Source: Halobacillus sp. Marseille-P3879 (GTDB taxonomy: Bacteria; Bacillota; Bacilli; Bacillales; Halobacillaceae). Taken from it: 64,000 nt of DNA. The stretch covers positions 310,001 to 374,000 of the forward strand of contig NZ_OESS01000001.1 of NCBI RefSeq assembly GCF_900240285.1, read 5' to 3'. Positions 1 through 64,000 of the stretch are shown piece by piece; position 1 is the first letter of the stretch, and each line of letters starts with the position of its first letter. The position numbers and the translations under genes are program-made. Under the pieces are notes generated by a model that was not told where the DNA came from, did not search any database, and saw only the letters and a list, made by a program, of their open reading frames with translations.

Positions 1-1
1 T

Positions 2-715
2 CCTATTCATCGAAAGCATCATCATCATTTGATCACATTCTCTTTTTTCTATGCATTCTCTGAGAACTTTATTTTACCTATTTCCCATGATGAAGTGGTC
101 CACGGGAAGAAATCGCTCCTAAACAAAATGCCGGGCGATTACTGGCAGAAGTTCGCAAACTTACGCGCATTTCTAGCTTATATGTATGCGCACCCTGGTA
201 AAAAACTGCTCATGATGGGGACAGAATATGGTCAATTCGATGAATGGAAGGATCTCGAAGACTTAGACTGGGAGCTGCTGGATTATGAATCTCATTCTTC
301 CACTTTGGATTATGTGAAGCAGCTTCATCAACTGTACAATGACATGCCGGCCTTATGGGAGTTAGATCATGACGAGGAAGGGTTTTTCTGGATAGACCCT
401 AATAATTATGAACAAAGTATCGTTTCCTTTGCCAGAAACAGCCGCAATGCATCGGATCAACTCATTATTGTTTGTAATTTCACCCCAGAGGTTTATCACG
501 GCTATAAAGTGGGAGTCCCTAAAAGCGGGTACTACAAAGAGATATTTAATAGTGATGCCACCCACTTTGGGGGATCGGGGCAGACGAATGGGCTGCCTTT
601 AGAAACGGTCGATGAACCGTGGCAGGGTCAGGATCAGCATGTATCTATGACCATCCCTCCACTAGCTGTAAGCTTCATAAAAAGAACTTCTTCACCAAAG
701 GAGGAAAATGAATGA
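2..715 (+). CDS. glgB: 1,4-alpha-glucan branching enzyme GlgB, C-terminal part (5' end outside window)
   Basis: GlgB makes alpha-1,6 branches in glycogen in the cytoplasm. The reading frame is open from base 2, so the start lies upstream of the window. Only the last third or so of the enzyme is present. Recognisable parts are the end of the GH13 catalytic domain, with the family signature [20 protein letters not shown] (His-Asp of conserved region IV, transition-state binding), then [13 protein letters not shown], and the C-terminal beta domain ending near SFIKR. The stop overlaps the glgC start by four bases (ATGA), so the two are translationally coupled. The glgC ribosome-binding site AAAGGAGG lies inside the last codons. 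Identification is firm; only the length is limited by the window edge. Confidence 0.96.
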
Positions 716-1875
716 AAGGCAAAGAATGCGTAGCTATGCTCCTGGCAGGGGGGCAGGGCACAAGACTGAAATCATTAACGAAGAAAATTGCAAAACCAGC
801 CGTCTATTTTGGTGGAAAGTATCGAATTATTGATTTTCCTCTAAGTAACTGCACAAATTCTGGTATCGATACCGTAGGAGTCCTTACCCAATATGAACCG
901 CTTATTTTAAATAATTATATCGGTATAGGTTCTTCCTGGGATCTCGATCGAAGTTATGGAGGGGTATCCGTACTCCCGCCATATGTTCAGTCTGAAGGAG
1001 GAGGATGGTATACAGGAACAGCCAATGCCATCTTCCGCAATATAGAATTCCTTGATCGATATGAACCAGAGCACGTTTTAATTTTATCAGGGGACCATAT
1101 TTATAAGATGGACTACAGCGCGATGCTTGAGGAGCACATCGAGCAGGATGCAGATGCTACCATCTCGGTGATCCCGGTTGCCTGGAAAGAAGCAAGTCGT
1201 TTTGGAATCATGAATACCAACGATGATGGAAGAATTATAGAATTTGATGAAAAACCTGAATTTCCTTTAAGTAATCTCGCTTCCATGGGAGTTTACATTT
1301 TTAAATGGGAAGTGTTGAAACGCTACCTGTTGGAAGATGAGGAAAAGGAAGGATCTTCCCACGACTTCGGAAAAGACATTATTCCAGCTATGCTGCAGGA
1401 AGGGAAACACCTTCATGCTCATAAGTTTGAAGGGTATTGGAAGGATGTCGGTACAGTCGACAGTTTATGGGAAGCAAATATGGACTTGTTGAAGGAAGAA
1501 CCTGAACTCAATTTAAGTGATAATAAATGGCGGATCTATTCGAACAACCCTAATCAGCCGTCTCAATATATTGCGCCTTGTGCCACCGTACGAAATGCAC
1601 TAATTAACGAAGGCTGCCGCATTTACGGCACTGTTGATACGTCGGTTATTTTCTACGGTGTCCACGTTGAGAAAAGTGCGCTCGTGAAAGATTCTGTAAT
1701 TATGCCTAACGTAAAAATCGGTAAAAACGTTAAAATCCATCGAGCAATTATTTCGGAAGGCAGCATTATTGAAGATAACGCCGTAATCGGAGATGCAAGC
1801 CCGGACAGTCAAATTACATTAGTGGCTGAAGAGGGCAGTGTGATGGCATCAAGCTACGCAACAATCATTAAGTAA
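712..1875 (+). CDS. glgC: glucose-1-phosphate adenylyltransferase, catalytic subunit GlgC
   Basis: Makes ADP-glucose from ATP and glucose-1-phosphate, the committed step of glycogen synthesis. 387 residues, the usual size. The N-terminal nucleotidyltransferase domain carries the pyrophosphorylase loop GGQGTRL (about residues 13-19) with downstream KPAV, then the FPLSNC segment and the [10 protein letters not shown] metal/sugar-phosphate motif. The C-terminal third is a left-handed beta-helix of hexapeptide repeats (about 290-375). The ATG overlaps the glgB stop and has a strong Shine-Dalgarno sequence. It is followed by glgD, which in Bacillus forms a hetero-oligomer with GlgC. The intact loop, absent from GlgD, marks this as the catalytic subunit. 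Confidence 0.97.
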
Positions 1876-1886
1876 GGGGTGACGAT

Positions 1887-2993
1887 ATGGATCGTATTGC
1901 CGGGATTATAAACCTTGATCATGAACAAGACCTGATGGATGAATTGACCTATTTTAGATGCGGCGCAGCAGTGCCTTTTGCGGGACGATATCGTATGATT
2001 GACTTTACTATTTCCAACATGACGAATTCCCGGATGGAGTCTGTGGCTGTGTTTGCCCGCCGCAAGTACCGTTCCCTTATGGATCACCTGGAGCAGGGGA
2101 AAGCCTGGGATTTAGACCGAAAGCGTGGAGGTTTGTTTATTCTTCCTCCGGACTGGAATGATCCTACTGATCTATCACGGGGTGACCTACAGCACTTTCA
2201 TAATAACATTGACTTTATTAAACGTACGCTTGCCGATTATATCGTAGTGTCAGGCTCGCAGAATATTTGTAATATTAACTACCGCGATGTGCTGGAGGCT
2301 CATAAGCAGTCGGGAGCGGATGTAACGGTTGTATATACGAAAGTGAGGGACCTGCAGCCTGAGCATAATTTAGCTCATAAGCTTACCATCGATGACAGCA
2401 ACCGTGTTGCAGCCATCCATAACGACCAGAACAGCTCCAACGTATACATGGATATGTACATTATCGAAAAAGATTATCTGTATTATTTAATTGAGAACTG
2501 CATTGCCCATGGATGTTCACACTTCTTCCTTGATGGAATCAAAGGAAGGCTGCCGGATATTCATATTAACGCTTATGAGTACACAGGATCCTATTCCTTA
2601 ATCAACTCAGTGGAAAGCTATTATCGAAACAGTAAAAAAATGCTGGACCGTTCTGCACACGATGAATTGTTTAAAGAGGAATCGCCGGTTTATACAAAAA
2701 TAAAAAATGAAGCTCCTTCTAAGTATGCGCGATCCTCCAACGTGACCAATACTCTCGTAGCCAATGGATGCATTCTCAATGGTCACGTAGAAGAAAGTAT
2801 TCTATTCCGAGGAGTGAAAATAGGCAAAGGAGCCGTAGTTAAGAACTCAATTATCATGCAGAGATGTGAGGTTGAAGAGAACGCGGTTTTAGAAAACGTA
2901 ATTCTGGATAAAGATTGTACGATTTCAACAGGGCGCACGCTTATAGGTGCCCCCGAGAAGCCTTTTGTCGTTGCAAAAAGTAAAACGATGTAA
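1887..2993 (+). CDS. glgD: glucose-1-phosphate adenylyltransferase, regulatory subunit GlgD
   Basis: Paralogue of GlgC, 368 residues, starting 11 bases after the glgC stop behind AAGGGGTGACG. It keeps the fold (GRYRMIDFTISNM in the N-terminal domain, hexapeptide repeats in the last 100 residues). It lacks the GGxGxRL pyrophosphorylase loop; the N-terminus instead reads DRIAGIINLDHEQD. In the Bacillus/Geobacillus system GlgD is non-catalytic and raises the activity of GlgC, and the same role is inferred here. A good intrinsic terminator follows, so glgBCD may end as one transcript and glgAP be transcribed partly separately. Confidence 0.95.
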   Translation: MDRIAGIINLDHEQDLMDELTYFRCGAAVPFAGRYRMIDFTISNMTNSRMESVAVFARRKYRSLMDHLEQGKAWDLDRKRGGLFILPPDWNDPTDLSRGDLQHFHNNIDFIKRTLADYIVVSGSQNICNINYRDVLEAHKQSGADVTVVYTKVRDLQPEHNLAHKLTIDDSNRVAAIHNDQNSSNVYMDMYIIEKDYLYYLIENCIAHGCSHFFLDGIKGRLPDIHINAYEYTGSYSLINSVESYYRNSKKMLDRSAHDELFKEESPVYTKIKNEAPSKYARSSNVTNTLVANGCILNGHVEESILFRGVKIGKGAVVKNSIIMQRCEVEENAVLENVILDKDCTISTGRTLIGAPEKPFVVAKSKTM

Positions 2994-3005
2994 ACATCAT
3001 AAAAG

Positions 3006-3044
3006 AGGCTGTCTGAAAAATGATTTCTGACAGCCTTTTTTGTT
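3006..3044 (+). terminator. intrinsic terminator after glgD
   Basis: Arms AGGCTGTC (3006-3013) and GACAGCCT (3029-3036) are followed by a run of T. It sits inside what is usually one glg operon. The following 140 bases up to glgA show no obvious gene and probably hold a second promoter. Confidence 0.8.
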
Positions 3045-3184
3045 TAATCAAAACGCTTTGTTAGTCGATAGCTTTGACGATGTAAAGGGACAACAAGGAC
3101 AAGCTTGACGTGTACAGCCAGCAAGAAGAAAAAGAGTTCTTCTTTTCATAAAGACAGCCCACAATAAAAGGAGATGAGAAGGAA

Positions 3185-4615
3185 ATGAATGTATTAATGA
3201 TTGGTTCGGAATGCACCCCCTTTATCAAAACAGGTGGATTGGCAGATGTGTTAGGGTCTCTTCCCCATGCACTTAAGGATGATGGACATGACGTCCGTGT
3301 CGTCCTGCCGAAATATGAAACAATGAGTGACGACTGGAAGATTAAACTGGAAACGATTCATACTTTTAATGTAGAGCTTGGCTGGCGTAATAAATATGCC
3401 GGCGTGCAATATATTGAACATAACGGGATACCTGTTTACTTTATTGATAACGAATACTACTTTAAGCGTTCAAATTTATATGGATATGACGATGAAGCCG
3501 AACGCTTTGTCTTTTTCAATAAAGCCATTATGGAAATGGTCCGCAAAATGGATTGGAAACCTGACGTCCTTCATTGTCACGACTGGCAGGCAGGATTGAT
3601 TCCGGTTCTGCTTCATACTCACTATGGAAACCATCCTAAATTCCAGGATATGAAAACAGTTTTTACCATTCACAACCTAAAATATCAAGGAATTTATCCA
3701 GATGCAGTTTTATATGATTTACTTGGCTTCGACGGGAATATGATGACTACAGGAGGGTTAGAATTTTTCGGCAATATTAACTTCATGAAAGGAGCCCTCA
3801 ACTTCGCTGATCATATCACTACCGTCAGCAAAACTTATGCAAAAGAGATTCAAACTCCCTATTATGGGGAAAACCTAGATGGAGTACTTAGGGAAAGATC
3901 AGAGAAATTGTCGGGTATTGTCAACGGGATTGACAACCAGGCATTTAATCCGATGAAGGATAAGAATCTCCCTTTCCCGTTTAGAACCTCGCTTCTGAAG
4001 AAGGCTCAGAACAAAATGTGGCTTCAGGAACAGCTGGGACTGCCTGTCAGCAAAGACATTCCAATGATTGGAATCGTTTCCCGTCTGGTTGAACAGAAAG
4101 GCTTTGATTTAGTAGGAAGAGTTTTAGACGAATTACTGGCTCAAGATGATGTTCAAGTGGTTGTATTGGGAACCGGAGAACCGGAGTATGAACATATGCT
4201 CCAATGGGCACAATCGAAGTATCCGGAAAAGTTGTCCGCGAATATCATGTTTAGTGAAGAGTTATCTCGTCAAATCTATGGAGCTAGTGATTTATTTTTA
4301 ATGCCTTCTCGTTTCGAACCATGCGGGATCGGCCAGCTTATCGCCCTTCGCTATCTGGCTTCCCCGATTGTAAGGGAAACCGGCGGTCTGGCCGATACCG
4401 TGCAGTCATTTGATGAAAAAACCGGAGAAGGCAACGGCTTTACATTTACTAACTACAATGCCCACGATATGTTGTTCACAATTCGCCGTGCCATATCTTT
4501 GTATCAAGATCCAGATGCATGGAAGCAGCTTGTTAAAAATATGGCCAAAAGTCAGTATCCGTGGAAATATTCAGCTAATCGTTACAGTGAATTGTATGAG
4601 GCAGCATTAGAGTAG
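3185..4615 (+). CDS. glgA: glycogen synthase GlgA
   Basis: Transfers glucose from ADP-glucose to the growing alpha-1,4-glucan. 476 residues, the normal bacterial length, a two-domain GT5 (GT-B fold) enzyme. The ADP-glucose-binding KTGGL motif is at residues 15-19. The second Rossmann domain has GIVSRLVEQKGFDL and the C-terminal motif SRFEPCGIGQLIALRY, with the catalytic Glu of the EPCG segment, then RETGGLADTV. The start ATG is preceded by AAAAGGAGATGAGAAGG. It lies 191 bases after glgD beyond a terminator and 21 bases before the chosen glgP start. Confidence 0.97.
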   Translation: MNVLMIGSECTPFIKTGGLADVLGSLPHALKDDGHDVRVVLPKYETMSDDWKIKLETIHTFNVELGWRNKYAGVQYIEHNGIPVYFIDNEYYFKRSNLYGYDDEAERFVFFNKAIMEMVRKMDWKPDVLHCHDWQAGLIPVLLHTHYGNHPKFQDMKTVFTIHNLKYQGIYPDAVLYDLLGFDGNMMTTGGLEFFGNINFMKGALNFADHITTVSKTYAKEIQTPYYGENLDGVLRERSEKLSGIVNGIDNQAFNPMKDKNLPFPFRTSLLKKAQNKMWLQEQLGLPVSKDIPMIGIVSRLVEQKGFDLVGRVLDELLAQDDVQVVVLGTGEPEYEHMLQWAQSKYPEKLSANIMFSEELSRQIYGASDLFLMPSRFEPCGIGQLIALRYLASPIVRETGGLADTVQSFDEKTGEGNGFTFTNYNAHDMLFTIRRAISLYQDPDAWKQLVKNMAKSQYPWKYSANRYSELYEAALE

Positions 4616-4636
4616 GCGCGAATGGGAGGACACCCT

Positions 4637-7075
4637 ATGTTCAGCAGTAAAGAGGAATTCAAACAGGCGTTTTCTGTTAAGATGCAAACCGATTTAGGCA
4701 AAAAAGTAGGTTCAGCCACAGCTGCTGATGCTTATCATGCTCTCGGTTTATTAGTGAAAGATGAAATGAACAGAAACTGGCTGAAAACTTCGAGACAGTA
4801 TGAGGAGAGTAAGGAAAAGCAAGTATACTATTTCTCTATGGAGTTCCTGATTGGACGTTTACTTGGCAATAATCTATTAAATATGCAATTACTTTCTCTA
4901 GTAAAAGAAGGACTCCATGATCTTGGCTTTTCTTTAGCGGAGTTAGAAGAAGAAGAAAATGATGCTGGTTTGGGGAACGGAGGGCTGGGACGACTGGCCG
5001 CCTGTTTCTTAGATTCATTGGCTTCTTTAGGATACGCTGGACATGGGTACGGCATTCGATACAAGTATGGAATGTTCGACCAACGAATTATCGATGGTTA
5101 TCAAGTCGAACTGCCGGATCGCTGGTTAGCACGGGAATATGTCTGGGAGGTTCGCCGGCCTGATGAAGCGGTGGAAGTGCGCTTCGGGGGAGTGGTGGAT
5201 ATGGTGAGAACACCAGGTGGAAGTCTTGAATGCTGTCACCATCACTATGAGCAGGTGCGGGCGGTTCCGTATGATGTTCCTGTTGTAGGTTATGGTAATG
5301 AGACCGTAAACACGCTGAGACTGTGGTCAGCTGAGGCAACAGACCACGACACACTTGTAAAAGCATCGAAGGATGACGACTTTGATAATTTTCTGGAGCA
5401 TAAACGCTCCCTGGAAGAAATTTCAGAATTTCTATATCCTGATGATTCACACGAAGATGGCCGAAGACTGCGGTTAAAGCAGGAGTATTTTCTTGTCTCA
5501 GCAGGCGTTCAAAGCGCAATTCGAAATTTTGAACGATTGCACCTGCCTTTATCCTCATTTCCGGAACATGCGGCTTTACACATCAATGATACTCATCCGG
5601 CCCTCGTGATTCCTGAATTAATGCGTATATTAATGGATGAGAAAGGATTAGGCTGGGAGGAAGCGTGGGAAATTACTCAGGCTTCTGTGTCCTATACGAA
5701 TCATACTACACTTAGTGAAGCTTTAGAGACTTGGCCGATCGGTATGGTACGCTCTCTCCTGCCCCGCATTTATATGATTATTGAAGAAATTAATGAACGC
5801 TTCTGCCAGTCCCTCTGGGAGAAGCACCCGGGAGATTTTGACCGTATCGCAAGTCTCGCTATTGTAGCAGATGGATCCGTAAAAATGGCTCACTTATCCA
5901 TCGTAGGCAGTCACAGCATAAATGGAGTGGCTAAGCTTCACACCGACATTCTTAAAAAACGGGAAATGAAAATTTTTTACGATACCTTTCCTGAGAGGTT
6001 TAACAATAAAACGAATGGTATTACCCATCGTCGCTGGCTGCTTCATGCCAATGTCCCGCTGTCTACATTGATTAATGAAGCAATCGGGGATTCATGGATC
6101 GAGGAGCCGGAACGGTTGGAAGACCTTATGCAGTACAAGAGCGACAGGTCATTCCTTAGTAATCTAAATGATATTAAACAAAAGAAAAAAAACGAGTTAG
6201 CCGGATTTATAAAAGGGTATACAGGGATACAAATAGACCCTGCTTCTATTTTTGATGTTCAGATTAAGCGACTGCATGGCTATAAACGACAGCTGTTGAA
6301 TGCCCTGCATATTATGCACCTGTACAATCAGTTAAAAACCGACCGCCGCCATAAGATGACGCCGCGGACCTTTATATTTGGTGCAAAAGCAGCTCCGAGC
6401 TACCACTTTGCAAAAAAGGTGATTAAACTTATTCATACTGTAGCTGATGTCGTGAATAATGATCCGGCTGTGAACGATCAGATGAAAGTGGTCTTCCTGC
6501 CTAATTATTCCGTTTCTCTGGCGGAGAAGATTATCCCGGCTACTAATATCAGTGAACAAATCTCAACAGCAAGTAAAGAAGCATCAGGCACCGGGAATAT
6601 GAAGTTTATGATGAATGGAGCGCTCACACTGGGCACAATGGACGGGGCTAATGTAGAAATCCACGAACTGGTAGGGGACGATTATATTTATACCTTCGGG
6701 TTGAGTTCGGATGAAGTGCTGGAATACTATCGAAACGGACGTTACAGCTCCCGTCAGGTGTATGAACAGGATGACCGTGTAAGACACACACTTGATCAGC
6801 TCGTTCATTACAGTCCCTTTTCTAAAGGTGAAACAGAATTTCAAGATATTTATGACAATTTAATTACCTTTAATGATGAATACTTCGTTCTAAAAGATTT
6901 TGCAAGTTATATAGATACTCAGGCCAGAATCGGCAAGGACTATAAAGACGTGCAGCTGTGGAATAAGAAGAGTCTGGTTAACATTGCACGTTCAGGTAAA
7001 TTTTCCAGTGATCGAACCATCCAGGAATATGCCTCCGATATTTGGAAAATCCAGCCTACTGGCATTCTGAAATAA
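4637..7075 (+). CDS. glgP: glycogen phosphorylase GlgP
   Basis: Releases glucose-1-phosphate from glycogen ends; cytoplasmic, PLP-dependent, family GT35. The ATG at 4637 is preferred over the in-frame ATG at 4622, because GGGAGGA (4624-4630) is then a well-spaced ribosome-binding site. This gives 812 residues. Visible family signatures are GLGNGGLGRLAACFLDS, GYGIRYKYG, TNGITHRRWL and the PLP-lysine motif EASGTGNMKF, with Lys near residue 656. It follows glgA closely and is co-translated with the GH13 gene after it. It supplies the breakdown arm of the glycogen cycle encoded here. Confidence 0.96.
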   Translation: MFSSKEEFKQAFSVKMQTDLGKKVGSATAADAYHALGLLVKDEMNRNWLKTSRQYEESKEKQVYYFSMEFLIGRLLGNNLLNMQLLSLVKEGLHDLGFSLAELEEEENDAGLGNGGLGRLAACFLDSLASLGYAGHGYGIRYKYGMFDQRIIDGYQVELPDRWLAREYVWEVRRPDEAVEVRFGGVVDMVRTPGGSLECCHHHYEQVRAVPYDVPVVGYGNETVNTLRLWSAEATDHDTLVKASKDDDFDNFLEHKRSLEEISEFLYPDDSHEDGRRLRLKQEYFLVSAGVQSAIRNFERLHLPLSSFPEHAALHINDTHPALVIPELMRILMDEKGLGWEEAWEITQASVSYTNHTTLSEALETWPIGMVRSLLPRIYMIIEEINERFCQSLWEKHPGDFDRIASLAIVADGSVKMAHLSIVGSHSINGVAKLHTDILKKREMKIFYDTFPERFNNKTNGITHRRWLLHANVPLSTLINEAIGDSWIEEPERLEDLMQYKSDRSFLSNLNDIKQKKKNELAGFIKGYTGIQIDPASIFDVQIKRLHGYKRQLLNALHIMHLYNQLKTDRRHKMTPRTFIFGAKAAPSYHFAKKVIKLIHTVADVVNNDPAVNDQMKVVFLPNYSVSLAEKIIPATNISEQISTASKEASGTGNMKFMMNGALTLGTMDGANVEIHELVGDDYIYTFGLSSDEVLEYYRNGRYSSRQVYEQDDRVRHTLDQLVHYSPFSKGETEFQDIYDNLITFNDEYFVLKDFASYIDTQARIGKDYKDVQLWNKKSLVNIARSGKFSSDRTIQEYASDIWKIQPTGILK

Positions 7076-7095
7076 GACGTAGAGGAGGACTTCTT

Positions 7096-9015
7096 GTGAG
7101 ACAGCTGGATATGTATCATAACAGCTTTGAAACAAATTATAGAGAGCCTTTTGGAGCAGTTGCAAAGGGCTCTAACGTTACACTAACGATCGATGTTCAC
7201 AGTCGGATTAATGTGTCACGCGTGGTTCTTCATTACATCTTAGACAAAACCGATCAAGAGCACACTAAGGTTATGGACTTATACAGCGAGGAACACCAGT
7301 ATAATTCATTTGAATGTGTGATAGAGATGCCGGAGCGCCCCCAGCTTGTCTGGTACTACTTCGAGGTGGCTGCAGATGATACTACCTATTATTACGGCAG
7401 AGTAAATATTGAAGAGAGCGGGGAAGGTGTGGTTTATCAACAGGTTCCTCCTTCCTGGCAGATCACTGTGTATGATGAGAGCTATGATACCCCTGCATGG
7501 TGGAAACATGCGACGATGTATCAAATTTTTCCCGACCGTTTTTATCGTGAGGGAGAGCCGGATTTAAAGAAAGCGCCTAAATCAAGTCTGATGCATTCTC
7601 ATTGGGAAAATGACCCATATTATATTAGAGATGAAGACGGAGGCGTGGTTCGGTGGGACTTTTTCGGAGGAGATTTGCGGGGGATTGAGAAAAAGCTGGA
7701 TTATATCCAATCCCTCGGTATCACAGTTATTTATTTGAACCCTATTTTTGAAGCAGAGAGCAACCACCGATATGATACCGGGGATTATCACAAGATTGAC
7801 CCTCTGCTTGGAACGAAGGAAGATTTTGAATGCTTGATTAAGTCTGCAAAAGACCGGGGCATCGAAATCATGCTTGATGGCGTGTTCAGTCATACAGGAA
7901 GCAACAGTAAGTATTTCAATCAAAAGGGTGAATATGATTCGCTCGGAGCCTATCAATCTAAGGATTCGCCGTACTACTCCTGGTACAAGTTTCATAAATA
8001 CCCAGATGAATATGAAGCGTGGTGGGGAGTTGGAACGCTGCCTACTCTAAATAAAGAAGAGGAAAGCTATCAGCACTTCTTAATTCATGATAAAAACAGC
8101 GTGTTAAAAACCTGGCAGAACTCAGGCTTAAAGCACTGGCGTTTAGACGTAGCAGACGAGCTCACAGATGATCTGATTAAGCAGATATACCAGCAGTTGA
8201 AGAAGGAAGATGAAGAAAGTGTTTTAATCGGAGAAGTGTGGGAGGATGCTTCCAATAAGTCTGCTTACGGCAAGCGGAGAGATTACTTCTTAGGAGGCGT
8301 TCTTGATTCTGTAATGAATTACCCTTTTCGTGAGCTTATGCTTAATTTCATGAAGGGAGAAGTTGATTCTTACTTTGTAAAACGACGCCTGTTAACTCTG
8401 AATGAGCATTACCCAAAACCCTACTTTTATGCGTTAATGAATATGCTCTCCAGCCATGACGTGGAGCGGATAAAGACCATGCTTGATGATTTTCTTTCAG
8501 ACGATATCGATGAAAACCAGAGAGCAGGCATCGTTCAGGCACAGGTTAAAGCGCTTAGTCTTTGGCTTTACTCATTTCCAGGGATTCCTTCTTTATATTA
8601 CGGGGACGAAGCTGGGCTGACGGGAGGAGAAGATCCTGATAACCGCAAGCCTTACCCGTGGGGGAGAGAAGAAGAGGAGCTAATGACATGGTATAAAAAC
8701 ATCGGAACGTGGCGGAGAGAACACCAGGCCCTTCGTACAGGAAATTGGAAACCTCATGCTGTTCATGAAGATGTGTTTGCCTTTGAACGGTGGACAGCCA
8801 ATGGAGTGGATTTCTTTGGAGATAAAGCGAATGATGAGAATATTATTTTTATTATGAACCGTAATGTTGATCAAGAGATTGAGATTAAAATACCAGCTCG
8901 TAAAGGAAAATGGCAGCATCTCGACAACAAACGGAGAATTTTCAAAACAAAAAACGAAGAGCTTACGTTGAATGTGCAGCCATCTGAATGTTTTCTTTTA
9001 CGCCATATGCATTAG
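7096..9015 (+). CDS. GH13 alpha-glucan hydrolase (neopullulanase/maltogenic-amylase-like), intracellular
   Basis: An alpha-amylase superfamily enzyme without a signal peptide. The GTG at 7096 is chosen because AGAGGAGGA lies just upstream; the longer in-frame ATG at 7042 would overlap glgP by 34 bases and has no ribosome-binding site. This gives 639 residues. The N-terminal 120 or so residues look like the CBM34-type beta-sandwich of neopullulanases. The (beta/alpha)8 barrel shows DGVFSHTG, WRLDVADE (nucleophile Asp351), GEVWED (acid/base Glu380) and SSHDVE (Asp455). Its position at the end of the glycogen operon suggests debranching or trimming of phosphorylase limit dextrins. The exact bond specificity cannot be read from the sequence. 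Confidence 0.9.
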   Translation: MRQLDMYHNSFETNYREPFGAVAKGSNVTLTIDVHSRINVSRVVLHYILDKTDQEHTKVMDLYSEEHQYNSFECVIEMPERPQLVWYYFEVAADDTTYYYGRVNIEESGEGVVYQQVPPSWQITVYDESYDTPAWWKHATMYQIFPDRFYREGEPDLKKAPKSSLMHSHWENDPYYIRDEDGGVVRWDFFGGDLRGIEKKLDYIQSLGITVIYLNPIFEAESNHRYDTGDYHKIDPLLGTKEDFECLIKSAKDRGIEIMLDGVFSHTGSNSKYFNQKGEYDSLGAYQSKDSPYYSWYKFHKYPDEYEAWWGVGTLPTLNKEEESYQHFLIHDKNSVLKTWQNSGLKHWRLDVADELTDDLIKQIYQQLKKEDEESVLIGEVWEDASNKSAYGKRRDYFLGGVLDSVMNYPFRELMLNFMKGEVDSYFVKRRLLTLNEHYPKPYFYALMNMLSSHDVERIKTMLDDFLSDDIDENQRAGIVQAQVKALSLWLYSFPGIPSLYYGDEAGLTGGEDPDNRKPYPWGREEEELMTWYKNIGTWRREHQALRTGNWKPHAVHEDVFAFERWTANGVDFFGDKANDENIIFIMNRNVDQEIEIKIPARKGKWQHLDNKRRIFKTKNEELTLNVQPSECFLLRHMH

Positions 9016-9018
9016 AAA

Positions 9019-9050
9019 AAGGTCAGTCTCTTAAGCAGGAGGCTGACCTT
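9019..9050. terminator. terminator between convergent transcription units
   Basis: AAGGTCAG (9019-9026) pairs with CTGACCTT (9043-9050); the stem extends by about four further pairs including one wobble. On the minus strand it is followed by TTTTTCTAAT, a good T-tract. On the plus strand the tail is weak. Confidence 0.75.
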
Positions 9051-9093
9051 CTCTGCGTGACTAGGTACTAAAGAATAGCATGAGAAATTAAGA

Positions 9094-9121
9094 AGTCAGC
9101 TCTTCGGCGGAAGAGCTGACT
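9094..9121 (-). terminator. perfect 12-bp hairpin after the small minus-strand peptide gene
   Basis: AGTCAGCTCTTC, loop GGCG, GAAGAGCTGACT: a flawless stem starting nine bases beyond the stop codon at 9130. On the minus strand it runs into TTCTTAATTTCTC. It may terminate or protect the 3' end of the ndh transcript, with the second hairpin at 9019-9050 as backup. Confidence 0.65.
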
Positions 9122-9129
9122 CTGTGTGA

Positions 9130-9231
9130 TTATCTAAAATCTCTGTTAGCTTCCATCACTCTGCATACGGTTGTGTAGAGAACAGTAGCACTTAGGGATA
9201 CGATAGTCACCAACCATAAAAAGTTCTTCAT
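9130..9231 (-). CDS. 33-residue single-span membrane peptide downstream of ndh
   Basis: A short ORF reading MKNFLWLVTIVSLSATVLYT, then TVCRVMEANRDFR and a stop. An AGGAGGAGAATC ribosome-binding site stands at good distance from the ATG. The first 20 residues are hydrophobic after Lys2, giving one membrane span with a short charged tail. It starts 23 bases after the ndh stop and ends just before a perfect hairpin, so it is very likely co-transcribed with ndh. Function unknown. A role as a small partner of the membrane-bound dehydrogenase is speculation from position only. Confidence 0.65.
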   Translation of the reverse strand: MKNFLWLVTIVSLSATVLYTTVCRVMEANRDFR

Positions 9232-9254
9232 AAATGATTCTCCTCCTAATCTGA

Positions 9255-10469
9255 CTAAAAGAATTTCACTTTCCCTTTCTTGAGTACGAGTTTTGGTCCC
9301 CCTACTAAAAACAGGTAGCGGTCATCGATAATGTTCTTCATGGCTTTAGCTTTCATGCCATACAGTTTTTTATCATCCAGGATGGTTCCCATTGCATCGG
9401 CTCCTCCAAGAGAGGCAACGGTTCCTTTATAATCAAATGAGAAGTCCTGTAACTCTTCATTTCTTAGCAGAGAGGTCAAGTTGGAAGCGCAAGTTTCGGC
9501 TTCCTGAATAGCACTTTGGGCGTTAGCAGGATAAGGACGATCATTCTCTTTATCCATTACCCATGAACAGTCTCCTATGATAAATATGTTGTCGTGACCG
9601 GGTACACGTAAGTCTCCATCTACGTTAACTTTGCCTTTAACAAGCTCAAAGCCTGATTGCTGGACGACCGGGTTGGCTTGTACACCGCCTGTCCACACCA
9701 CAGTTCCCGCTTTAATCTCTTCGTGATCATCACCTACTATGAAACCTTCTTCCGTACACTTCTGAATTTTCGTACCGATTCTAAATTCAACCCCGCGTTC
9801 TTCCAGTGATTTTTGAGCATATTCCACAAGCTCTTCATCGAAACCGGGAAGAATGTTAGGAGCGGCTTCAACGTTAATAATTCTTACCTTTTCCCGGGGC
9901 ACATTATATTCTTTACATAGTTCAGGTACGCGTTTCGCTAACTCTCCAACAAACTCAATACCTGTAAAGCCAGCACCGCCTACTAGAATGTTTAGGGCAT
10001 CTTCGTTTTTTTCATCTGAGCTGCTGTACCGTGCAAATTGGAACTCAATATGATCACGAATGTAGCGGCTGCTGTTGATATTTTCAATTTTTAATGCGTG
10101 TTCTTTAATTCCAGGTATGCCAAATGTTGCAGTTTCAAAACCTAAAGCAATGACTAAATAATCATAGCTGAGTTCCCCATTCTCAAGAATGACTCGCTGC
10201 TCATCTTTCTTAATTTCCACAACAGAGTCGAAGTGCAGCTGTACTCTTTTTGTATTAACGACGTCACTAATCATTACTCTTGAGCTGTTTGGTGTAGCCG
10301 TTCCTGCTGCGACCTCATGAAGCCATGTGGTTAAATAATGATAATTGTGTTTATTCACCAGCGTGATATCCGCTTCATCTGGGCGAAGCTGCTGGGAGAG
10401 TTTCTTCGTTGTCATCATACCCGCATATCCCGCACCAAGGACGAGGATCTTTGGCTTTCTAATATTCAC
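9255..10469 (-). CDS. ndh: type II NADH:quinone oxidoreductase (NDH-2)
   Basis: Single-subunit, non-proton-pumping NADH dehydrogenase that passes electrons to menaquinone at the inner membrane face. 404 residues with a GTG start preceded by AAAGGTGG. Two Rossmann folds are visible: the FAD-binding LVLGAGYAGM at about residues 10-19 and the NADH-binding ILVGGAGFTGIEFVGEL near 160-177. The second FAD contact FIIGDCSW is followed by PANAQSAIQEAE. The C-terminus is amphipathic rather than a true membrane span, as in the family. A TATAAT sequence about 60 bases upstream on the minus strand is a likely -10 box. The 33-residue peptide gene follows it. Confidence 0.93.
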   Translation of the reverse strand: MNIRKPKILVLGAGYAGMMTTKKLSQQLRPDEADITLVNKHNYHYLTTWLHEVAAGTATPNSSRVMISDVVNTKRVQLHFDSVVEIKKDEQRVILENGELSYDYLVIALGFETATFGIPGIKEHALKIENINSSRYIRDHIEFQFARYSSSDEKNEDALNILVGGAGFTGIEFVGELAKRVPELCKEYNVPREKVRIINVEAAPNILPGFDEELVEYAQKSLEERGVEFRIGTKIQKCTEEGFIVGDDHEEIKAGTVVWTGGVQANPVVQQSGFELVKGKVNVDGDLRVPGHDNIFIIGDCSWVMDKENDRPYPANAQSAIQEAETCASNLTSLLRNEELQDFSFDYKGTVASLGGADAMGTILDDKKLYGMKAKAMKNIIDDRYLFLVGGPKLVLKKGKVKFF

Positions 10470-10683
10470 TTGACATCCACCTTTCCTTAGGAGTAAATCC
10501 TGAATCGTTCGTAAATTTTAAATACTCTATCATTATAACAATGACTGGATGCTTGTTGTAATCATATCTATTATGCCGAAATACGTCACTTGTAATTACA
10601 AAGAATTCTCAAGGTAAACATTCTTGAAAAATAAGGGCATATCAAGGAAAATGTAAATAACTCACAGGTGGAGGAGGGAAGAG

Positions 10684-11943
10684 GTGAAGCTTAGTTTACA
10701 ACAAAAGCAAACGACACAGCTGAAAATGACCAGCGAACTGCGTCAGGCTATTTCTTTGCTTCAGTATTCTCATCAGGAAATCATCGAGTTTATCAATGAA
10801 CAGGTGATGGAAAATCCTCTCCTTGAAATTGAATCATCAGGGAACGTCTCTTACACCCATGCCTCAACAGTGGAATACATTCCTGCAGAGATCAAGGACT
10901 GGCGCCAATATCTGGTGGAACAAGCAGGTGTATTATCATTAAACTCTTTAGACTATTATTATATAAAGGAGTTTATTTTAAATCTGAATGACGAGGGATT
11001 TCTCCCGTACACTGACCGTGAGCTCGCTGTCCGTTTCCATTTAGAGGAAGACAAAGTCAAATGGCTGCGAATGCAGCTGAAAGATCTTGAACCTGAAGGA
11101 ATAGGGGCGTACGATTTTAAAGATTATCTAATTATGCAGGTTCACGGAAATGATCCTCAAGCTGAAACGATAAAACACATCATCCAAGATTACTTACCAG
11201 AAGTGGCTGCTGGTCATATTGAAGAATTGGCAGAAAAATTATCCCTGACAGTGGAAGAGGTTCAAGAGTCAGTGGATCGCTTGAAAGAGCTTAAGCCTCG
11301 TCCCAAACTCGGCACACCCCCTCAAGACACTTATATCGTTCCGGATTTCTTACTGGAGGAACAAGAAGGGGAGTATGTAGTATCATTAAATCGTGGAGGA
11401 GAGCCGAGTGTATATATTACTTCATACAATCAAAAAGTAGATGAAGAAGGAAAAGAGTTTTTGAAGCAGTGCTATAAGCGGGCAGTCTGGTTACTTAGAA
11501 GTATTGATAAACGCAGACATACGATGCTTGTAGTGGCCCAGGCCATAATAGACAGGCAGACAGCCTACTTAAATGCAGGCGAGGAAGGTTCTTTTACGCC
11601 GCTGACATTAAAGAAGGTTGCCGATGAGGTGAATATGCATGAATCTACAGTTAGCCGGGCAATTGCTGATAAATATGTAAAAAGCAGAAGTCATACCTTC
11701 CGGCTGGATCAGTTTTTTACTTCTAGTCTTGAAGCTGCCGATGGAAAAATGGTTTCATCGAAGTATGTTAAAGATTTAATTGAACAAATGATAAATCAGG
11801 AGAATAAACGGAAACCGCTGTCTGACCAGGTAATCGCGAATCATCTTCACCAAAAACACTGCATTGCTGTTTCCCGTCGCACAGTAGCAAAGTACAGAGA
11901 AGCAATCGGTATTTTATCTTCACCTCAAAGAAAATTAAAGTAA
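10684..11943 (+). CDS. rpoN: RNA polymerase sigma-54 factor RpoN (SigL)
   Basis: Alternative sigma factor that needs an AAA+ activator. 419 residues with a GTG start behind GGAGGAGGG. The N-terminal glutamine-rich activator-interacting region reads LSLQQKQTTQLKM, then LRQAISLLQYS and ENPLLEIE. The core-binding region follows. The helix-turn-helix near residues 310-330 includes HESTVSRAIADKYV, and the RpoN box SRRTVAKYRE lies near the C-terminus. In Bacillus, SigL drives arginine, acetoin, levan and branched-chain amino-acid catabolism. No sigma-54 activator gene is in this window, so its targets are elsewhere. purU follows after 35 bases. Confidence 0.95.
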   Translation: MKLSLQQKQTTQLKMTSELRQAISLLQYSHQEIIEFINEQVMENPLLEIESSGNVSYTHASTVEYIPAEIKDWRQYLVEQAGVLSLNSLDYYYIKEFILNLNDEGFLPYTDRELAVRFHLEEDKVKWLRMQLKDLEPEGIGAYDFKDYLIMQVHGNDPQAETIKHIIQDYLPEVAAGHIEELAEKLSLTVEEVQESVDRLKELKPRPKLGTPPQDTYIVPDFLLEEQEGEYVVSLNRGGEPSVYITSYNQKVDEEGKEFLKQCYKRAVWLLRSIDKRRHTMLVVAQAIIDRQTAYLNAGEEGSFTPLTLKKVADEVNMHESTVSRAIADKYVKSRSHTFRLDQFFTSSLEAADGKMVSSKYVKDLIEQMINQENKRKPLSDQVIANHLHQKHCIAVSRRTVAKYREAIGILSSPQRKLK

Positions 11944-11978
11944 GCCCGGTTAAAAGGGCACCAAAAGGAGTATTCATC

Positions 11979-12878
11979 ATGACATCATATCCTAAAGAAC
12001 AAATCCAAGCCTACAAAGAAAAGCATAAACAAACAGGGAGGCTGCTCATTAAATGTCCTGACCAGCCAGGTATTGTATCAGCCGTTACCCGTTTTTTGCA
12101 TAAGAACGAAGCCAATATAATCGAATCTAACCAGTATACAACTGATCCACAGGACGGTACATTTTTTATGCGGATCGAGTTTGAATCTAAAAAGCTCCCG
12201 GCTAAAGAGGAAGAATTAAAACACGATTTCTCTGAAATTGCGTTATCGTTTGATATGGAATGGTCGCTTAAAGGCGCCTATGATGTGAAAAAGACAGCGA
12301 TATTTGCCTCCAAAGAACTGCATTGCTTACGCGAGCTGCTGCTGGAGTGGCAAAGCGGGGATTTAATTGCTGACATTAAGATGGTTGTAAGTAACCATGA
12401 GGATTGTAAAGAGTTAGTCGAATCATTTGGACTTCCTTTTTTCCATATTCCTTCAAACAAACACATTCGGAAGCAGGTGGAGGAAAAACAGCTTGAGCTG
12501 CTGAAGGAATACGATATCGATTTAATTGTGCTTGCACGCTATATGCAGATTCTGACTCCTGAATTTGTTGCAGCTTATCCATTTCAAATTATTAACATAC
12601 ACCATTCATTTCTTCCTGCTTTTATTGGAGCTAATCCGCACAAGAGAGCCTACGATCGTGGAGTGAAGCTGATAGGTGCCACTTCACATTATGTAACAAA
12701 CGATTTAGATGAAGGACCAATTATTGAACAGGATATTATTCGGGTGGACCACCGTGACAATGTAGAGGACCTCAAGAAAATGGGGCGTTCTGTAGAACGT
12801 ACTGTACTGGCTCGTGGAGTGAAATGGGATTTAGAGGATCGTCTGATCGTACACGAGAATAAGACCATTGTTTTTTAA
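11979..12878 (+). CDS. purU: formyltetrahydrofolate deformylase PurU
   Basis: Hydrolyses 10-formyl-THF to THF and formate, balancing one-carbon pools. 299 residues. An N-terminal ACT domain (about residues 18-95, starting GRLLIKCPDQPGIVSAVTRF) senses amino acids. The C-terminal formyltransferase-like domain has LIVLARYMQIL, the catalytic NIHHSFLPAF motif with its conserved Asn and His, and HYVTNDLDEGPII with the catalytic Asp. Start ATG with AAAAGGAG upstream. It could share the rpoN transcript, 35 bases upstream, though no functional link is evident. Confidence 0.95.
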   Translation: MTSYPKEQIQAYKEKHKQTGRLLIKCPDQPGIVSAVTRFLHKNEANIIESNQYTTDPQDGTFFMRIEFESKKLPAKEEELKHDFSEIALSFDMEWSLKGAYDVKKTAIFASKELHCLRELLLEWQSGDLIADIKMVVSNHEDCKELVESFGLPFFHIPSNKHIRKQVEEKQLELLKEYDIDLIVLARYMQILTPEFVAAYPFQIINIHHSFLPAFIGANPHKRAYDRGVKLIGATSHYVTNDLDEGPIIEQDIIRVDHRDNVEDLKKMGRSVERTVLARGVKWDLEDRLIVHENKTIVF

Positions 12879-12962
12879 CGAATTTCCATCAAGCCCATGT
12901 TTCCCTTAAAGGAACAATTCAAACCAAAGTGTTGGCTTTATGAATAAATCCGAGGTGGTATT

Positions 12963-13841
12963 TTGAAAAGTAAAGCTCCTTTTTTTATGGTTCTGCTTGC
13001 AGCCTCGCTGTGGGGCACAACAGGTACAGCACAAACATTTCTGAACAACAGCCATCCCATATCGGTAGGCGCTATGCGCTTAGCGGTGGGTGGTTTATTT
13101 TTATTCGCAGCAGCCCTGGCGTTTAAAAAGTTTTCCTTTCAGCGTTTGTCAAAAAGACATGTTATATTTGCGGCATTTTGTATGGCGTGTTATCAGCCAT
13201 TTTTCTTTTCCGCTGTGAGTATGACAGGGGTCGCTATCGGAACGGTCGTAGGCATTGGAAGCGCCCCGATTATGGCAGGAGCGATAGACTGGCTGATCTT
13301 GAGAAGGGCAAAATCTATACACTGGTGGGCTGCCACCATTCTATCGATCGTTGGCTGTCTAATGCTTTTCGTAAATAGTGAAGATGTAGTCGTTGATCCT
13401 TTAGGTATTCTTTTTGCCTTAGGAGCAGGACTTTCTTTTGCCGGCTATACTTTGCTGAGTGAAAAGCTTGTAAGGTCAGGGTCCCCTATTTCGGTATCAG
13501 CAGTTGTCTTTCTTATCAGTGCTCTCTTGTTGTCACCTTTTTTATTCATTTTTGATATGAGCTGGGTCTTTGAGATTAAGGGTGCATTGGTAAGTCTTCA
13601 TCTAGGTGTACTGGCCACAGGTGTGGCTTATCTCTTGTTTTCTAAAGGATTAGTTCAGGTGCAGGGGTCCACTGCAGTGACCCTTTCATTAGCAGAACCT
13701 TTAACTGCAGCAGTCCTGGGTGTGTTTGTAGTAGGCGAAGTTTTTTCCTTAGCTTCCTGGCTTGGTATTGTTTTAATATTCGCTGGATTAACAATTTTAT
13801 CGATTCCACAGAAAACAACCCAGTCAAAAAATGCGGCATGA
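12963..13841 (+). CDS. EamA-family (DMT superfamily) transporter
   Basis: A ten-helix drug/metabolite transporter of 292 residues with a TTG start behind GAGGTGG. Two EamA repeats are visible: residues about 6-135, starting PFFMVLLAASLWGTTGTAQT, and about 145-285, with LGILFALGAGLSFAGYTLLS and the conserved Glu of LSLAEPLTAAVLG. Substrate cannot be told; relatives export amino acids or other metabolites. It ends at an exact Noc-site match and a strong terminator. Confidence 0.9.
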   Translation: MKSKAPFFMVLLAASLWGTTGTAQTFLNNSHPISVGAMRLAVGGLFLFAAALAFKKFSFQRLSKRHVIFAAFCMACYQPFFFSAVSMTGVAIGTVVGIGSAPIMAGAIDWLILRRAKSIHWWAATILSIVGCLMLFVNSEDVVVDPLGILFALGAGLSFAGYTLLSEKLVRSGSPISVSAVVFLISALLLSPFLFIFDMSWVFEIKGALVSLHLGVLATGVAYLLFSKGLVQVQGSTAVTLSLAEPLTAAVLGVFVVGEVFSLASWLGIVLIFAGLTILSIPQKTTQSKNAA

Positions 13842-13842
13842 A

Positions 13843-13856
13843 ATTTCCCGGGAAAT
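13843..13856. promoter_or_regulatory. Noc nucleoid-occlusion binding site (NBS), exact consensus
   Basis: ATTTCCCGGGAAAT, a 14-base perfect palindrome identical to the Noc-binding consensus described in Bacillus subtilis. It begins just past the EamA stop codon. Noc bound here blocks septum assembly over the nucleoid. A second identical copy is at 32331. Confidence 0.8.
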
Positions 13857-13878
13857 ATCGACACAGTTCTTAATAACT

Positions 13879-13918
13879 AGAAAGCCCCCGAAACCTTGGA
13901 TGGATTCGGGGGCTTTCT
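13879..13918. terminator. strong bidirectional terminator
   Basis: A perfect 14-bp stem, AGAAAGCCCCCGAA (13879-13892) and TTCGGGGGCTTTCT (13905-13918), closes the EamA transcript. The T-tract is short on the plus strand (TTTCTTATG). Confidence 0.75.
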
Positions 13919-13935
13919 TATGAAAAAGGCCCTTT

Positions 13936-14141
13936 TTAAAGTTTATAGATTTTTTGATATCTGGTTAACGCATCATGTGTACTTTCTCTTTTAATCTTGA
14001 AGCTGTTGGCGCTTAGTTCAGCCATTGTTTGCAGGTCATCTACTGCTGTACAGAAAAGAAAACTGCATTCTTATTATTGGTTACACCCTGGTCTGCAAGT
14101 TTTAGACCATCACTATATTCAATAAGCTCATACTCCCAGTA
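13936..14141 (-). pseudogene. decayed 3' end of an unidentified minus-strand gene
   Basis: On the minus strand, a frame reading YWEYELIEYSDGLKLADQG and then VTNNKNAVFFSVQQ meets a stop near 14045. Shifting one base restores coding: VDDLQTMAELSANSFKIK, then RESTHDALTRYQKIYKL and a natural stop at 13936-13938. The joined stretch looks like the C-terminus of a protein broken by a single frameshift. I do not recognise the family. It lies downstream of the aldehyde dehydrogenase remnant, on the same strand, so it may be another lost gene of the gbs locus. The 390 bases between the two remnants hold no clear coding signal on either strand. Confidence 0.45.
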
Positions 14142-14529
14142 AACAGCTGTCTATCGCTGCTTCTTATGTCGCCAGTTGAGAAGTTTTGACTTCGAACGCC
14201 TGCGCATTTCGTGCGAATTTTTATGTATAGCAATTGACTGCGTGTTCAGCACTTTGATTCCTGTTATGGACGTTACATACGGAGGCATTGGGTTACAGCT
14301 CAGGAGCAATGTTCATGAGGCTGGCTGCGATAATGGAACCGCATTAATGGCAGTTTTCACCTGTGATAATGGTCTGCCTATGTAGCTTTAGCACCTTTCT
14401 TAATGATTCTAAGAATGATCAAAGACGGTTTTTACCTTCTGCCGCTTCATAGCCAAATGCAGAGCCTTTGTGGGGCTTCCAATCCAACCCTCCTGAGTGC
14501 CGTCGCCAACAAAAAATGCGTAACGTTAA

Positions 14530-14785
14530 TTACTTATCAGTAAACGGATGCCAGCCTCTAAGCCAAAATGGCCAAGGAACGCCTGATATTTGCTCTCCCA
14601 TCTGTCCCAGCTGGTTACCGTTGATCCATACTATTCCAGGACGCAGCTTTAGAGACGGCGAATCCGGCTTTTCGAGGTCCGGCCCACCAGCAACAGCCAG
14701 ACCACAGATAGTATCGTTAGCAAGTGTAACAGCCTCCTCTTTCGTAGAAAACTTGTCAGCTCCAGTAAAGGTCCAAATGCTTTTT
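14530..14785 (-). pseudogene. remnant of an aldehyde dehydrogenase gene (probable gbsA, betaine-aldehyde dehydrogenase)
   Basis: The minus strand keeps the C-terminal signature region of the NAD-dependent aldehyde dehydrogenase family. KAFGPLLELTSF is in one frame. After a frameshift near 14750 come FSTKEEAVTLANDTICGLA and then LRPGIVWIN, which match the family pattern EEVFGPV, STEEEAVxLANDTxYGLA and LRAGxVWVN. After this, homology fades to a stop at 14530. The first 350 or so residues, including the catalytic Cys, are missing. The divergent neighbour is gbsR, and in Bacillus gbsR stands divergent to gbsA, so this is most likely dead gbsA. The family assignment is read directly; the gbsA identity is inferred from position. 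Confidence 0.7.
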
Positions 14786-14872
14786 CGTATTTCCAGCAGT
14801 GATTTCTAAATTAATAGGTTATTCATACTTCCGGTAGCATTTTTGTTGTTAGTTCATATAAATTCCACTCTA

Positions 14873-15079
14873 TTTAACGACAAAACGTTAAAAAATTATT
14901 TAACATTTTTAACAGAATTAACGATATCAGTTTAAAAAATTATTGTCAAAGCTGAAAAAAAATTAAATTCATGCTAAGCCTATGTCGTTATAGGCTTTAG
15001 AGCGGTTTTAATTTTTTTAGATTTTTGACATACTGAGATTATTCGTTAAGATAAGTTTGTAAAGAAAAAATTTAACGAA
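14873..15079. promoter_or_regulatory. cluster of TTAACG repeats upstream of gbsR, candidate GbsR operators
   Basis: Inverted pair TTTAACG (14873-14879) and CGTTAAA (14886-14892), a single TTAACG near 14919, then a wider inverted pair TTCGTTAA (15042-15049) and TTAACGAA (15072-15079). The last pair overlaps the -10 region and the predicted transcript start of gbsR. GbsR is known to repress by binding downstream of its target promoters. That these are its sites is inference from repetition and position. Confidence 0.5.
15025..15052 (+). promoter_or_regulatory. sigma-A-type promoter of gbsR
   Basis: TTGACA at 15025-15030 is a perfect -35 box. TAAGAT at 15047-15052 is a four-of-six -10 box at 16-bp spacing. 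The -10 box overlaps the TTCGTTAA arm of the repeat cluster. Confidence 0.5.
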
Positions 15080-15110
15080 ATTAATGGAATTGGTTTGGAG
15101 GAGGTCGTAA

Positions 15111-15668
15111 ATGTCGAACCAACATGAAGACACGGCTAAAGCTTCAATAGAAAGAGCTAAGTCTTTGGTCATTGATTCAATTGCCGAAACAATGGATTTA
15201 TACGGGGTCACTCGAAGTGCAGGGAACCTTTATGGAACTATGTATTTTGAAAAAGACATGACGCTGGATGAAATGCGTGAAAAGCTCGGAATGAGTAAAC
15301 CAAGCATGAGTACCGGGGTTAAGAAATTGCAAGACTATAATATAGTGAAGCAAACTTTTCGAAAAGGTACTCGCAGACAAACTTTCGTGGCAGAGAAGGA
15401 CTTCTTTCAGTTTTTTGCCAACTTTTTTTCAAAAAAATGGTTAAGGGAAGCAAAAATTAATCTAGATGCTATCCAAAAAGCACAGGAAGAGTTACATGAT
15501 CTTATTGAAGATCATGATGTAGAAGAGGATTTGCGGGAAGAAGCGATCTTAATCTACAGACAAATAGAAGCTTCCAAGCCGTATTATCATTGGCTGCAGA
15601 AGCTGGTAGCCTCAATTGAAAGTGGAGAAATCTTTGAAATTCTCCCTATAGAAGAGGAGGAAAAATAA
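15111..15668 (+). CDS. gbsR: choline-responsive repressor GbsR
   Basis: MarR-like winged-helix regulator that represses choline import and choline-to-betaine oxidation until choline is present. 185 residues. The N-terminal segment SIAETMDLYGVTRSAGNLYG and the recognition-helix region MSKPSMSTGVKKLQDYNIV are typical of GbsR. It then has TFRKGTRRQTFVAEKDFF and an acidic helical C-terminus. Start ATG with GGAGGAGG upstream. On one side is a decayed aldehyde dehydrogenase (probable gbsA); on the other, 95 bases away across a hairpin, is a choline-type symporter. The regulator therefore outlived one target and probably controls the other. Confidence 0.9.
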   Translation: MSNQHEDTAKASIERAKSLVIDSIAETMDLYGVTRSAGNLYGTMYFEKDMTLDEMREKLGMSKPSMSTGVKKLQDYNIVKQTFRKGTRRQTFVAEKDFFQFFANFFSKKWLREAKINLDAIQKAQEELHDLIEDHDVEEDLREEAILIYRQIEASKPYYHWLQKLVASIESGEIFEILPIEEEEK

Positions 15669-15672
15669 CATA

Positions 15673-15714
15673 ACGACTCTCCTAAAATAACAAAACTGTT
15701 ATTTTTAGGGAGAC
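15673..15714 (+). promoter_or_regulatory. long hairpin between gbsR and the choline symporter gene
   Basis: TCTCCTAAAATAACA (15677-15691) pairs with TGTTATTTTTAGGGAGA (15696-15712) apart from two single-base bulges. No T-tract follows the stem, so it is not a classical terminator. It may act as an attenuator, an operator or a processing structure. Confidence 0.5.
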
Positions 15715-15763
15715 GTCCGCCTTTTATAAATTACAGAATATTCAGAAAATAGGAGTGGAGTCT

Positions 15764-17401
15764 ATGACCAAACAGTCTAATCAAAGTCAGTCATTCTTGA
15801 AAAAGAACGCCACAGCATTAGTACTAGGGGCAGCAGTCGCTGCATTTATGATCTATATATTTATTACAAATGAAAACATCCACTGGGGTGGATTCATTGC
15901 AATGATCGTCTTTTACGCTCTCGTCTATTATGTAGGAGCTTTCTACGCCACTAAAAAATCAAATTCCCTCTCAGATATGATGGTTGCCAAGCGCAGCATC
16001 CCCCTTGGTGTCGCAATGTTTACAATGGCCGCTACGTGGGTAGGTGGAGGTTATGTGAATGGAACCGCAGAATTTACCTACAGCGATGGTTTAGTTTGGG
16101 CACAAGCCCCGTGGGGATATGCCCTAAGTTTGATAATCGGTGGTATTTTTTATGCTAGAAAAATGCGCCGTTACGAATTTATGACGATCCTGGATCCTCT
16201 CCATCAGCGTTTTGGCAAGAAAATGGCCGGTGTGCTGTACATTCCGGCGTTATTAGGAGAGATGTTCTGGAGTGCTGCGATACTTACTGCACTCGGAACA
16301 ACCTTTGGAACCATTTTAAATATCGATTTTACTACGTCCATTATATTGTCTGGTATTATCGCGATCGCTTATACAGTAGCAGGTGGAATGTGGGCTGTAG
16401 CCTATACGGACGTGTTTCAGATGGCTGTTCTGCTCATAGGATTAATGCTCGTTATCCCTTTTACACTCGGTCATGTGGGTGGAATAGAATCAGCGTGGGG
16501 CAGTTATTCGTCAGAAATGGGCACGTATTCCAACTTATTCCCGCCCTTAGACGGATGGAATGACCCGGATTGGGGAAATTATTACTGGAATTGGATTGAT
16601 TATGCACTGCTTCTGATCTTTGGGGGAATTGCATGGCAGGTCTATTTCCAGAGGGTCCTTTCCGCAAAAAATGAAAAAACTGCTATGTGGCTGTCTATCA
16701 CTGCAGGCGTGATTTGTATTATAGCTGCCATTCCAGCTGTTATTATCGGTGTAGTTGGTTACAACATTGACTGGGCTGGAATGGGGCTGCCGTCACCGGA
16801 GAATGCATCAGTTGTCCTTCCGCACGTTCTGCGGTATTTAACGCCTGAACTCATATCAGCCATTGGGCTGGGAGCTTTAGCTGCTGCTGTGATGTCTTCA
16901 ATGGACTCTTCCATTCTATCAGCATCCTCAATGGCATCCTGGAATATTTACCGTCCATTGATTAACCCTAAAGCGAGTCAGGATAAATTAAAGAAAGTAA
17001 TAAAACGTACGATTATTATTGTCGGAGTAGGAGCTATGATCATTGCTCTTAACGTACAAAGTGTATACACGCTTTGGTATTTAGCTTCCGATTTAGTTTA
17101 CACCATCCTCTTTCCACAGCTGACGATGGCTCTATTTTACAAAAACGCCAATCTATATGGCTCTATTGCAGGATTTTCAGTTGCTTTGTTCCTGCGGTTA
17201 GGCGGGGGAGAACCTGCGTTGGGATTACCAGCCTTTCTCCCGTACCCGATGATTGATGCAGATGGAATTGTTTTATTTCCATTTAGAACGCTGGCTTGTA
17301 TCGCCGCATTTGTTTTTATTTTCATAGTATCAGAACTAACGAAAAACAAATGTAAACCGAAGCCATTAGTTCTTCCTTCTGAAAAAAAGGAAGCTGCTTA
17401 A
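15764..17401 (+). CDS. sodium:solute symporter, CHT1-like choline transporter
   Basis: A 13-helix SSS-family (LeuT-fold) Na+-coupled transporter. ATG at 15764 gives 545 residues; AGGAG sits eight bases upstream, inside a longer in-frame GTG extension. Signature stretches MAATWVGGGYVNGTAEFTY, WAQAPWGYALSLIIGGIFYA and LYIPALLGEMFWSAAILTAL closely recall the animal high-affinity choline transporter. SSMDSSILSASSMASWNIY, near residue 385, carries the Ser-rich Na+2 site. Its position directly after gbsR supports choline as substrate. With gbsA apparently lost nearby, imported choline must be oxidised by enzymes elsewhere or used in another way. Confidence 0.85.
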   Translation: MTKQSNQSQSFLKKNATALVLGAAVAAFMIYIFITNENIHWGGFIAMIVFYALVYYVGAFYATKKSNSLSDMMVAKRSIPLGVAMFTMAATWVGGGYVNGTAEFTYSDGLVWAQAPWGYALSLIIGGIFYARKMRRYEFMTILDPLHQRFGKKMAGVLYIPALLGEMFWSAAILTALGTTFGTILNIDFTTSIILSGIIAIAYTVAGGMWAVAYTDVFQMAVLLIGLMLVIPFTLGHVGGIESAWGSYSSEMGTYSNLFPPLDGWNDPDWGNYYWNWIDYALLLIFGGIAWQVYFQRVLSAKNEKTAMWLSITAGVICIIAAIPAVIIGVVGYNIDWAGMGLPSPENASVVLPHVLRYLTPELISAIGLGALAAAVMSSMDSSILSASSMASWNIYRPLINPKASQDKLKKVIKRTIIIVGVGAMIIALNVQSVYTLWYLASDLVYTILFPQLTMALFYKNANLYGSIAGFSVALFLRLGGGEPALGLPAFLPYPMIDADGIVLFPFRTLACIAAFVFIFIVSELTKNKCKPKPLVLPSEKKEAA

Positions 17402-17407
17402 TAGTTG

Positions 17408-17446
17408 AAAAAAGTGTCAGCTCTTTACATAGGGCTGGCACTTTTT
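17408..17446. terminator. bidirectional terminator between the symporter and DmpA-family genes
   Basis: AAAAAAGTGTCAGC (17408-17421) pairs with GCTGGCACTTTTT (17434-17446) with one wobble. A-rich on the left and T-rich on the right, it serves both converging genes. Confidence 0.85.
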
Positions 17447-17449
17447 CAA

Positions 17450-18496
17450 TTAATCGAACAGTTTGTACTTACGTAAAAGAGAGGACAAAGTGGGGCGTTC
17501 TTGATTATTTCTTCCTATTATATGAGTGGCTGAAAATAAAGAATTCAGAATCGCCTCTTCTGCAGCTTCTCCCATGGCTCTAAATGCCTGGTCGATTTCT
17601 TCCTCATGAATAAAGGAAAGCTTGTTTAATTTCTCTGACCGCTCGTGAGGGATTGTAGTTGCAGTAGAAAAGCCGATAACGATATCCCCGCTTCCATTTG
17701 AGATTATACTGCCAGTTCTGGAAAGGCCGGTTACACTTCTTTTTAAAACTCTTTTTAATTGCCGCTCTGTAAGGGGAAGGTCTGTTGCAGTCACAAGCAT
17801 AATCGACCCCTTATCTTCATCTTCCTGTTCTAATAGTGGATAAAGCTTCTGCCCAATCTTTCTTTCATTAATCGTAAGATCCTTTAGAGTGCCGAAATTA
17901 GAAACGACATAAACCCCTAATGTATACGTCCCATGAGGCAGTTTTATTAATCGAGATGAAGATCCTACTCCTCCTTTTAGCGAATAACATAGCATGCCTC
18001 TTCCTGCACCTACTGATCCTTCTTCAAAGTAAGGAGAAGCGTTTGATACAGCATCCATGACATCTTTCTCTGTAATCGATTGTTTTCGAATATCGTTTAG
18101 GATCATATCATTGCATTCCCCGATTATTGGGTTAACGGTGCCTGTAGAACGACCGATTTCTTTATTGTTTTGAAGGGTATAATTAATAACGGCCTGAGCA
18201 GCTGTTCCAATGCTAAGCGTGTTTGTTAATATGATGGGAGTCTCAATTGTCCCTAATTCATCTAATTGTACAGTTCCCATTGTTTTGCCAAAGCCGTTGA
18301 TCACATAGCTGGCACCCATTACTTTTTCTTGAAAGAGATTTCCCTGGTGGGGAAGTATAGCACTGACTCCGGTTTGCACATCACCATCACTGATAGTGGT
18401 ATGTCCTACGGTGACCCCTTTAACATCGGTAATCATGTTGCGTTCTCCTGTCGGTAGTTCGCCAATTTGAATATGATAATCGCTAAGTCGACCCAT
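17450..18496 (-). CDS. P1/S58 family (DmpA-like) self-processing aminopeptidase
   Basis: N-terminal-nucleophile peptidase of the DmpA/BapA group, 348 residues, no signal peptide. Members cleave themselves to expose a nucleophilic Ser and then remove N-terminal residues, often D- or beta-amino acids. Visible features are ITDVKGVTVGHTT near the N-terminus, EGSVGAGRGM, LKGGVGSSSR, and the cleavage site EDKG|SIMLVTATDLPL, with Gly230 and Ser231 matching the DmpA autolysis position. NGSGDIVIGFSTAT follows. It diverges from gltA, the place gltC occupies in B. subtilis. Physiological substrate unknown. Confidence 0.9.
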   Translation of the reverse strand: MGRLSDYHIQIGELPTGERNMITDVKGVTVGHTTISDGDVQTGVSAILPHQGNLFQEKVMGASYVINGFGKTMGTVQLDELGTIETPIILTNTLSIGTAAQAVINYTLQNNKEIGRSTGTVNPIIGECNDMILNDIRKQSITEKDVMDAVSNASPYFEEGSVGAGRGMLCYSLKGGVGSSSRLIKLPHGTYTLGVYVVSNFGTLKDLTINERKIGQKLYPLLEQEDEDKGSIMLVTATDLPLTERQLKRVLKRSVTGLSRTGSIISNGSGDIVIGFSTATTIPHERSEKLNKLSFIHEEEIDQAFRAMGEAAEEAILNSLFSATHIIGRNNQERPTLSSLLRKYKLFD

Positions 18497-18764
18497 AATT
18501 TAATAACCCTCCTCCGATTCATTGTTGCATACCGATGAAAGTATATACAAAAATCGGTGTATATTGTGAATAAAATGGTAAAAATAAGAAAAATATTGTT
18601 AGGAAATCTTCCAATTTAAATTTTTTTCAATTTTATTTGGTTGCGCTTACATTTAAACCCTGTTTTCAATAAACTCCATTCATTTCAGGGATTTTCCGGT
18701 GATTTTCAATTGTCATAATTATCAGATTTTAAGTTACAAATGCCTACACAATCACCATTCAAGC

Positions 18765-18793
18765 GTGAAAAGTAGTTTTCTTCATGCTATACT
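18765..18793 (+). promoter_or_regulatory. probable gltA promoter, weak -35
   Basis: TATACT at 18788-18793 is a good -10 box, 78 bases before the gltA start. At 17-bp spacing the -35 position (18765-18770, GTGAAA) matches poorly, as expected for an activator-dependent promoter such as GltC-controlled gltA. The rest of the 374-base gap (18497-18870) is AT-rich with no coding signal; it also serves the divergent DmpA-family gene. Confidence 0.45.
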
Positions 18794-18870
18794 AGTATGA
18801 AATTGAAAAAACAGAATTTTGTCACTTTTGCTTGCAGACTTCAAGAACGAGTAGATGAGGGGGAACCACT

Positions 18871-21800
18871 ATGCAAAAAAATGGATATCCAATTCCTCAA
18901 GGGTTATATCATCCTGAGAATGAACATGAAGCTTGTGGAATCGGAATGCTTGCTAATATTAATGGAACGAAATCACATAGCATCGTTGAAAATGCAATTA
19001 CGATCCTTTGTAATCTTGAGCACCGTGGAGGCCAGGCCGCCGATGTGAGCACCGGTGACGGAGCGGGGATCTTAACTCAAATTCCACATTATTTTTTCGA
19101 GAAACAATGTGAGAAAGAAGATATAGAACTGCCTCCTGAAGGGGAGTACGGCGTGGCGATGGTTTTCTTGCCGGATGACCATGAGACTCGCGTTGAGTGC
19201 AAAAAGATCTTCGAAAGAATCGTTGAGGAAGAAGGTCAGCATTTCCTCGGCTGGCGTACCGTTCCGATTAATGATTCTTTTGTCGGTAAAGATGCGAAAA
19301 AAACAAAGCCTTTCATCCGCCAGGCTTTTATTGCACCTGCTAATGGATTCAGCAATCGAATGGATCTGGAACGCCGCTTGTATGTTATCCGGAAACGTGC
19401 TGAAATCGAAATTGCAAACCTGGACGGCTATGATGATTTTTATATCAGCAGCTTGTCTTCAAGTACAATTGTATATAAAGGAATGCTTGTACCAGAACAA
19501 CTGGACTCATTTTATATCGACTTAAATCATCCTGACTTTAAGACGGCTCTGGCATTAGTCCATTCCCGTTTTAGTACAAATACATTCCCAAGCTGGAAGA
19601 GGTCGCACCCTAACCGATTTACAATTCATAACGGAGAATTCAACACACTTAGAGGTAATGTGAACTGGATGAGGGCAAGGCAGGAGCTTTGCGAATCTGA
19701 ATATTTCAGTGATGAAGATTTACAGAAGATCTTACCTGTTATCGATTCTAACGGCAGTGACTCCTCTATGTTTGACAACGCTTTTGAATTCCTCTACCTA
19801 TCCGGCCGCTCTCTGGCACACACAGCTATGATGATGGTACCGGAACCATGGGCTAATGACGATTCCATCCACCCTAAGAAAAAAGATTTCTATGAATATC
19901 ATAGCTGCCTTATGGAACCGTGGGACGGGCCTGCAGCTTTAGCTTATACAGATGGAAAGCAGATCGGTGCATGTCTGGACCGTAACGGACTGCGTCCAGC
20001 CCGGTACTACGTGACTAAAGATGGCATGATTGTGCTTGGTTCTGAAGTAGGTGCCCTTGATATCTTTGCTGATGACATTTTATACAAGGATCGTCTTCAC
20101 CCTGGCAAAATGCTGCTAGTCGATCTGGAAAAGGGAGAAATCATCCCTGATGATGAAATTAAGCTGGATATTGCGAATCAAGAGCCGTATGGAAAATGGT
20201 TAAAAGAATATAAAATGGATATAGAAGATCTACCGAAACCTGTAAAGAAAGAGAAGTCTGTTGAAAACCTGTTGGATAATCAACTGGCATTTGGATATAC
20301 AACAGAAGAGTTAAATAAAATTTTAAAACCACTTGTTTCGGATGGGAAAGATCCGGTCGGTTCAATGGGATACGATTCTCCTCTTGCCGTGCTGTCGAAA
20401 AAACCACAGCTGCTTTACAGCTATTTCAAACAGCTGTTTGCACAAGTAACGAACCCGCCGATTGATGCCATTCGTGAAAAGATCATTACGATGGTCGAAA
20501 CGACGATCGGTGCTGAAGGTAACCTTGTCGATCCGAAGCCGGACAGCTGCAGAAAAATTCGTCTGAAAAGTCCTGTACTGCGCAACGATCAGTTAGAGAC
20601 GATAAGACATCAGGATTTAGAAGGATTTAAGTCTCAGACTTTATCAATTTTGTTTGAAGCAAAAGAAAACTCCATGGAAAAAGCTTTAGAAGACTTGTTT
20701 AAGAAGGCAGATGAAGAAGTAAATAATGGAACAACGTTATTAATTCTCTCTGATAGAGGAGTAAATAAACAACATGCTGCCATCCCTGCGCTTCTTGCTG
20801 TTTCAGGTTTACACCATCATTTAATCCGCCAGGGAACAAGAACTAAAGTCAGCATCCTTCTCGAATCTGGAGAGCCACGTGAGGTTCACCATTTTGCTGC
20901 ACTGCTCGGTTATGGAGCAGAAGGCATTAACCCTTATTTAGCTTATGAATCACTTAATGATTTAATTGAGAAAGACGATCTCGACGTTGAGGACCTGGAT
21001 ACAGCGGTCAACCGCTATGTTAATGCCGTAACGGATGGAGTCATTAAAGTTCTTTCAAAAATGGGTATTTCCACGATCCAAAGTTACCGGGGAGCACAAA
21101 TCTTCGAAGCTGTAGGGATTCATCCGGAGGTCATTGACCGCTATTTCACGCGAACGGCTTCTCGTCTTGGTGGTATTAAGCTGGATATGATTGAAAAAGA
21201 AGTTCTAATGAGACATGAGAACGCCTATGGAGATGAACGGAAAGGGCATAAAACTCTTGATGCCGGGGACGATTACCAGTATCGGGCAAATGGGGAAGAT
21301 CATCAGTATAATCCGAAAACGATTCATACTCTTCAACATGCTTGCCGCACAAATGATTACAACTTATTCCAGTCTTACTCTAAGATGCTTACAGACGAAA
21401 CGGATAACCTGCAATCCTTGCGCGGGCTCATTTCCTTTAAAGAACGTCCTTCCATTCCGCTTGACGAAGTGGAATCCGTAGAAGATATCTGCCGCCGGTT
21501 TAAGACAGGGGCAATGTCATACGGTTCGATCAGTCAAGAGGCCCATGAAGCCCTGGCCGTTGCTATGAACCGTGTAGGAGGGCGCAGTAACACTGGAGAA
21601 GGTGGAGAAGACCCTGATCGATTTACTCCAGATGAAAACGGAGATTCCCGGCGCAGCTCTATTAAACAGGTGGCTTCCGGACGTTTTGGCGTAACAAGTC
21701 ATTATTTAGTAAATGCAGATGAAATTCAAATTAAGATTGCACAAGGTGCGAAACCAGGTGAAGGTGGACACCTTCCTGGTAAGAAAGTCTATCCTTGGAT

Positions 21801-23445
21801 TGCTGAAGTACGTGGTTCTACGACGGGTGTAGAGCTTATCTCACCACCGCCGCACCACGACATTTATTCAATCGAAGATTTAGCTGAGTTAATTCACAAC
21901 CTAAAGAATGCCAATCCTCGTGCCCGCATTAGTGTTAAACTCGTTTCAGCCGTAGGTGTAGGAACGATTGCGGCAGGGGTAGCAAAAGGACGTGCTGATC
22001 TTGTCCTCATCAGTGGATACGATGGGGGTACAGGGGCCGCGCCGAGAACGAGCTTGAAGCATACTGGTCTGCCTTGGGAAATTGGTTTGGCTGAAACCCA
22101 TCAGACACTGCTGTTAAACCGTCTGCGTGACCGCATTGTCGTAGAAACTGATGGGAAAATGATGACAGGCAGAGACGTAGTTGTCGCCACGCTATTAGGG
22201 GCAGAAGAATACGGGTTCTCAACAGCGCCATTAGTAGTCTTAGGCTGTGTAATGATGCGCGTATGTCATTTAAATACCTGCCCTGTAGGTATTGCGACTC
22301 AGGACCCTGAACTAAGAAAGAAATACGCAGGAGATCCGGAACATGTAGCTAATTTCATGCGTTTTGTAGCTCAGGAAGCCAGAGAAATTATGGCGGAGTT
22401 AGGCTTTAGAACAATCAATGAAATGATCGGTCGTACTGATGTACTTCAAGCCAACGAAGATATTGACCATTGGAAAGCAAAAGGTGTCGATCTGTCTGCT
22501 CTGCTTCACAAGCCTGAAGTGGCTGAGGGAGTAGGACGTTATGCAACGAAGGAACAAGATCATGGATTAGAGAAAACCATCGACAATGAAGAACTGATTC
22601 CAATGTGTAAAGATGCACTTGAAAAAGGTGAAAAAGTGACAGGCACGGGCTCTATTCGTAACATTCACCGTGTGACTGGAACCATTCTAGGAAGTGAAAT
22701 TACCCGCCGCTACGGTGAAAAAGGTCTGGATGAAGATACTGTCAGCTTGACCTTTAAAGGTTCAGCCGGTCAAAGTTTTGGCGCATTTATTCCTAAAGGT
22801 ATGACATTACGCTTAATCGGAGATGCGAACGACTATGTAGGTAAAGGGCTTTCCGGCGGTAAAATTATTGTACATCCATCCCGTAAATCCACGTTTATTC
22901 CTGAAGATAACACGATCGTGGGTAACGTCTCCTTCTACGGAGCTTCCGCTGGAGAAGCTTACGTTAACGGGCTTGCAGGAGAGCGTTTCTGTGTTCGTAA
23001 CAGCGGAGCTGAAGTGGTAGTTGAAGGAGTAGGGGATCACGGATGTGAATATATGACAGGCGGTAAAGTAGTGGTTCTGGGTGAAACAGGACGTAACTTT
23101 GCAGCTGGGATGTCCGGCGGAGTAGCTTATGTATTAGATGAAAATGAAACATTTGACAATAAGATTAACAAAGAACTAGTTCACGTTGAAGCGTTAGAAG
23201 ATGACGAGGAAATTACAGAGCTTTATGAAATTATTCAGCAGCATGTGGCTTACACGAAAAGCCCTAAAGGGGAGCGCATCTTAAATGAGTGGGAAGAGAC
23301 TCTTCCTAAGTTTAAACGTGTCATTCCTGAAACGTATCTGCGTATGCAGCAGAGAATTAAAGTTCTTAAAGAAGACGGTTTAGATAAATTTGATGCTGAA
23401 ATGACAGCATTTGAAGAAGGTACAAAAGAACCAGTAAAAGCCTAA
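18871..23445 (+). CDS. gltA: glutamate synthase (NADPH) large subunit
   Basis: Converts 2-oxoglutarate and glutamine to two glutamates. 1524 residues, the usual size. A propeptide of 21 residues precedes the nucleophile Cys22 of the class-II amidotransferase domain (EACGIGMLA). The central domain follows. The FMN-binding synthase domain has [19 protein letters not shown] (about 870), [10 protein letters not shown] and [13 protein letters not shown]. The 3Fe-4S cluster motif [15 protein letters not shown] is near 1128. The C-terminal GXGXG beta-helix domain includes [17 protein letters not shown]. gltB follows 19 bases later. Known relatives use a LysR activator (GltC); none is adjacent here. 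Confidence 0.98.
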
Positions 23446-23464
23446 ATCAACAGGAGGGGATCTA

Positions 23465-24952
23465 ATGGGAAAGCCAACAGGTTTCATGGAATACGATCGG
23501 CAGTCACAGAAAGAAAGAAATCCTGCTGAGCGTACGAAAGACTGGGATGATTATACTCTTCCGTTGACTGATGACGAGGTTCAGTTACAAGGGGCACGCT
23601 GCATGGATTGCGGCGTACCTACTTGTCAATCAGGTATGGAAATCAACGGATCGACAACGGGTTGTCCCGTCTATCATTTAATACCGGAATGGAATGACTT
23701 AGTTTATCGCGGACAGTGGAAGGAAGCTTTGAAAAAAGAGCATGAAATGAATAACTTCCCTGAGTTCACAGGGTTTGCATGTCCTGCCCCGTGTGAAGGT
23801 GCGTGTGTGCTGGGGATTAACGAACCCCCTGTAGCTATTCGTACAGTAGAACGCTCCATTATCGAGAAAGGGTTCGAGAATGGATGGGTCCAGCCTGAAC
23901 CACCAAAGTCCCGTACTGGTAAAAAAGTAGCTGTTGTAGGTTCCGGACCTGCAGGATTAGCTACCGCTGCTCAATTGAACAAGGCAGGTCACTGGGTAAC
24001 CGTCTATGAGCGCAATGACCGTGTCGGAGGTTTATTAACATACGGAATTCCTGAAATGAAATTACCGTATTCGGTGGTAGAACGCCGTGTTAAAATTCTT
24101 GAAGAAGAAGGAATTAAGTTTGTCACCAATACAGAAGTAGGCCGTCATTTTCCAGTTTCTAGACTGCGTGAAGAGTATGATGCGGTGATCCTTTGTGGAG
24201 GAGCGACTGTGCACCGTAATATCGAAGCAGATGGAAGAAGCTTAAAAGGCATACACTATGCGATGGACTTCCTTCACTCTAATACGAAGAGCCTTCTTGA
24301 TTCTAACCTTGAGGATGGCAACTACATTTCAGCAGAAGGCCGCGACGTAGTTGTTATTGGTGGAGGAGATACGGGTACTGATTGTCTCGCTACTTCAGTT
24401 CGTCATAATTGTAAGAGCCTTACACAATTTGATATTTATGATAAAAAAGGTGCAGATCGAGACGACTTAACCAATCCATGGCCTCAGTATCCTATTGTTC
24501 ACCGGGTGGAATACGGGCATAAGGAAGCGGACGCTAAACTTGGACGTGATCCACGTGCCTATGCTGTGATGACTAAGCGGTTCGTCGGTGACGAAAATGG
24601 ACGTGTAAAAGAGGTTCATACTGTGAACGTAGAACTTATCTTTGATGAAAAAGGAAACCGTATGCGCCGTGAGATTCCAGGTACTGAAAAAGTTTGGAAA
24701 GCAGATCTTGTCTTGCTGGCCATCGGTTTTAGCGGGCCTGAGCAGGACCTAATTGAAAAACTTGGCGTAGAGACGACAGAAAGATCAAATGTAAAAGCAG
24801 AATATGGGAAGTACGAGACCAGCATTGATGGAGTGTTTGCTGCAGGAGATATGCGCAGAGGTCAAAGCCTGATTGTATGGGCAATTAACGAAGGCCGGGA
24901 AGCAGCGCGCGAATGTGATCGCTACCTTATGGGATCTACTGTACTTCCATAA
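23465..24952 (+). CDS. gltB: glutamate synthase (NADPH) small subunit
   Basis: Feeds electrons from NADPH through FAD and Fe-S clusters to the large subunit. 495 residues. N-terminal adrenodoxin-like domain with two Cys clusters (ARCMDCGVPTCQSG and FACPAPCEGACVLG) for 4Fe-4S binding. FAD site VAVVGSGPAGLATAAQLNKA near 155. NADPH site VVVIGGGDTGTDCLATSVRH near 295. C-terminal GVFAAGDMRRGQSLIVWAI. Start ATG with AGGAGGGG upstream. It is followed at once by a strong terminator, so gltAB is a two-gene operon. Confidence 0.97.
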   Translation: MGKPTGFMEYDRQSQKERNPAERTKDWDDYTLPLTDDEVQLQGARCMDCGVPTCQSGMEINGSTTGCPVYHLIPEWNDLVYRGQWKEALKKEHEMNNFPEFTGFACPAPCEGACVLGINEPPVAIRTVERSIIEKGFENGWVQPEPPKSRTGKKVAVVGSGPAGLATAAQLNKAGHWVTVYERNDRVGGLLTYGIPEMKLPYSVVERRVKILEEEGIKFVTNTEVGRHFPVSRLREEYDAVILCGGATVHRNIEADGRSLKGIHYAMDFLHSNTKSLLDSNLEDGNYISAEGRDVVVIGGGDTGTDCLATSVRHNCKSLTQFDIYDKKGADRDDLTNPWPQYPIVHRVEYGHKEADAKLGRDPRAYAVMTKRFVGDENGRVKEVHTVNVELIFDEKGNRMRREIPGTEKVWKADLVLLAIGFSGPEQDLIEKLGVETTERSNVKAEYGKYETSIDGVFAAGDMRRGQSLIVWAINEGREAARECDRYLMGSTVLP

Positions 24953-24957
24953 ACCGT

Positions 24958-24987
24958 AAAAACCAGTCCACTAAGGACTGGTTTTTT
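24958..24987 (+). terminator. intrinsic terminator of gltAB
   Basis: AAAAACCAGTCC (24958-24969), loop ACTAA, GGACTGGTTTTTT (24975-24987). Confidence 0.9.
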
Positions 24988-25162
24988 GTCTTTGTAAAAG
25001 GACTAAAGTATAAGAGAGTCTACGATTTCCTCCATTGGACTTAGAGGTGAGTCAAGTTCTTTGAGGTAACCATAAGTAAATTGAAGGAATTTGCATAATT
25101 ACTGTTTAAATGGCTGATAAATAAGGTATGTGTACGGTAAAGACAAAGAGAGGATGTTAGTT

Positions 25163-25231
25163 ATGCTTAGAACAATTTTAATGATTATTGGAGCTATTGT
25201 AGTAATTGGTTTTATTCTTTCACTGCTATAA
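25163..25231 (+). CDS. 22-residue membrane peptide
   Basis: An ORF too short for standard calling: MLRTILMIIGAIVVIGFILS, then LL and a stop. It is one hydrophobic span with a single Arg at the N-terminus. AGAGAGGATG lies about nine bases upstream of the ATG as ribosome-binding site, and a rho-independent terminator follows 21 bases after the stop, so this is a self-contained transcription unit. Function unknown. Comparable lone hydrophobic peptides act as small regulators of membrane proteins or as type I toxins; nothing here decides which. Confidence 0.5.
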   Translation: MLRTILMIIGAIVVIGFILSLL

Positions 25232-25252
25232 TAAAAATTCTCGTACGTATTA

Positions 25253-25282
25253 GAGCTCACCGACAAGCTGGTGAGTTCTTTT
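25253..25282 (+). terminator. terminator after the 22-residue peptide
   Basis: GAGCTCACC (25253-25261), loop GACAAGCT, GGTGAGTTC (25270-25278), then TTTTATTTT. One G-T wobble. Confidence 0.75.
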
Positions 25283-25426
25283 ATTTTGGATTAATAATGG
25301 GTATAGAAGAGGATTTAATACGATACATAAGAATTTGAAATATATATTTACTTTTTAGGGGAATTTGATATTATATAAGAGGATTTGTTACTTTAAGTTG
25401 ATTTTTTAGAAAGGGGCTTGTGATTT

Positions 25427-25585
25427 ATGCTGACCTCACTTTATCTGATATCATTAACGGTCCTGCTCACTTTCTTAGTTATGGCAGCAGTCGATCGTGT
25501 TTTATCAGCACGTAAAAAGAGAAAGAATCTTTCTCAACCTGCTAATCAAGCAGCACCTGTCCTCGAAGTAAACCAACAAGGTTGA
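25427..25585 (+). CDS. 52-residue membrane-anchored small protein
   Basis: MLTSLYLISLTVLLTFLVMA forms one membrane span. It is followed by AVDRVLSARKKRKNLS, a basic cytoplasmic stretch, and a neutral Gln/Ala-rich tail ending EVNQQG. AAAGGGG lies upstream of the ATG. A perfect 10-bp terminator hairpin starts 26 bases after the stop. The positive-inside charge pattern puts the N-terminus outside. No family recognised. Confidence 0.55.
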   Translation: MLTSLYLISLTVLLTFLVMAAVDRVLSARKKRKNLSQPANQAAPVLEVNQQG

Positions 25586-25610
25586 TTTCATATAGAATAG
25601 GTACACAGAA

Positions 25611-25642
25611 CTCCTTAGAATTACTTCTAAGGAGTTTATTTA
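25611..25642 (+). terminator. terminator after the 52-residue protein
   Basis: CTCCTTAGAA (25611-25620) and TTCTAAGGAG (25625-25634), a perfect stem, then TTTATTTATT. Confidence 0.85.
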
Positions 25643-25706
25643 TTACACACTGTGATCTTTATGGCCTGTTATAATGATGGTAAATCGCAAAGAGGAGGCA
25701 GATCAC

Positions 25707-27056
25707 ATGAAAGAGCAGGTTGAAGTACATAAGGATCATTTTTTAGATGAATTGAAGGAATTTTTAAGCATTCCTAGCATTTCTGCTTTATCAGAGTACA
25801 AAGGAGAAGTAGAGAGAGGGGCAAAATGGCTGGCGGATTCACTGGTTCGTGCTGGATTAGAAAACATAGAAATCATTGAAACAAAGGGACATCCAATAGT
25901 TTATGCGGACTGGCTTCATGCGGAAGGAAAGCCCACCGTGTTAGTTTATGGACATTACGATGTGCAGCCTGCGGATCCTCTTGAACTATGGGAAACACCG
26001 CCTTTTGAACCGGTTGTAAAGGATGGTAAGATTTTTGCACGAGGAGCTACGGATGACAAAGGTCAGCTTTATATTCACGTCAAAGCAGTTGAATTACTTA
26101 TGAAAGAGAAAGGGAGCCTTCCGGTAAACGTAAAATTTTGTATAGAAGGGGAAGAGGAGGCAGCGAGCCCTAACCTTCCTCCTTTTATTACAGAAAATAA
26201 AGAAAAGCTGGCTGCTGATGCAGTTGTCATTTCTGATACTTCCTTTATAGAAAAAGGTCTGCCTGCAATTTGTACTTCACTAAGAGGTGCGCTTGCTTTA
26301 GAGCTTGTGGTCGATACTGCCAATACGGATTTACACTCTGGCTCTTATGGAGGAGGAGTTCCGAATGCAGTGCATAGCATAGTCCATATTCTTGATTCTT
26401 TTCACAACAGCCATGGAAAAGTTGCAGTAGAGGGTTTTTATGAAGGCGTTCCTGAAGTAACAGAAGAACTTAGAGCCGAAGTAGATAAAATACCTTTCCA
26501 CCAGGAATCGATGAAGGAAGAACTTGATTTGGAAGATTTTTATGGGGAAGAAGGATTCAGCTTTAAAGAACGAACGGGCATCCGCCCTACATTAGAAATT
26601 AATGGGATTGGCGGGGGATTTCAAGGGGAAGGAGTGAAAACAATCGTTCCTGCCCGAGCACACGCTAAACTCAGCTGCCGGCTCGTGGGGGAGCAGGATC
26701 CGCAGCAAGTGTTTAAACAAATAGAACAGCATATCAACCTTCATAAACCTAAAGGCGCACGGGTCCAACTAAAGCAGTTAATAGCCGCTAAACCTGTATC
26801 TTTAGATTCCAGCCAGCCTATGATACAAAAAGCCGCTGACGCTTATGAACGCATATACAACGTCAGACCGCTGTTTCCGAAAGAAGGGGGATCTATACCT
26901 ATAGTTGAAGTGTTTTCACGCGTGTTGGCTGCCCCTGTGGTGCTCATGGGGTTTGGGTTATCATCAGAGAACCTTCATGCCCCTAATGAACATTTTCATG
27001 TTGAAAACTTTACTAAAGGGATTGAAACAGTATGTGAGTTTTTTGAGAATTGTTAA
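25707..27056 (+). CDS. M20-family dipeptidase/zinc metallopeptidase
   Basis: Cytoplasmic dizinc peptidase of the ArgE/DapE/carnosinase group. The ATG at 25707 is preferred over 25674 because AGAGGAGGC is placed correctly; this gives 449 residues. Metal ligands are visible: His and Asp in LVYGHYDVQPADP, the bridging Asp in RGATDDKGQ, the general base and ligand Glu pair in EGEEEAASPN, and a late His in LSSENLHAPNEHF. The lid (dimerisation) domain lies between about residues 200 and 360. Such enzymes hydrolyse dipeptides or acylated amino acids; the substrate is not evident. It stands alone between small-peptide genes. Confidence 0.9.
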   Translation: MKEQVEVHKDHFLDELKEFLSIPSISALSEYKGEVERGAKWLADSLVRAGLENIEIIETKGHPIVYADWLHAEGKPTVLVYGHYDVQPADPLELWETPPFEPVVKDGKIFARGATDDKGQLYIHVKAVELLMKEKGSLPVNVKFCIEGEEEAASPNLPPFITENKEKLAADAVVISDTSFIEKGLPAICTSLRGALALELVVDTANTDLHSGSYGGGVPNAVHSIVHILDSFHNSHGKVAVEGFYEGVPEVTEELRAEVDKIPFHQESMKEELDLEDFYGEEGFSFKERTGIRPTLEINGIGGGFQGEGVKTIVPARAHAKLSCRLVGEQDPQQVFKQIEQHINLHKPKGARVQLKQLIAAKPVSLDSSQPMIQKAADAYERIYNVRPLFPKEGGSIPIVEVFSRVLAAPVVLMGFGLSSENLHAPNEHFHVENFTKGIETVCEFFENC

Positions 27057-27067
27057 AGAGAGATTTA

Positions 27068-27196
27068 TTAGATTTCTCCTTCCTCACATTCGTAACACCT
27101 GAGCAACTGGTCTTCGTCAATGACACCTTCGAGAAATCCATCTTTACAGTAAATTGTTTTTCCACAGACCGCACAAGTTCCAACAAGTTCAACCAT
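27068..27196 (-). CDS. 42-residue zinc-ribbon protein
   Basis: Short minus-strand ORF with a strong TAAGGAGGAGAACC ribosome-binding site before the ATG. It has two Cys knuckles, CAVCGKTIYC and CYECEEGE, separated by an acidic stretch (EGVIDEDQLLR). The CxxC...CxxC spacing predicts one structural zinc. It faces the M20 peptidase gene, with only 11 bases between the two stops, and its start is 93 bases from the terminator of the LLM gene. Function unknown; similar small ribbons are common in Bacillaceae. Confidence 0.65.
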   Translation of the reverse strand: MVELVGTCAVCGKTIYCKDGFLEGVIDEDQLLRCYECEEGEI

Positions 27197-27289
27197 GGTT
27201 CTCCTCCTTATGGGCATGAATTTAATCTGCCGCAGCTTGGTTTGTGTTACGTTATTTTCCCTGTTATGGTTCTATGAAATCCTTTATTA

Positions 27290-27314
27290 AAAACCAGCCG
27301 TTAAGGCTGGTTTT
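27290..27314 (-). terminator. terminator of the LLM oxidoreductase gene
   Basis: AAAACCAGCC (27290-27299) and GGCTGGTTTT (27305-27314). On the minus strand a T-tract TTTTTAATAAAGG follows. The LLM stop codon lies at the foot of the stem. Confidence 0.85.
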
Positions 27315-28326
27315 AGTTATTCATAAGCTCTGAAACAATTTCATAAGAACGTACTCTGGCTTCATGGTCGTATATTTGGGATATAATCATCATTTCATCA
27401 GCTTGGGTACTATCTAAGAACTCTTGTAATTCCCGTTTTACTTTTTCCGGTCCTCCAATTATTGATGCACCGAGCTGTTGTTGAAGGGCATGTTTCTCAT
27501 GCTCGGTCCAGACCTCTTCCATATTATCAACAGGAGGCTGTAACAGCATGTTCGTGTTACGTACGAGGTTGAGAAACTGTTGATATAAGCTAGTAGCAAG
27601 ACGCTGTGCTTCTTCATCAGTGTCAGCTGCGATTACGTTAACGCCTACCATTACGTAGGGCTCCTCCAATACTTCTGAAGGGGTGAACTTGCGTCTGTAT
27701 AGGTCCAGGGCACCTAGTGTATTATTTGGTGAAAAGTGGCTGGCAAATGAGAAAGGAAGACCTAACTGTCCGGCTAACTGAGCACTGAATCCACTGGACC
27801 CTAATAACCATATCGGGATATTCAATCCTTCACCGGGAATAGCCCGTATGCTGCGTAAACCCGTGGATTTCGAAGGGTTAAAATATCCGCGTAGTTCTTC
27901 CACCATGTCCGGGAAGTTCTCTGCATGGCTGTCCAGGTTCCGTCTAAGAGCGTGAGCGGTGGTCTGATCAGTTCCCGGTGCTCTTCCAAGGCCTAAATCT
28001 ATCCGGTCTGGAAACAACGTTTCAAGAGTGCCGAATTGTTCCGCAATTATAAGAGGCGCATGGTTGGGGAGCATGATTCCCCCTGATCCTACTCTAATAG
28101 AAGTGGTATGGTGCGCTACATGACTGATCGCAACAGCTGTGGCTGAGCTGGCAATAAAGGGCATATTATGGTGTTCTGCCATCCAGTAACGTGTGAATCC
28201 AAGCCTTTCAGCATTCTGGGCAAGGTTAACCGTATTTTTAAATGATTGTGCAGGGCTTCCTCCTTCAAGTACAGGGGCTAAATCAAGAACTGAATACTTT
28301 ATATCACTTAATTGTTTGTTGGACAT
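27313..28326 (-). CDS. LLM-class flavin-dependent oxidoreductase (luciferase-like)
   Basis: Bacterial-luciferase fold, FMNH2- or F420-dependent family. The ATG at 28326 ([20 protein letters not shown]) is chosen, as it has AAGGATG upstream and matches family starts; the frame stays open 56 codons further but without family features. 337 residues. Motifs: [13 protein letters not shown] near 50, [26 protein letters not shown] near 85-110, and [12 protein letters not shown]. These place it in the MsnO8-like subgroup. Substrate unknown. It diverges from the rRNA methyltransferase gene. Confidence 0.88.
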
Positions 28327-28484
28327 ATCATCATCATCCTTTATAAAGACTTGGTAGTATCGTATATCGTACCAATTTTGTTTCGGGACACAAAATAATC
28401 TGCTTTTACAAGTTTTTTCTAGCTTGCATCGTTTGTTATTAGACTTTACTATAAGAGTTACTATGTTCAGAGTGGGAGAGGCGC

Positions 28485-29672
28485 ATGAAAACACTTAAAA
28501 TAAAAAATAAAGATGCGAATAAGTATCTCAAAGGTTATCCGTTGCTGCACAAATCTTCTGTAGCATCCACTGGTTCTGATTTAAAAGAGGGTGATCTGTT
28601 ATCTATTATAAGCGAGAGTCACACTTTTATAGGCAAGGGTTATTATGGTTTGCAAAATAAGGGTGTTGGCTGGGTATTAACGCAGGATCAGAAACAGACA
28701 ATAGATCAGGCATTCTTTTCCAATTTATTAAGCAAGGCGCTTGCATTCCGCAAGACTCTATATCGTGATACAGAGACGAACGCTTTTAGAATTTTCAATG
28801 GGGAAGGCGATGGATTTGGCGGACTGACGATTGATAAATTTGATGATTACTACTTGCTTACTTGGTATAGCGAAGGGGCTTACCACTTTAAAGACTATTT
28901 TCTTCATGCTATTAAGGAACTTCTTTATTTTAGAGGTATATATGAGAAAAAACGTTTCGGAAAACAAGGGCGTTATATTGAAGAGGATGAATTCGTAACA
29001 GGGGAGAGGGGGACATTTCCTCTTCTTGTAAAAGAGAACGGTGTCCGATTTGCTGTCTATTTTAATGAGGGGGCAATGGTTGGTGTATTTCTTGACCAAA
29101 GAGAAGTGAGGCAAAGGATCAGAGAGGGGTATTCGGAAGGGAAAAAGGTACTTAATGCCTTTTCCTATACTGGTGCTTTTTCAGTTTTTTCTGTATTAGG
29201 AGGAGCGGCCCATACAACGAGTGTTGATTTAGCCAATCGAAGCTACTCGAAAACAATTGAACATTTCAAGTTGAACAGTATTGACTACGAAGCACAGAAT
29301 ATTGTCGTAGAAGATGTATTCAAATATTTTAAGTACGCAAATCGAAAAAACATTCTTTTTGATTTAATTATTTTGGATCCTCCTAGTTTTGCCCGCTCAA
29401 AAAAGCGTACATTTCGTGCGGAAAAGGACTATACTGATCTCCTTAAGGAGACAATTGAAATTACGGATCATAAGGGAACTATTGTAGCCTCAACGAACTG
29501 TGCAAAGTTTAATATGCGCAAATTCCGATCATTTGTTGATAAAGCCTTTGTCGACTCTAATCGTTCTTATCAAATTACTGAAGAATTCTCATTACCTTCA
29601 GATTTCAAGACCCATTCCGCCTTTAAAGAAGGGAATTATTTAAAAGTCTTGTTTTTACAATTAGATCTATAA
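28485..29672 (+). CDS. class I SAM-dependent rRNA (cytosine-C5) methyltransferase, RlmI-like
   Basis: 395 residues: N-terminal PUA domain (about 1-75), a central EEHEE-like region, then a Rossmann-fold methyltransferase. Motifs: [12 protein letters not shown] (SAM binding, motif I, near 220), SVDLANRS (acidic residue binding SAM ribose), LIILDPPSF (motif IV) and ASTNCAKF, with the expected catalytic Cys (motif VI). E. coli RlmI makes m5C1962 in 23S rRNA; B. subtilis YwbD is the close relative. The target is inferred from family only. Confidence 0.88.
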
Positions 29673-29774
29673 TTCGACTGCTTCCCGCAATATCAGTTAG
29701 TAGAGATAATTCTTATCTCTGTTCAACCTTCCATCATTCTTTTGGCAATCTCATCAAACCCTCGACGACCCTTC

Positions 29775-29800
29775 GACTGCTTTTAGCAGTCTCTTTTTTT
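29775..29800 (+). terminator. terminator after the RlmI-like gene
   Basis: GACTGCT (29775-29781), loop TTT, AGCAGTC (29785-29791), then TCTTTTTTT. An additional small stem AGAGATAA...TTATCTCT lies at about 29703-29721, closer to the stop. Confidence 0.85.
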
Positions 29801-29866
29801 GCTGATTATCCTATCTTTCATTAATTATGACTCTTTAACTTTCTTTAAGCACTCCGGATCAATCAT

Positions 29867-30013
29867 TGTTTACATTTATGTTTACAAGTATACAAAATGC
29901 ATTCTAAATGTGTACAATACCGTGTTCATGTACACAAAGTTGAACACATAGCTAAAATTAGGGATGTGTACAAAAAAGATTGCATGTAAACATATTTGTA
30001 GTAAATGTGTACA
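29867..30013. repeat. parC-like centromere: array of TGTKTACA repeats upstream of the actin-ParR operon
   Basis: Eight copies of an octamer. TGTTTACA at 29867 and 29879; degenerate AGTATACA at 29887; TGTGTACA at 29909; inverted TGTACACA at 29929; TGTGTACA at 29965; inverted TGTAAACA at 29985; TGTGTACA at 30006. From the fourth copy on, spacings are 20, 36, 20 and 21 bases, close to whole helical turns, so the sites face one side of the DNA. The array ends 110 bases before the actin-like gene. Type II partition loci place their ParR-binding centromere in this position, which also serves as operator. The array is read directly; the role is inferred. Confidence 0.7.
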
Positions 30014-30122
30014 ATTACGAACACGAAAATAGTCACATTGACTATTCCGGCCTGATCTAATATGTTTAATAGTGAAGCTAGTAATCTAGCTAATTTCTTT
30101 TATTAAAAAGGAGAGCTATTAA

Positions 30123-31304
30123 ATGACAAAATCAAGAATTGCTGCTGTTGATGTCGGGAACGATGCAGTGAAAGCAAACTTCGGGAAGTTAGAATCCGAA
30201 CTATATATACCAAACGTGATGGCAAGAGACTTAGAAGACCGCCCGGTTATCGGAATTGAAGAGCTTGATGACAAAGAACCCCTGGATAACATACATATAC
30301 GGGTTCATTCCCCTGCGCTGCAGGAGAATAACGCGATATACCGTGTGGGTAATCTAGCGGCTAAAAGCGATAATTCTACAGAACTGGATCCAGGCAGCAG
30401 TAAATCTGAAGAGGATCAGACGCTCGTTATGCTTTTTACTTCGCTGGCACTGGATGCTGTTGCTGGCAGAGATGCTCAATCCTCTAAGAATAATGTAGTA
30501 GAGGCTAATTATACGTTAGGGACGGGACTCCCGCTTAGAGAAGTAAAGGAAGGTAAAGATGTAGGGTATCGCTCTCAATTACTGGGATCTGTTCACCAGG
30601 TAGAATTCCTTGTCACACCTAAATACCAGGGAATGAAAGTAAATATTAAGTTTGACGAGGTGAAAGTATATCCTGAAGGTTTTGCGGCTTATGTAAACTT
30701 AGTAATGGACAATGACTTAAACATTATTAATAAAGACCTTATTGATAAGCAAATTCTTATTCAAGACATAGGTGGACTTTCAACCGATATTGCAGTAATC
30801 CGTAACCGCAATGTGGACGACGATAAAGCGCAAGGGTTCAACTTAGGAGTTGCTGAGTCGCTTGAACAAATTCGAGATGAGATACTGACGAAACATGGTG
30901 TACAATTAGACAGTCGAAGAGATGTAGTCGATATTATTACAAGAAAGAATGATCGTCATCATATCATGGTGCGAGGCAGTCGTACCAGCGTTCATGACAT
31001 TACAGACCGTATACTGTTAGAGTTGGCTAAAAAGCAGTACCGTTTCCTTCGAAATGTATGGCAGAAGAATTCTCAGTCTGAGATTTGCTATTTTGTCGGG
31101 GGAGGATCAGCTGTATTAAAAGAGTATATTAAAACGCTGAATAATAAACTCGACGGCTTTAATATTGACTTTTTTGAAGATGAAAATGAAAGTATCTGGA
31201 TGATGGCCAACGCTTACTACAAACTAATTTCTGATTACATCCGCAAAAATGAAGCTTCTCAAAGCAAAAAGGAAGATAAAAAAGAAAAAGCGTCATCAAA
31301 GTAA
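30123..31304 (+). CDS. parM: ParM/StbA/Alp-family actin-like segregation ATPase
   Basis: 393 residues, bacterial actin fold. Phosphate-1 loop AAVDVGNDAVKANFG at the N-terminus (residues 7-21). Phosphate-2 loop IQDIGGLSTDIAVI near 215-228. Adenosine loop CYFVGGGSAVLKEYI near 320-334. The tail is rich in Lys and Glu. The length fits the Gram-positive plasmid actins (Alp7A-like) better than the 320-residue R1 ParM. ATG with AAAAAGGAGAGC upstream. It is preceded by the repeat array and followed nine bases later by the ParR-like gene, the standard type II partition order. ATP-driven filaments of such proteins push plasmid copies apart. Finding it among chromosomal housekeeping genes suggests an integrated replicon or a repurposed cassette. 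Confidence 0.85.
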   Translation: MTKSRIAAVDVGNDAVKANFGKLESELYIPNVMARDLEDRPVIGIEELDDKEPLDNIHIRVHSPALQENNAIYRVGNLAAKSDNSTELDPGSSKSEEDQTLVMLFTSLALDAVAGRDAQSSKNNVVEANYTLGTGLPLREVKEGKDVGYRSQLLGSVHQVEFLVTPKYQGMKVNIKFDEVKVYPEGFAAYVNLVMDNDLNIINKDLIDKQILIQDIGGLSTDIAVIRNRNVDDDKAQGFNLGVAESLEQIRDEILTKHGVQLDSRRDVVDIITRKNDRHHIMVRGSRTSVHDITDRILLELAKKQYRFLRNVWQKNSQSEICYFVGGGSAVLKEYIKTLNNKLDGFNIDFFEDENESIWMMANAYYKLISDYIRKNEASQSKKEDKKEKASSK

Positions 31305-31313
31305 GGTGATTAA

Positions 31314-31904
31314 ATGAGTAATACCAAGAAAGGTGTAGAAAGGGGGCAGTCGATAACGTTTCGTGTCCCCTCGGATACACCAGATCACTTATTGAAGCAA
31401 TTAACAGCTTTAAAAGAGAGTGAAAGAAGGAACTTTTCCAGTAAGGTTGCGCAGTTTGTTCTGGAGGGAGTAAGTAAGTCTTTATCCAGGGAGAAAGAGA
31501 CTGTAACCATACCTCTACCCCGCCAGCTTACAAAAGAACAGAGGAACTGGTTGAAACATGAGCACTCTGAAGCTTTGATGGGAAGCATACTGTATCAATT
31601 GCTAAGCGACCCTACACGAGCTATGACTTTACTCGCATCTTTAAATAGTAATGCAGTAGATATTGAAGAAGCCCTGTATTTACAAGAAGAAACTGCTGCT
31701 TCACTTGACAATAATATATCTGAAGAAGATAACAATCAAAAAACGGATGATCAGGATGTAACTCTAGAAACAAGCAATGATCATGACCTCGATGATTTAA
31801 GTTTAGACAGCTTACAGACTGATATCCATGCTTCTGCAGAAACAGAGGAATATGAAGAAGATGAGGATCCTTTAGGGGACTTTCTATCTAGCATGAATAA
31901 ATAA
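31314..31904 (+). CDS. ParR-like centromere-binding adaptor of the actin cassette
   Basis: 196 residues, no strong name-giving motif, but organised like ParR. The N-terminal region GQSITFRVPSDTPDHLLKQL continues through LKESERRNFSSKVAQFVLEG, predicting the beta-strand and two helices of a ribbon-helix-helix DNA-binding domain. A basic/helical middle follows. The C-terminal 80 residues are extremely acidic and probably disordered, ending DEDPLGDFLSSMNK, a plausible filament-contact peptide. It starts nine bases after parM (AAGGTG ribosome-binding site) and ends in a strong terminator. Assignment rests mainly on genetic position. Confidence 0.7.
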   Translation: MSNTKKGVERGQSITFRVPSDTPDHLLKQLTALKESERRNFSSKVAQFVLEGVSKSLSREKETVTIPLPRQLTKEQRNWLKHEHSEALMGSILYQLLSDPTRAMTLLASLNSNAVDIEEALYLQEETAASLDNNISEEDNNQKTDDQDVTLETSNDHDLDDLSLDSLQTDIHASAETEEYEEDEDPLGDFLSSMNK

Positions 31905-31945
31905 CGAATCCCCCAGTTATACAGACTGGGGGATTCGTTATTTTA
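31903..31945 (+). terminator. strong terminator closing the parM-parR operon
   Basis: AACGAATCCCCCAGT (31903-31917) and ACTGGGGGATTCGTT (31925-31939), a perfect 15-bp stem overlapping the parR stop codon, followed by ATTTTA. Confidence 0.85.
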
Positions 31946-31985
31946 GTAAATCAAAATCACGGACTAAGATTTTCAAAACTACGGA

Positions 31986-32240
31986 CTAAGCAAGCGGGTT
32001 GTTTTCAGCATAACTAAGAAAGCTCTGTTCGTCTTCAATTGTGCCGCATGCACCGCATTGCACTTTGTATTCCGGACCTCTATAATCAACATGATAGACA
32101 GCTAGCTGATCAGGATTACATTCCGATATTACCTGACCCGAACGAGGGTCAAGTTTAATAGATGTAGCTACCTGTTTAATCCTGTTGAACCTGGATCTGT
32201 TTGTCTTACAATTTGGGCATAAATAAGGTTTCACTTTCAC
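31986..32240 (-). CDS. 84-residue protein with two CxxC zinc knuckles, function unknown
   Basis: The N-terminal LCPNCKTNRSRFNRI and C-terminal VQCGACGTIEDEQSF flank a beta-rich middle (LAVYHVDYRGPEYK), predicting one zinc site formed by both ends. The start ATG is preceded by a GGAGGAAGC ribosome-binding site. Base composition is ordinary. It is oriented against the parR operon and separated from it by the terminator. I do not recognise a characterised homologue. Confidence 0.65.
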   Translation of the reverse strand: MKVKPYLCPNCKTNRSRFNRIKQVATSIKLDPRSGQVISECNPDQLAVYHVDYRGPEYKVQCGACGTIEDEQSFLSYAENNPLA

Positions 32241-32330
32241 GCTTCCTCCATTAATAATATAGTATATCTATTATTATGGTACTTCTTAAAGAAATTTATA
32301 ATTAAATTTTAAAAATTAAAGACTGTAGAC

Positions 32331-32344
32331 ATTTCCCGGGAAAT
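32331..32344. promoter_or_regulatory. second Noc binding site (NBS), exact consensus
   Basis: ATTTCCCGGGAAAT again, 14 of 14. It is followed directly by a six-base inverted repeat, GTCGAG (32345-32350) and CTCGAC (32355-32360). It lies in a 247-base intergenic gap 430 bases past the parM-parR operon. No gene is seen in the rest of that gap. Confidence 0.8.
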
Positions 32345-32442
32345 GTCGAGGAAGCTCGACAGCTGATTTATTATATTGTTGAGGTACAACTTCTACAGAG
32401 GCTCTTTATTAAAGGAAACATGTTAACCTCACCGCCAGGACA

Positions 32443-32474
32443 TAAAAAAAGTAGAAAAACCGAGGTTTCTCTAC
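32443..32474 (-). terminator. terminator of the HxlR-family gene
   Basis: GTAGAAAAACC (32451-32461) and GGTTTCTCTAC (32464-32474) with one mismatch. On the minus strand it runs into CTTTTTTTATG. Confidence 0.8.
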
Positions 32475-32487
32475 CAGATAAAACACA

Positions 32488-32802
32488 TTATTTGTTTAGT
32501 GAGACCCAATGATGAGACCATTCTTGAATACTTTCAATCACTGGTTTTAAGGATTTTCCCTTTTCAGTCAGTGTGTATTCAATTCTTACCGGTGTTTCGG
32601 GGAAAACTTCACGAACAATTAACCCTTCTTTCTCCATATCCTTTAATCGATCGGAGAGTACTTTTCCACTTATTCCAATAGAAGATTCTATGCTTTTAAA
32701 GCGCTGTTTCCCTTCTAAAAGTTGATATATAATTAGCCCGGTCCAGCGTTGACTGAGTATCGTAATTGCCTTTTCAAAACGTGGGCAGATAGATTTATTC
32801 AT
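32488..32802 (-). CDS. HxlR-family winged-helix transcriptional regulator
   Basis: 104 residues from the ATG at 32802, which has TTAGGAG eight bases upstream; a GTG three codons earlier is too close to that site. A single HxlR domain: the typical CPRFEKAITILSQRWTGLII opening, with a conserved Cys that in some relatives senses thiol-reactive compounds, then recognition helix SGKVLSDRLKDMEKEGLI and wing FPETPVRIEYTLTEKG. No obvious target gene diverges from it, so it may mainly regulate itself or a distant gene. Confidence 0.9.
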   Translation of the reverse strand: MNKSICPRFEKAITILSQRWTGLIIYQLLEGKQRFKSIESSIGISGKVLSDRLKDMEKEGLIVREVFPETPVRIEYTLTEKGKSLKPVIESIQEWSHHWVSLNK

Positions 32803-32856
32803 AGTTATCACTCCTAAGGAAAATATACCACGAATCCAGCCAATATGGAATGAAAA

Positions 32857-32878
32857 TACTACCTGGTTACCTTTAGTA
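32857..32878. promoter_or_regulatory. inverted repeat upstream of the HxlR gene, candidate operator
   Basis: TACTA (32857-32861) and TAGTA (32874-32878) separated by 12 bases, about 55 bases upstream of the start codon and near a TATATT -10 candidate on the minus strand. HxlR dimers bind such inverted repeats; that this is the site is inferred. Confidence 0.35.
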
Positions 32879-32951
32879 AGTGAAATTGCGTTAGAGCAGC
32901 GGAAAGTCTTACTTGTAAGAAACTGGACGGAAGGCTTTTATGGACGCTTCT

Positions 32952-34085
32952 TTATTCTATAAATTCAAGTTCAGGCATCCACTGGGCTACATGCTCTTTA
33001 TTTTCTTCCATAATCCTTCTATGGTCAGGAAGAAGAGTGGAATCCAATTGGTTCATGGGCAGGAGTTCATACGAATGCGAGCCTTCAGAAGTCACGTAAG
33101 TAAGCAGGAAACGAGGGTCTTCCACATTTAACTGATCATTTTCCTTTACAAAGTCAAATTTTATTACTCCGCCTATTCGTTTTTCTAGAGCGTTTTGGCC
33201 AGAGAAAAAATTTCCCAGGGAATAGACTGCCAGCATTTTATGGCCATCTTGGCCTGACACCCATTCAACAGGCTGCAGAACATGAGGATGGTGACCGATC
33301 ACTACATCCACACCAAGATCAGCAGCAAATTCCATTAACTCCTTTTGTTCTTTATTCGGCAGCGGTTCATACTCATCCCCAAAGTGAAGGCTGAGAATGA
33401 TAGCATCACTCTCCTGTTCCGCTTGACTGACATCATCTTTAATTTGTTGTTTATCAATCAGGTTGACGAGGTGGGCTTTCCCTTCAGGTACAGGGATACC
33501 GTTCGTCCCGTATGTATAGCTTAAAAAAGATACATCAATTCCTTCATCTGTGCTTAAAACTCTTGTCTTATTTTGGTCTTTTTTGTCTCTATATGCTCCT
33601 GTATACATCATACCTAAAGAGTCCCAGTGATTAAGAGCGCTTATTACTGCTTCTTCTCCACGGTCCAGTGTGTGGTTGTTAGCAAGAGTGACCACATCTA
33701 CTCCTAAATTCTTCAGAGCATCTCCAAACTCTTGAGGAGTGTTAAAAGAAGGATAACTAGACAGCCCAATCTCTTCTCCACCAATCATTGTCTCCTGGTT
33801 AGCCATTGTTATCGTCGTATCATTTAAGTATGGTTTTACATCTTCAAGCATAGGCATAAAGTTAAAACCATCAGCAGTTTTAGCATCATTATATACACGG
33901 TCATGTATGAGCATATCACCAACTGCAGAAACGCTTATTCTCTTTTCCGGGCGTACAGGTGCTTTATCATTTAAAGTAACCTTGTTAATACTATGAGAAA
34001 GTGGGGGATTTGAATCTTGTGAGCTGCTGCATCCAGTAATCATTAAACAAACCAAGACAGCACTAAAAAAAACCTTCACGATCAA
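32952..34085 (-). CDS. CapA-family (PGA_cap) metallophosphatase-like lipoprotein
   Basis: 377 residues. Signal peptide with lipobox LMITGC (lipidated Cys at residue 19), so anchored on the outer membrane face. The PGA_cap domain follows: VGDMLIHDRVYNDA near 55, ANQETMI, VVTLANNHTLDRG, YTYGTNGIPVP, LSLHFGDEYEPLP and VIGHHPHVLQPVEW, with the Asp, Asn and His ligands of calcineurin-like enzymes. Relatives include CapA of Bacillus poly-gamma-glutamate synthesis, but no capBC genes are adjacent, so a capsule role is not supported here. It is a stand-alone surface protein of unknown substrate. Confidence 0.88.
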   Translation of the reverse strand: MIVKVFFSAVLVCLMITGCSSSQDSNPPLSHSINKVTLNDKAPVRPEKRISVSAVGDMLIHDRVYNDAKTADGFNFMPMLEDVKPYLNDTTITMANQETMIGGEEIGLSSYPSFNTPQEFGDALKNLGVDVVTLANNHTLDRGEEAVISALNHWDSLGMMYTGAYRDKKDQNKTRVLSTDEGIDVSFLSYTYGTNGIPVPEGKAHLVNLIDKQQIKDDVSQAEQESDAIILSLHFGDEYEPLPNKEQKELMEFAADLGVDVVIGHHPHVLQPVEWVSGQDGHKMLAVYSLGNFFSGQNALEKRIGGVIKFDFVKENDQLNVEDPRFLLTYVTSEGSHSYELLPMNQLDSTLLPDHRRIMEENKEHVAQWMPELEFIE

Positions 34086-34166
34086 CCAGACTCCTTTGGC
34101 AGGTAAAATGAACTAAATCTTTTTCTATTATAACAGAATACATCCGGCTGTATTCTATGGAAATAA

Positions 34167-34196
34167 GAAAAACCACCCTCTTAAAGGATGGTTTTT
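34167..34196 (-). terminator. terminator of the DinB-family gene
   Basis: GAAAAACCACC (34167-34177) and GGATGGTTTTTC (34186-34196). On the minus strand TTTTTCTTATTT follows. The 180 bases between this and the gene at 34378 show nothing recognisable. Confidence 0.7.
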
Positions 34197-34377
34197 CGCA
34201 GCTTCACAGGCTGATGTGGCGGGTGCACCTGGTTTGATTTTTGACTCGGCTAAAACATGCATGGGATGAAACCGACATGAAGGTGATGTGTTAAGTTCCA
34301 CTGCAGCTGTTTGACGAGTGATGAGTGCTAGAAGTGAGGCATGTTAACTTTTGTTGTGTTTTTTGAACAGTGTGAAT

Positions 34378-34836
34378 CTAGTTTGTATTTACGTATAATG
34401 GAAGATCTGTGTGTCCCATTTCTCTTACATAAACAAATAAGTTTCCTTTATGATGAATTTCATGATCTACCGCTGTATGGAGAAGTTCCGAAACCGACAG
34501 TTCCTTTCCGAAAATTTTTGATACATCGATTTTTTGCTGAAAATCTTCATCAGAAAGTTGTTGAATCATCTCTATTGTTTTTTCTGTATAAGTAGAAGCT
34601 TGTTCTGTAAGGTTTGCTTCGTCTTCTTCGTTAAAAAGAGGAACTGGTTCCTGATGATTGGCCAAACTAGCAAACATGTAAGTGGATTCGAAAATATGCT
34701 TCACCAGCTTTTGTGCTTCCACGGACGAAGGCGTTGGCTTATAAGTATAGTCTTTGCGGTCAATTTTAGCCGTCAATTCGTTCGTAACCTTTCTGTGGGA
34801 TAAAAAATAGTCGATAAAACGAGCACTTTTACTCAT
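34378..34836 (-). CDS. DinB/YfiT-superfamily protein
   Basis: 152 residues, a four-helix bundle of the DinB family. The expected metal ligands are visible: an early His in KLVKHIFES and the pair in HTAVDHEIHHKGNLF. Family members are thiol transferases (bacillithiol-S-transferases) or of unknown role. Start ATG with AAAGGAGGATC upstream. Stands alone. Confidence 0.85.
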   Translation of the reverse strand: MSKSARFIDYFLSHRKVTNELTAKIDRKDYTYKPTPSSVEAQKLVKHIFESTYMFASLANHQEPVPLFNEEDEANLTEQASTYTEKTIEMIQQLSDEDFQQKIDVSKIFGKELSVSELLHTAVDHEIHHKGNLFVYVREMGHTDLPLYVNTN

Positions 34837-35045
34837 TTTGATCCTCCTTTTGATTTCAGACTTCTCAACTTAAAGGTATATGCGTTGTTAAAATGGGTCA
34901 ACCATAACGCTCAGATGGTCGAATATCATAATTTCAGACTTAGACGCATTGTCTTCAGGTAAGTCTAAAGTCCTTGAATTTTGTGGCAAAAATAAGAACA
35001 TTTCATTACAAATATTTCATTTTGTTAAAATGAGACAGTTTTAAG

Positions 35046-35074
35046 TTCAAAAAATAGGGGATATAAGGTAAAAT
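35046..35074 (+). promoter_or_regulatory. sigma-A promoter of the ltaS gene
   Basis: TTCAAA (35046-35051), 17-bp spacer, TAAAAT (35069-35074), 32 bases before the start codon. Confidence 0.5.
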
Positions 35075-35105
35075 AAATGAGTGCGAAATTAACGGAGGTT
35101 TTACG

Positions 35106-37016
35106 ATGTTTACAAATAATAAATATTTCACAAAAGATAAATTAAATAAGTGGCTTGTTTATGCTGTAGTAATTGCTATCTTCTGGATGAAGATGTATTT
35201 CATTCAAGGCAGTATTTTCACATTAGGCGTTGAGAATGCTAATGAAGCAGCAATACTTGCGTTTAACCCGCTCAGCAGTATTTTCCTTTTATTTGGTATA
35301 GGAATTCTTCTGGGAGGACGCAGAGGACTGTTAATCACTTATATCATTGGTTCTGTGCTTTTGTATGTGAATGTACTATTTTATCGTGAATACAATGATT
35401 TTATTACGATACCCATGCTTGGACAGGTTGCAAACCTCGCTGGTCTAGGAGGAAGTATCACTAATATTCTTTCGCTCACGGACATCCTTCTATTCGTAGA
35501 TGTATTTGCGGCTATATTTCTATTATTCTATCTGAAGTCCAGCCGTTTTCCTAAATTTGCTCCGAAGCGCAGGGAAGGTATCGTATTAGCCATTGTGGCT
35601 ATTCCGCTTTTCCTCGTAAACTTGGCCTGGGCAGAGACAGAGCGCACTGACTTGCTTGAAAGAGCATTTGACCGCAACATGCTGGTTAAATACATTGGTG
35701 TGATTAACTACCATGTATATGACATTGTGCTTCAAGGGCAGACAGAAATGAAGAAGACATTTGCTGACAGTAACGAACTGGTGCCTGCGCTTAACTATTT
35801 AAATGAGAAAAAGACTGAACCAAATAGTGAAATGACAGGTGTAGCAGAAGGTAAGAACGTAATCGTCCTTTCACTTGAGAGTACGCAGACCTTTGTGGTA
35901 GACAATGAGCTGAATGGAGAAGAATTGACTCCGTATTTTAATGACTTAAAAGAAGAAGGAGCTTATTTCAATAATTTCTATCACCAGGTTAAGCAGGGAA
36001 GGACATCGGATTCTGAATTTATGCTCGATAACTCACTATACGGGCTTAACCGGGGCGCAGCATTTTTCACTCACTCAGGGAACGAATATGAAGCTTCTCC
36101 GGAGATCTTAGGAGAAAATGGATATACTACTTCAAACATGCATGCGAACGACAAAACGTTCTGGAACCGTAATGTTATGTACGATTCATTAGGATACGAT
36201 GAGTTTTATAGTAAAGAAGATTACGATGTCACAGAAGAGAAGTCTTACGGCTGGGGTTATCTGGACGAATATTTCTTTGCCGACTCTTTAGATAAAATGG
36301 AAGAGATGGAGCAGCCGTTTTATAACAAAATGATTACGCTGACGAACCACCATCCGTTTACGCTGCCTGAAGATAAGAAATATATTGATGAAGGCGAAAC
36401 AAACAGCGGTACGTTGAATCGTTATTTCCAAACGATTCGCTACCAGGATGAAGCACTGAAACAATTTGTTGAAGAATTTAAACAATCTGATTTATATAAT
36501 GACACAGTACTTGTGATTTATGGAGATCACTTTGGTATTTCTGAGAACCACCAGGAAGCGATGGGGCAGTATCTGGATAAAGATATTAATGAATTCGAGC
36601 AGTTCCAGCTGCAGCGAGTACCATTGCTTATGATTGGGGAAGGCATCGAACCACAGGAGCATGATACAATCGGGGGACAAATTGATTTACGTCCTACGAT
36701 TATGAACCTGCTCGGGGTGGAAGATGATAACCCAATTCAATTTGGTCAGGATTTATTCAGTGAAGACCGCGATGAAATGATGGTTACACGCGACGGTGAC
36801 TTCGCAAATGAAGAGTATGTAGGGGTAAAAGAATCATGTTATGACCGTGAAACTGGTGAAGAAGTAGAAAGCGAAAGTTGTGAGCCATTCTTCAAGGAAG
36901 CTGAAGAAGAATTGCAGATGTCTGATTCGATCGTTTATGGAGATTTACTTCGCTATCTCGATGAAACAGAAATGATTGAAGAAGAAGAGGTCTCTGACTC
37001 ATCAGATGAAGAATAA
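35106..37016 (+). CDS. ltaS: lipoteichoic acid synthase family protein (LtaS)
   Basis: Polymerises glycerol-phosphate from phosphatidylglycerol onto the glycolipid anchor outside the membrane. 636 residues: five N-terminal membrane spans (about 15-185), a signal-peptidase-like junction, then the extracellular sulfatase-fold domain. The nucleophile Thr lies in GRTSDSEF at residue 300, the same number as in Staphylococcus aureus LtaS. Further metal-site motifs are LSLESTQ, WGYLDEYFF, TNHHPF and VLVIYGDHFG. The tail is very acidic (EEEEVSDSSDEE), fitting a halophile. Paralogues (YfnI, YqgS, YvgJ) exist in Bacillus, so it may not be the only LTA synthase. Confidence 0.9.
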   Translation: MFTNNKYFTKDKLNKWLVYAVVIAIFWMKMYFIQGSIFTLGVENANEAAILAFNPLSSIFLLFGIGILLGGRRGLLITYIIGSVLLYVNVLFYREYNDFITIPMLGQVANLAGLGGSITNILSLTDILLFVDVFAAIFLLFYLKSSRFPKFAPKRREGIVLAIVAIPLFLVNLAWAETERTDLLERAFDRNMLVKYIGVINYHVYDIVLQGQTEMKKTFADSNELVPALNYLNEKKTEPNSEMTGVAEGKNVIVLSLESTQTFVVDNELNGEELTPYFNDLKEEGAYFNNFYHQVKQGRTSDSEFMLDNSLYGLNRGAAFFTHSGNEYEASPEILGENGYTTSNMHANDKTFWNRNVMYDSLGYDEFYSKEDYDVTEEKSYGWGYLDEYFFADSLDKMEEMEQPFYNKMITLTNHHPFTLPEDKKYIDEGETNSGTLNRYFQTIRYQDEALKQFVEEFKQSDLYNDTVLVIYGDHFGISENHQEAMGQYLDKDINEFEQFQLQRVPLLMIGEGIEPQEHDTIGGQIDLRPTIMNLLGVEDDNPIQFGQDLFSEDRDEMMVTRDGDFANEEYVGVKESCYDRETGEEVESESCEPFFKEAEEELQMSDSIVYGDLLRYLDETEMIEEEEVSDSSDEE

Positions 37017-37021
37017 TAAAG

Positions 37022-37054
37022 AAGCCTTCACTCTTAGGAGTGAAGGCTTTTTAT
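37022..37054. terminator. bidirectional terminator between ltaS and the TauE/SafE gene
   Basis: AAGCCTTCACTC (37022-37033), loop TTAG, GAGTGAAGGCTT (37038-37049), then TTTAT. Confidence 0.85.
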
Positions 37055-37064
37055 ATGATTACCA

Positions 37065-37841
37065 TCAAATGATGTCCAACCATACTTTGATAGTCGTAGC
37101 TGTAATAAGAACGGCCAGAATGACTTGAAGGGTTTTAGTATTTATAGTTTTGCCTGCTTTAGCTCCAAGTGGGGCAGCAATTAAGCTGGCTATAATCATA
37201 AGACCAGCTGCAGTGTAGTCAACCTGGCCCGTCGTAATTTTTCCTACCGCCGCACCAATTGAGGAGATTAATGTTATGGCTAAAGAAGTAGCGATGGTCA
37301 TTCGGGTAGGCACCTTCAATACAACAAGCATAATAGGAACCAGTAAAAACGCACCTGCTGCACCAACAATACCCGCACCTATTCCCACAATGAGAGCCAA
37401 TAAAGCAGCTAACCACTTATTGAAGGATACCCGATCAAATGGAATGTCATCAATGCCTTTCTTTGGTACAAACATCATAATTGCTGCAGTTAAGGCTAAA
37501 ATACCATAGATTAGATTTATGCCATCCTCTGGCATAAATCGGGATCCATACCCACCAATAAAGCTTCCAATTAGTATACTTACACCCATGTAAAGGATGA
37601 GCGTTTTATTTAAATATCCGCCTTTACGATAGGCCCATACCCCGCCAATAGTTGCAAAGAATACTTGCACGGCACTGATGCCGGAAACTTCATGAGCTGT
37701 AAAGGCAGTGAAACCAACAAGAGAAGGAATATAAAGTAGCATTGGGTACTTTATAATAGAACCTCCAATGCCGAGCATCCCTGAGATATAGGATCCAACA
37801 AAACCAATTAAGAATACGGTAACAATAAGTCCAAACTCCAT
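37065..37841 (-). CDS. TauE/SafE-family sulfite/sulfur-anion exporter
   Basis: 258 residues from the ATG at 37841, with AAGGAGAG upstream; an in-frame TTG two codons earlier abuts that site. About eight membrane helices in two repeats, each beginning with a glycine-rich pattern: [21 protein letters not shown] and [20 protein letters not shown]. It is last in the minus-strand persulfide cluster, where TauE exporters remove sulfite or thiosulfate made by the dioxygenase and sulfurtransferases. A terminator hairpin separates it from tusA, so it needs read-through or its own promoter. Confidence 0.88.
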
Positions 37842-37856
37842 AACCAACTCTCCTTA

Positions 37857-37886
37857 AAAAAGGGAACCATTCGAGGTTCCCTTTTT
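37857..37886 (-). terminator. terminator between tusA and the TauE/SafE gene
   Basis: AAAAAGGGAACC (37857-37868), loop ATTCGA, GGTTCCCTTTTT (37875-37886), strong in both directions. Its minus-strand T-tract runs directly into the ribosome-binding site of the TauE/SafE gene. Confidence 0.8.
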
Positions 37887-37891
37887 CTTTT

Positions 37892-38119
37892 TTATCCTTT
37901 TTGAATCCAGAATTTTAGTACTTCATTTTCTTCGTCGCTCTTTAGTAACTCATGACCGCCTGATTTGGCCCATGCTGTTAAGTCACCTTTCGCTCCTTGG
38001 TCAGTCGCGTGAATTTCAAGCACATCTCCTGTTTCAAGTTCTTTCATTGCCTTTTTTGTTTTTACGATCGGCATTGGGCAGGCGAGTCCTTTTGCGTCTA
38101 ATACTTTAGTAGAATTCAT
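37892..38119 (-). CDS. TusA-family sulfur carrier protein
   Basis: 75 residues. The family signature [18 protein letters not shown] holds the persulfide-carrying Cys14. A two-layer alpha/beta fold of typical length. TAAATGTTGGAGGTTTT upstream gives a good ribosome-binding site. Nearly identical in its first third to the TusA half of the fusion protein encoded at 39322, which points to a duplication inside the cluster. It likely relays sulfane sulfur between the rhodaneses and the dioxygenase. Confidence 0.92.
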   Translation of the reverse strand: MNSTKVLDAKGLACPMPIVKTKKAMKELETGDVLEIHATDQGAKGDLTAWAKSGGHELLKSDEENEVLKFWIQKG

Positions 38120-38156
38120 AATTTAAAACCTCCAACATTTATTTGTGTTTATTGTG

Positions 38157-39284
38157 TTATCTAACCGCACAACGGTTAGGTCCAATCTCCATTTCGCGCT
38201 GTTCCTCTTCATCTGGAGAGATTTTCCCCATATTTGTTTCTCTAATTTCTTGATAAGCATTTGGTTGAGGCGGAAGGTTCTCTGTTACCATTTTGCGAAA
38301 TTCCGTTTCATCTTCAATGTTTAAACCATGGTTGTTAGAAAACAATGTTCCTAGCTTTTCTGCTACTGTTCCATTCTCGTTAAGTTCATCCATAATCATA
38401 AAGTGAGCGGGTAGAACAATTAGTTCGTCAGAAAGCTCTTTGTAACGAGAGTAGAGTGTCTCACGTAGATCTTTTACCCAGTCTTCTGCTTTACCAGCTA
38501 AATCGGGACGTCCAATTGAATCAATGAATAGAATGTCTCCAGAAAGAAGGTACTGACCATTGATGACAAATGAAGTGGATCCTATGGTGTGTCCTGGAGA
38601 GTACAATGCATGAATGGCGATCTCGGTATCTCCAACTTTCACGATCTTATTATCTTTTAATGGTGCGTAGTTAAACTTCACTTCACCAGCATCTTTCGGT
38701 GGAAGCCAATAGGTGGCGCCTGTTTTTTCAGCTAATTCACGCCCACCTGATATATGATCAGCGTGTAAGTGTGTGTCAAATACGTGAGTGACTTGAGCGC
38801 CTTTTTCTTCTGCAAAACGAATGTAAACGTCAGTCATTCGTGTGGCATCGATGATCGCAGCTTCACCCCTAGAGACAACCATGTACGATAGACACCCTTT
38901 ACCGATTCGTACAAATTGAAAGAGCTCACCGCCATCCCTTAAGTCTGCCACTTTAAGGGGCTCTAAATATTCACTCCAGGCTTTCATTCCACCTTGTAAA
39001 TAGGAAACATCTCTTCCTTCTTCCGAAATCATTTCTGCTACCATTACTGAAGATCCTTCCTTTGCACAAACCACAATTACGTCTTGATCGACAGGAAGCT
39101 GGTCAAGAATTTCTTCAACACCGTCAAGCAGATCAAAATAAGGGATATTTAAATACGTTAAGCTTTTTCCTTCAATCTTCCAGTCTTGAAAAGCTTCTTC
39201 ATTTCTAACATCTAAAATAAATAAAGGTTCATTGTTTAATATTTTTTGTGTGACCTGCTGAGCAGTCATTGCATTTATAGTCAT
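38157..39284 (-). CDS. rhodanese-MBL fusion, persulfide dioxygenase-like
   Basis: 375 residues from the ATG at 39284, with AAGGGGG upstream. Residues about 1-110 form a rhodanese domain, [15 protein letters not shown], with active-site Cys73 in VVCAKEGSS. Residues about 115-350 form a metallo-beta-lactamase domain with [11 protein letters not shown] (His172, His174, Asp176, His177) and SPGHTIGS, the non-haem iron ligands of persulfide dioxygenases. Such enzymes oxidise low-molecular-weight persulfide to sulfite. The order rhodanese-then-MBL is the reverse of the better known CstB layout. Several candidate operators nearby link it to CstR control. Confidence 0.88.
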
Positions 39285-39289
39285 AAACA

Positions 39290-39306
39290 CTACCCCCTTA
39301 GGTATT
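39290..39306 (-). promoter_or_regulatory. CstR operator-like sequence over the dioxygenase ribosome-binding site
   Basis: ACTACCCCCTTAGGTATT on the plus strand resembles the site at 41062-41079 with two or three changes. It covers the Shine-Dalgarno sequence, so the likeness may partly come from that. Confidence 0.3.
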
Positions 39307-39321
39307 ATTTTTAATAAAAAA

Positions 39322-39882
39322 TTAATTGGATTTTGTGGTTTCGCCTGTCCAACCGCTCATTCCAGGCACCACATTGTAGACATGGTTATAGCCTTTAGCT
39401 GCCAGCTTTTGGGCGGCCATGTCGCTACGGTTCCCTGTGCGGCAAACCACATAAATATTCTTCATATCATCAATTTCATCCATGCGTTCATCCAGCTCGC
39501 CAAATGGAATAGATTGCGCACCTGGAATATGGCCGAAAGCGTATTCTGCGGCTTCACGAACATCTAAAATAAGGGTATCTTCATCAAATAATTGAAGGGC
39601 ATCATTCTCTACTACATGAGGATGATGTTTCTCTTGAGACTCCTCGTCACTGGATTTACGAATGTAATGGCTTAACACGTCATTTTCTTCTGTAGTGCCA
39701 AGGTACTGGTGGCCAGCTTTATCAGCCCAGGCTTTCATGTCAGCGGTAGATCCTTTGTCTGTCGCTTCTACTTTAAGCACTTGACCTGCGTCAAGATTTT
39801 GAATGGTCTTTTTTGTCTTCACAATTGGCATTGGGCAAGCGAGTCCCTTTGCGTCTAAAACTTCATTTGTTTTAATATCCAT
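39322..39882 (-). CDS. TusA-rhodanese fusion sulfurtransferase (CstA-like)
   Basis: 186 residues, two domains. TusA (residues 6-76) with Cys16 in [11 protein letters not shown], a charged linker rich in Glu and His, then a rhodanese (about 95-182) with [19 protein letters not shown] and active Cys147 in [10 protein letters not shown]. aureus CstA likewise joins these activities in a cst operon. It would accept sulfane sulfur on one Cys and pass it to the other within a single chain. The ribosome-binding site AAGGAGG precedes the ATG. Confidence 0.88.
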
Positions 39883-39901
39883 ACCTGAGTCCTCCTTAGA
39901 T

Positions 39902-40198
39902 TTATTCGGTTGTTCCTTCGTAATTCATCATTCCGCCATCCGTGTTAATGACCTGATAGCCTTGCCCTTCAAGAAACTGGGCAGCCTGACCGCTGCGTCC
40001 TCCAGAACGACAAACCATAACGTATTCTTTTGATTCGTCTAACTCGTTCATACGAAATTCTAGAAGACCTAGAGGTATATTGTGCGCTCCAGGTATCTTG
40101 CCGGCTGCCACTTCATCCGTTTCTCTTACGTCTATAATGTTTAACTCTTTATGCTGATTTTCTACTTGTTTTGCTGTCATTGTTTTCATACTGGTCAT
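39902..40198 (-). CDS. single-domain rhodanese
   Basis: 98 residues: NIIDVRETDEVAAGKIPGA, then active Cys63 in MVCRSGGRSGQAA. The start is uncertain between the ATG at 40198 and one three codons later, because AAGGAGG lies very close to the first. Eight bases after the DsrE-family gene, so co-transcribed. It transfers sulfane sulfur between small thiols and the other cluster proteins. Confidence 0.9.
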   Translation of the reverse strand: MTSMKTMTAKQVENQHKELNIIDVRETDEVAAGKIPGAHNIPLGLLEFRMNELDESKEYVMVCRSGGRSGQAAQFLEGQGYQVINTDGGMMNYEGTTE

Positions 40199-40206
40199 CT
40201 TCCTCC

Positions 40207-40686
40207 TTAAATGAATAGGTTTACGTTACCGTCTTCTGCTTCTCCTAAATAGGCGGCAACTCCTGCATATTCAATATCTTCGAGTAACTCTTCTTTGCGA
40301 AGTCCAAGTAAATCCATCGTCATCGTACAAGCGACTAAGTTCACTTCTTGCTCTTGAGCCATTTCGATTAAATCAGGCAAAGGCATGGCATTATGCTTTT
40401 TCATGACATCTTTAATCATCTTCGGTCCAAAACCTGCGTAATTCATTTTAGAGAGTCCCATCTTCTCTGCTCCGCGAGGCATCATTTTGCCAAACAGCTT
40501 TTCCATAAAGTTTTTCTTTACGGCTACGTGGCCATCTTTACGTAAGGCGTTTAATCCCCAGAACGTATGAAAAATAGTTACTTCATGATCATACGCTGCT
40601 GCGCCATTAGCAATAATGTAAGCAGCCATCGCTTTATCGTAATCTCCACTGAATAAAATAATGTTCGTTTTCTTTGTTACTGACAT
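40207..40686 (-). CDS. DsrE/DsrF/DrsH-like family protein
   Basis: 159 residues from the ATG at 40686; AGGAGG lies nine bases upstream and directly abuts the alternative ATG at 40695. Matches the DsrE-like sulfur-transfer family: IILFSGDYDKAMAAYIIANG at the N-terminus, TIFHTFWGLNALRK, and the conserved Cys120 in EVNLVACTMTMDLLG. B. subtilis YrkE is a relative and also sits beside rhodanese/TusA genes. First structural gene after cstR. Confidence 0.88.
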   Translation of the reverse strand: MSVTKKTNIILFSGDYDKAMAAYIIANGAAAYDHEVTIFHTFWGLNALRKDGHVAVKKNFMEKLFGKMMPRGAEKMGLSKMNYAGFGPKMIKDVMKKHNAMPLPDLIEMAQEQEVNLVACTMTMDLLGLRKEELLEDIEYAGVAAYLGEAEDGNVNLFI

Positions 40687-40709
40687 ATTCCTCATCCTCC
40701 TAATATACT

Positions 40710-40727
40710 TCTACACCTAAGGGTATT
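40710..40727 (-). promoter_or_regulatory. second CstR operator-like site between cstR and the DsrE-family gene
   Basis: TCTACACCTAAGGGTATT is an imperfect copy of the perfect site upstream of cstR (TACACC and GGGTA arms). It lies 24 bases before the DsrE-family start codon. Confidence 0.45.
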
Positions 40728-40743
40728 ATTTGTTTCAAAAAAA

Positions 40744-41001
40744 TTAGCGGCTTTTCACTAATAATTGTACAGCTTCATTAATGGATTCTTCTTTTGTCTC
40801 TTCATCCTGAGCATCTTGAATGCAATCAACCAGATTGGAACTTACAACTAATCCGATCGTACGGTCAAGGCCGCTACGTAATGCTGATAGCTGGTTGATA
40901 ACATCTTTACAATCCTTGCCCTCTTCCATCATTTTAAGCACGCCCCTCATTTGGCCTTCCATACGTTTGATGCGGTTTTTTACTGAGCTGTTGTATTCCA
41001 T
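40744..41001 (-). CDS. cstR: CstR-type (CsoR family) persulfide-sensing repressor
   Basis: 85 residues, all-helical CsoR fold: KNRIKRMEGQMRGVLKMMEE, then Cys31 and, 29 residues later, Cys60 in SSNLVDC. Copper-sensing CsoR has a His in place of Asn56 (HLxxC); its absence while both Cys remain is the mark of CstR, which forms di- to tetrasulfide bridges with polysulfide and then releases DNA. The same Cys numbering occurs in S. aureus CstR. It is the first gene of the sulfur cluster and is preceded by an exact operator-promoter arrangement. Confidence 0.9.
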   Translation of the reverse strand: MEYNSSVKNRIKRMEGQMRGVLKMMEEGKDCKDVINQLSALRSGLDRTIGLVVSSNLVDCIQDAQDEETKEESINEAVQLLVKSR

Positions 41002-41057
41002 AGCTGAACCTCCTTATTTATGGAGCTGCGTTTTAATTGAATTATATTACATGACTT

Positions 41058-41086
41058 ATACTATACCCTTAGGGGTATAATGTCAA
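41058..41086 (-). promoter_or_regulatory. cstR promoter with CstR operator in the spacer
   Basis: Read on the minus strand: TTGACA (41086-41081), exactly 17 bases, TAGTAT (41063-41058). The spacer holds the near-perfect palindrome written on the plus strand as TATACCCTTAGGGGTATA (41062-41079), which matches the G/C-tract operator of CsoR/CstR repressors. Repressor binding would exclude RNA polymerase. Confidence 0.8.
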
Positions 41087-41134
41087 CAATTAAAATTTAT
41101 TTTATTGGGCAGTATAAAAGCGAGGTGAATCAGG

Positions 41135-41863
41135 ATGGACATTTTGATGGATTCTGTGAAGGTCTTAGGAAGAATTGTGACAATTCTTCCGCTTATGCTG
41201 GTAATTGGTTTATATATGGGAAAGCGTTCAATCGGAGAGCTTCCTGTATTTGATTTCTTAGTAGTTTTAGTTTTTGGAGCTGTTGTAGGCGCTGATATTG
41301 CGGACCCAAAAATTAACCATATCCATACAATTGTAGCTATGGTTGCTATTGCTTTTCTTCACCAGTTAATCATATTCATGAAATTGAAAAACCGTAAAAT
41401 AGGAAAGCTACTATCCTTTGAGCCAACCGTTGTTATTTATAACGGTAAATTTCTTTATAAGAATATAAAAAAAATAAATTACGCCATAGATAATATTACT
41501 CAGATGCTAAGGGGTAAGGGAGTATTTACCATTCAGGACGTAGAGATTGCGGTTATTGAAGCGAATGGACAGCTTTCAGTAAAGCTGAAAGCAGAAAAAG
41601 AGTGGGCAACAAAGGTTGAAGTCGGTGGAAAAATTACACCTGGTGAGTATGATGTTCCCATCATCTTAGATGGGGTAGCTCAAGAAAAAATGCTTAAAAG
41701 GATGGGTAGAGATAAGGAATGGATGAAAGATCAACTAAATAAACATAGCATTTTTGACATACAAACAGTGTTTTATGGGGCTCTTACGCCTGCTGGTAAG
41801 TTTATTTATTCCACAAAGGACGAGCAGGAAGACTTATCTATGGTGCCGCCTATTGAGCACTAA
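41135..41863 (+). CDS. DUF421 membrane protein (YetF-like)
   Basis: 242 residues: three N-terminal membrane spans (about 15-85), including LPVFDFLVVLVFGAVVGADIA, then a soluble DUF421 domain with PTVVIYNGKFLYKNIKK and the conserved R-G-K/F-x-I-x-D/E pattern in MLRGKGVFTIQDVEIAVIE. In B. subtilis the family is linked to spore germination complexes and membrane stress; role here unknown. It diverges from cstR. The plus-strand ribosome-binding site is GCGAGGTGAA. Confidence 0.87.
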   Translation: MDILMDSVKVLGRIVTILPLMLVIGLYMGKRSIGELPVFDFLVVLVFGAVVGADIADPKINHIHTIVAMVAIAFLHQLIIFMKLKNRKIGKLLSFEPTVVIYNGKFLYKNIKKINYAIDNITQMLRGKGVFTIQDVEIAVIEANGQLSVKLKAEKEWATKVEVGGKITPGEYDVPIILDGVAQEKMLKRMGRDKEWMKDQLNKHSIFDIQTVFYGALTPAGKFIYSTKDEQEDLSMVPPIEH

Positions 41864-41971
41864 AAAAGAGTCATCCTCCAATCCTGCTGACAGAGAGAGA
41901 TGAAAGCGCCCGTCATGGAGTTCGTGAGGCAGTTCGGTTGCTCGTCCATAGATAGGAAAAGTTGGCGGCAA

Positions 41972-42010
41972 GAAAAAAGCCTGTGGAAAACCAGGAATTT
42001 TCCACAAGCT
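41972..42010 (-). terminator. terminator of the DUF302 gene
   Basis: AGCCTGTGGAAAA (41978-41990) pairs with TTTTCCACAAGCT (41998-42010) with one bulge. On the minus strand GGCTTTTTTCTTG follows. Confidence 0.75.
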
Positions 42011-42028
42011 TAAGAGGCCTCTGTCTCA

Positions 42029-42412
42029 TTATACACTTCGATCTATGCACGTAATTAATCGCTCTTCAATGTCCTTTGCAAGAGCATGGACAGCGTCGTC
42101 ATTTATCATATTGATAAGGGCGGTGGGCTTAGGCATGCCGATCTTTGTAGTCCCATCATCATCGTAAACCACTATTTTGCATGGAAGAAAGTATCCGGTC
42201 ATTTGATTTTCGGTTATCACTCTCTGGGCTTCTTCAGGATTGCACACTTCTAATACTCTGTACTCCTTTTTAAAGTCCAGTCCTTTCTCTTGAAGTTTAT
42301 CTTTAATATCAAAGCTCCAAAGCACTCCAAATTGTTCTTCCTTTAAACTGTTTTCCAGGTTGTTTACAGCATCCTCAACTCTTTCGTTCGTCGACACAGT
42401 ATAATCAAACAT
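42029..42412 (-). CDS. DUF302 family protein
   Basis: 127 residues from the ATG at 42412. The GAGGAGG ribosome-binding site lies between it and an in-frame TTG at 42427, so the TTG is rejected. The DUF302 pattern is visible: VEDAVNNLENSLKEEQFGVLW at the N-terminus, YRVLEVCNPEEAQRVI with the conserved Cys, GYFLPCKIVVYDD, then KPTALI. Biochemical role of the family is unknown. No operon partner. Confidence 0.85.
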   Translation of the reverse strand: MFDYTVSTNERVEDAVNNLENSLKEEQFGVLWSFDIKDKLQEKGLDFKKEYRVLEVCNPEEAQRVITENQMTGYFLPCKIVVYDDDGTTKIGMPKPTALINMINDDAVHALAKDIEERLITCIDRSV

Positions 42413-42560
42413 AAATTTCCTCCTCAATACCGTTTTATAAATAACATACCCGTACCTGTATTTAGTTAATCAGTAAATGGAAAAAGATTGATCACAAACC
42501 TGTATCATTTCTTTTTTTTATATTAGAATAAGGGGAGCAAAAGAGAGGACGTGAACATCT

Positions 42561-43313
42561 ATGAGTGAATTGAAAGATATTAAGCTGATTGCCCTGGATA
42601 TGGACGGTACGTTGTTAAACACAGAAGAGAAAGTGACAGAGGAGAATTATAAGGCCGTCCAGGAGGCAAAAGATAAAGGGATCCATGTTGTACTCAGTAC
42701 GGGTCGTTCCCTGGATCGCTGTCGGGACATAGCTGAGTCATTAGGACGCTCTTCTTATATAGTGACTATAAATGGAGGAGAAATATATAACGATAAGTTT
42801 GAACTGGTGGACCAGACCCTGCTGGATTCTAAACTTGTTGAACGTCTCTGGGAGCTTCGCCAGCAGCATGAAGTACATTATTGGTCTACTACCGTCCAGG
42901 GACAGTTTAACAGCACCGAGAATTTTGATAAAGAAGTAAAAGATTACGATTGGCTGAAGTTTGGGTTCGATATCGAAGACGACGAGATTAGGAAAGTAAT
43001 TTTAGACGAGCTTTTAGAAAACAAAGCCTTAGAGATCTCAAATTCAAGCCCGACAAATATCGAAGTCAATCCAGCCGGGGTAAACAAAGCTGCTGCTCTT
43101 CTAAAAGTGTGTGAGCGTTTAGACTTAAACATGGAGAATGTAATGTCCGTAGGAGACAGCCTAAATGATTTAGCGATGATTAAAGAGGCTGGAATTGGTG
43201 TTGCTATGGGGAATGCCCAGGAAGATGTAAAGAAAGCAGCAGCCTGGGTAACGGATACCAATAACAACAATGGAGTAGCCAAAGCTATTCGAAGTGTGCT
43301 TAATAATTCCTGA
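42561..43313 (+). CDS. Cof-type HAD-IIB sugar-phosphatase-like hydrolase
   Basis: 250 residues, slightly short for the Cof family. Motif I LIALDMDGTLLN holds the nucleophile Asp. Motif II is STGRS. Motif III lies around Lys in NKAAALLKV. Motif IV is VMSVGDSLNDLAMI. The C2B cap lies between about residues 85 and 180. Such enzymes dephosphorylate sugar phosphates or flavin/PLP. The specific substrate cannot be inferred. Confidence 0.9.
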   Translation: MSELKDIKLIALDMDGTLLNTEEKVTEENYKAVQEAKDKGIHVVLSTGRSLDRCRDIAESLGRSSYIVTINGGEIYNDKFELVDQTLLDSKLVERLWELRQQHEVHYWSTTVQGQFNSTENFDKEVKDYDWLKFGFDIEDDEIRKVILDELLENKALEISNSSPTNIEVNPAGVNKAAALLKVCERLDLNMENVMSVGDSLNDLAMIKEAGIGVAMGNAQEDVKKAAAWVTDTNNNNGVAKAIRSVLNNS

Positions 43314-43379
43314 GGCATAAGGGAGACGGTGAACTCATAATATAATACTACCCTACCTAAAGTCTCCTCCTATACAGAA

Positions 43380-43422
43380 AAACGCGGATGCTTACTAATC
43401 AGTGAGCTCCGTGTTTTTTTTT
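43380..43422 (+). terminator. terminator after the HAD gene
   Basis: ACGCGGATGCTTACT and AGTGAGCTCCGTGT form an interrupted 13-bp stem with loop AATC, followed by ten T. Confidence 0.8.
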
Positions 43423-43426
43423 GTTG

Positions 43427-43440
43427 TGAAAACGCTTACC
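43427..43440 (+). promoter_or_regulatory. CcpA cre site upstream of the acyl-CoA operon
   Basis: TGAAAACGCTTACC matches the cre consensus TGWAANCGNTNWCA at 13 of 14 positions. It lies 98 bases before the acyl-CoA dehydrogenase start. Glucose repression of the operon is the expected consequence. Confidence 0.65.
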
Positions 43441-43537
43441 TATAAATGCAGGAATTTCCCCCCTGAAAACGAATAGTTATAAAGAGGTCTATTTTTGCCT
43501 GGGATGATCCGAAATTTCAGTAAAAGGGTGATTATTA

Positions 43538-44686
43538 TTGAGAGCCGCATATTTAAAGGAAGAGCACGATATTCTTCGGAAGGCTTTAAGAAAATTTCTT
43601 GAAAAAGAGGCTTATCCTTACTTCGAGGACTGGGAAGCTGACGAACAGATTCCCCGCTCGTTTTGGAGAAAGCTTGGAGAGCAAGGTTATCTCTGCCCGT
43701 GGCTCAGTGAAGAGTATAGTGGATTTGATGCAGACTTCGGTTATTCAGTTGTCATTAATGAGGAGTTAGAAAAAGTAGGAACAGGACTCATTGGAGTAGG
43801 GCTGCATAACGATATTGTCGTACCCTACTTATACCATTATGGAACCGAAGCACAAAAAAAGAAATGGCTTCCTAAGTGTGCAAGCGGAGAAATCATTACA
43901 GCTATAGCCATGACTGAACCGGGAGCAGGCTCGGATTTAGCCAATATAAAGACAAATGCTCAGTTATCGGGAGATCACTATGTAGTAAATGGGGAAAAAA
44001 CTTTTATAACCAATGGCATCCAGGCAGATTTAATCGTGGTAGTCTGCCGTACAAGTTTGGACGCTGACCCAGCCCATCGCGGAATCAGTCTGTTACTCGT
44101 CGAACGGGGGACAGCAGGTTTTTCCAGGGGGAAGAAGCTTAGAAAAGTAGGGCTGCACAGTCAGGATACGGCAGAGCTCATTTTTGAGGATGCAAAGATT
44201 CCAAAGGAAAATATCCTTGGGGAAGAAGGAAAAGGCTTTTATTATTTGATGGAGCATTTACAGCAGGAACGGTTAATCGTAGCAATAGGAGGGATTGCAG
44301 CGAGTGAACGGATGTTAGAAATTACAATAGATTACGTAAAAAACAGGAAAGCTTTCGGTCAATCCATTGCCTCTTTCCAGAATACTCAGTTTAAGTTGGC
44401 TGAACTGCAGACAGAGGTAGAGATGGGGAGAACATTCCTGGACCGAACCATAGAATTGCATATGAACGGCGGGGATGTAGTCAAAGAGGCGGCGATGGCC
44501 AAGTGGTGGATTACCGATCTTGTGAAGAAAGTGGCTTCCACTTGTATGCACCTTCACGGAGGCTATGGGTATATGGAGGAGTACGAGATCGCCCGCAGGT
44601 TCAGGGATGCTCCTGTAACGGCAATTTATGCAGGTTCAAACGAAATTATGAAATCGATTATTGCGAAAAAGATGGGATTAATGTAG
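43538..44686 (+). CDS. acyl-CoA dehydrogenase
   Basis: FAD enzyme for the first beta-oxidation step. 382 residues with a TTG start behind AAAAGGGTG. Signatures: AIAMTEPGAGSDLANIKT near 127-144, KTFITNGIQADL, and RKAFGQSIASFQNTQFKLAE near 268. The C-terminal segment reads IYAGSNEIMK, where medium-chain enzymes have the catalytic Glu (YEGT). Here it is Ala, so the base is probably the Glu of LQQERLIVA near residue 247, as in long-chain and isovaleryl-CoA dehydrogenases. First gene of a four-gene operon. Confidence 0.92.
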   Translation: MRAAYLKEEHDILRKALRKFLEKEAYPYFEDWEADEQIPRSFWRKLGEQGYLCPWLSEEYSGFDADFGYSVVINEELEKVGTGLIGVGLHNDIVVPYLYHYGTEAQKKKWLPKCASGEIITAIAMTEPGAGSDLANIKTNAQLSGDHYVVNGEKTFITNGIQADLIVVVCRTSLDADPAHRGISLLLVERGTAGFSRGKKLRKVGLHSQDTAELIFEDAKIPKENILGEEGKGFYYLMEHLQQERLIVAIGGIAASERMLEITIDYVKNRKAFGQSIASFQNTQFKLAELQTEVEMGRTFLDRTIELHMNGGDVVKEAAMAKWWITDLVKKVASTCMHLHGGYGYMEEYEIARRFRDAPVTAIYAGSNEIMKSIIAKKMGLM

Positions 44687-44698
44687 GAGGTAGATTGA

Positions 44699-45853
44699 AT
44701 GAATGAAGTAGTTATTGTGGAGGCGGTCCGCACTCCGGCAGGCAAACGAAATGGATTACTAAGTAATGTTAGAGCGGATGAATTATTTGCCAAAGTGCTG
44801 AAAGAAGTGGTGGACCGAGTGTCTCTGGATCCGAAACTAGTGGAAGATGTCATAGCAGGGTGTGTATCTCAAGTAGGGGAACAGGCAGGCGATATAGCTC
44901 GTACGGCTTTATTAATTGCTGGTTTTCCCAAAGAAGTACCCGGAGTCACGATTGATCGACAGTGTGGTTCGAGTCAACAAGCTCTGCATTTTGCTTCACA
45001 GGCTATAGCAAGTGGAGATATGGACATCGTGATTGCAGGCGGAATAGAAAGTATGTCTAGAGTTCCGATGTTTTCAAACATGAAAGGGACTGAGCATAGT
45101 GACAAGCTTACCGATCGGTATGAGATTATCAACCAAGGACTTTCTGCGGAACGGATCGCATCCCGGTGGAAATTAAATCGGCGTGAGCTGGATGAATATG
45201 CAGCCGGCAGCCATGAGCGAGCGCTGCGAGCCATAGAAGAAGAACGGTTTGATAAGGAAATTATGGCTGTAGAAACGAAAGACAAACAAGGGCTTCCCGT
45301 CATGATGCAGCACGACCAGGGACCGCGAAAGGGAACCACTGTTGATACACTTGCAGAGCTTCAGCCTGTATTTGACGAGCATGGAGTAATTACAGCGGGT
45401 AACGCGAGTCAGATCAGTGACGGAGCTTCAGCTGTCCTATTAATGTCTCGAGCTAAGGCTGAAGAATTGGGGCTGAGACCGAGGTGCCGGGTGGTGTCGC
45501 GCTCAGTTGTGGGATCTGATCCAACTTATATGCTTACAGGTCCAGTTCCTGCTACGCATAAAGTGCTGCAAAAAGCTGGACTAAGCCTCGAAGACATTGA
45601 CTTATTTGAAGTTAATGAAGCATTTGCTCCGGTACCTCTTTTCTGGTTAAAAGAAACCGGAGCGGATCGGAATAAATTAAATGTTAACGGAGGGGCGATT
45701 GCTTTAGGCCATCCGCTTGGTGCTACAGGTACGAAGCTGTTAACGACTTTAGTTCATGAGTTAGAAAGAAGTGAGAGACGTTACGGACTTCAGGCAGTTT
45801 GTGAAGGTATGGGGATGGCCAACGCAACCATTATTGAGCGACTGGGGGATTAA
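44699..45853 (+). CDS. acetyl-CoA C-acyltransferase (thiolase)
   Basis: Cleaves 3-ketoacyl-CoA to acetyl-CoA and a shortened acyl-CoA. 384 residues. Nucleophile Cys89 in IDRQCGSSQQAL; the GGIESMSRVP loop; NVNGGAIALGHPLGATGTK with the catalytic His; and a second Cys in AVCEGMGMANATII. ATG with GTAGGAGGTAG upstream. It lies 12 bases after the dehydrogenase gene and three bases before the SDR gene. Confidence 0.94.
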   Translation: MNEVVIVEAVRTPAGKRNGLLSNVRADELFAKVLKEVVDRVSLDPKLVEDVIAGCVSQVGEQAGDIARTALLIAGFPKEVPGVTIDRQCGSSQQALHFASQAIASGDMDIVIAGGIESMSRVPMFSNMKGTEHSDKLTDRYEIINQGLSAERIASRWKLNRRELDEYAAGSHERALRAIEEERFDKEIMAVETKDKQGLPVMMQHDQGPRKGTTVDTLAELQPVFDEHGVITAGNASQISDGASAVLLMSRAKAEELGLRPRCRVVSRSVVGSDPTYMLTGPVPATHKVLQKAGLSLEDIDLFEVNEAFAPVPLFWLKETGADRNKLNVNGGAIALGHPLGATGTKLLTTLVHELERSERRYGLQAVCEGMGMANATIIERLGD

Positions 45854-45856
45854 TCC

Positions 45857-46624
45857 ATGAAAGCAGATGACATTGTTGCTGTTGTTACAGGGGGAGCTTC
45901 TGGTCTTGGAGAAGCGACTGTGCGAAAGATCATAGAACAGGGTGGAAAAGCTGTCATTCTTGATATGAATTCGGAAAAAGGCAAAGCTCTGGCAGAGGAG
46001 CTTACCCCATCGGCGGTCTTTTACCCGGCAGATGTGACCGATGAAGAAGAAGTGGAACAAAGCCTTACTAAAGCCGTCCGCCATTATGGTTATATCAATG
46101 CTCTCATCAACTGTGCAGGAATCGTGATTGCTGAAAAGGTGAAGAGTAAGAAGGGGCTTCATTCATTAAGTGCTTTTCAGAAAGTAATCGAAGTGAATCT
46201 TACCGGGACCTTTAATATGATCCGGTTAGCGGCTGAGAAAATGGTAGAAGCTCCGGCTAATGAAGAAGGGGAAAGGGGAGTTATTATTAATACCGCTTCC
46301 ATTGCCGCCTTTGATGGGCAAATTGGACAAGCTGCATACAGCGCTTCTAAAGGAGGGGTAGCCGGGATGACGCTCCCAATCTCAAGAGAATTAGCCCGTT
46401 TCGGCATAAGGGTGATGACAATTGCCCCTGGTTTGTTTGAAACTCCTATGTTTGACGTGCTTCCTGCATCAGCTAAAAAAGCGCTGGGAGAAGCCACCCC
46501 TTTTCCCAACCGTCTGGGTCATCCGCAGGAGTACGGAAAACTTGCAGTAGCTATCATAGAAAATTCGATGTTAAACGGGGAGGTGATCAGGCTAGACGGG
46601 GCAATAAGGTTACAGCCAAGGTAG
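45857..46624 (+). CDS. SDR-family 3-hydroxyacyl-CoA dehydrogenase (HSD10-like)
   Basis: 255 residues, classical short-chain dehydrogenase. NAD-binding TGGASGLGE at 11-19; LINCAGI near 88; catalytic Ser in [11 protein letters not shown]; YxxxK in AAYSASKGG near 163. [15 protein letters not shown] is typical of type-10 17-beta-hydroxysteroid/3-hydroxyacyl-CoA dehydrogenases that serve isoleucine or fatty-acid breakdown. In this operon it would supply the hydroxyacyl-CoA oxidation step between dehydrogenase and thiolase. No enoyl-CoA hydratase gene is present. Confidence 0.9.
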
Positions 46625-46662
46625 AAAAAGGAGACCACTAAAACAAGGGGAGAGGATTAGGT

Positions 46663-48216
46663 ATGGGACCAACCTTAACTAGTATGTTTGAACAAACGGT
46701 TGCCAAATATCCAAACAAAGAAGGATTAGTTGATCTTCGGTTAGGAATCAGATGGACTTACCACCAATGGGATGAAGAAGTTAACCGATTGGCTAATACC
46801 CTGCTTGCTGAAGGAGTCGACAAAGGAGACCGCGTGTCAACGGTTCTTTTTAACACAGCTGAATTTGCTACAACTTTGTTTGCTTGTATGAAAATCGGAG
46901 CTGTCTTTAATCCGATCAATTTCCGATTAACTGTTCAGGAAATTGATTATATCATTAATGATGCTTCTCCTAAGATTGTGCTTTTTGAAAAGGCGACGGC
47001 AGAATCTGTTCGTGGAGCAGCTGAATCCCGGCCTGACATTTCTTTTTGGTCTATTGATGAAATGGAACTCGATTATGCGGACAACTATTACGAGATGGTC
47101 GCAGGGCAAATGACAACGACACCAAACATACTGGTTGAAGAGGATGACCTATACGCTATAATGTACACTTCCGGGACAACGGGGGCGCCGAAGGGTGTTA
47201 TTCATACCCACAGAGACATGGTCGATCAGGCACTCATTTTAACAGCCACGCTTAGATTAACACCAAACGACAGAGGGTTAAGCGTTGCCCCGTTGTTCCA
47301 CTGTGCAGAGCTTCATTGTACTTTTTTTCCTAGAGTGATGGTAGGTGCAACAAATGTGATTCTCCACCATTTTGAGCCCCGTGCGATGATTGAGACTGTA
47401 AAAGAAGAGCGGATCTCTACTATGTTTGCCGCGCCTACGATGTGGAATATGGTCCTCCAGGAAGAGTTTATTCAAGAGGACTTCAAAACGCTGCGGCAGG
47501 GACTGTATGGGGGAGCGCCAATGGCCCCGGCTTTAACGACCCGCCTGCATGAAGCTCTCGGTGTCCAGTTGCTGCAAGCATATGGGATGACAGAGATGGG
47601 ACCTGCCATCACTGCATTATTTGAGGATGAACAGATTTCAAAAGCGGGATCGGCGGGAAGAGCGCTGATTAATCATGATGTACGAGTGGTCAGAACGCGT
47701 GAAGGCGGACCAGCAGACCCGGATGATATATGCAATCCCGGAGAGCTGGGAGAGATAGTTGTGCGCGGGCCGAGTACAATGAAAGGTTACTATAACCGCC
47801 CGGAAGCTACCGAAGAAGTGATGTATAAAGGATGGTATCACTCAGGGGATATAGGTTCATTCGATGAAGACGGGTACTTATGGGTGAGCGATCGTGTGAA
47901 GGACATGATTATATCGGGTGGAGAAAACATCTACTCGAGGGAGGTAGAGGACGCCTTATTTGACCATCCTTCCGTAATGGATGCGGCCGTGATCGGAGAA
48001 CCCGATGAAATGTGGGGAGAACGGGTGGTGGCTTACGTAGTACCTAAAGAAAGAGGGCTGACCGCATCTGATCTCGAGGAGTTCTGTATATCCACGAATA
48101 GACTTGCCCGTTATAAACGACCGAGACGGTATGAATTTGTCGAGGAACTGCCAAGAAACGCAAGTGGAAAATTACAAAAGTTTAAACTGAGAGAAAAACT
48201 GGAAAGCAAAACATAA
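46663..48216 (+). CDS. AMP-forming acyl-CoA synthetase
   Basis: Activates a fatty or carboxylic acid with ATP and CoA. 517 residues, ANL superfamily. AMP-binding P-loop YTSGTTGAPKGVIHTH near 168-183; LLQAYGMTEMGPAI; YHSGDIGSFDEDGYLWVSDR; hinge DRVKDMIISGGENI; C-terminal NASGKLQKFKLRE with the adenylation Lys. It closes the acyl-CoA operon and supplies its substrate. Chain-length preference cannot be told. A terminator follows. Confidence 0.93.
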   Translation: MGPTLTSMFEQTVAKYPNKEGLVDLRLGIRWTYHQWDEEVNRLANTLLAEGVDKGDRVSTVLFNTAEFATTLFACMKIGAVFNPINFRLTVQEIDYIINDASPKIVLFEKATAESVRGAAESRPDISFWSIDEMELDYADNYYEMVAGQMTTTPNILVEEDDLYAIMYTSGTTGAPKGVIHTHRDMVDQALILTATLRLTPNDRGLSVAPLFHCAELHCTFFPRVMVGATNVILHHFEPRAMIETVKEERISTMFAAPTMWNMVLQEEFIQEDFKTLRQGLYGGAPMAPALTTRLHEALGVQLLQAYGMTEMGPAITALFEDEQISKAGSAGRALINHDVRVVRTREGGPADPDDICNPGELGEIVVRGPSTMKGYYNRPEATEEVMYKGWYHSGDIGSFDEDGYLWVSDRVKDMIISGGENIYSREVEDALFDHPSVMDAAVIGEPDEMWGERVVAYVVPKERGLTASDLEEFCISTNRLARYKRPRRYEFVEELPRNASGKLQKFKLREKLESKT

Positions 48217-48245
48217 TAGAGGACACTGCAGTGCAACAGTGTCTG

Positions 48246-48282
48246 AGGCTGTTGAGTAAATCTCAACAGCCTTGTTTTTTTA
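48246..48282 (+). terminator. terminator of the acyl-CoA operon
   Basis: AGGCTGTTGAG (48246-48256) and CTCAACAGCCT (48262-48272), perfect stem, then TGTTTTTTT. Confidence 0.9.
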
Positions 48283-48314
48283 ATTCCAAGATTCCTTTTC
48301 TTCGTGCTGATTAT

Positions 48315-50081
48315 CTATAGATTCTTAATTGTATCAATCGGCTGCTTTTCTCTGACTTCATCATAGGAGGCAAATGGACAGCCAAGCGTCTGAACGCGGT
48401 GAAGAACATTTTCAATCGTATAGGAATAGGGAGTTAAACTGTCATTTAGCTCGCCCCAAAATAAAGGAGTAGCAACGCTCGCTTCCTCCGTGGCCCGTGC
48501 GGAATATGGAGCAATAATGGTTTTTCCTTCTGCATGCTGGACATAGTCGATATACAGCCGGTCCCCGCGTTTTTTCTTTAATCTTTCTATTGTAAATAGT
48601 TCCGGCTTCTCTTTTACTAGCAGCATCGCTAATTTTTCTGTAAAATTCCTCGTTTCCTCATAGCTGATTTTTCCTTCTTCAACGGGGATGTGGATCTGTA
48701 AGCCTTTATTTCCTGATGTTTTTACAAAACTGTAAACCTCAAGCCTGTCTAATAGATGCTTTAATAGCTTGGCAGCTAAAACAGCGGTCTGGAACTTCTC
48801 CCGGGAAGGGGGGTCGAGATCGAACACGATTTCGTCAGGGTAAGAAGACAGTGCTCGTTGAAACGGCAAATGGAATTCTAAAGCTCCCTGGTTGCCAAGC
48901 CATAACAAGGAATTAAGGGAATCAGCCCGTAAAGCCATCTCCCCATCTTCCTCATCCCACCCCTCAATATAATCAGGTGCATAATCAGGCTTATGCTTTT
49001 GAAAGAAAGACTGTTTCGTAATTCCGTCAGGGTAGCGGATGACCGTAACTTTTTTGCTTGAAAAAAAACGGAGCATGTGGGGAGCTATGTGACGCAAATA
49101 AATCAAATAGTCTTCTTTAAGTACCCCGATAGGCCATAATGTTTTGTCTGTATGGGTGAAATACACCTCTTTTGGAAAAAGCGCCAGATCCCATCTGCAT
49201 TTTCGCCTTGTGCAATCCTCGGCCGATAAATCAAAGCGGAAATCTTTAAACACAGGCTCTCTTAATTCTTCATCCTGAGCATTAAGGCAGTTAATATCCA
49301 CACATATGCCAGGTTCAATCTTCCAGTTTTGTCCTTTTTCTTTAAAGAATTTGATTAATGTCTGGAACTGCTCGCTCTCAAGCCCGTGTTTTACACGCCC
49401 TAATCCAATTCGCTGCTCCTCATTATATATTTCAGCTTTAAAGTAATCATTGTCAGGATTGTATTGAGTAAGAAACCCTGAAACGGTTCGCCATACTTTT
49501 ATCTTCAACCAGTTTGAAGAGCGCTTGTTAAAGGCGTAGTTGCTTGATTTGCGTTTCGCAACGACCCCCTCTCCGAGATGCTCGAATACGAGCTGCCTGA
49601 CTGTCTTCCAGTCGGAATAGGAGGTTACATAATGAAGCGAGGGGTGATTCAGGTCTTTCACAACCTTCTTAAGTTCTTTTTTCCTGTTTAAGTAAGAAAA
49701 ATTCGTGATGTCTTGAGTCTCCTGAGTTACCATATCAAAAGCCATATAAGAGGCAGGACGCTTTTTAGAAGCCTGGATGATTCGATCCTTATTTTTTAAG
49801 CGACCGCGTTTCTGAAGCTGTTCAAAGTCGCCCTGGTAAGGAGTGTTTAAAATAACGATTTCCCCATCGAGCACAAAGTCAGCTTCCGGCACAACCGATA
49901 ATCCTTCAATTAGTTCGGGAAACTGAAAAGAAAGGTCTTTGCCATTACGGCTGATTAATTGAACCTCTCCATTTGTAAAAATGAGGAAAGCTCGAAATCC
50001 ATCATATTTTACTTCGTATTGCCATTCTTTTCCTTTCGGCGGCTCGGCAGAAAGAGTGGGAAGCATTGGTTTATCCATCAT
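48315..50081 (-). CDS. ligD: multifunctional DNA ligase D (ligase-polymerase)
   Basis: Seals double-strand breaks with Ku in bacterial non-homologous end joining. About 588 residues; ATG at 50081 or 50078 behind AAGAAGGTG. The N-terminal ATP-dependent ligase domain has the adenylated Lys in YEVKYDGFR (residue 25), DGEIVIL, GEGVVAKR and SSNWLKIK. The C-terminal primase-polymerase domain (about 310-585) has EIVFDLDPPS with metal-binding Asp residues, and TSGNKGLQIHIP. There is no phosphoesterase domain, the Bacillus-type layout. Diverges from ku across 93 bases. Confidence 0.95.
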   Translation of the reverse strand: MMDKPMLPTLSAEPPKGKEWQYEVKYDGFRAFLIFTNGEVQLISRNGKDLSFQFPELIEGLSVVPEADFVLDGEIVILNTPYQGDFEQLQKRGRLKNKDRIIQASKKRPASYMAFDMVTQETQDITNFSYLNRKKELKKVVKDLNHPSLHYVTSYSDWKTVRQLVFEHLGEGVVAKRKSSNYAFNKRSSNWLKIKVWRTVSGFLTQYNPDNDYFKAEIYNEEQRIGLGRVKHGLESEQFQTLIKFFKEKGQNWKIEPGICVDINCLNAQDEELREPVFKDFRFDLSAEDCTRRKCRWDLALFPKEVYFTHTDKTLWPIGVLKEDYLIYLRHIAPHMLRFFSSKKVTVIRYPDGITKQSFFQKHKPDYAPDYIEGWDEEDGEMALRADSLNSLLWLGNQGALEFHLPFQRALSSYPDEIVFDLDPPSREKFQTAVLAAKLLKHLLDRLEVYSFVKTSGNKGLQIHIPVEEGKISYEETRNFTEKLAMLLVKEKPELFTIERLKKKRGDRLYIDYVQHAEGKTIIAPYSARATEEASVATPLFWGELNDSLTPYSYTIENVLHRVQTLGCPFASYDEVREKQPIDTIKNL

Positions 50082-50180
50082 TATCACCTTCTTTGTATTC
50101 GTTAGTTTAAGTCGCGCTTGCCAGTTTAAACATAAATTTTATAAACAAAACGCATGCTATAAAAAAAGGAGTGATCATCG

Positions 50181-51023
50181 ATGCACACGATGTGGAAAGG
50201 TACGATCAGCTTTGGGCTCGTAAACATTCCAATAAAATTACATGCAGCTACTGACAACAAAGATATTAGACTTAGACAGCTGCACGAAGAATGCAAATCT
50301 CCGATTGAATATAAGAAACGATGTCCGGTCTGTGAGAAAGAAGTAGCAAATGAGGAGATTGTGAAAGCGTATGAGTACACGAAAAATAAGTTTGTAGTAC
50401 TCGATGCGGAAGACCTGGAAAATTTGAAGAAAGAGCAAGAAGATAAAGCCGTGGAAATTCTCGATTTTGTAAAGTTGGAGGAAATAGATCCTATCTATTT
50501 TGAAAAAAGTTATTTTATGTCGCCAAACGAGGGGGGATCTAAAGCGTACGGGTTACTCCGTCAGGCATTAAATGATACAGGAAAGATAGGGATTGCAAAG
50601 ATTATTATCCGTTCTAAAGAGCAGCTTGCTATAGTCCGTGTCTATAATAATACGCTGATTATGGAGACGATTCATTATCCGGACGAGGTAAGAAACGCAG
50701 CGGATGTCCCTAACGTACCAGAAGAGACGGAACTGAGTAAAAAAGAAGTTAGTACGGCTAAGACCTTGATCGACCAGCTTACGGCTGAATTCGAACCTGA
50801 GAAGTATACGGATGAGTACAGGACGGCTCTTATGGAACTAATTGAAGCCAAACGCAACAATGAAGAGATCACGACCTCTAAGCCGAAGACAACTCCGGAC
50901 AATGTTACTAACTTAATGGACGCGTTAGAGAAATCTTTAGAGAGCACTAAAGAATCGAAAAAAATCTCTCCGAAAAAGAAAACAGCTTCCAAAAAGTCAA
51001 CGGGTAAGAAGAAATCATCTTAA
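50181..51023 (+). CDS. ku: non-homologous end-joining protein Ku
   Basis: 280 residues, homodimeric DNA-end-binding ring. The N-terminus MHTMWKGTISFGLVNIPIKL is highly typical. A Cys pair in KRCPVCEKEV follows, then the beta-barrel Ku core to about residue 225, and a Lys/Ser-rich C-terminal tail from about 255 (PKKKTASKKSTGKKKSS) that in other bacteria aids threading along DNA and LigD stimulation. ATG with AAAAAAGGAGTG upstream. In B. subtilis the ykoV/ykoU pair is expressed in the forespore; a similar promoter could not be assigned with confidence here. Confidence 0.95.
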   Translation: MHTMWKGTISFGLVNIPIKLHAATDNKDIRLRQLHEECKSPIEYKKRCPVCEKEVANEEIVKAYEYTKNKFVVLDAEDLENLKKEQEDKAVEILDFVKLEEIDPIYFEKSYFMSPNEGGSKAYGLLRQALNDTGKIGIAKIIIRSKEQLAIVRVYNNTLIMETIHYPDEVRNAADVPNVPEETELSKKEVSTAKTLIDQLTAEFEPEKYTDEYRTALMELIEAKRNNEEITTSKPKTTPDNVTNLMDALEKSLESTKESKKISPKKKTASKKSTGKKKSS

Positions 51024-51126
51024 GCTTAATCCTTGCTGTGTAGCGTTTTGTCGAACTATAACCCTGTATTTATGCTGTGATTTGTAGTATAATAATAATA
51101 GATCAAGTGGTCGGAGGGTTGTTTCT

Positions 51127-51306
51127 ATGAGTGTTCGTACAAATGAACAAGCAGAAAGCCTGATGCAGTCTGCAAAGGCTTCTATGGCTATAGAAGGTTT
51201 AAGTTTAAGCCAACGAGAAGAGAGCCTTGTTAAGATGTGTTTAACAGGTTCCATTACTCATAAAGAGTTTTTAAAGCGGGCACTGGAATTGTCTCGCCAT
51301 GCCTGA
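51127..51306 (+). CDS. VbhA-like antitoxin of the Fic pair
   Basis: 59 residues, below the usual size cut-off. ATG with GGTCGGAGGG upstream. All-helical. It carries the Fic-inhibitory motif [S/T]xxxE[G/N] as SMAIEG (Ser19, Glu23, Gly24), the residue that blocks ATP binding in class I Fic systems. The second half (SQREESLVKMCLTGSITHKE) fits the VbhA antitoxin domain pattern. It overlaps the Fic start codon by eight bases, giving coupled translation with antitoxin first. Confidence 0.8.
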   Translation: MSVRTNEQAESLMQSAKASMAIEGLSLSQREESLVKMCLTGSITHKEFLKRALELSRHA

Positions 51307-51898
51307 ATCAAGGTATGGGAGCGGATCCTCCCGCTATTGTTATCCTGGGACCTCTATACTTATCAATCATTATGATATTATGGATGACCGCCAGCTCCAA
51401 ACCATGGAAAATTTAGTAGCAACACAGCGATTGTCAGAACTGCAGGATTCACCTGTACAAGGCAATTTTGATTTACGTCATTTACAAAAAATTCACGAAG
51501 CTATTTTTAGAGATTTATATCCTTTCGCTGGAGAATTAAGAAGCGAAAATATTACTAAGGACGGGTTTACTTTCGCCCAGGCCCGCTTTTTACGAGATTC
51601 TGCTGAAACCATTTTTTCCGGCATTTTAGCAGAAGATTGGATGTCTAAAGACAAGGAAGAGCTTGCCGGTTGTTTAGCTTATTATATGGCAGAACTAAAT
51701 GTACTCCATCCTTTTCGAGAAGGTAATGGCCGCAGCCTGCGTGAATTTGTCAGATGCCTTGCCTTAGAAGCGGAATTCACAATTGATTGGGCAGCTGCCC
51801 CGAAAGAAATCGTATTGCAGGCAAGCATTGAGTCTGTTCATGATCCTGAAGCATTAAGAAAAGTTATCTATGAATCATTAACTAAAGTAAATAAATGA
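51299..51898 (+). CDS. Fic-domain AMP-transferase toxin
   Basis: 199 residues. Full active-site motif HPFREGNGRSLREF at 137-150, matching HxFx(D/E)GNGRxxR, so AMPylation activity should be intact. The flap region lies near ENITKDGFTFAQARFL, and the helix FDLRHLQKIHEAIFRDLYPF, near 58, is typical of Fic. Relatives such as VbhT and FicT AMPylate DNA gyrase and topoisomerase IV and arrest growth. It ends in a terminator, so the pair is one compact operon. Base usage does not stand out from its neighbours. Confidence 0.88.
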   Translation: MPESRYGSGSSRYCYPGTSILINHYDIMDDRQLQTMENLVATQRLSELQDSPVQGNFDLRHLQKIHEAIFRDLYPFAGELRSENITKDGFTFAQARFLRDSAETIFSGILAEDWMSKDKEELAGCLAYYMAELNVLHPFREGNGRSLREFVRCLALEAEFTIDWAAAPKEIVLQASIESVHDPEALRKVIYESLTKVNK

Positions 51899-51926
51899 GG
51901 TCGTACAAATAGTACGATCTTATTTT
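51899..51926 (+). terminator. terminator of the VbhA-Fic operon
   Basis: GGTCGTAC (51899-51906) and GTACGATC (51912-51919) with one G-T pair, then TTATTTTTT. Confidence 0.75.
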
Positions 51927-51980
51927 TTATGATACATTATCAGAAAAATCTGAAATAGATAAGTGCAGAGGAGGGGAACT

Positions 51981-52940
51981 ATGAAAGAATCAGTATCCTT
52001 GCGTTCCGTATATAATGCGAGACAGCAGATCAAAGGAATTGCCGCAGAGACCCCGCTGATTTATTCAGAGGCTTTGTCTAAAGAAACAGGTAACCATGTC
52101 TATTTAAAATTGGAAAACCTGCAGCCGACAGGAGCCTTTAAGCTTAGAGGAGCAGCTAACAAAATCCTCTCCCTAACCGAGGAGGAAAAGCAGAAAGGGG
52201 TCACTACTTTCTCTACAGGAAACCACGGTATTGCCGTAGCCTATGTAGCTAAACAATTGGGGATTGAGGCGACGGTATGCATTTCAAACCGCGTACCAGG
52301 TGAAAAAGTAAACCGACTTCAACGGTTAGGGGCGGTCGTTGAGAAGTTTGGCGAGAATCAAGACGATGCCGAAGCTTACTGTTATGAGTTGGAAAAGCAG
52401 AAAGGGCTTTCAGTTATCAAACCTTTTGATGACCCTCAAGTTATCGCGGGACAGGGGACGATAGGGCTTGAAATTATTGAGCAGCTTCCTGAGGTCAGTG
52501 AAGTTGTCGTTCCCCTTTCAGGTGGTGGATTGCTTTCGGGCATAGCCTTTACATTGAAGTCAATTGCTTCGGATGTTTTTATACAGGGAGTGACGATGGA
52601 ACAATCAGCTGTCATGCATGAAAGTCTGAAAAAAGGAGCTCCTGTGCAGTTAAAAGAAGCCGATACTTTAGCCGATAGTCTTCTAGGCGGACTTGGACCG
52701 GATAATAAATATACTTTTTCATTAACGAAGCGCTATATGGATGAGAGTGTACTTGTTAGTGAGAAAATGATTGAAAAAGGAATCGTTTTTATGATGGAAT
52801 TTCATAAAATGATAATAGAAGGTGCAGCTGCAGCTGGGATTGGGAGTGTTTTACGAAGGAAGGAAGGGGATGGACGAAACGTAGTAATTGTAATCACCGG
52901 GAATAACGTGGATCATCAGACCATTCGTGATTTGATTTAA
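51981..52940 (+). CDS. eutB: PLP-dependent threonine-dehydratase-like enzyme, probable EutB
   Basis: 319 residues from the ATG at 51981 with GAGGAGGGG upstream; an upstream in-frame start at 51963 lacks a ribosome-binding site. Fold type II PLP enzyme: Lys54 in PTGAFKLRGA forms the Schiff base, FSTGNHGIAVAYVA binds substrate, and PLSGGGLLSG binds the phosphate. No ACT regulatory domain, unlike biosynthetic IlvA. The PucR gene follows, and ectoine-catabolism genes lie 8 kb away. The ectoine assignment (hydroxyectoine utilisation dehydratase) is therefore likely, though a catabolic serine/threonine dehydratase is the alternative. Confidence 0.65.
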   Translation: MKESVSLRSVYNARQQIKGIAAETPLIYSEALSKETGNHVYLKLENLQPTGAFKLRGAANKILSLTEEEKQKGVTTFSTGNHGIAVAYVAKQLGIEATVCISNRVPGEKVNRLQRLGAVVEKFGENQDDAEAYCYELEKQKGLSVIKPFDDPQVIAGQGTIGLEIIEQLPEVSEVVVPLSGGGLLSGIAFTLKSIASDVFIQGVTMEQSAVMHESLKKGAPVQLKEADTLADSLLGGLGPDNKYTFSLTKRYMDESVLVSEKMIEKGIVFMMEFHKMIIEGAAAAGIGSVLRRKEGDGRNVVIVITGNNVDHQTIRDLI

Positions 52941-52969
52941 AGTAAAGAGTGAATGAATGGGGTGGGAAA

Positions 52970-54655
52970 ATGGGAATACCTGTAAAGGATGTTTTGCAAA
53001 TCCCTGTACTTGAACCAGCACGAGTGCTTACTGGGGAAGCATTTGTGAGCAGCAGGGAGATTGAGTGGATTTCCGTAATTGAAACACCTGTAGAAAATTT
53101 CGTCAGGAAGAATGAATTTGTATTAAGTACAGGTATTGGCTGTAGTGAAGACCCCGTAGCGTTAGAGAATTACGTGCAGGACGTCATAGACTCCGGTGCC
53201 TCGGTTCTCGCATTCGCGACTGGCCGGCATATTTATAAAATTCCCGACCGGATCCTGAAGAAAGCCGCAAACCATGATTTTGTACTGATGGAAATCCCGT
53301 GGGAAGTCAGATTTGGTGATGTGCTGCATGATGTTCTTCAGGAAATAAGCCGGCAAAAACACGTAGAACAGCAGCGAACTGAAGAAATCAGGCAGGAATT
53401 AATTAACTGTGTCTTAAATGGGAAAGGCCTCCAGGAAATTATGAAAATTGTTTATGAGAATACTGTCATTCCCGTAGCCATTAGTGATCATAACAAGCTC
53501 GTCCGTGCCAATTACTATTTTGATCAGCGTATGATCCAAGTCTTAAACGGAGAAGTACAAGGAGACTACCAGCTTATTCTGTCTCAAGAAACTCCTTTTA
53601 AAGACCACCCTTTATATCACTATATTGAGAAGTATCTGATTGGAGAGGATGATTGTTACCAATTAACGATATTATCGAATTATAAGAAACAAGGGTATTT
53701 ACTATTTAAACCAGCTTCTGATACAGAACTCACCTGGTCGAACTTGAACATTTTAGAACACGCTCTCACAGCTTGTGCCCTATATTTTGTTAAAGAGAAT
53801 GCCATTGAAATGACAGAAATAAGGTTGAAAGATAACTTTCTCCTCGATTTGGCCAAGACAGATATGGAAATGGATAAACAACTTCAGTCGAAGGCCCATT
53901 TGCTCGGATATGATCTTACTAAACCGTATATTTGTCTTGTTGGAGAAATTCGCTTTAAGAAAAAAGTCGATGATCTTATCGGAACCCCGGACCAGGCTGT
54001 CATGTCTTCCTCCATGCATAGTCGAAATTACTATATTCAGAAAGAAGTAGCCCATGCCGGTGATGTATTAAAAAGGAGAACGATGGCAACTTTTGAAGAT
54101 GGCGAAGTAATTGTTTTCCTTGAAGCTGATAATCGACCTTATATGGAAACAGCGAACCAATTCCTGGATTTAGTAGAACGACGCCTGAATGAATTGCTGG
54201 CCGGGATTAATATTTCCTGGGGAATATCAATGCATAAAGATGGGGTTTATACGTTTCATAAAAGCTACAACGAAGCGGTTACAGCCTTCAATATAGGGAG
54301 GCAGCAGCATGAAGCCGGAGAGCGTACTTTTTTTAGTGATACGCGGATGAACCGTTTATTAATGGCCCTTTCACACGAGAAAGAAATTGAACAGATTGTA
54401 CGAAGTACGTTACAAAAGCTGATTGAGTATGACCAAAAACGACAAACCGACTTAATTCACACATTTATTGTCTACAACAAATACAATAGTAATGTAAGCC
54501 AGACAGCCCGGGCTTTAAATTTACACCGTCAATCCTTACTCCACAGATTGCGTAATATTGAGCAGCTGACAGGCCTTTCACTATTGAATGCGGATGATAT
54601 GTTTTTAATGGAATTGAGTGTACGTCTCTGGATGTTAAAGAAAGTAGACGAATAA
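52970..54655 (+). CDS. PucR-family transcriptional regulator, probably of ectoine catabolism
   Basis: 561 residues from the ATG at 52970 with GGGGTGGG upstream. N-terminal PucR sensory domain (about 3-125, beginning VKDVLQIPVLEPARVLTGE), a middle GGDEF-like CdaR region (about 285-430), and a C-terminal helix-turn-helix of the PucR type, NVSQTARALNLHRQSLLHRL, near 505-525. PucR proteins activate purine or ectoine/hydroxyectoine breakdown in response to a pathway intermediate. The adjacent eutB-like gene, 29 bases upstream, points to ectoine; purine genes are absent. Confidence 0.8.
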   Translation: MGIPVKDVLQIPVLEPARVLTGEAFVSSREIEWISVIETPVENFVRKNEFVLSTGIGCSEDPVALENYVQDVIDSGASVLAFATGRHIYKIPDRILKKAANHDFVLMEIPWEVRFGDVLHDVLQEISRQKHVEQQRTEEIRQELINCVLNGKGLQEIMKIVYENTVIPVAISDHNKLVRANYYFDQRMIQVLNGEVQGDYQLILSQETPFKDHPLYHYIEKYLIGEDDCYQLTILSNYKKQGYLLFKPASDTELTWSNLNILEHALTACALYFVKENAIEMTEIRLKDNFLLDLAKTDMEMDKQLQSKAHLLGYDLTKPYICLVGEIRFKKKVDDLIGTPDQAVMSSSMHSRNYYIQKEVAHAGDVLKRRTMATFEDGEVIVFLEADNRPYMETANQFLDLVERRLNELLAGINISWGISMHKDGVYTFHKSYNEAVTAFNIGRQQHEAGERTFFSDTRMNRLLMALSHEKEIEQIVRSTLQKLIEYDQKRQTDLIHTFIVYNKYNSNVSQTARALNLHRQSLLHRLRNIEQLTGLSLLNADDMFLMELSVRLWMLKKVDE

Positions 54656-54657
54656 AG

Positions 54658-54688
54658 AAGGAGAGCTCGACTCAAAGGAGCTCTCCTT
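54658..54688. terminator. bidirectional terminator between the pucR-type gene and the lipoprotein gene
   Basis: AAGGAGAGCTC (54658-54668) and GAGCTCTCCTT (54678-54688), a perfect 11-bp stem between two stop codons. Confidence 0.75.
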
Positions 54689-54690
54689 AA

Positions 54691-55218
54691 CTATTGTTCT
54701 TCAAATTTTTCATCGGGTACAATGACCTTTTCAGATCCGCTTTCTGTTACTGTAGATCTCAGCTTTACGACCCACTGATTCTCATTTTCATCAAAGTTTA
54801 AAGATTCGATTGCCAGTGCATTGCCCCGCTCTACTTCACTTAAAGCACTTGCTAGTGCCTGAGCCTCTGTTAAATCCGCTCCTTCAGGCCGTTCTGGATC
54901 TAACACAGTGACTTCCCCTGCTTCACCCTGCATGGGGGTGGATTCAGCCACCGGACCGTCAATCGTAACTTCAACTTTTTTTCCGAGCCACATATCTTCT
55001 TTTACGCCAGAAACCCAAATTGGTTCTCCTCCATCGGGTTCTATACGGTCAACGACTAAAATGCTCGTTTCATTCTGGTCCATTACATACCCTGAAAAGG
55101 TGGAGTTGTCTTCTTCATTATCCGGTGCCGCATTGCCGTTGGAACCTTCCTCTTCTTCTACGTTCGTTGTCCCACAGGCCGCTAATAACATTAAAAAGAG
55201 AAGCATCCATTTTTTCAT
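54691..55218 (-). CDS. DUF3221-like (YobA-like) lipoprotein
   Basis: 175 residues: signal peptide MKKWMLLFLMLLAACG with lipobox LAAC (Cys15), then a low-complexity acidic linker. An OB-like DUF3221 domain follows (FSGYVMDQNETSILVVD, then the IWVSGVKE segment). The C-terminal region resembles a small cystatin/PepSY-like strand set (NQWVVKLRSTV). Secreted and anchored to the membrane; role unknown. Very low pI, typical of halophile surface proteins. Confidence 0.75.
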   Translation of the reverse strand: MKKWMLLFLMLLAACGTTNVEEEEGSNGNAAPDNEEDNSTFSGYVMDQNETSILVVDRIEPDGGEPIWVSGVKEDMWLGKKVEVTIDGPVAESTPMQGEAGEVTVLDPERPEGADLTEAQALASALSEVERGNALAIESLNFDENENQWVVKLRSTVTESGSEKVIVPDEKFEEQ

Positions 55219-55334
55219 TCTTTATATCTCCCTCGTTAAAAAATGGTAGATTCATTTCAAATACTACACCTTCCACAATGACAAATACAAGAACCTTTGT
55301 TATGATATATCCATCCAAGCGAATATTCATAGTT

Positions 55335-55429
55335 ACTACTAGGGGGGCCCGAATGGGCTGAGAGGAAAGCGTGAACTCTTTCCGACTCTTATATACCTGA
55401 TCTGGTTAGCACCAGCGGAGGGAAGTAGT
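55335..55429 (+). ncRNA. TPP (THI-box) riboswitch
   Basis: Conserved aptamer parts are all present: P1 arms ACTACT (55335-55340) and AGTAGT (55424-55429), the GGGCTGAGAGG pyrimidine-sensor segment, ACCTGATCTGG and CACCAGCGGAGGGAAG pyrophosphate-sensor segments. The P3 arm, GAAAGCGTGAACTCTTTC, is of moderate length. Located 100 bases upstream of thiW with a terminator between, so it senses thiamine pyrophosphate and stops transcription of the salvage operon. Confidence 0.93.
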
Positions 55430-55460
55430 CAGACACGATGTCTATTACTCTACCTATACT

Positions 55461-55494
55461 AGTCAGGTCCTCTTAGAGGGCCTGACTTTTCTTA
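55461..55494 (+). terminator. riboswitch-controlled terminator
   Basis: AGTCAGGTCCTCT (55461-55473), loop T, AGAGGGCCTGACT (55475-55487), then TTTTCTT. Expression platform of the TPP riboswitch. Confidence 0.88.
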
Positions 55495-55531
55495 TGTCTA
55501 AGCCCTCATATTAAAAGAAGGGAGGAAACCA

Positions 55532-56032
55532 ATGAAGAATCGAACTAGACTGCTTACAACCATGGCCGTATTTGTGGCGATAGGAACACTGGGATCTCAA
55601 TTGTTGTGGTTCCCGGCAGGAGTCGCGAAAGCTTACCCTGTTCAGCACGCTGTGAATGTTTTGTCAGCCATTACTTTGGGACCTGTGCCCGCGGTAGCGA
55701 TTGCCTTTACCATCGGCTTGCTTAGAAATTTATTAGGCTTAGGAACGCTGCTTGCCTTTCCAGGCGGCATGATCGGTGCTCTATTTGCCGGATATTTATA
55801 CAAATGGACAAAAAGGAACGGTGCTGCCGCTTCGGGTGAAATGATTGGATCGGGACTGATTGGCGCTTTATTCTCTGTACCCTTTGCCAATCTGCTCATG
55901 GGGAGTAGTGCGGGAGCTTTTGCTTTTTTACCCTCATTTCTCGTCAGCAGCATAAGCGGATCCTTGCTTGGATGGCTTCTGGTATCGAGATTGTCCCACT
56001 TGAAACAAACCACCCCATTGAACTACCAATAA
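55532..56032 (+). CDS. thiW: thiamine-precursor ECF transporter S component ThiW
   Basis: 166 residues, about five membrane helices, no signal peptide beyond the first span. VFVAIGTLGSQLLWFPAGVAKAYPVQHAVN and the later FTIGLLRNLLGLGTLLAFPGGMIGALFAG match ThiW, the S component taking up the thiazole precursor with the shared EcfAAT module. First gene behind the TPP riboswitch. ATG with AAGGGAGGAAACC upstream. Confidence 0.9.
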   Translation: MKNRTRLLTTMAVFVAIGTLGSQLLWFPAGVAKAYPVQHAVNVLSAITLGPVPAVAIAFTIGLLRNLLGLGTLLAFPGGMIGALFAGYLYKWTKRNGAAASGEMIGSGLIGALFSVPFANLLMGSSAGAFAFLPSFLVSSISGSLLGWLLVSRLSHLKQTTPLNYQ

Positions 56033-56057
56033 TATAAAAATAAAGGAGGACAAACGT

Positions 56058-56747
56058 ATGAGTTTTACAGAAGAACTAAGAAGGGAAAACAATGATATAT
56101 TCAATGCAATCTTTAACCACCCGTTTGTAGATGGAATAGGTAAAGGGGACGTCCCTCATGATTCTATTGCCCACTACGTCAAAGCAGATTATGAGTATTT
56201 AAATGCCTTTATGCACATTTATGGAATCGGCATTTCTAAATCGAACGACCGAAAAGACATCAAGTACTTTAACGAACAAATCTCTTTTACGATGAACAGC
56301 GAGGCCCACCCTCACCAGAACTTCTGTGACGTCATTGGGGCAGGCTATGATGAACTACACGGCTACCCCCTTCCTCCGACGGCTGATCATTATGTGAAAC
56401 ATATGATGTACCATGCCCAGTCTGGAGGGCTCGGGGAACTTTTAGCTGTTATGCTTCCCTGCCCATGGACCTACCTTGAAATTGGCAGACATTTAATGAA
56501 AAAGTATCAGCCAACCCCTAGGGATACTTTCTACCCTTGGATCGAATTTTACGCTAATGAGGATTTTGAAACGCTCTCAGAGGCCATGCGTACTCGCTTG
56601 GACGAGTTGGCCGACCAGGCATCAGAAGCCGAGCGCAAACGAATGAAGGAGGCTTTCCGCAAGAGCTGCCAGCTTGAGCTGAAGTTTTGGGAAATGGCAT
56701 ACACTTGTGAAAGCTGGCCTCATGAGGAAGGAGTGACCACAAAATGA
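56058..56747 (+). CDS. tenA: aminopyrimidine aminohydrolase / thiaminase II TenA
   Basis: Salvages the pyrimidine moiety from degraded thiamine by deaminating aminomethyl-pyrimidine. 229 residues, all-helical. The catalytic Cys135 lies in VMLPCPWTYLEIG, the same position as in B. subtilis TenA. Conserved acidic residues are in VKADYEYLNAF and FYPWIEFYANEDF. The stop overlaps the thiD start by four bases. Confidence 0.94.
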   Translation: MSFTEELRRENNDIFNAIFNHPFVDGIGKGDVPHDSIAHYVKADYEYLNAFMHIYGIGISKSNDRKDIKYFNEQISFTMNSEAHPHQNFCDVIGAGYDELHGYPLPPTADHYVKHMMYHAQSGGLGELLAVMLPCPWTYLEIGRHLMKKYQPTPRDTFYPWIEFYANEDFETLSEAMRTRLDELADQASEAERKRMKEAFRKSCQLELKFWEMAYTCESWPHEEGVTTK

Positions 56748-57547
56748 GTAAGGTTTCTACAGCTTTAACGATTGCTGGAACGGACCCAAGTGGAGGTGCC
56801 GGCATCCAGGCAGATTTAAAAACATTCCAGGAATTAAAGAGTTATGGGATGAGTGTGGTTACGTCAGTCGTTTCTCAAAATACCACCGGGGTTAAAGATG
56901 TTCACCATCTTCCAGTTGAGTTTATTAAAAGCCAATTGGAGGCTGTGTCTTCCGATATGCCTGTGCATGCCTTTAAAACAGGAATGATTGCCAATATGGA
57001 GATGATGAAAGTCATTGCTGAGTGGATACCTGAAATATCAGCTCCCTACGTTATGGACCCAGTAATGGTAGCGACGAGTGGAGATCCCTTAATTGAAGAA
57101 GAGTCACGCAGCTATTTACGGGATCATCTTCTTCCATTAACAGCTATTGTGACTCCAAATATACCCGAAGCTGAATTTCTGCTCGATGCTCAAGTGGAAA
57201 GCATCGAAGATATGAAACAGGCAGCTGAACAAATATGCACTCGATTTGGTGCAGGGGCGGCTCTTATAAAAGGCGGACACATGGAAGGAGATGCCGTAGA
57301 CTTCTTATTTGACGGGTCTTCCATTCACGAATTCAGAAGCAGACGAATCAATACGAAAAATACACACGGGACAGGGTGTACGTATGCAGCAGCAATTACC
57401 GCTTTATTAAGCCAGGGAGTAGCGTTGGAACAAGCCGTTAGTCACGCTAAACAGTTTGTCACTAAAGCTATTCAATATTCGTTTGATCTAGGCAAAGGAA
57501 GCGGACCGACAAATCATTTTGCGGGACGTGTGAAGGAGGAAGAGTAA
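56744..57547 (+). CDS. thiD: hydroxymethylpyrimidine kinase / phosphomethylpyrimidine kinase ThiD
   Basis: Phosphorylates HMP twice to HMP-PP. 267 residues, ribokinase fold. ALTIAGTDPSGGAGIQADLK at the N-terminus, SVVSQNTTGV, MDPVMVATSG near 105, ALIKGGHMEG, and the anion hole with catalytic Asp/Cys segment TKNTHGTGCTYAAAI near 205. ATGA overlap with tenA and TAATG overlap with thiM. Confidence 0.95.
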   Translation: MSKVSTALTIAGTDPSGGAGIQADLKTFQELKSYGMSVVTSVVSQNTTGVKDVHHLPVEFIKSQLEAVSSDMPVHAFKTGMIANMEMMKVIAEWIPEISAPYVMDPVMVATSGDPLIEEESRSYLRDHLLPLTAIVTPNIPEAEFLLDAQVESIEDMKQAAEQICTRFGAGAALIKGGHMEGDAVDFLFDGSSIHEFRSRRINTKNTHGTGCTYAAAITALLSQGVALEQAVSHAKQFVTKAIQYSFDLGKGSGPTNHFAGRVKEEE

Positions 57548-58317
57548 TGACAGTCAAGCTCGTAAATGAAGTACGGGAAAAAAAGCCGTTGATTCACAAT
57601 TTAACAAATCAAGTTGTCATGAACTTTAGTGCGAACGGTTTGCTGGCTTTTGGAGGTTCACCGATAATGGCAATGGCAGAAGAAGATGCTGCTGATATCG
57701 CTCAATTATCAAATGGGGTACTTATTAATATCGGCACTTTAACGGAACCTCATCTGCGGGCGATGATAATTGCAGGTAAAGCGGCAAATGAAAAAGACAT
57801 ACCAGTTGTCATTGATCCTGTAGGCGTAGCGGCAACTTCATATCGAACGGAAGCATTTAACCGTATTATCAATGAGGTTCACCCGGCTGCTATTAAAGGA
57901 AATGCTGGAGAGATGGCTCACCTCGTTGGAATCAATCTTGAAACAAAAGGTGTTGATTCAGTGGGTGAAGGGGATCCTCAGATGATTGCCAAAAAGGTAG
58001 CTTCTTCGTTTAACACAATAGCAATAGTAACTGGAGCAGTTGATGTAATTAGTGATGGGGAAGAAGTTGTAACGAATGAAGCAGGCCATGAATGGCTGGC
58101 AAAAGTAACAGGATCGGGTTGTTTGTTAGGATCTATTCTGACTGCTTGTTTATCAACTTCAGGCAGCCGTTTGGATCAGGCGTATGCTGCTGTTAGATTC
58201 TACGGCCTCGCAGCTGAAAAGGCCGCTCGTCATACAAACGTAAATGGACCGGGGACGTTTGCCGTCCGCTTCATCGATGCTCTTGCGATGGATCTAACGA
58301 AGCTTGAGGAGGGCTGA
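57547..58317 (+). CDS. thiM: hydroxyethylthiazole kinase ThiM
   Basis: Phosphorylates the thiazole alcohol. 256 residues. LIHNLTNQVVMNFSANGLLA near the N-terminus, VIDPVGVAATSYR, IKGNAGEMAHL near 118, and VTGSGCLLGSILTACL with the catalytic residue near 195. One-base overlap with the thiD stop. Supplies the thiazole half to ThiE. Confidence 0.95.
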   Translation: MTVKLVNEVREKKPLIHNLTNQVVMNFSANGLLAFGGSPIMAMAEEDAADIAQLSNGVLINIGTLTEPHLRAMIIAGKAANEKDIPVVIDPVGVAATSYRTEAFNRIINEVHPAAIKGNAGEMAHLVGINLETKGVDSVGEGDPQMIAKKVASSFNTIAIVTGAVDVISDGEEVVTNEAGHEWLAKVTGSGCLLGSILTACLSTSGSRLDQAYAAVRFYGLAAEKAARHTNVNGPGTFAVRFIDALAMDLTKLEEG

Positions 58318-58319
58318 GC

Positions 58320-58937
58320 TTGGAGTTAAGCAAGCAATTAAGGAAATATTTAATTATGGGAAGTCAGAATTGCGATCGTAATCCCGAAAGGATCCTCAAG
58401 GAAGCGATCGAAGGAGGAATTACGGCCTTTCAATATCGGGAAAAGGGGCCTGGTGCTCTGGAAGGAGAAGAGAAGCTTGCTCTTGGCAGGAAGCTCCGCA
58501 GTCTTTGCCGGAAGCATAATGTGTTGTTTATTGTTAACGATGACAGCGGTTTGGTGGAGCCTCTTGATGCTGATGGCATTCATGTCGGTCAGGATGATGT
58601 CGATGTGCAGGAACTGCGTACCCTTTTTCCAAAAAAAGTGATTGGGTTGTCTATATCAAATGAGGTTGAACTGCGGCGAAGTTCAATTGAAGCCGTTGAT
58701 TACTTGGGTGCGGGCCCGGTCTTTGCCACTTCTACTAAGGTAGATGCGAAGGAAGCTGTTGGTGTGGAGTGGATTGAAAAAGTGAAGCATATCCATCCAG
58801 AAATACCGCTGGTCGGTATCGGGGGGATTACGGTGAACAATGCGCGTGAAGTAATAAAAGCCGGAGCTGATGGTGTGTCGGTCATTACTGCGGTTACAGC
58901 TGCTGTTGATGTAAAAGAGGCGGTAAGAAAATTGTAA
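58320..58937 (+). CDS. thiE: thiamine-phosphate synthase ThiE
   Basis: Couples HMP-PP with thiazole phosphate. 205 residues, TIM barrel. The TTG start at 58320 lies two bases after the thiM stop, with GAGGAGGGC overlapping the thiM end. FQYREKG near 39, LFIVNDD near 65, DGIHVGQDD near 90, GAGPVFATSTK near 133, and VGIGGIT near 166 form the substrate and phosphate sites. Last gene of the operon. With no thiC, thiG or thiS here, the operon performs salvage, not full synthesis. Confidence 0.95.
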   Translation: MELSKQLRKYLIMGSQNCDRNPERILKEAIEGGITAFQYREKGPGALEGEEKLALGRKLRSLCRKHNVLFIVNDDSGLVEPLDADGIHVGQDDVDVQELRTLFPKKVIGLSISNEVELRRSSIEAVDYLGAGPVFATSTKVDAKEAVGVEWIEKVKHIHPEIPLVGIGGITVNNAREVIKAGADGVSVITAVTAAVDVKEAVRKL

Positions 58938-58940
58938 ATG

Positions 58941-58972
58941 AAAGTCCCGCCGGATCCGGTGGGACTTTTTTA
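58941..58972 (+). terminator. terminator of the thiamine-salvage operon
   Basis: AAAGTCCCGCCGG and CCGGTGGGACTTTT (about 58941-58953 and 58956-58969) form a long stem with T-tract. It also lies at the end of the convergent CHY gene. Confidence 0.85.
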
Positions 58973-59290
58973 CATCTCAAAATAGAGGGGGAAGTGATTG
59001 CTGCACCTCTCATTGAACCTGTGAGAACAATGGGGACACTCGCTGGTATTCATGTATTGGCTGATGGGAAGTTCATTCTTACAATGACCGCACATGATTC
59101 CATATTCATCCTGCTGGTCTTTGGGCCACTTAGCAGGCGAATGATCAGTTAATTCTTGATGACAGTAGTAGCAGGCGTAATATTTATGGCAGCAATAGAA
59201 TTTGATGGCAACAACATCTACTTCACTGTGGTAATGCTCACAGCGGGATTCTGAATCCAGGTTCATTCCATTAACCTTAGGTTGGTTCAT
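58970..59290 (-). CDS. CHY zinc-finger protein
   Basis: 106 residues with the CHY-finger pattern: CEHYHSEVDVVAIKFYCC, then YYACYYCHQELTDHSPAKWP, two CxxC knuckles in MCGHCKNELPI and CPHCSHRFNERCSNHF. Predicted to bind three zinc ions. Eukaryotic relatives (Hot13, RCHY1) work in redox-linked zinc handling; the bacterial role is unknown. The start overlaps the end of the upstream membrane-protein gene by 14 bases. Confidence 0.88.
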   Translation of the reverse strand: MNQPKVNGMNLDSESRCEHYHSEVDVVAIKFYCCHKYYACYYCHQELTDHSPAKWPKDQQDEYGIMCGHCKNELPISQYMNTSECPHCSHRFNERCSNHFPLYFEM

Positions 59291-59717
59291 AGGGGGTCTC
59301 CTTCCGTCTTGCTTTCATAGCTGAAAGAAAATAAGCGATCGTAGCAGCAGCTCCACTGATAAGAAAGGAGCTTTTTGAGACATGGCCAAATTCAGCCTCT
59401 GTCATTTGCGCAGATGCAGCAACAGGGAATTCAGGTACGTAATTCATTGTTATAAGATAGCCTGAAGCCACTTCGAGGATTGCATATATTATCCCAAAAC
59501 TAACAATAAAAATCATGTATTTAGTCAGCCATTCTCCTCTATTTCCTGACCTGTTTTCTTTCCTTCTGAAAAAACCAGATATGAGAAGAATGATTCCCAG
59601 AGTTCCAATTATAAATTCGACGTAGTAAAAGTTCCCTTCGTTCAACAGACGAATGAGAAATTGTCCACCGAATAAGCCTGTTAACAGCAAACCGAAAAAA
59701 ATTGCAGCAAACTTCAT
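59277..59717 (-). CDS. four-helix membrane protein of unknown function
   Basis: 146 residues. Hydrophobic spans at about 2-25, 31-50, 66-88 and 112-132, with a basic loop RRKENRSGNRGEW between the second and third. ATG with AAGGAGGATT upstream. It overlaps and probably drives translation of the CHY-finger gene, so the two may act together. No family recognised. Confidence 0.75.
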   Translation of the reverse strand: MKFAAIFFGLLLTGLFGGQFLIRLLNEGNFYYVEFIIGTLGIILLISGFFRRKENRSGNRGEWLTKYMIFIVSFGIIYAILEVASGYLITMNYVPEFPVAASAQMTEAEFGHVSKSSFLISGAAATIAYFLSAMKARRKETPYEPT

Positions 59718-60018
59718 AATAATCCTCCTTGCACGAACTATCCTTTCTTCTCGTTAAAAACGGGTTAAACATTTTTTCATTACACTGTCTAACCATAAAT
59801 GGAATTTTATTACTTTAAGTGTAACACGTCGCTTTTATACTTACTATCAAGAAGAAGTAAAGTACCTTTAGAATAGGGTTTTATGGTAAACTGTTATTTT
59901 AGGGATGTGAAGATTATGTAGTGTTTTCGAGTTCAATCTTCTCTTTAAGAGTGAGATATGATTAAATAGGTTTCGGCGAGTTTTTATCATACCCTGAGAA
60001 AGGGGGAAAAGGGTTCAA
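59718..60018. other. AT-rich divergent promoter region, no gene seen
   Basis: Three hundred bases between the divergent membrane-protein and RodA genes. No ORF with a ribosome-binding site and no hairpin of note was found. It presumably holds promoters in both directions. Confidence 0.5.
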
Positions 60019-61176
60019 TTGAACTTTGAAGAACGTTTTGATTGGAAGCTTTGTTTCATTCTTTGTTTATTTATTACGATAAGCTGTGTCGCGTTATACA
60101 GTGCACAGCAAAGTCCTCAATATAGTGAAAATTTCATGCTGAAACAGCTTGTCTGGTTCGGAGCTGGCGGGGTCATCATTGGAATTATGCTTTATTTTGA
60201 ACCTGACTTTTACAAGAAGATAAGCTGGCCTCTTTACATCGCCGGTCTTCTGATTTTAATCGGGCTGGTCATCGCACCTTCTTCGATTGCTCCTATTGTC
60301 AAAGGACAAAAAAGCTGGTTTATTTTACCTGGTTTTGGGTCGATTCAGCCTTCTGAATTTATGAAGGTATTTACGATTCTTATATTAGCCAATGTGGTAT
60401 CGAATCACCATGAAAAGGTACGAGCAGTCACCATCAAAAGTGACTTTATTTTACTTGGGAAGATTGTCGGTTTAACAGCCCTGCCTTTAGGCCTGATTAT
60501 GCAGCAGCCTGACCTGGGGACAGCACTAGTGTTTATAGCAATTATGTCAGGGATGATACTGATCTCCGGGATTACTTGGAAGATTATTATTCCTTTATTC
60601 GGCTTAGTTGCGGGAGGCGGTGTAGGAGTGATCTGGCTGGCTCTTTCCTTTCCTCAACTGCTTGACCAATACTTAGGTGTTAAACAGTATCAATTAGGAC
60701 GGATCTATGCCTGGTTAAATCCCCAGCAATACGGGTCATCGGAGGGTTTCCAGTTAATTAGAGCGATGCGTTCTATAGGTTCCGGCCAAATGTTTGGTAA
60801 AGGGCTGGGAGAACGAGAGCTTTATTTACCGGAAGCTCACACAGATTTTATCTTCAGTATTATTGGCGAGGAGTATGGGTTTTTCGGCAGCTGTGTTGTT
60901 TTGCTGGCCTTTTTTATGTTTATTTACCGATTAACTACAATTGCGACTAGAGCTAATAATAGATTCAGTACGTACATGATGGTTGGACTCATAAGCATGG
61001 TTGCTTTTCATGTGTTTCAAAACATAGGCATGTCCATTCAGTTACTGCCGATTACGGGGATCCCGCTCCCTTATATCAGTTATGGCGGTAGTTCCCTGCT
61101 TGCATTCTTAATAGCCATCGGGCTTGCTTTTTCAGTTTCTTACCACCACCGAACATTTATGTTTGGTAAAGACTAA
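60019..61176 (+). CDS. rodA: RodA/FtsW-family peptidoglycan glycosyltransferase (SEDS)
   Basis: Polymerises lipid II; RodA acts in wall elongation, FtsW in septation. 385 residues, ten membrane spans, TTG start with AAAGGGGG some way upstream. SEDS motifs: KGQKSWFILPGFGSIQPSEF near 95, QQPDLGTALVF near 163, and GSGQMFGKGLGERELYLPEA followed by HTDFIFSIIGEEYG, with the catalytic Asp in HTDFIF. The C-terminal LPITGIPLPYISYGGSSLL is canonical. RodA is favoured by overall pattern and single-gene context, but a SpoVE/FtsW paralogue is possible. Confidence 0.85.
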   Translation: MNFEERFDWKLCFILCLFITISCVALYSAQQSPQYSENFMLKQLVWFGAGGVIIGIMLYFEPDFYKKISWPLYIAGLLILIGLVIAPSSIAPIVKGQKSWFILPGFGSIQPSEFMKVFTILILANVVSNHHEKVRAVTIKSDFILLGKIVGLTALPLGLIMQQPDLGTALVFIAIMSGMILISGITWKIIIPLFGLVAGGGVGVIWLALSFPQLLDQYLGVKQYQLGRIYAWLNPQQYGSSEGFQLIRAMRSIGSGQMFGKGLGERELYLPEAHTDFIFSIIGEEYGFFGSCVVLLAFFMFIYRLTTIATRANNRFSTYMMVGLISMVAFHVFQNIGMSIQLLPITGIPLPYISYGGSSLLAFLIAIGLAFSVSYHHRTFMFGKD

Positions 61177-61216
61177 AAAACGCGTTTCTCTTCTAATGGG
61201 GAAACGTGTTTTTTTT
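61175..61216 (+). terminator. terminator after rodA
   Basis: AAACGCGTTTC (about 61178-61188) and GAAACGTGTTT (61201-61211) with one wobble, then TTTTT. Confidence 0.75.
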
Positions 61217-61379
61217 ATTGGTCTGATCAGTATCCTCAAAGCATGATTGCCAGAGTGAATTTATGTATAAAAACAACTAATAAAATTTCATACAATTTTT
61301 ACATTACATAACAAAATAGTAATGAATACAATAAAAGTATAGTAATCCAAATATTCAGATAATAGGGGGAGGGATAGTT

Positions 61380-62594
61380 ATGGTGCTTCCATTTGATATT
61401 CTAGAATATCATCAACGACTTAAGGGGACAAAAGAGCGCATGGCTGAGAAAGGAATTGATGTGCTTCTGATAACGGATCCGGCAAATATGAATTATTTGT
61501 CAGGCTATGATGCGTGGTCCTTTTATGTTCATCAAATGCTTGTCATTGTTATTGATGAGCCGCAGCCAATCTGGATCGGGCGTCATCAGGATGCAAATGG
61601 CGCTCGCGCGACTACGTGGATTTATGAAGAAAATGTGATTGCTTACCCGGATTATTACGTGCACTCAGACATTTACCATCCTATGGATTTCATTGCTGAA
61701 ATTTTAACTCAGGTCGGGCAGGGCAATCGAAGCATTGGTGTTGAGATGGACCATTACTATTTTACAGGTATGGCCCTTGAGCGATTAAAGAAAGGGATGC
61801 CGAACGCTCAGTTTAAGGATGCCTCCCTGCTCGTCAATCGCGTCCGAATTGTAAAATCCGATCAGGAAATTGAATATATGAAGCGTGCCGCGTCTATTGC
61901 TGACTTAGCAATGACGAAAGGTGTTGAAAGCATATGTGCAGGCCGGAGAGAATGTGATACCGCTGCTGAAATTTACTACCAGCTTGTTAAAGGTACTCCA
62001 GACCATGGTGGTGAATATCCAGCGATCGTTCCATTGCTGCCGACAGGAGATCATACTTCCATTCCGCATCTTACCTGGTCTGATCGTCCCTTTGTAGATG
62101 GCAGCCCGGTAATTGTTGAATTAGCCGGTTGTTATAAGCGTTACCACGTGCCCCTTGCTCGAACGGTTTCAATCGGGGAGCCTAATCAGAAACTGGAGCT
62201 GCTGGCCCCAGTGGTGTTAGAAGGGATCCAAAATGTATTAGAAGCTGCAAAGCCAGGGGTAACGTGCAGTGATCTTGAAGCGGTTTGGTCGAAGAGTATT
62301 AAAAAGCATGGATTTGAGAAAGAATCCCGGCTTGGATACTCAGTAGGTCTGAACTATCCGCCTGACTGGGGAGAGCATACAGCGAGTATTAGAAAAGGGG
62401 ACCCTACCGTACTTGAGCCAAATATGACGTTTCATTTGATTCCGGCTTTATGGTTTGACTATGACGGTATTGAGATCAGCGAAACATTTAGAGTCACGGA
62501 AACAGGCTGCGAACGATTTACGACATACCCGCAGGAACTTATAGTCAAGCGTGAGTCCTCTATATTGATAAACAGCAGCGACCAAATTAGTTAA
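61380..62594 (+). CDS. doeA: ectoine hydrolase DoeA
   Basis: Opens the ectoine ring to N-alpha-acetyl-diaminobutyrate; homologous to M24 (Xaa-Pro) peptidases. 404 residues. The N-terminal creatinase-like domain has LLITDPANMNYLSGYDAWSF near 30-49, characteristic of the family, and IWIGRHQDANGARATTW. The C-terminal pita-bread domain has RVRIVKSDQEIEYMKRAA, then GEYPAIVPLLPTGDHTSIPH and GYSVGLNYPPDWGEHTASI. Metal ligands of true M24 peptidases are partly replaced, as is known for DoeA. ATG with GGGGGAGGG upstream. Head of an operon with a eutC-like gene and a PLP enzyme. Confidence 0.85.
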   Translation: MVLPFDILEYHQRLKGTKERMAEKGIDVLLITDPANMNYLSGYDAWSFYVHQMLVIVIDEPQPIWIGRHQDANGARATTWIYEENVIAYPDYYVHSDIYHPMDFIAEILTQVGQGNRSIGVEMDHYYFTGMALERLKKGMPNAQFKDASLLVNRVRIVKSDQEIEYMKRAASIADLAMTKGVESICAGRRECDTAAEIYYQLVKGTPDHGGEYPAIVPLLPTGDHTSIPHLTWSDRPFVDGSPVIVELAGCYKRYHVPLARTVSIGEPNQKLELLAPVVLEGIQNVLEAAKPGVTCSDLEAVWSKSIKKHGFEKESRLGYSVGLNYPPDWGEHTASIRKGDPTVLEPNMTFHLIPALWFDYDGIEISETFRVTETGCERFTTYPQELIVKRESSILINSSDQIS

Positions 62595-62598
62595 GGGG

Positions 62599-63582
62599 GT
62601 GGGAACGATTCGTTTATATGAACGGGATCGAATTGAACGGGTGATACGACTGGATACTACTTTAATCGATAAAGTAGAAGGGGCTTTTACCGATTTAACA
62701 ACAAAACAAGTGACAATGCCGCCGATTATGCGAATCGATGTCCCGGCGAATAACGGCGAAGTAGATATTAAGTCTGCTTATATTGAAGGATTAGACAGCT
62801 TTGCGGTTAAGTTGTCTTCCGGATTCTTTGATAACCCTAAACGAGGTCTTCCCAGTGCAAACGGAATGATGATTCTGTTAAGTGCCGAAACCGGGGAGCC
62901 TCTGGCTGTCTTTGCTGATAACGGGCTGTTGACTGACTTAAGGACAGCTGCTGCAGGAGCCGTAGCTGCCCGTTCTTTAAGCAGAGAAGACAGCAGGACA
63001 GCAGGGATAATTGGTACAGGTTCTCAAGCCAGATATCAGCTCGAAGCGCTGACTACGGTACGTGCCATTGAACAAGTATATGTGTTTGGGCGCAATGAAG
63101 AGAAAGCAGAGCTGTACAAGAGAGAAATGGAAACGAAACTTGGTATTGCTGTGAAAGTCATGACAACGGTAAGAGAAGTGGTTGAAAACAGTGATATTGT
63201 CGTTACCACTACACCTGCTGACGAGCCGATTATTCATTCGGAATGGCTCCATAAGGGATTGCATATAACTGCGATGGGTTCTGACGCAGAGCATAAGCAG
63301 GAGCTTAGTCCAGAGGTCCTGGAAACAGCAGATCTGTTTGTATGTGATGTGGTTAGTCAATCTGAGCGTCTAGGTGAATTAAGGGCTTGTTCAAATCAGA
63401 AGGTAATAAACTCAGCAGTTGAGCTTGGCCAGATTACAAGCGGGAGTAAAGACGGCAGAATAAGTAATGATCAAGTAACGATTTGTGATTTAACCGGAAC
63501 GGGGGCACAAGATACAGCGATCGCCCGGTATGTATATCAATTATTGGTGAACAGGGAGGATGAGAATCATGAAAGAAGCTAA
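62599..63582 (+). CDS. eutC: ornithine-cyclodeaminase-family protein, probable EutC
   Basis: 327 residues if started at the GTG shown; that GTG is part of the Shine-Dalgarno-like AAGGGGG itself, so the true start is probably nine bases later (see findings). Rossmann-fold OCD/mu-crystallin family: KLSSGFFDNPKRGLPSANG near 75, TDLRTAAAGAVAA near 114-126 with the catalytic-loop Arg, and NAD-binding AGIIGTGSQARYQLEAL near 134. In ectoine clusters this gene, eutC, assists hydroxyectoine conversion together with eutB. Overlaps the next gene by 14 bases. Confidence 0.75.
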   Translation: MGTIRLYERDRIERVIRLDTTLIDKVEGAFTDLTTKQVTMPPIMRIDVPANNGEVDIKSAYIEGLDSFAVKLSSGFFDNPKRGLPSANGMMILLSAETGEPLAVFADNGLLTDLRTAAAGAVAARSLSREDSRTAGIIGTGSQARYQLEALTTVRAIEQVYVFGRNEEKAELYKREMETKLGIAVKVMTTVREVVENSDIVVTTTPADEPIIHSEWLHKGLHITAMGSDAEHKQELSPEVLETADLFVCDVVSQSERLGELRACSNQKVINSAVELGQITSGSKDGRISNDQVTICDLTGTGAQDTAIARYVYQLLVNREDENHERS

Positions 63583-64000
63583 ATTTGGAACAAAATCAAT
63601 TTGGGCTGGAGAAAAAGATCAATTAGCATTTGGAGCTACGCAGGTACCGGTTGTTCATAGTGTTTCTTTTGGATATGACGATATGGATGACTGGTATGAA
63701 GTTGCGATTGGCAATAAAAAGGGCCACATTTACGGCCGTAACACGAATCCGACCGTAGAAGCTTTTGAAGAGAAAATCCGGATCCTTGAAGGCGCAGAAG
63801 CAGCAACCAGCTTTTCTACTGGAATGGCGGCGATCAGCAATACTCTTGGTACGCTGCTTCATCCCGGCGACAGGATTGTTTCGATTAAAGACACTTATGG
63901 CGGAACGAATAAAATTTTCACAGAGTTTCTTCCTCAGTTGAATATAGATGTCATGCTTTGTGATACTGGTGATCATGATGCGATTGAATCAGAAATAGAG
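63569..64000 (+). CDS. cystathionine gamma-synthase-family PLP enzyme (3' end outside window)
   Basis: 144 codons present from the ATG at 63569, behind GGGAGG; it overlaps the eutC-like stop by 14 bases. Fold type I PLP enzyme of the Cys/Met metabolism family: FGTKSIWAGEKDQLAFGATQ, VPVVHSVSFGYDD, HIYGRNTNPTVEAFEEKI and LEGAEAATSFSTGMAAISN, with the phosphate-binding STGMAA loop. The Schiff-base Lys lies beyond the window. Co-translated with ectoine genes, so it is likely to work on a pathway intermediate rather than in methionine synthesis; that is inference. Confidence 0.85.
   Translation, partial: MKEAKFGTKSIWAGEKDQLAFGATQVPVVHSVSFGYDDMDDWYEVAIGNKKGHIYGRNTNPTVEAFEEKIRILEGAEAATSFSTGMAAISNTLGTLLHPGDRIVSIKDTYGGTNKIFTEFLPQLNIDVMLCDTGDHDAIESEIE

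Follow-up and report, generated by a model that had tools for sequence, protein, structure and literature searches.

A ParM-type actin and its putative adaptor lie together with an upstream palindrome array among chromosomal genes of Halobacillus sp. Marseille-P3879. This raises the question whether the locus is what an integrated plasmid has left behind, or a segregation system which serves the chromosome itself. Both readings had been put forward in an earlier note on a 64-kb stretch of this genome, which covers 310–374 kb of contig 9; the whole stretch is called the window in the following, and all positions refer to it.

Organization of the actin cassette

Array, actin, adaptor and terminator were found to form a compact unit within positions 29867–31943, all on the forward strand, as the earlier note had described. 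The actin gene (30123–31304) codes for a ParM/Alp7A-like protein of 393 amino acids, which is 98% identical to the actin of Halobacillus andaensis. It matches the Pfam families Alp7A_like_C (E = 1.5e-35; 122.7 bits, cut-off 22), ALP_N (1.9e-9; 38.3 bits, cut-off 26.3) and MreB-like_C (8.3e-10), all above the cut-offs, and PHROG 691 'partition protein' (5.9e-40). It stays below the cut-offs for ParM proper, with 22.1 against 27.4 bits for Pfam PF21523 and 30.2 against 417 bits for NCBIfam PRK13917. The residues D10–D14, D215–D222 and G326–G328, presumably the nucleotide loops, are invariant across 50 orthologs, and with the family matches they agree with the previous description of a ParM/Alp-family actin with three intact loops. 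The predicted actin structure is poor (pLDDT 51), and searches against solved structures returned weak matches to clostridial ParMs as well as chance ones, and nothing else.

The ParR-like adaptor gene (31314–31904, 196 amino acids) begins nine bases past the actin stop, the spacing given before. An adaptor follows the actin directly in all 80 named loci, with a gap of 5–19 bases (81 rows). No family match was obtained for it in Pfam, NCBIfam or PHROGs. The N-terminal block ERGQSITFRVPSDTP...RRNFSSKVAQFVLEG (31338–31469) is conserved and comprises invariant and near-invariant residues. The earlier note had seen a ribbon-helix-helix-like N-terminus here, of which the conservation stands and a DNA-binding region of this type is plausible, the fold being read from the sequence. 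The structure model (mean pLDDT 64) has no strand and is too poor to use, and a fold search with it gave nothing at E ≤ 0.001. The acidic segment, also noted before, is present as a variable linker and is followed by the conserved C-terminal tail DPLGDFLSSMNK (31866–31901). Its consensus is DDLLGDFLSxMNK (also given as DPLGDFLSxMNK), and L187, F190, M194 and N195 are invariant in 50 sequences. This tail is probably an actin-docking peptide.

Five Halobacillus pairs were compared for substitutions. Strong purifying selection acts on the actin (pN 0.02–0.07, synonymous sites saturated). For the adaptor, pN amounts to 0.05–0.10 in the N-terminal domain, 0.27–0.44 in the linker and 0.07–0.17 in the tail, so that core and tail are constrained and the linker is much freer. 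The pattern is that of a living gene pair.

The adaptor stop is overlapped by the terminator (31899–31943), a perfect 19-bp inverted repeat with no mismatch, in agreement with the earlier description; it is absent from the list of a simple terminator scanner. An Rfam search gave no match. The 14 flanking proteins that were scanned are metabolic, envelope or regulatory proteins, and no replication, mobilisation or phage gene is among them, which bears out the chromosomal flanks claimed before.

Downstream of the cassette, the sequence ATTTCCCGGGAAAT, which we take to be the Noc-box consensus, occurs exactly at 32331–32344 (no strand assigned), starting 427 bases past the adaptor end. The genome has eight exact copies, two of them in the window (13843–13856 and 32331–32344), and the second of these has counterparts at a similar distance from the actin in five of the six genomes of the genus that were searched. 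Near the cassette, an exact copy is present in 6/81 loci, all from Halobacillus, and a site with at most one mismatch in 8/81 loci, with about five predicted from the rest of the loci. The Noc box was therefore rejected as a component of the cassette. The exact site pointed out before exists, and its vicinity to the cassette is a trait of some Halobacillus, not a part of the system. No parS site with up to two mismatches was found near the cassette in 81 loci.

The palindrome array and the promoter region

The upstream repeat array reported earlier consists of seven perfect TGTNNACA palindromes in 147 bp (29867–30013), which start at 29867, 29879, 29909, 29929, 29965, 29985 and 30006 and resemble a parC region. 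The whole window contains 23 such sites, with 13.9 expected. Upstream of the actin, 372 perfect sites were counted in 81 loci, corresponding to about 4.6 per 400 bp compared to 0.087 in the rest of the loci, an approximately 50-fold enrichment. Single loci carry up to ten sites; at least three are present in 67 of 80 loci, one in three loci and none in another three. This count covered 82 rows minus L111 and L112, which are no cassette loci, and L093 was excluded. The distances between TGTNNACA pairs in the 81 loci show a periodicity of about 11 bp, close to the helical repeat; the vector strength is 0.45, and 500 random placements reached at most 0.16. Because the loci are related, this is no strict probability. 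The phasing applies to distances of 15–120 bp, a range outside the frequent 8- and 12-bp spacings.

In the genome of this strain, four close TGTNNACA pairs are located in the array and four elsewhere, each of the latter isolated. The array is the sole cluster of its kind, and many dispersed sites, like ram or parS, were rejected for this genome. Among eight ortholog-bearing genomes listed, runs of pairs are found upstream of the actin in five (G135, G148, G171, G211, G271) and a single upstream pair in two (G136, G245), while in G044 the only close pair is downstream of the actin. Close pairs away from the cassette comprise a short run in G245 and two pairs in G135. The total number of pairs in several of the listed genomes does not exceed that of a reversed-pattern control (1 vs. 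10 in G044, 10 vs. 13 in G171), and therefore the signal lies in the clustering, not in the number. Some members of the family thus have a weak array.

Directly 3′ of the array starts a sigma-A-type promoter-like site, TTGACT-17-TATGTT (30038–30066, 9/12 matches). The stretch holds 15 sites of this type, with 6.3 expected, and the 14 others score 9/12 like that of the cassette; ATTGAC is present at the corresponding place in 14 of the 20 other loci printed. Between promoter and actin start, a small leader hairpin, AGCTAGTAATCTAGCT (30076–30091), is possibly an attenuator; its sequence is retained in the loci L031 and L032. The hairpin is followed by a T-rich stretch.

Distribution and position on the chromosome

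Of 249 genomes sampled from the order, 117 have an actin ortholog (74–100% identity, E ≤ 1e-30); they represent 44 of the 105 genera covered. Two of the 117 hold an extra copy at 37 or 42% identity, and no match falls between 42 and 74%. No ortholog was found in the other 132 of the 249 genomes, and the cassette is therefore dispensable at large scale. At class level (398 genomes), 24 matches show 76–100% and 19 show 30–43% identity. The best 80 of 441 named loci span about 20 genus names, among them Halobacillus, Virgibacillus, Oceanobacillus, Lentibacillus, Metabacillus, Mesobacillus and Fictibacillus. The chromosomal location is kept across species, and the record of locus L108 is titled complete chromosome.

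Further actin-like genes were observed as well. A second, far more distant one (25–30% identity) is located elsewhere in 18 of the 37 family genomes searched, e.g., at G020:C1:3671380, G026:C21:51237 and G033:C5:396760. In the small-genome genus g6, the ortholog is missing from all four genomes that were searched, one of which has a relative with 41% identity (G024:C6:7150-8256).

Apart from the adaptor, no neighbor of at least 100 amino acids is common to more than 20 of the 80 named loci, as judged from ORFs of this size between about −6.5 and +8 kb (a few loci have short flanks). An 84-amino-acid zinc-ribbon protein is a neighbor in 17 of the 80. Local synteny across genera was therefore rejected for ORFs of at least 100 amino acids. 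The synteny search suggested in the earlier note thus has a divided outcome, since the local gene order varies across genera, whereas with respect to the origin the cassette keeps both side and orientation. In all 36 measurable genomes, which belong to 16 families, the cassette is located to the left of dnaA and is transcribed away from the origin. The distance to dnaA is 41–327 kb in the 31 genomes in which both lie on one contig, and about 37–269 kb, calculated with rounded genome sizes, in five genomes in which the interval crosses the record start (G013, G171, G198, G211, G271). The 36 were obtained from 45 genomes chosen for few contigs. The other nine are G020, G071, G203, G213 and G215, in which the interval crosses the record start on several contigs and which look alike, G178, G181 and G185 with dnaA and actin on different contigs, and G040 without ortholog.

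As a control, the neighboring gene gltB was located in the same manner. In 15 of 26 genomes it lies left of dnaA at a distance of up to 400 kb, in the other 11 it is 0.8–2.2 Mb away, and in all nine of these 11 that were measured the cassette is still near dnaA. The 26 remained from 40 genomes searched, of which ten have only a homolog of 31–34% identity and four carry gltB and dnaA on separate contigs; the additional copies in G005 and G007 were disregarded. In divergent lineages, gltB may not be a strict ortholog.

Genes close to the origin are commonly stable in position, and for this reason the constant place of the cassette may reflect descent. The position might accordingly be explained by gene dosage or by a stable origin-proximal backbone to which the cassette belongs, with a cytoskeletal actin and an array which is an operator for autoregulation only. 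The array, which abuts the promoter-like site, would suit such an operator, but seven sites in 147 bp, and up to ten in relatives, are beyond the need of an operator, the conserved adaptor tail suggests a coupling between DNA and filament, and the microsynteny around the cassette varies. We regard this explanation as improbable. The constant origin side wherever it could be measured suggests instead that the cell uses the cassette to place its own chromosome. The proposal that the cassette has been recruited for chromosome positioning is in this way supported by the fixed origin-left place, short of proof.

SpoIVA was found in 241 of the 249 genomes of the order. The cassette is present in none of the eight SpoIVA-negative genomes (four genera) and in 117 of the 241 others (one-sided Fisher p = 0.006, kinship ignored), which is a weak hint at a link to sporulation. 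For RacA, the family NF009646, named PRK13182.1-1, was searched, which we take to be RacA and whose cut-off was reached by no genome. Matches to it were obtained in 71 of 117 genomes with and 82 of 132 genomes without the cassette (p = 0.90); an association was rejected. The genome of the present strain has no match to this RacA-type family. In B. subtilis, the RacA anchoring (ram) sites are described as falling mainly into 250 kbp on the left side of oriC (PMC4949633). The two capture pathways are described as being reported by markers at −79 and −418 kb (PMC9564211). The origin-left stretch in which the cassette is found is comparable to this stretch of ram sites and capture markers.

Relatives on plasmids, phages and other chromosomes

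The plasmid collection searched contains 36 records with a relative of the actin, the best at 43% identity; a 39% relative is encoded on the Salimicrobium plasmid pSJ52 (H21). The plasmid-borne ParM/StbA actins of Alp7A type and from Bacillus and Paenibacillus share the Alp7A-type C-terminal domain, and six of eight plasmid adaptors match the chromosomal adaptor profile with 50–102 bits. They differ in that the actins are at most 43% identical within the collection searched, and in that the adaptors of the eight plasmid loci are shorter (109–151 compared to 172–213 amino acids) and lack the DPLGDFLSxMNK end, three of the eight ending in FLNFDDDD-type tails. Three TGTNNACA sites within 500 bp upstream of the actin are present in two of the eight plasmid loci, those of a B. 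subtilis MH-1 plasmid and pPpo46.

An actin tree was calculated from 39 sequences (30 of the 81 chromosomal rows, eight plasmid rows and one phage row), for which the tool warned of long branches. The seven Halobacillus rows, including that of the window, are placed together. Of the plasmid rows, seven cluster with support on a long branch and the remaining one is isolated on a very long branch; with the warning on long branches, plasmid rows are apart from the chromosomal rows. The phage actin lies inside the chromosomal group with weak support.

These data bear on the first of the two readings in the earlier note. An integrated plasmid or phage, present as a relic or inserted recently, would agree with the kind of genes, which is typical of plasmids, and with local neighbors that vary between genera. 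It is contradicted by the distribution of the orthologs over 44 of 105 genera, by the intact and strongly constrained genes, by the lack of mobile genes among the flanking proteins scanned and by plasmid relatives of at most 43% identity, with which the separate placement of the plasmid rows in the tree agrees, subject to its long-branch warning. The plasmid relic was thus rejected, and we consider an insertion of either kind extremely improbable.

The deposited phage records searched gave no match to the actin. Two viral contigs from one metagenome, identical over the 9.1 kb compared, carry an actin 72% identical to that of the window, with three TGTATACA upstream and no adjoining adaptor. 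An adaptor with 36% identity and a nearly identical tail, DPLGDFFAVMNK, is encoded on one of these actin-bearing contigs and on a third contig. The neighbors on the viral contigs include tail-spike and integrase families. The loci are L113/L125 and L114/L126 for the actin and L123/L127 and L124/L128 for the adaptor. A phage that preserved this tail in an otherwise diverged adaptor may exploit the host system or interfere with it.

The partition genes could also have been domesticated for a role outside the chromosome, i.e., segregating plasmids or phages in trans or excluding plasmids with similar arrays, and vertical descent alone would then keep them near the origin. The related cassettes on plasmids, the two plasmid loci with three TGTNNACA and the phage with its 72% identical actin, TGTATACA repeats and an adaptor of similar tail elsewhere speak for it. 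Against it, no close relative was found on any plasmid of the collection, and therefore no regular client in trans is visible; furthermore, the array remains chromosomal and in cis, as the sole one here, and side and orientation relative to dnaA are constant. This explanation is judged unlikely, though somewhat less so than that of a mere operator array.

An Alp-type actin, an adjoining adaptor gene and a nearby repeat array are features which the cassette shares with type II partition systems (ParMRC). According to the text of a 2025 study, chromosome-encoded ParMs (cParMR) are present in Desulfitobacterium, C. botulinum, Moorella, B. tropicus and others (PMC12270681). They resemble the present cassette in having a chromosomal actin and adaptor with high conservation in related species, and the palindromic repeat region which the C. 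botulinum adaptor is described as binding has a counterpart in the array here. They differ in that, according to the Clostridium legend, no conserved cparC was identified among strains. Bt-cParM of B. tropicus is said there to be conserved in Bacillus. No position relative to oriC was found in that study, in whose main text 'oriC' occurs once, in a reference, and 'Halobacillus' and 'Virgibacillus' are absent (PMC12270681).

AlpAC of the Corynebacterium prophage CGP3 likewise comprises an actin, a co-encoded DNA-binding adaptor and repeated sites in the promoter region, but it is described as prophage-encoded, with the site TTAAnnG, and as serving phage DNA (PMC5539076). A 2009 survey cited by the same source lists over 35 actin-like protein families, some of which are chromosomal. 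The RacA-ram and Soj-Spo0J-parS systems of B. subtilis are similar in that RacA acts left of oriC, and they differ by a model without actin and by many ram sites compared to one array here (PMC4949633; PMC9564211). Besides the general cParM concept, literature searches gave no report of the cassette or of its origin-left place. The kind, a chromosomal ParM, is thus known, while the array and the fixed place of this family look new.

A possible centromere left of the origin

Taken together, the cassette is probably a long-established resident of the chromosome, a centromere and actin of the ParMRC type, which acts on the region left of the origin. In such a system, adaptor dimers would sit next to each other on the TGTNNACA palindromes and repress the promoter beside the array. 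Through the flexible acidic linkers, the conserved tails would reach the end of an actin filament driven by ATP, and filament growth would separate the two sister copies of the region left of the origin or hold them at a pole. A special role in placing the origin-left segment in the forespore may be considered in addition, more weakly than the preceding steps.

These predictions become directly testable with a conserved, origin-linked actin cassette that has a centromere-like array and occurs in many sporulating genera which can be cultured. For the present strain, whose genome has no match to the RacA-type family, the cassette may bear on how the origin region is placed. More broadly, and tentatively, nearly half of the sampled species of the order, whose members are mostly spore-forming bacilli, could possess a second, actin-based centromere, an array left of oriC that would be moved or anchored by a ParM-type filament, beside Soj-Spo0J and, where present, RacA. 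It would place the origin-left segment, chiefly for the forespore, and at least one phage would hold matching parts to use or disturb this system.
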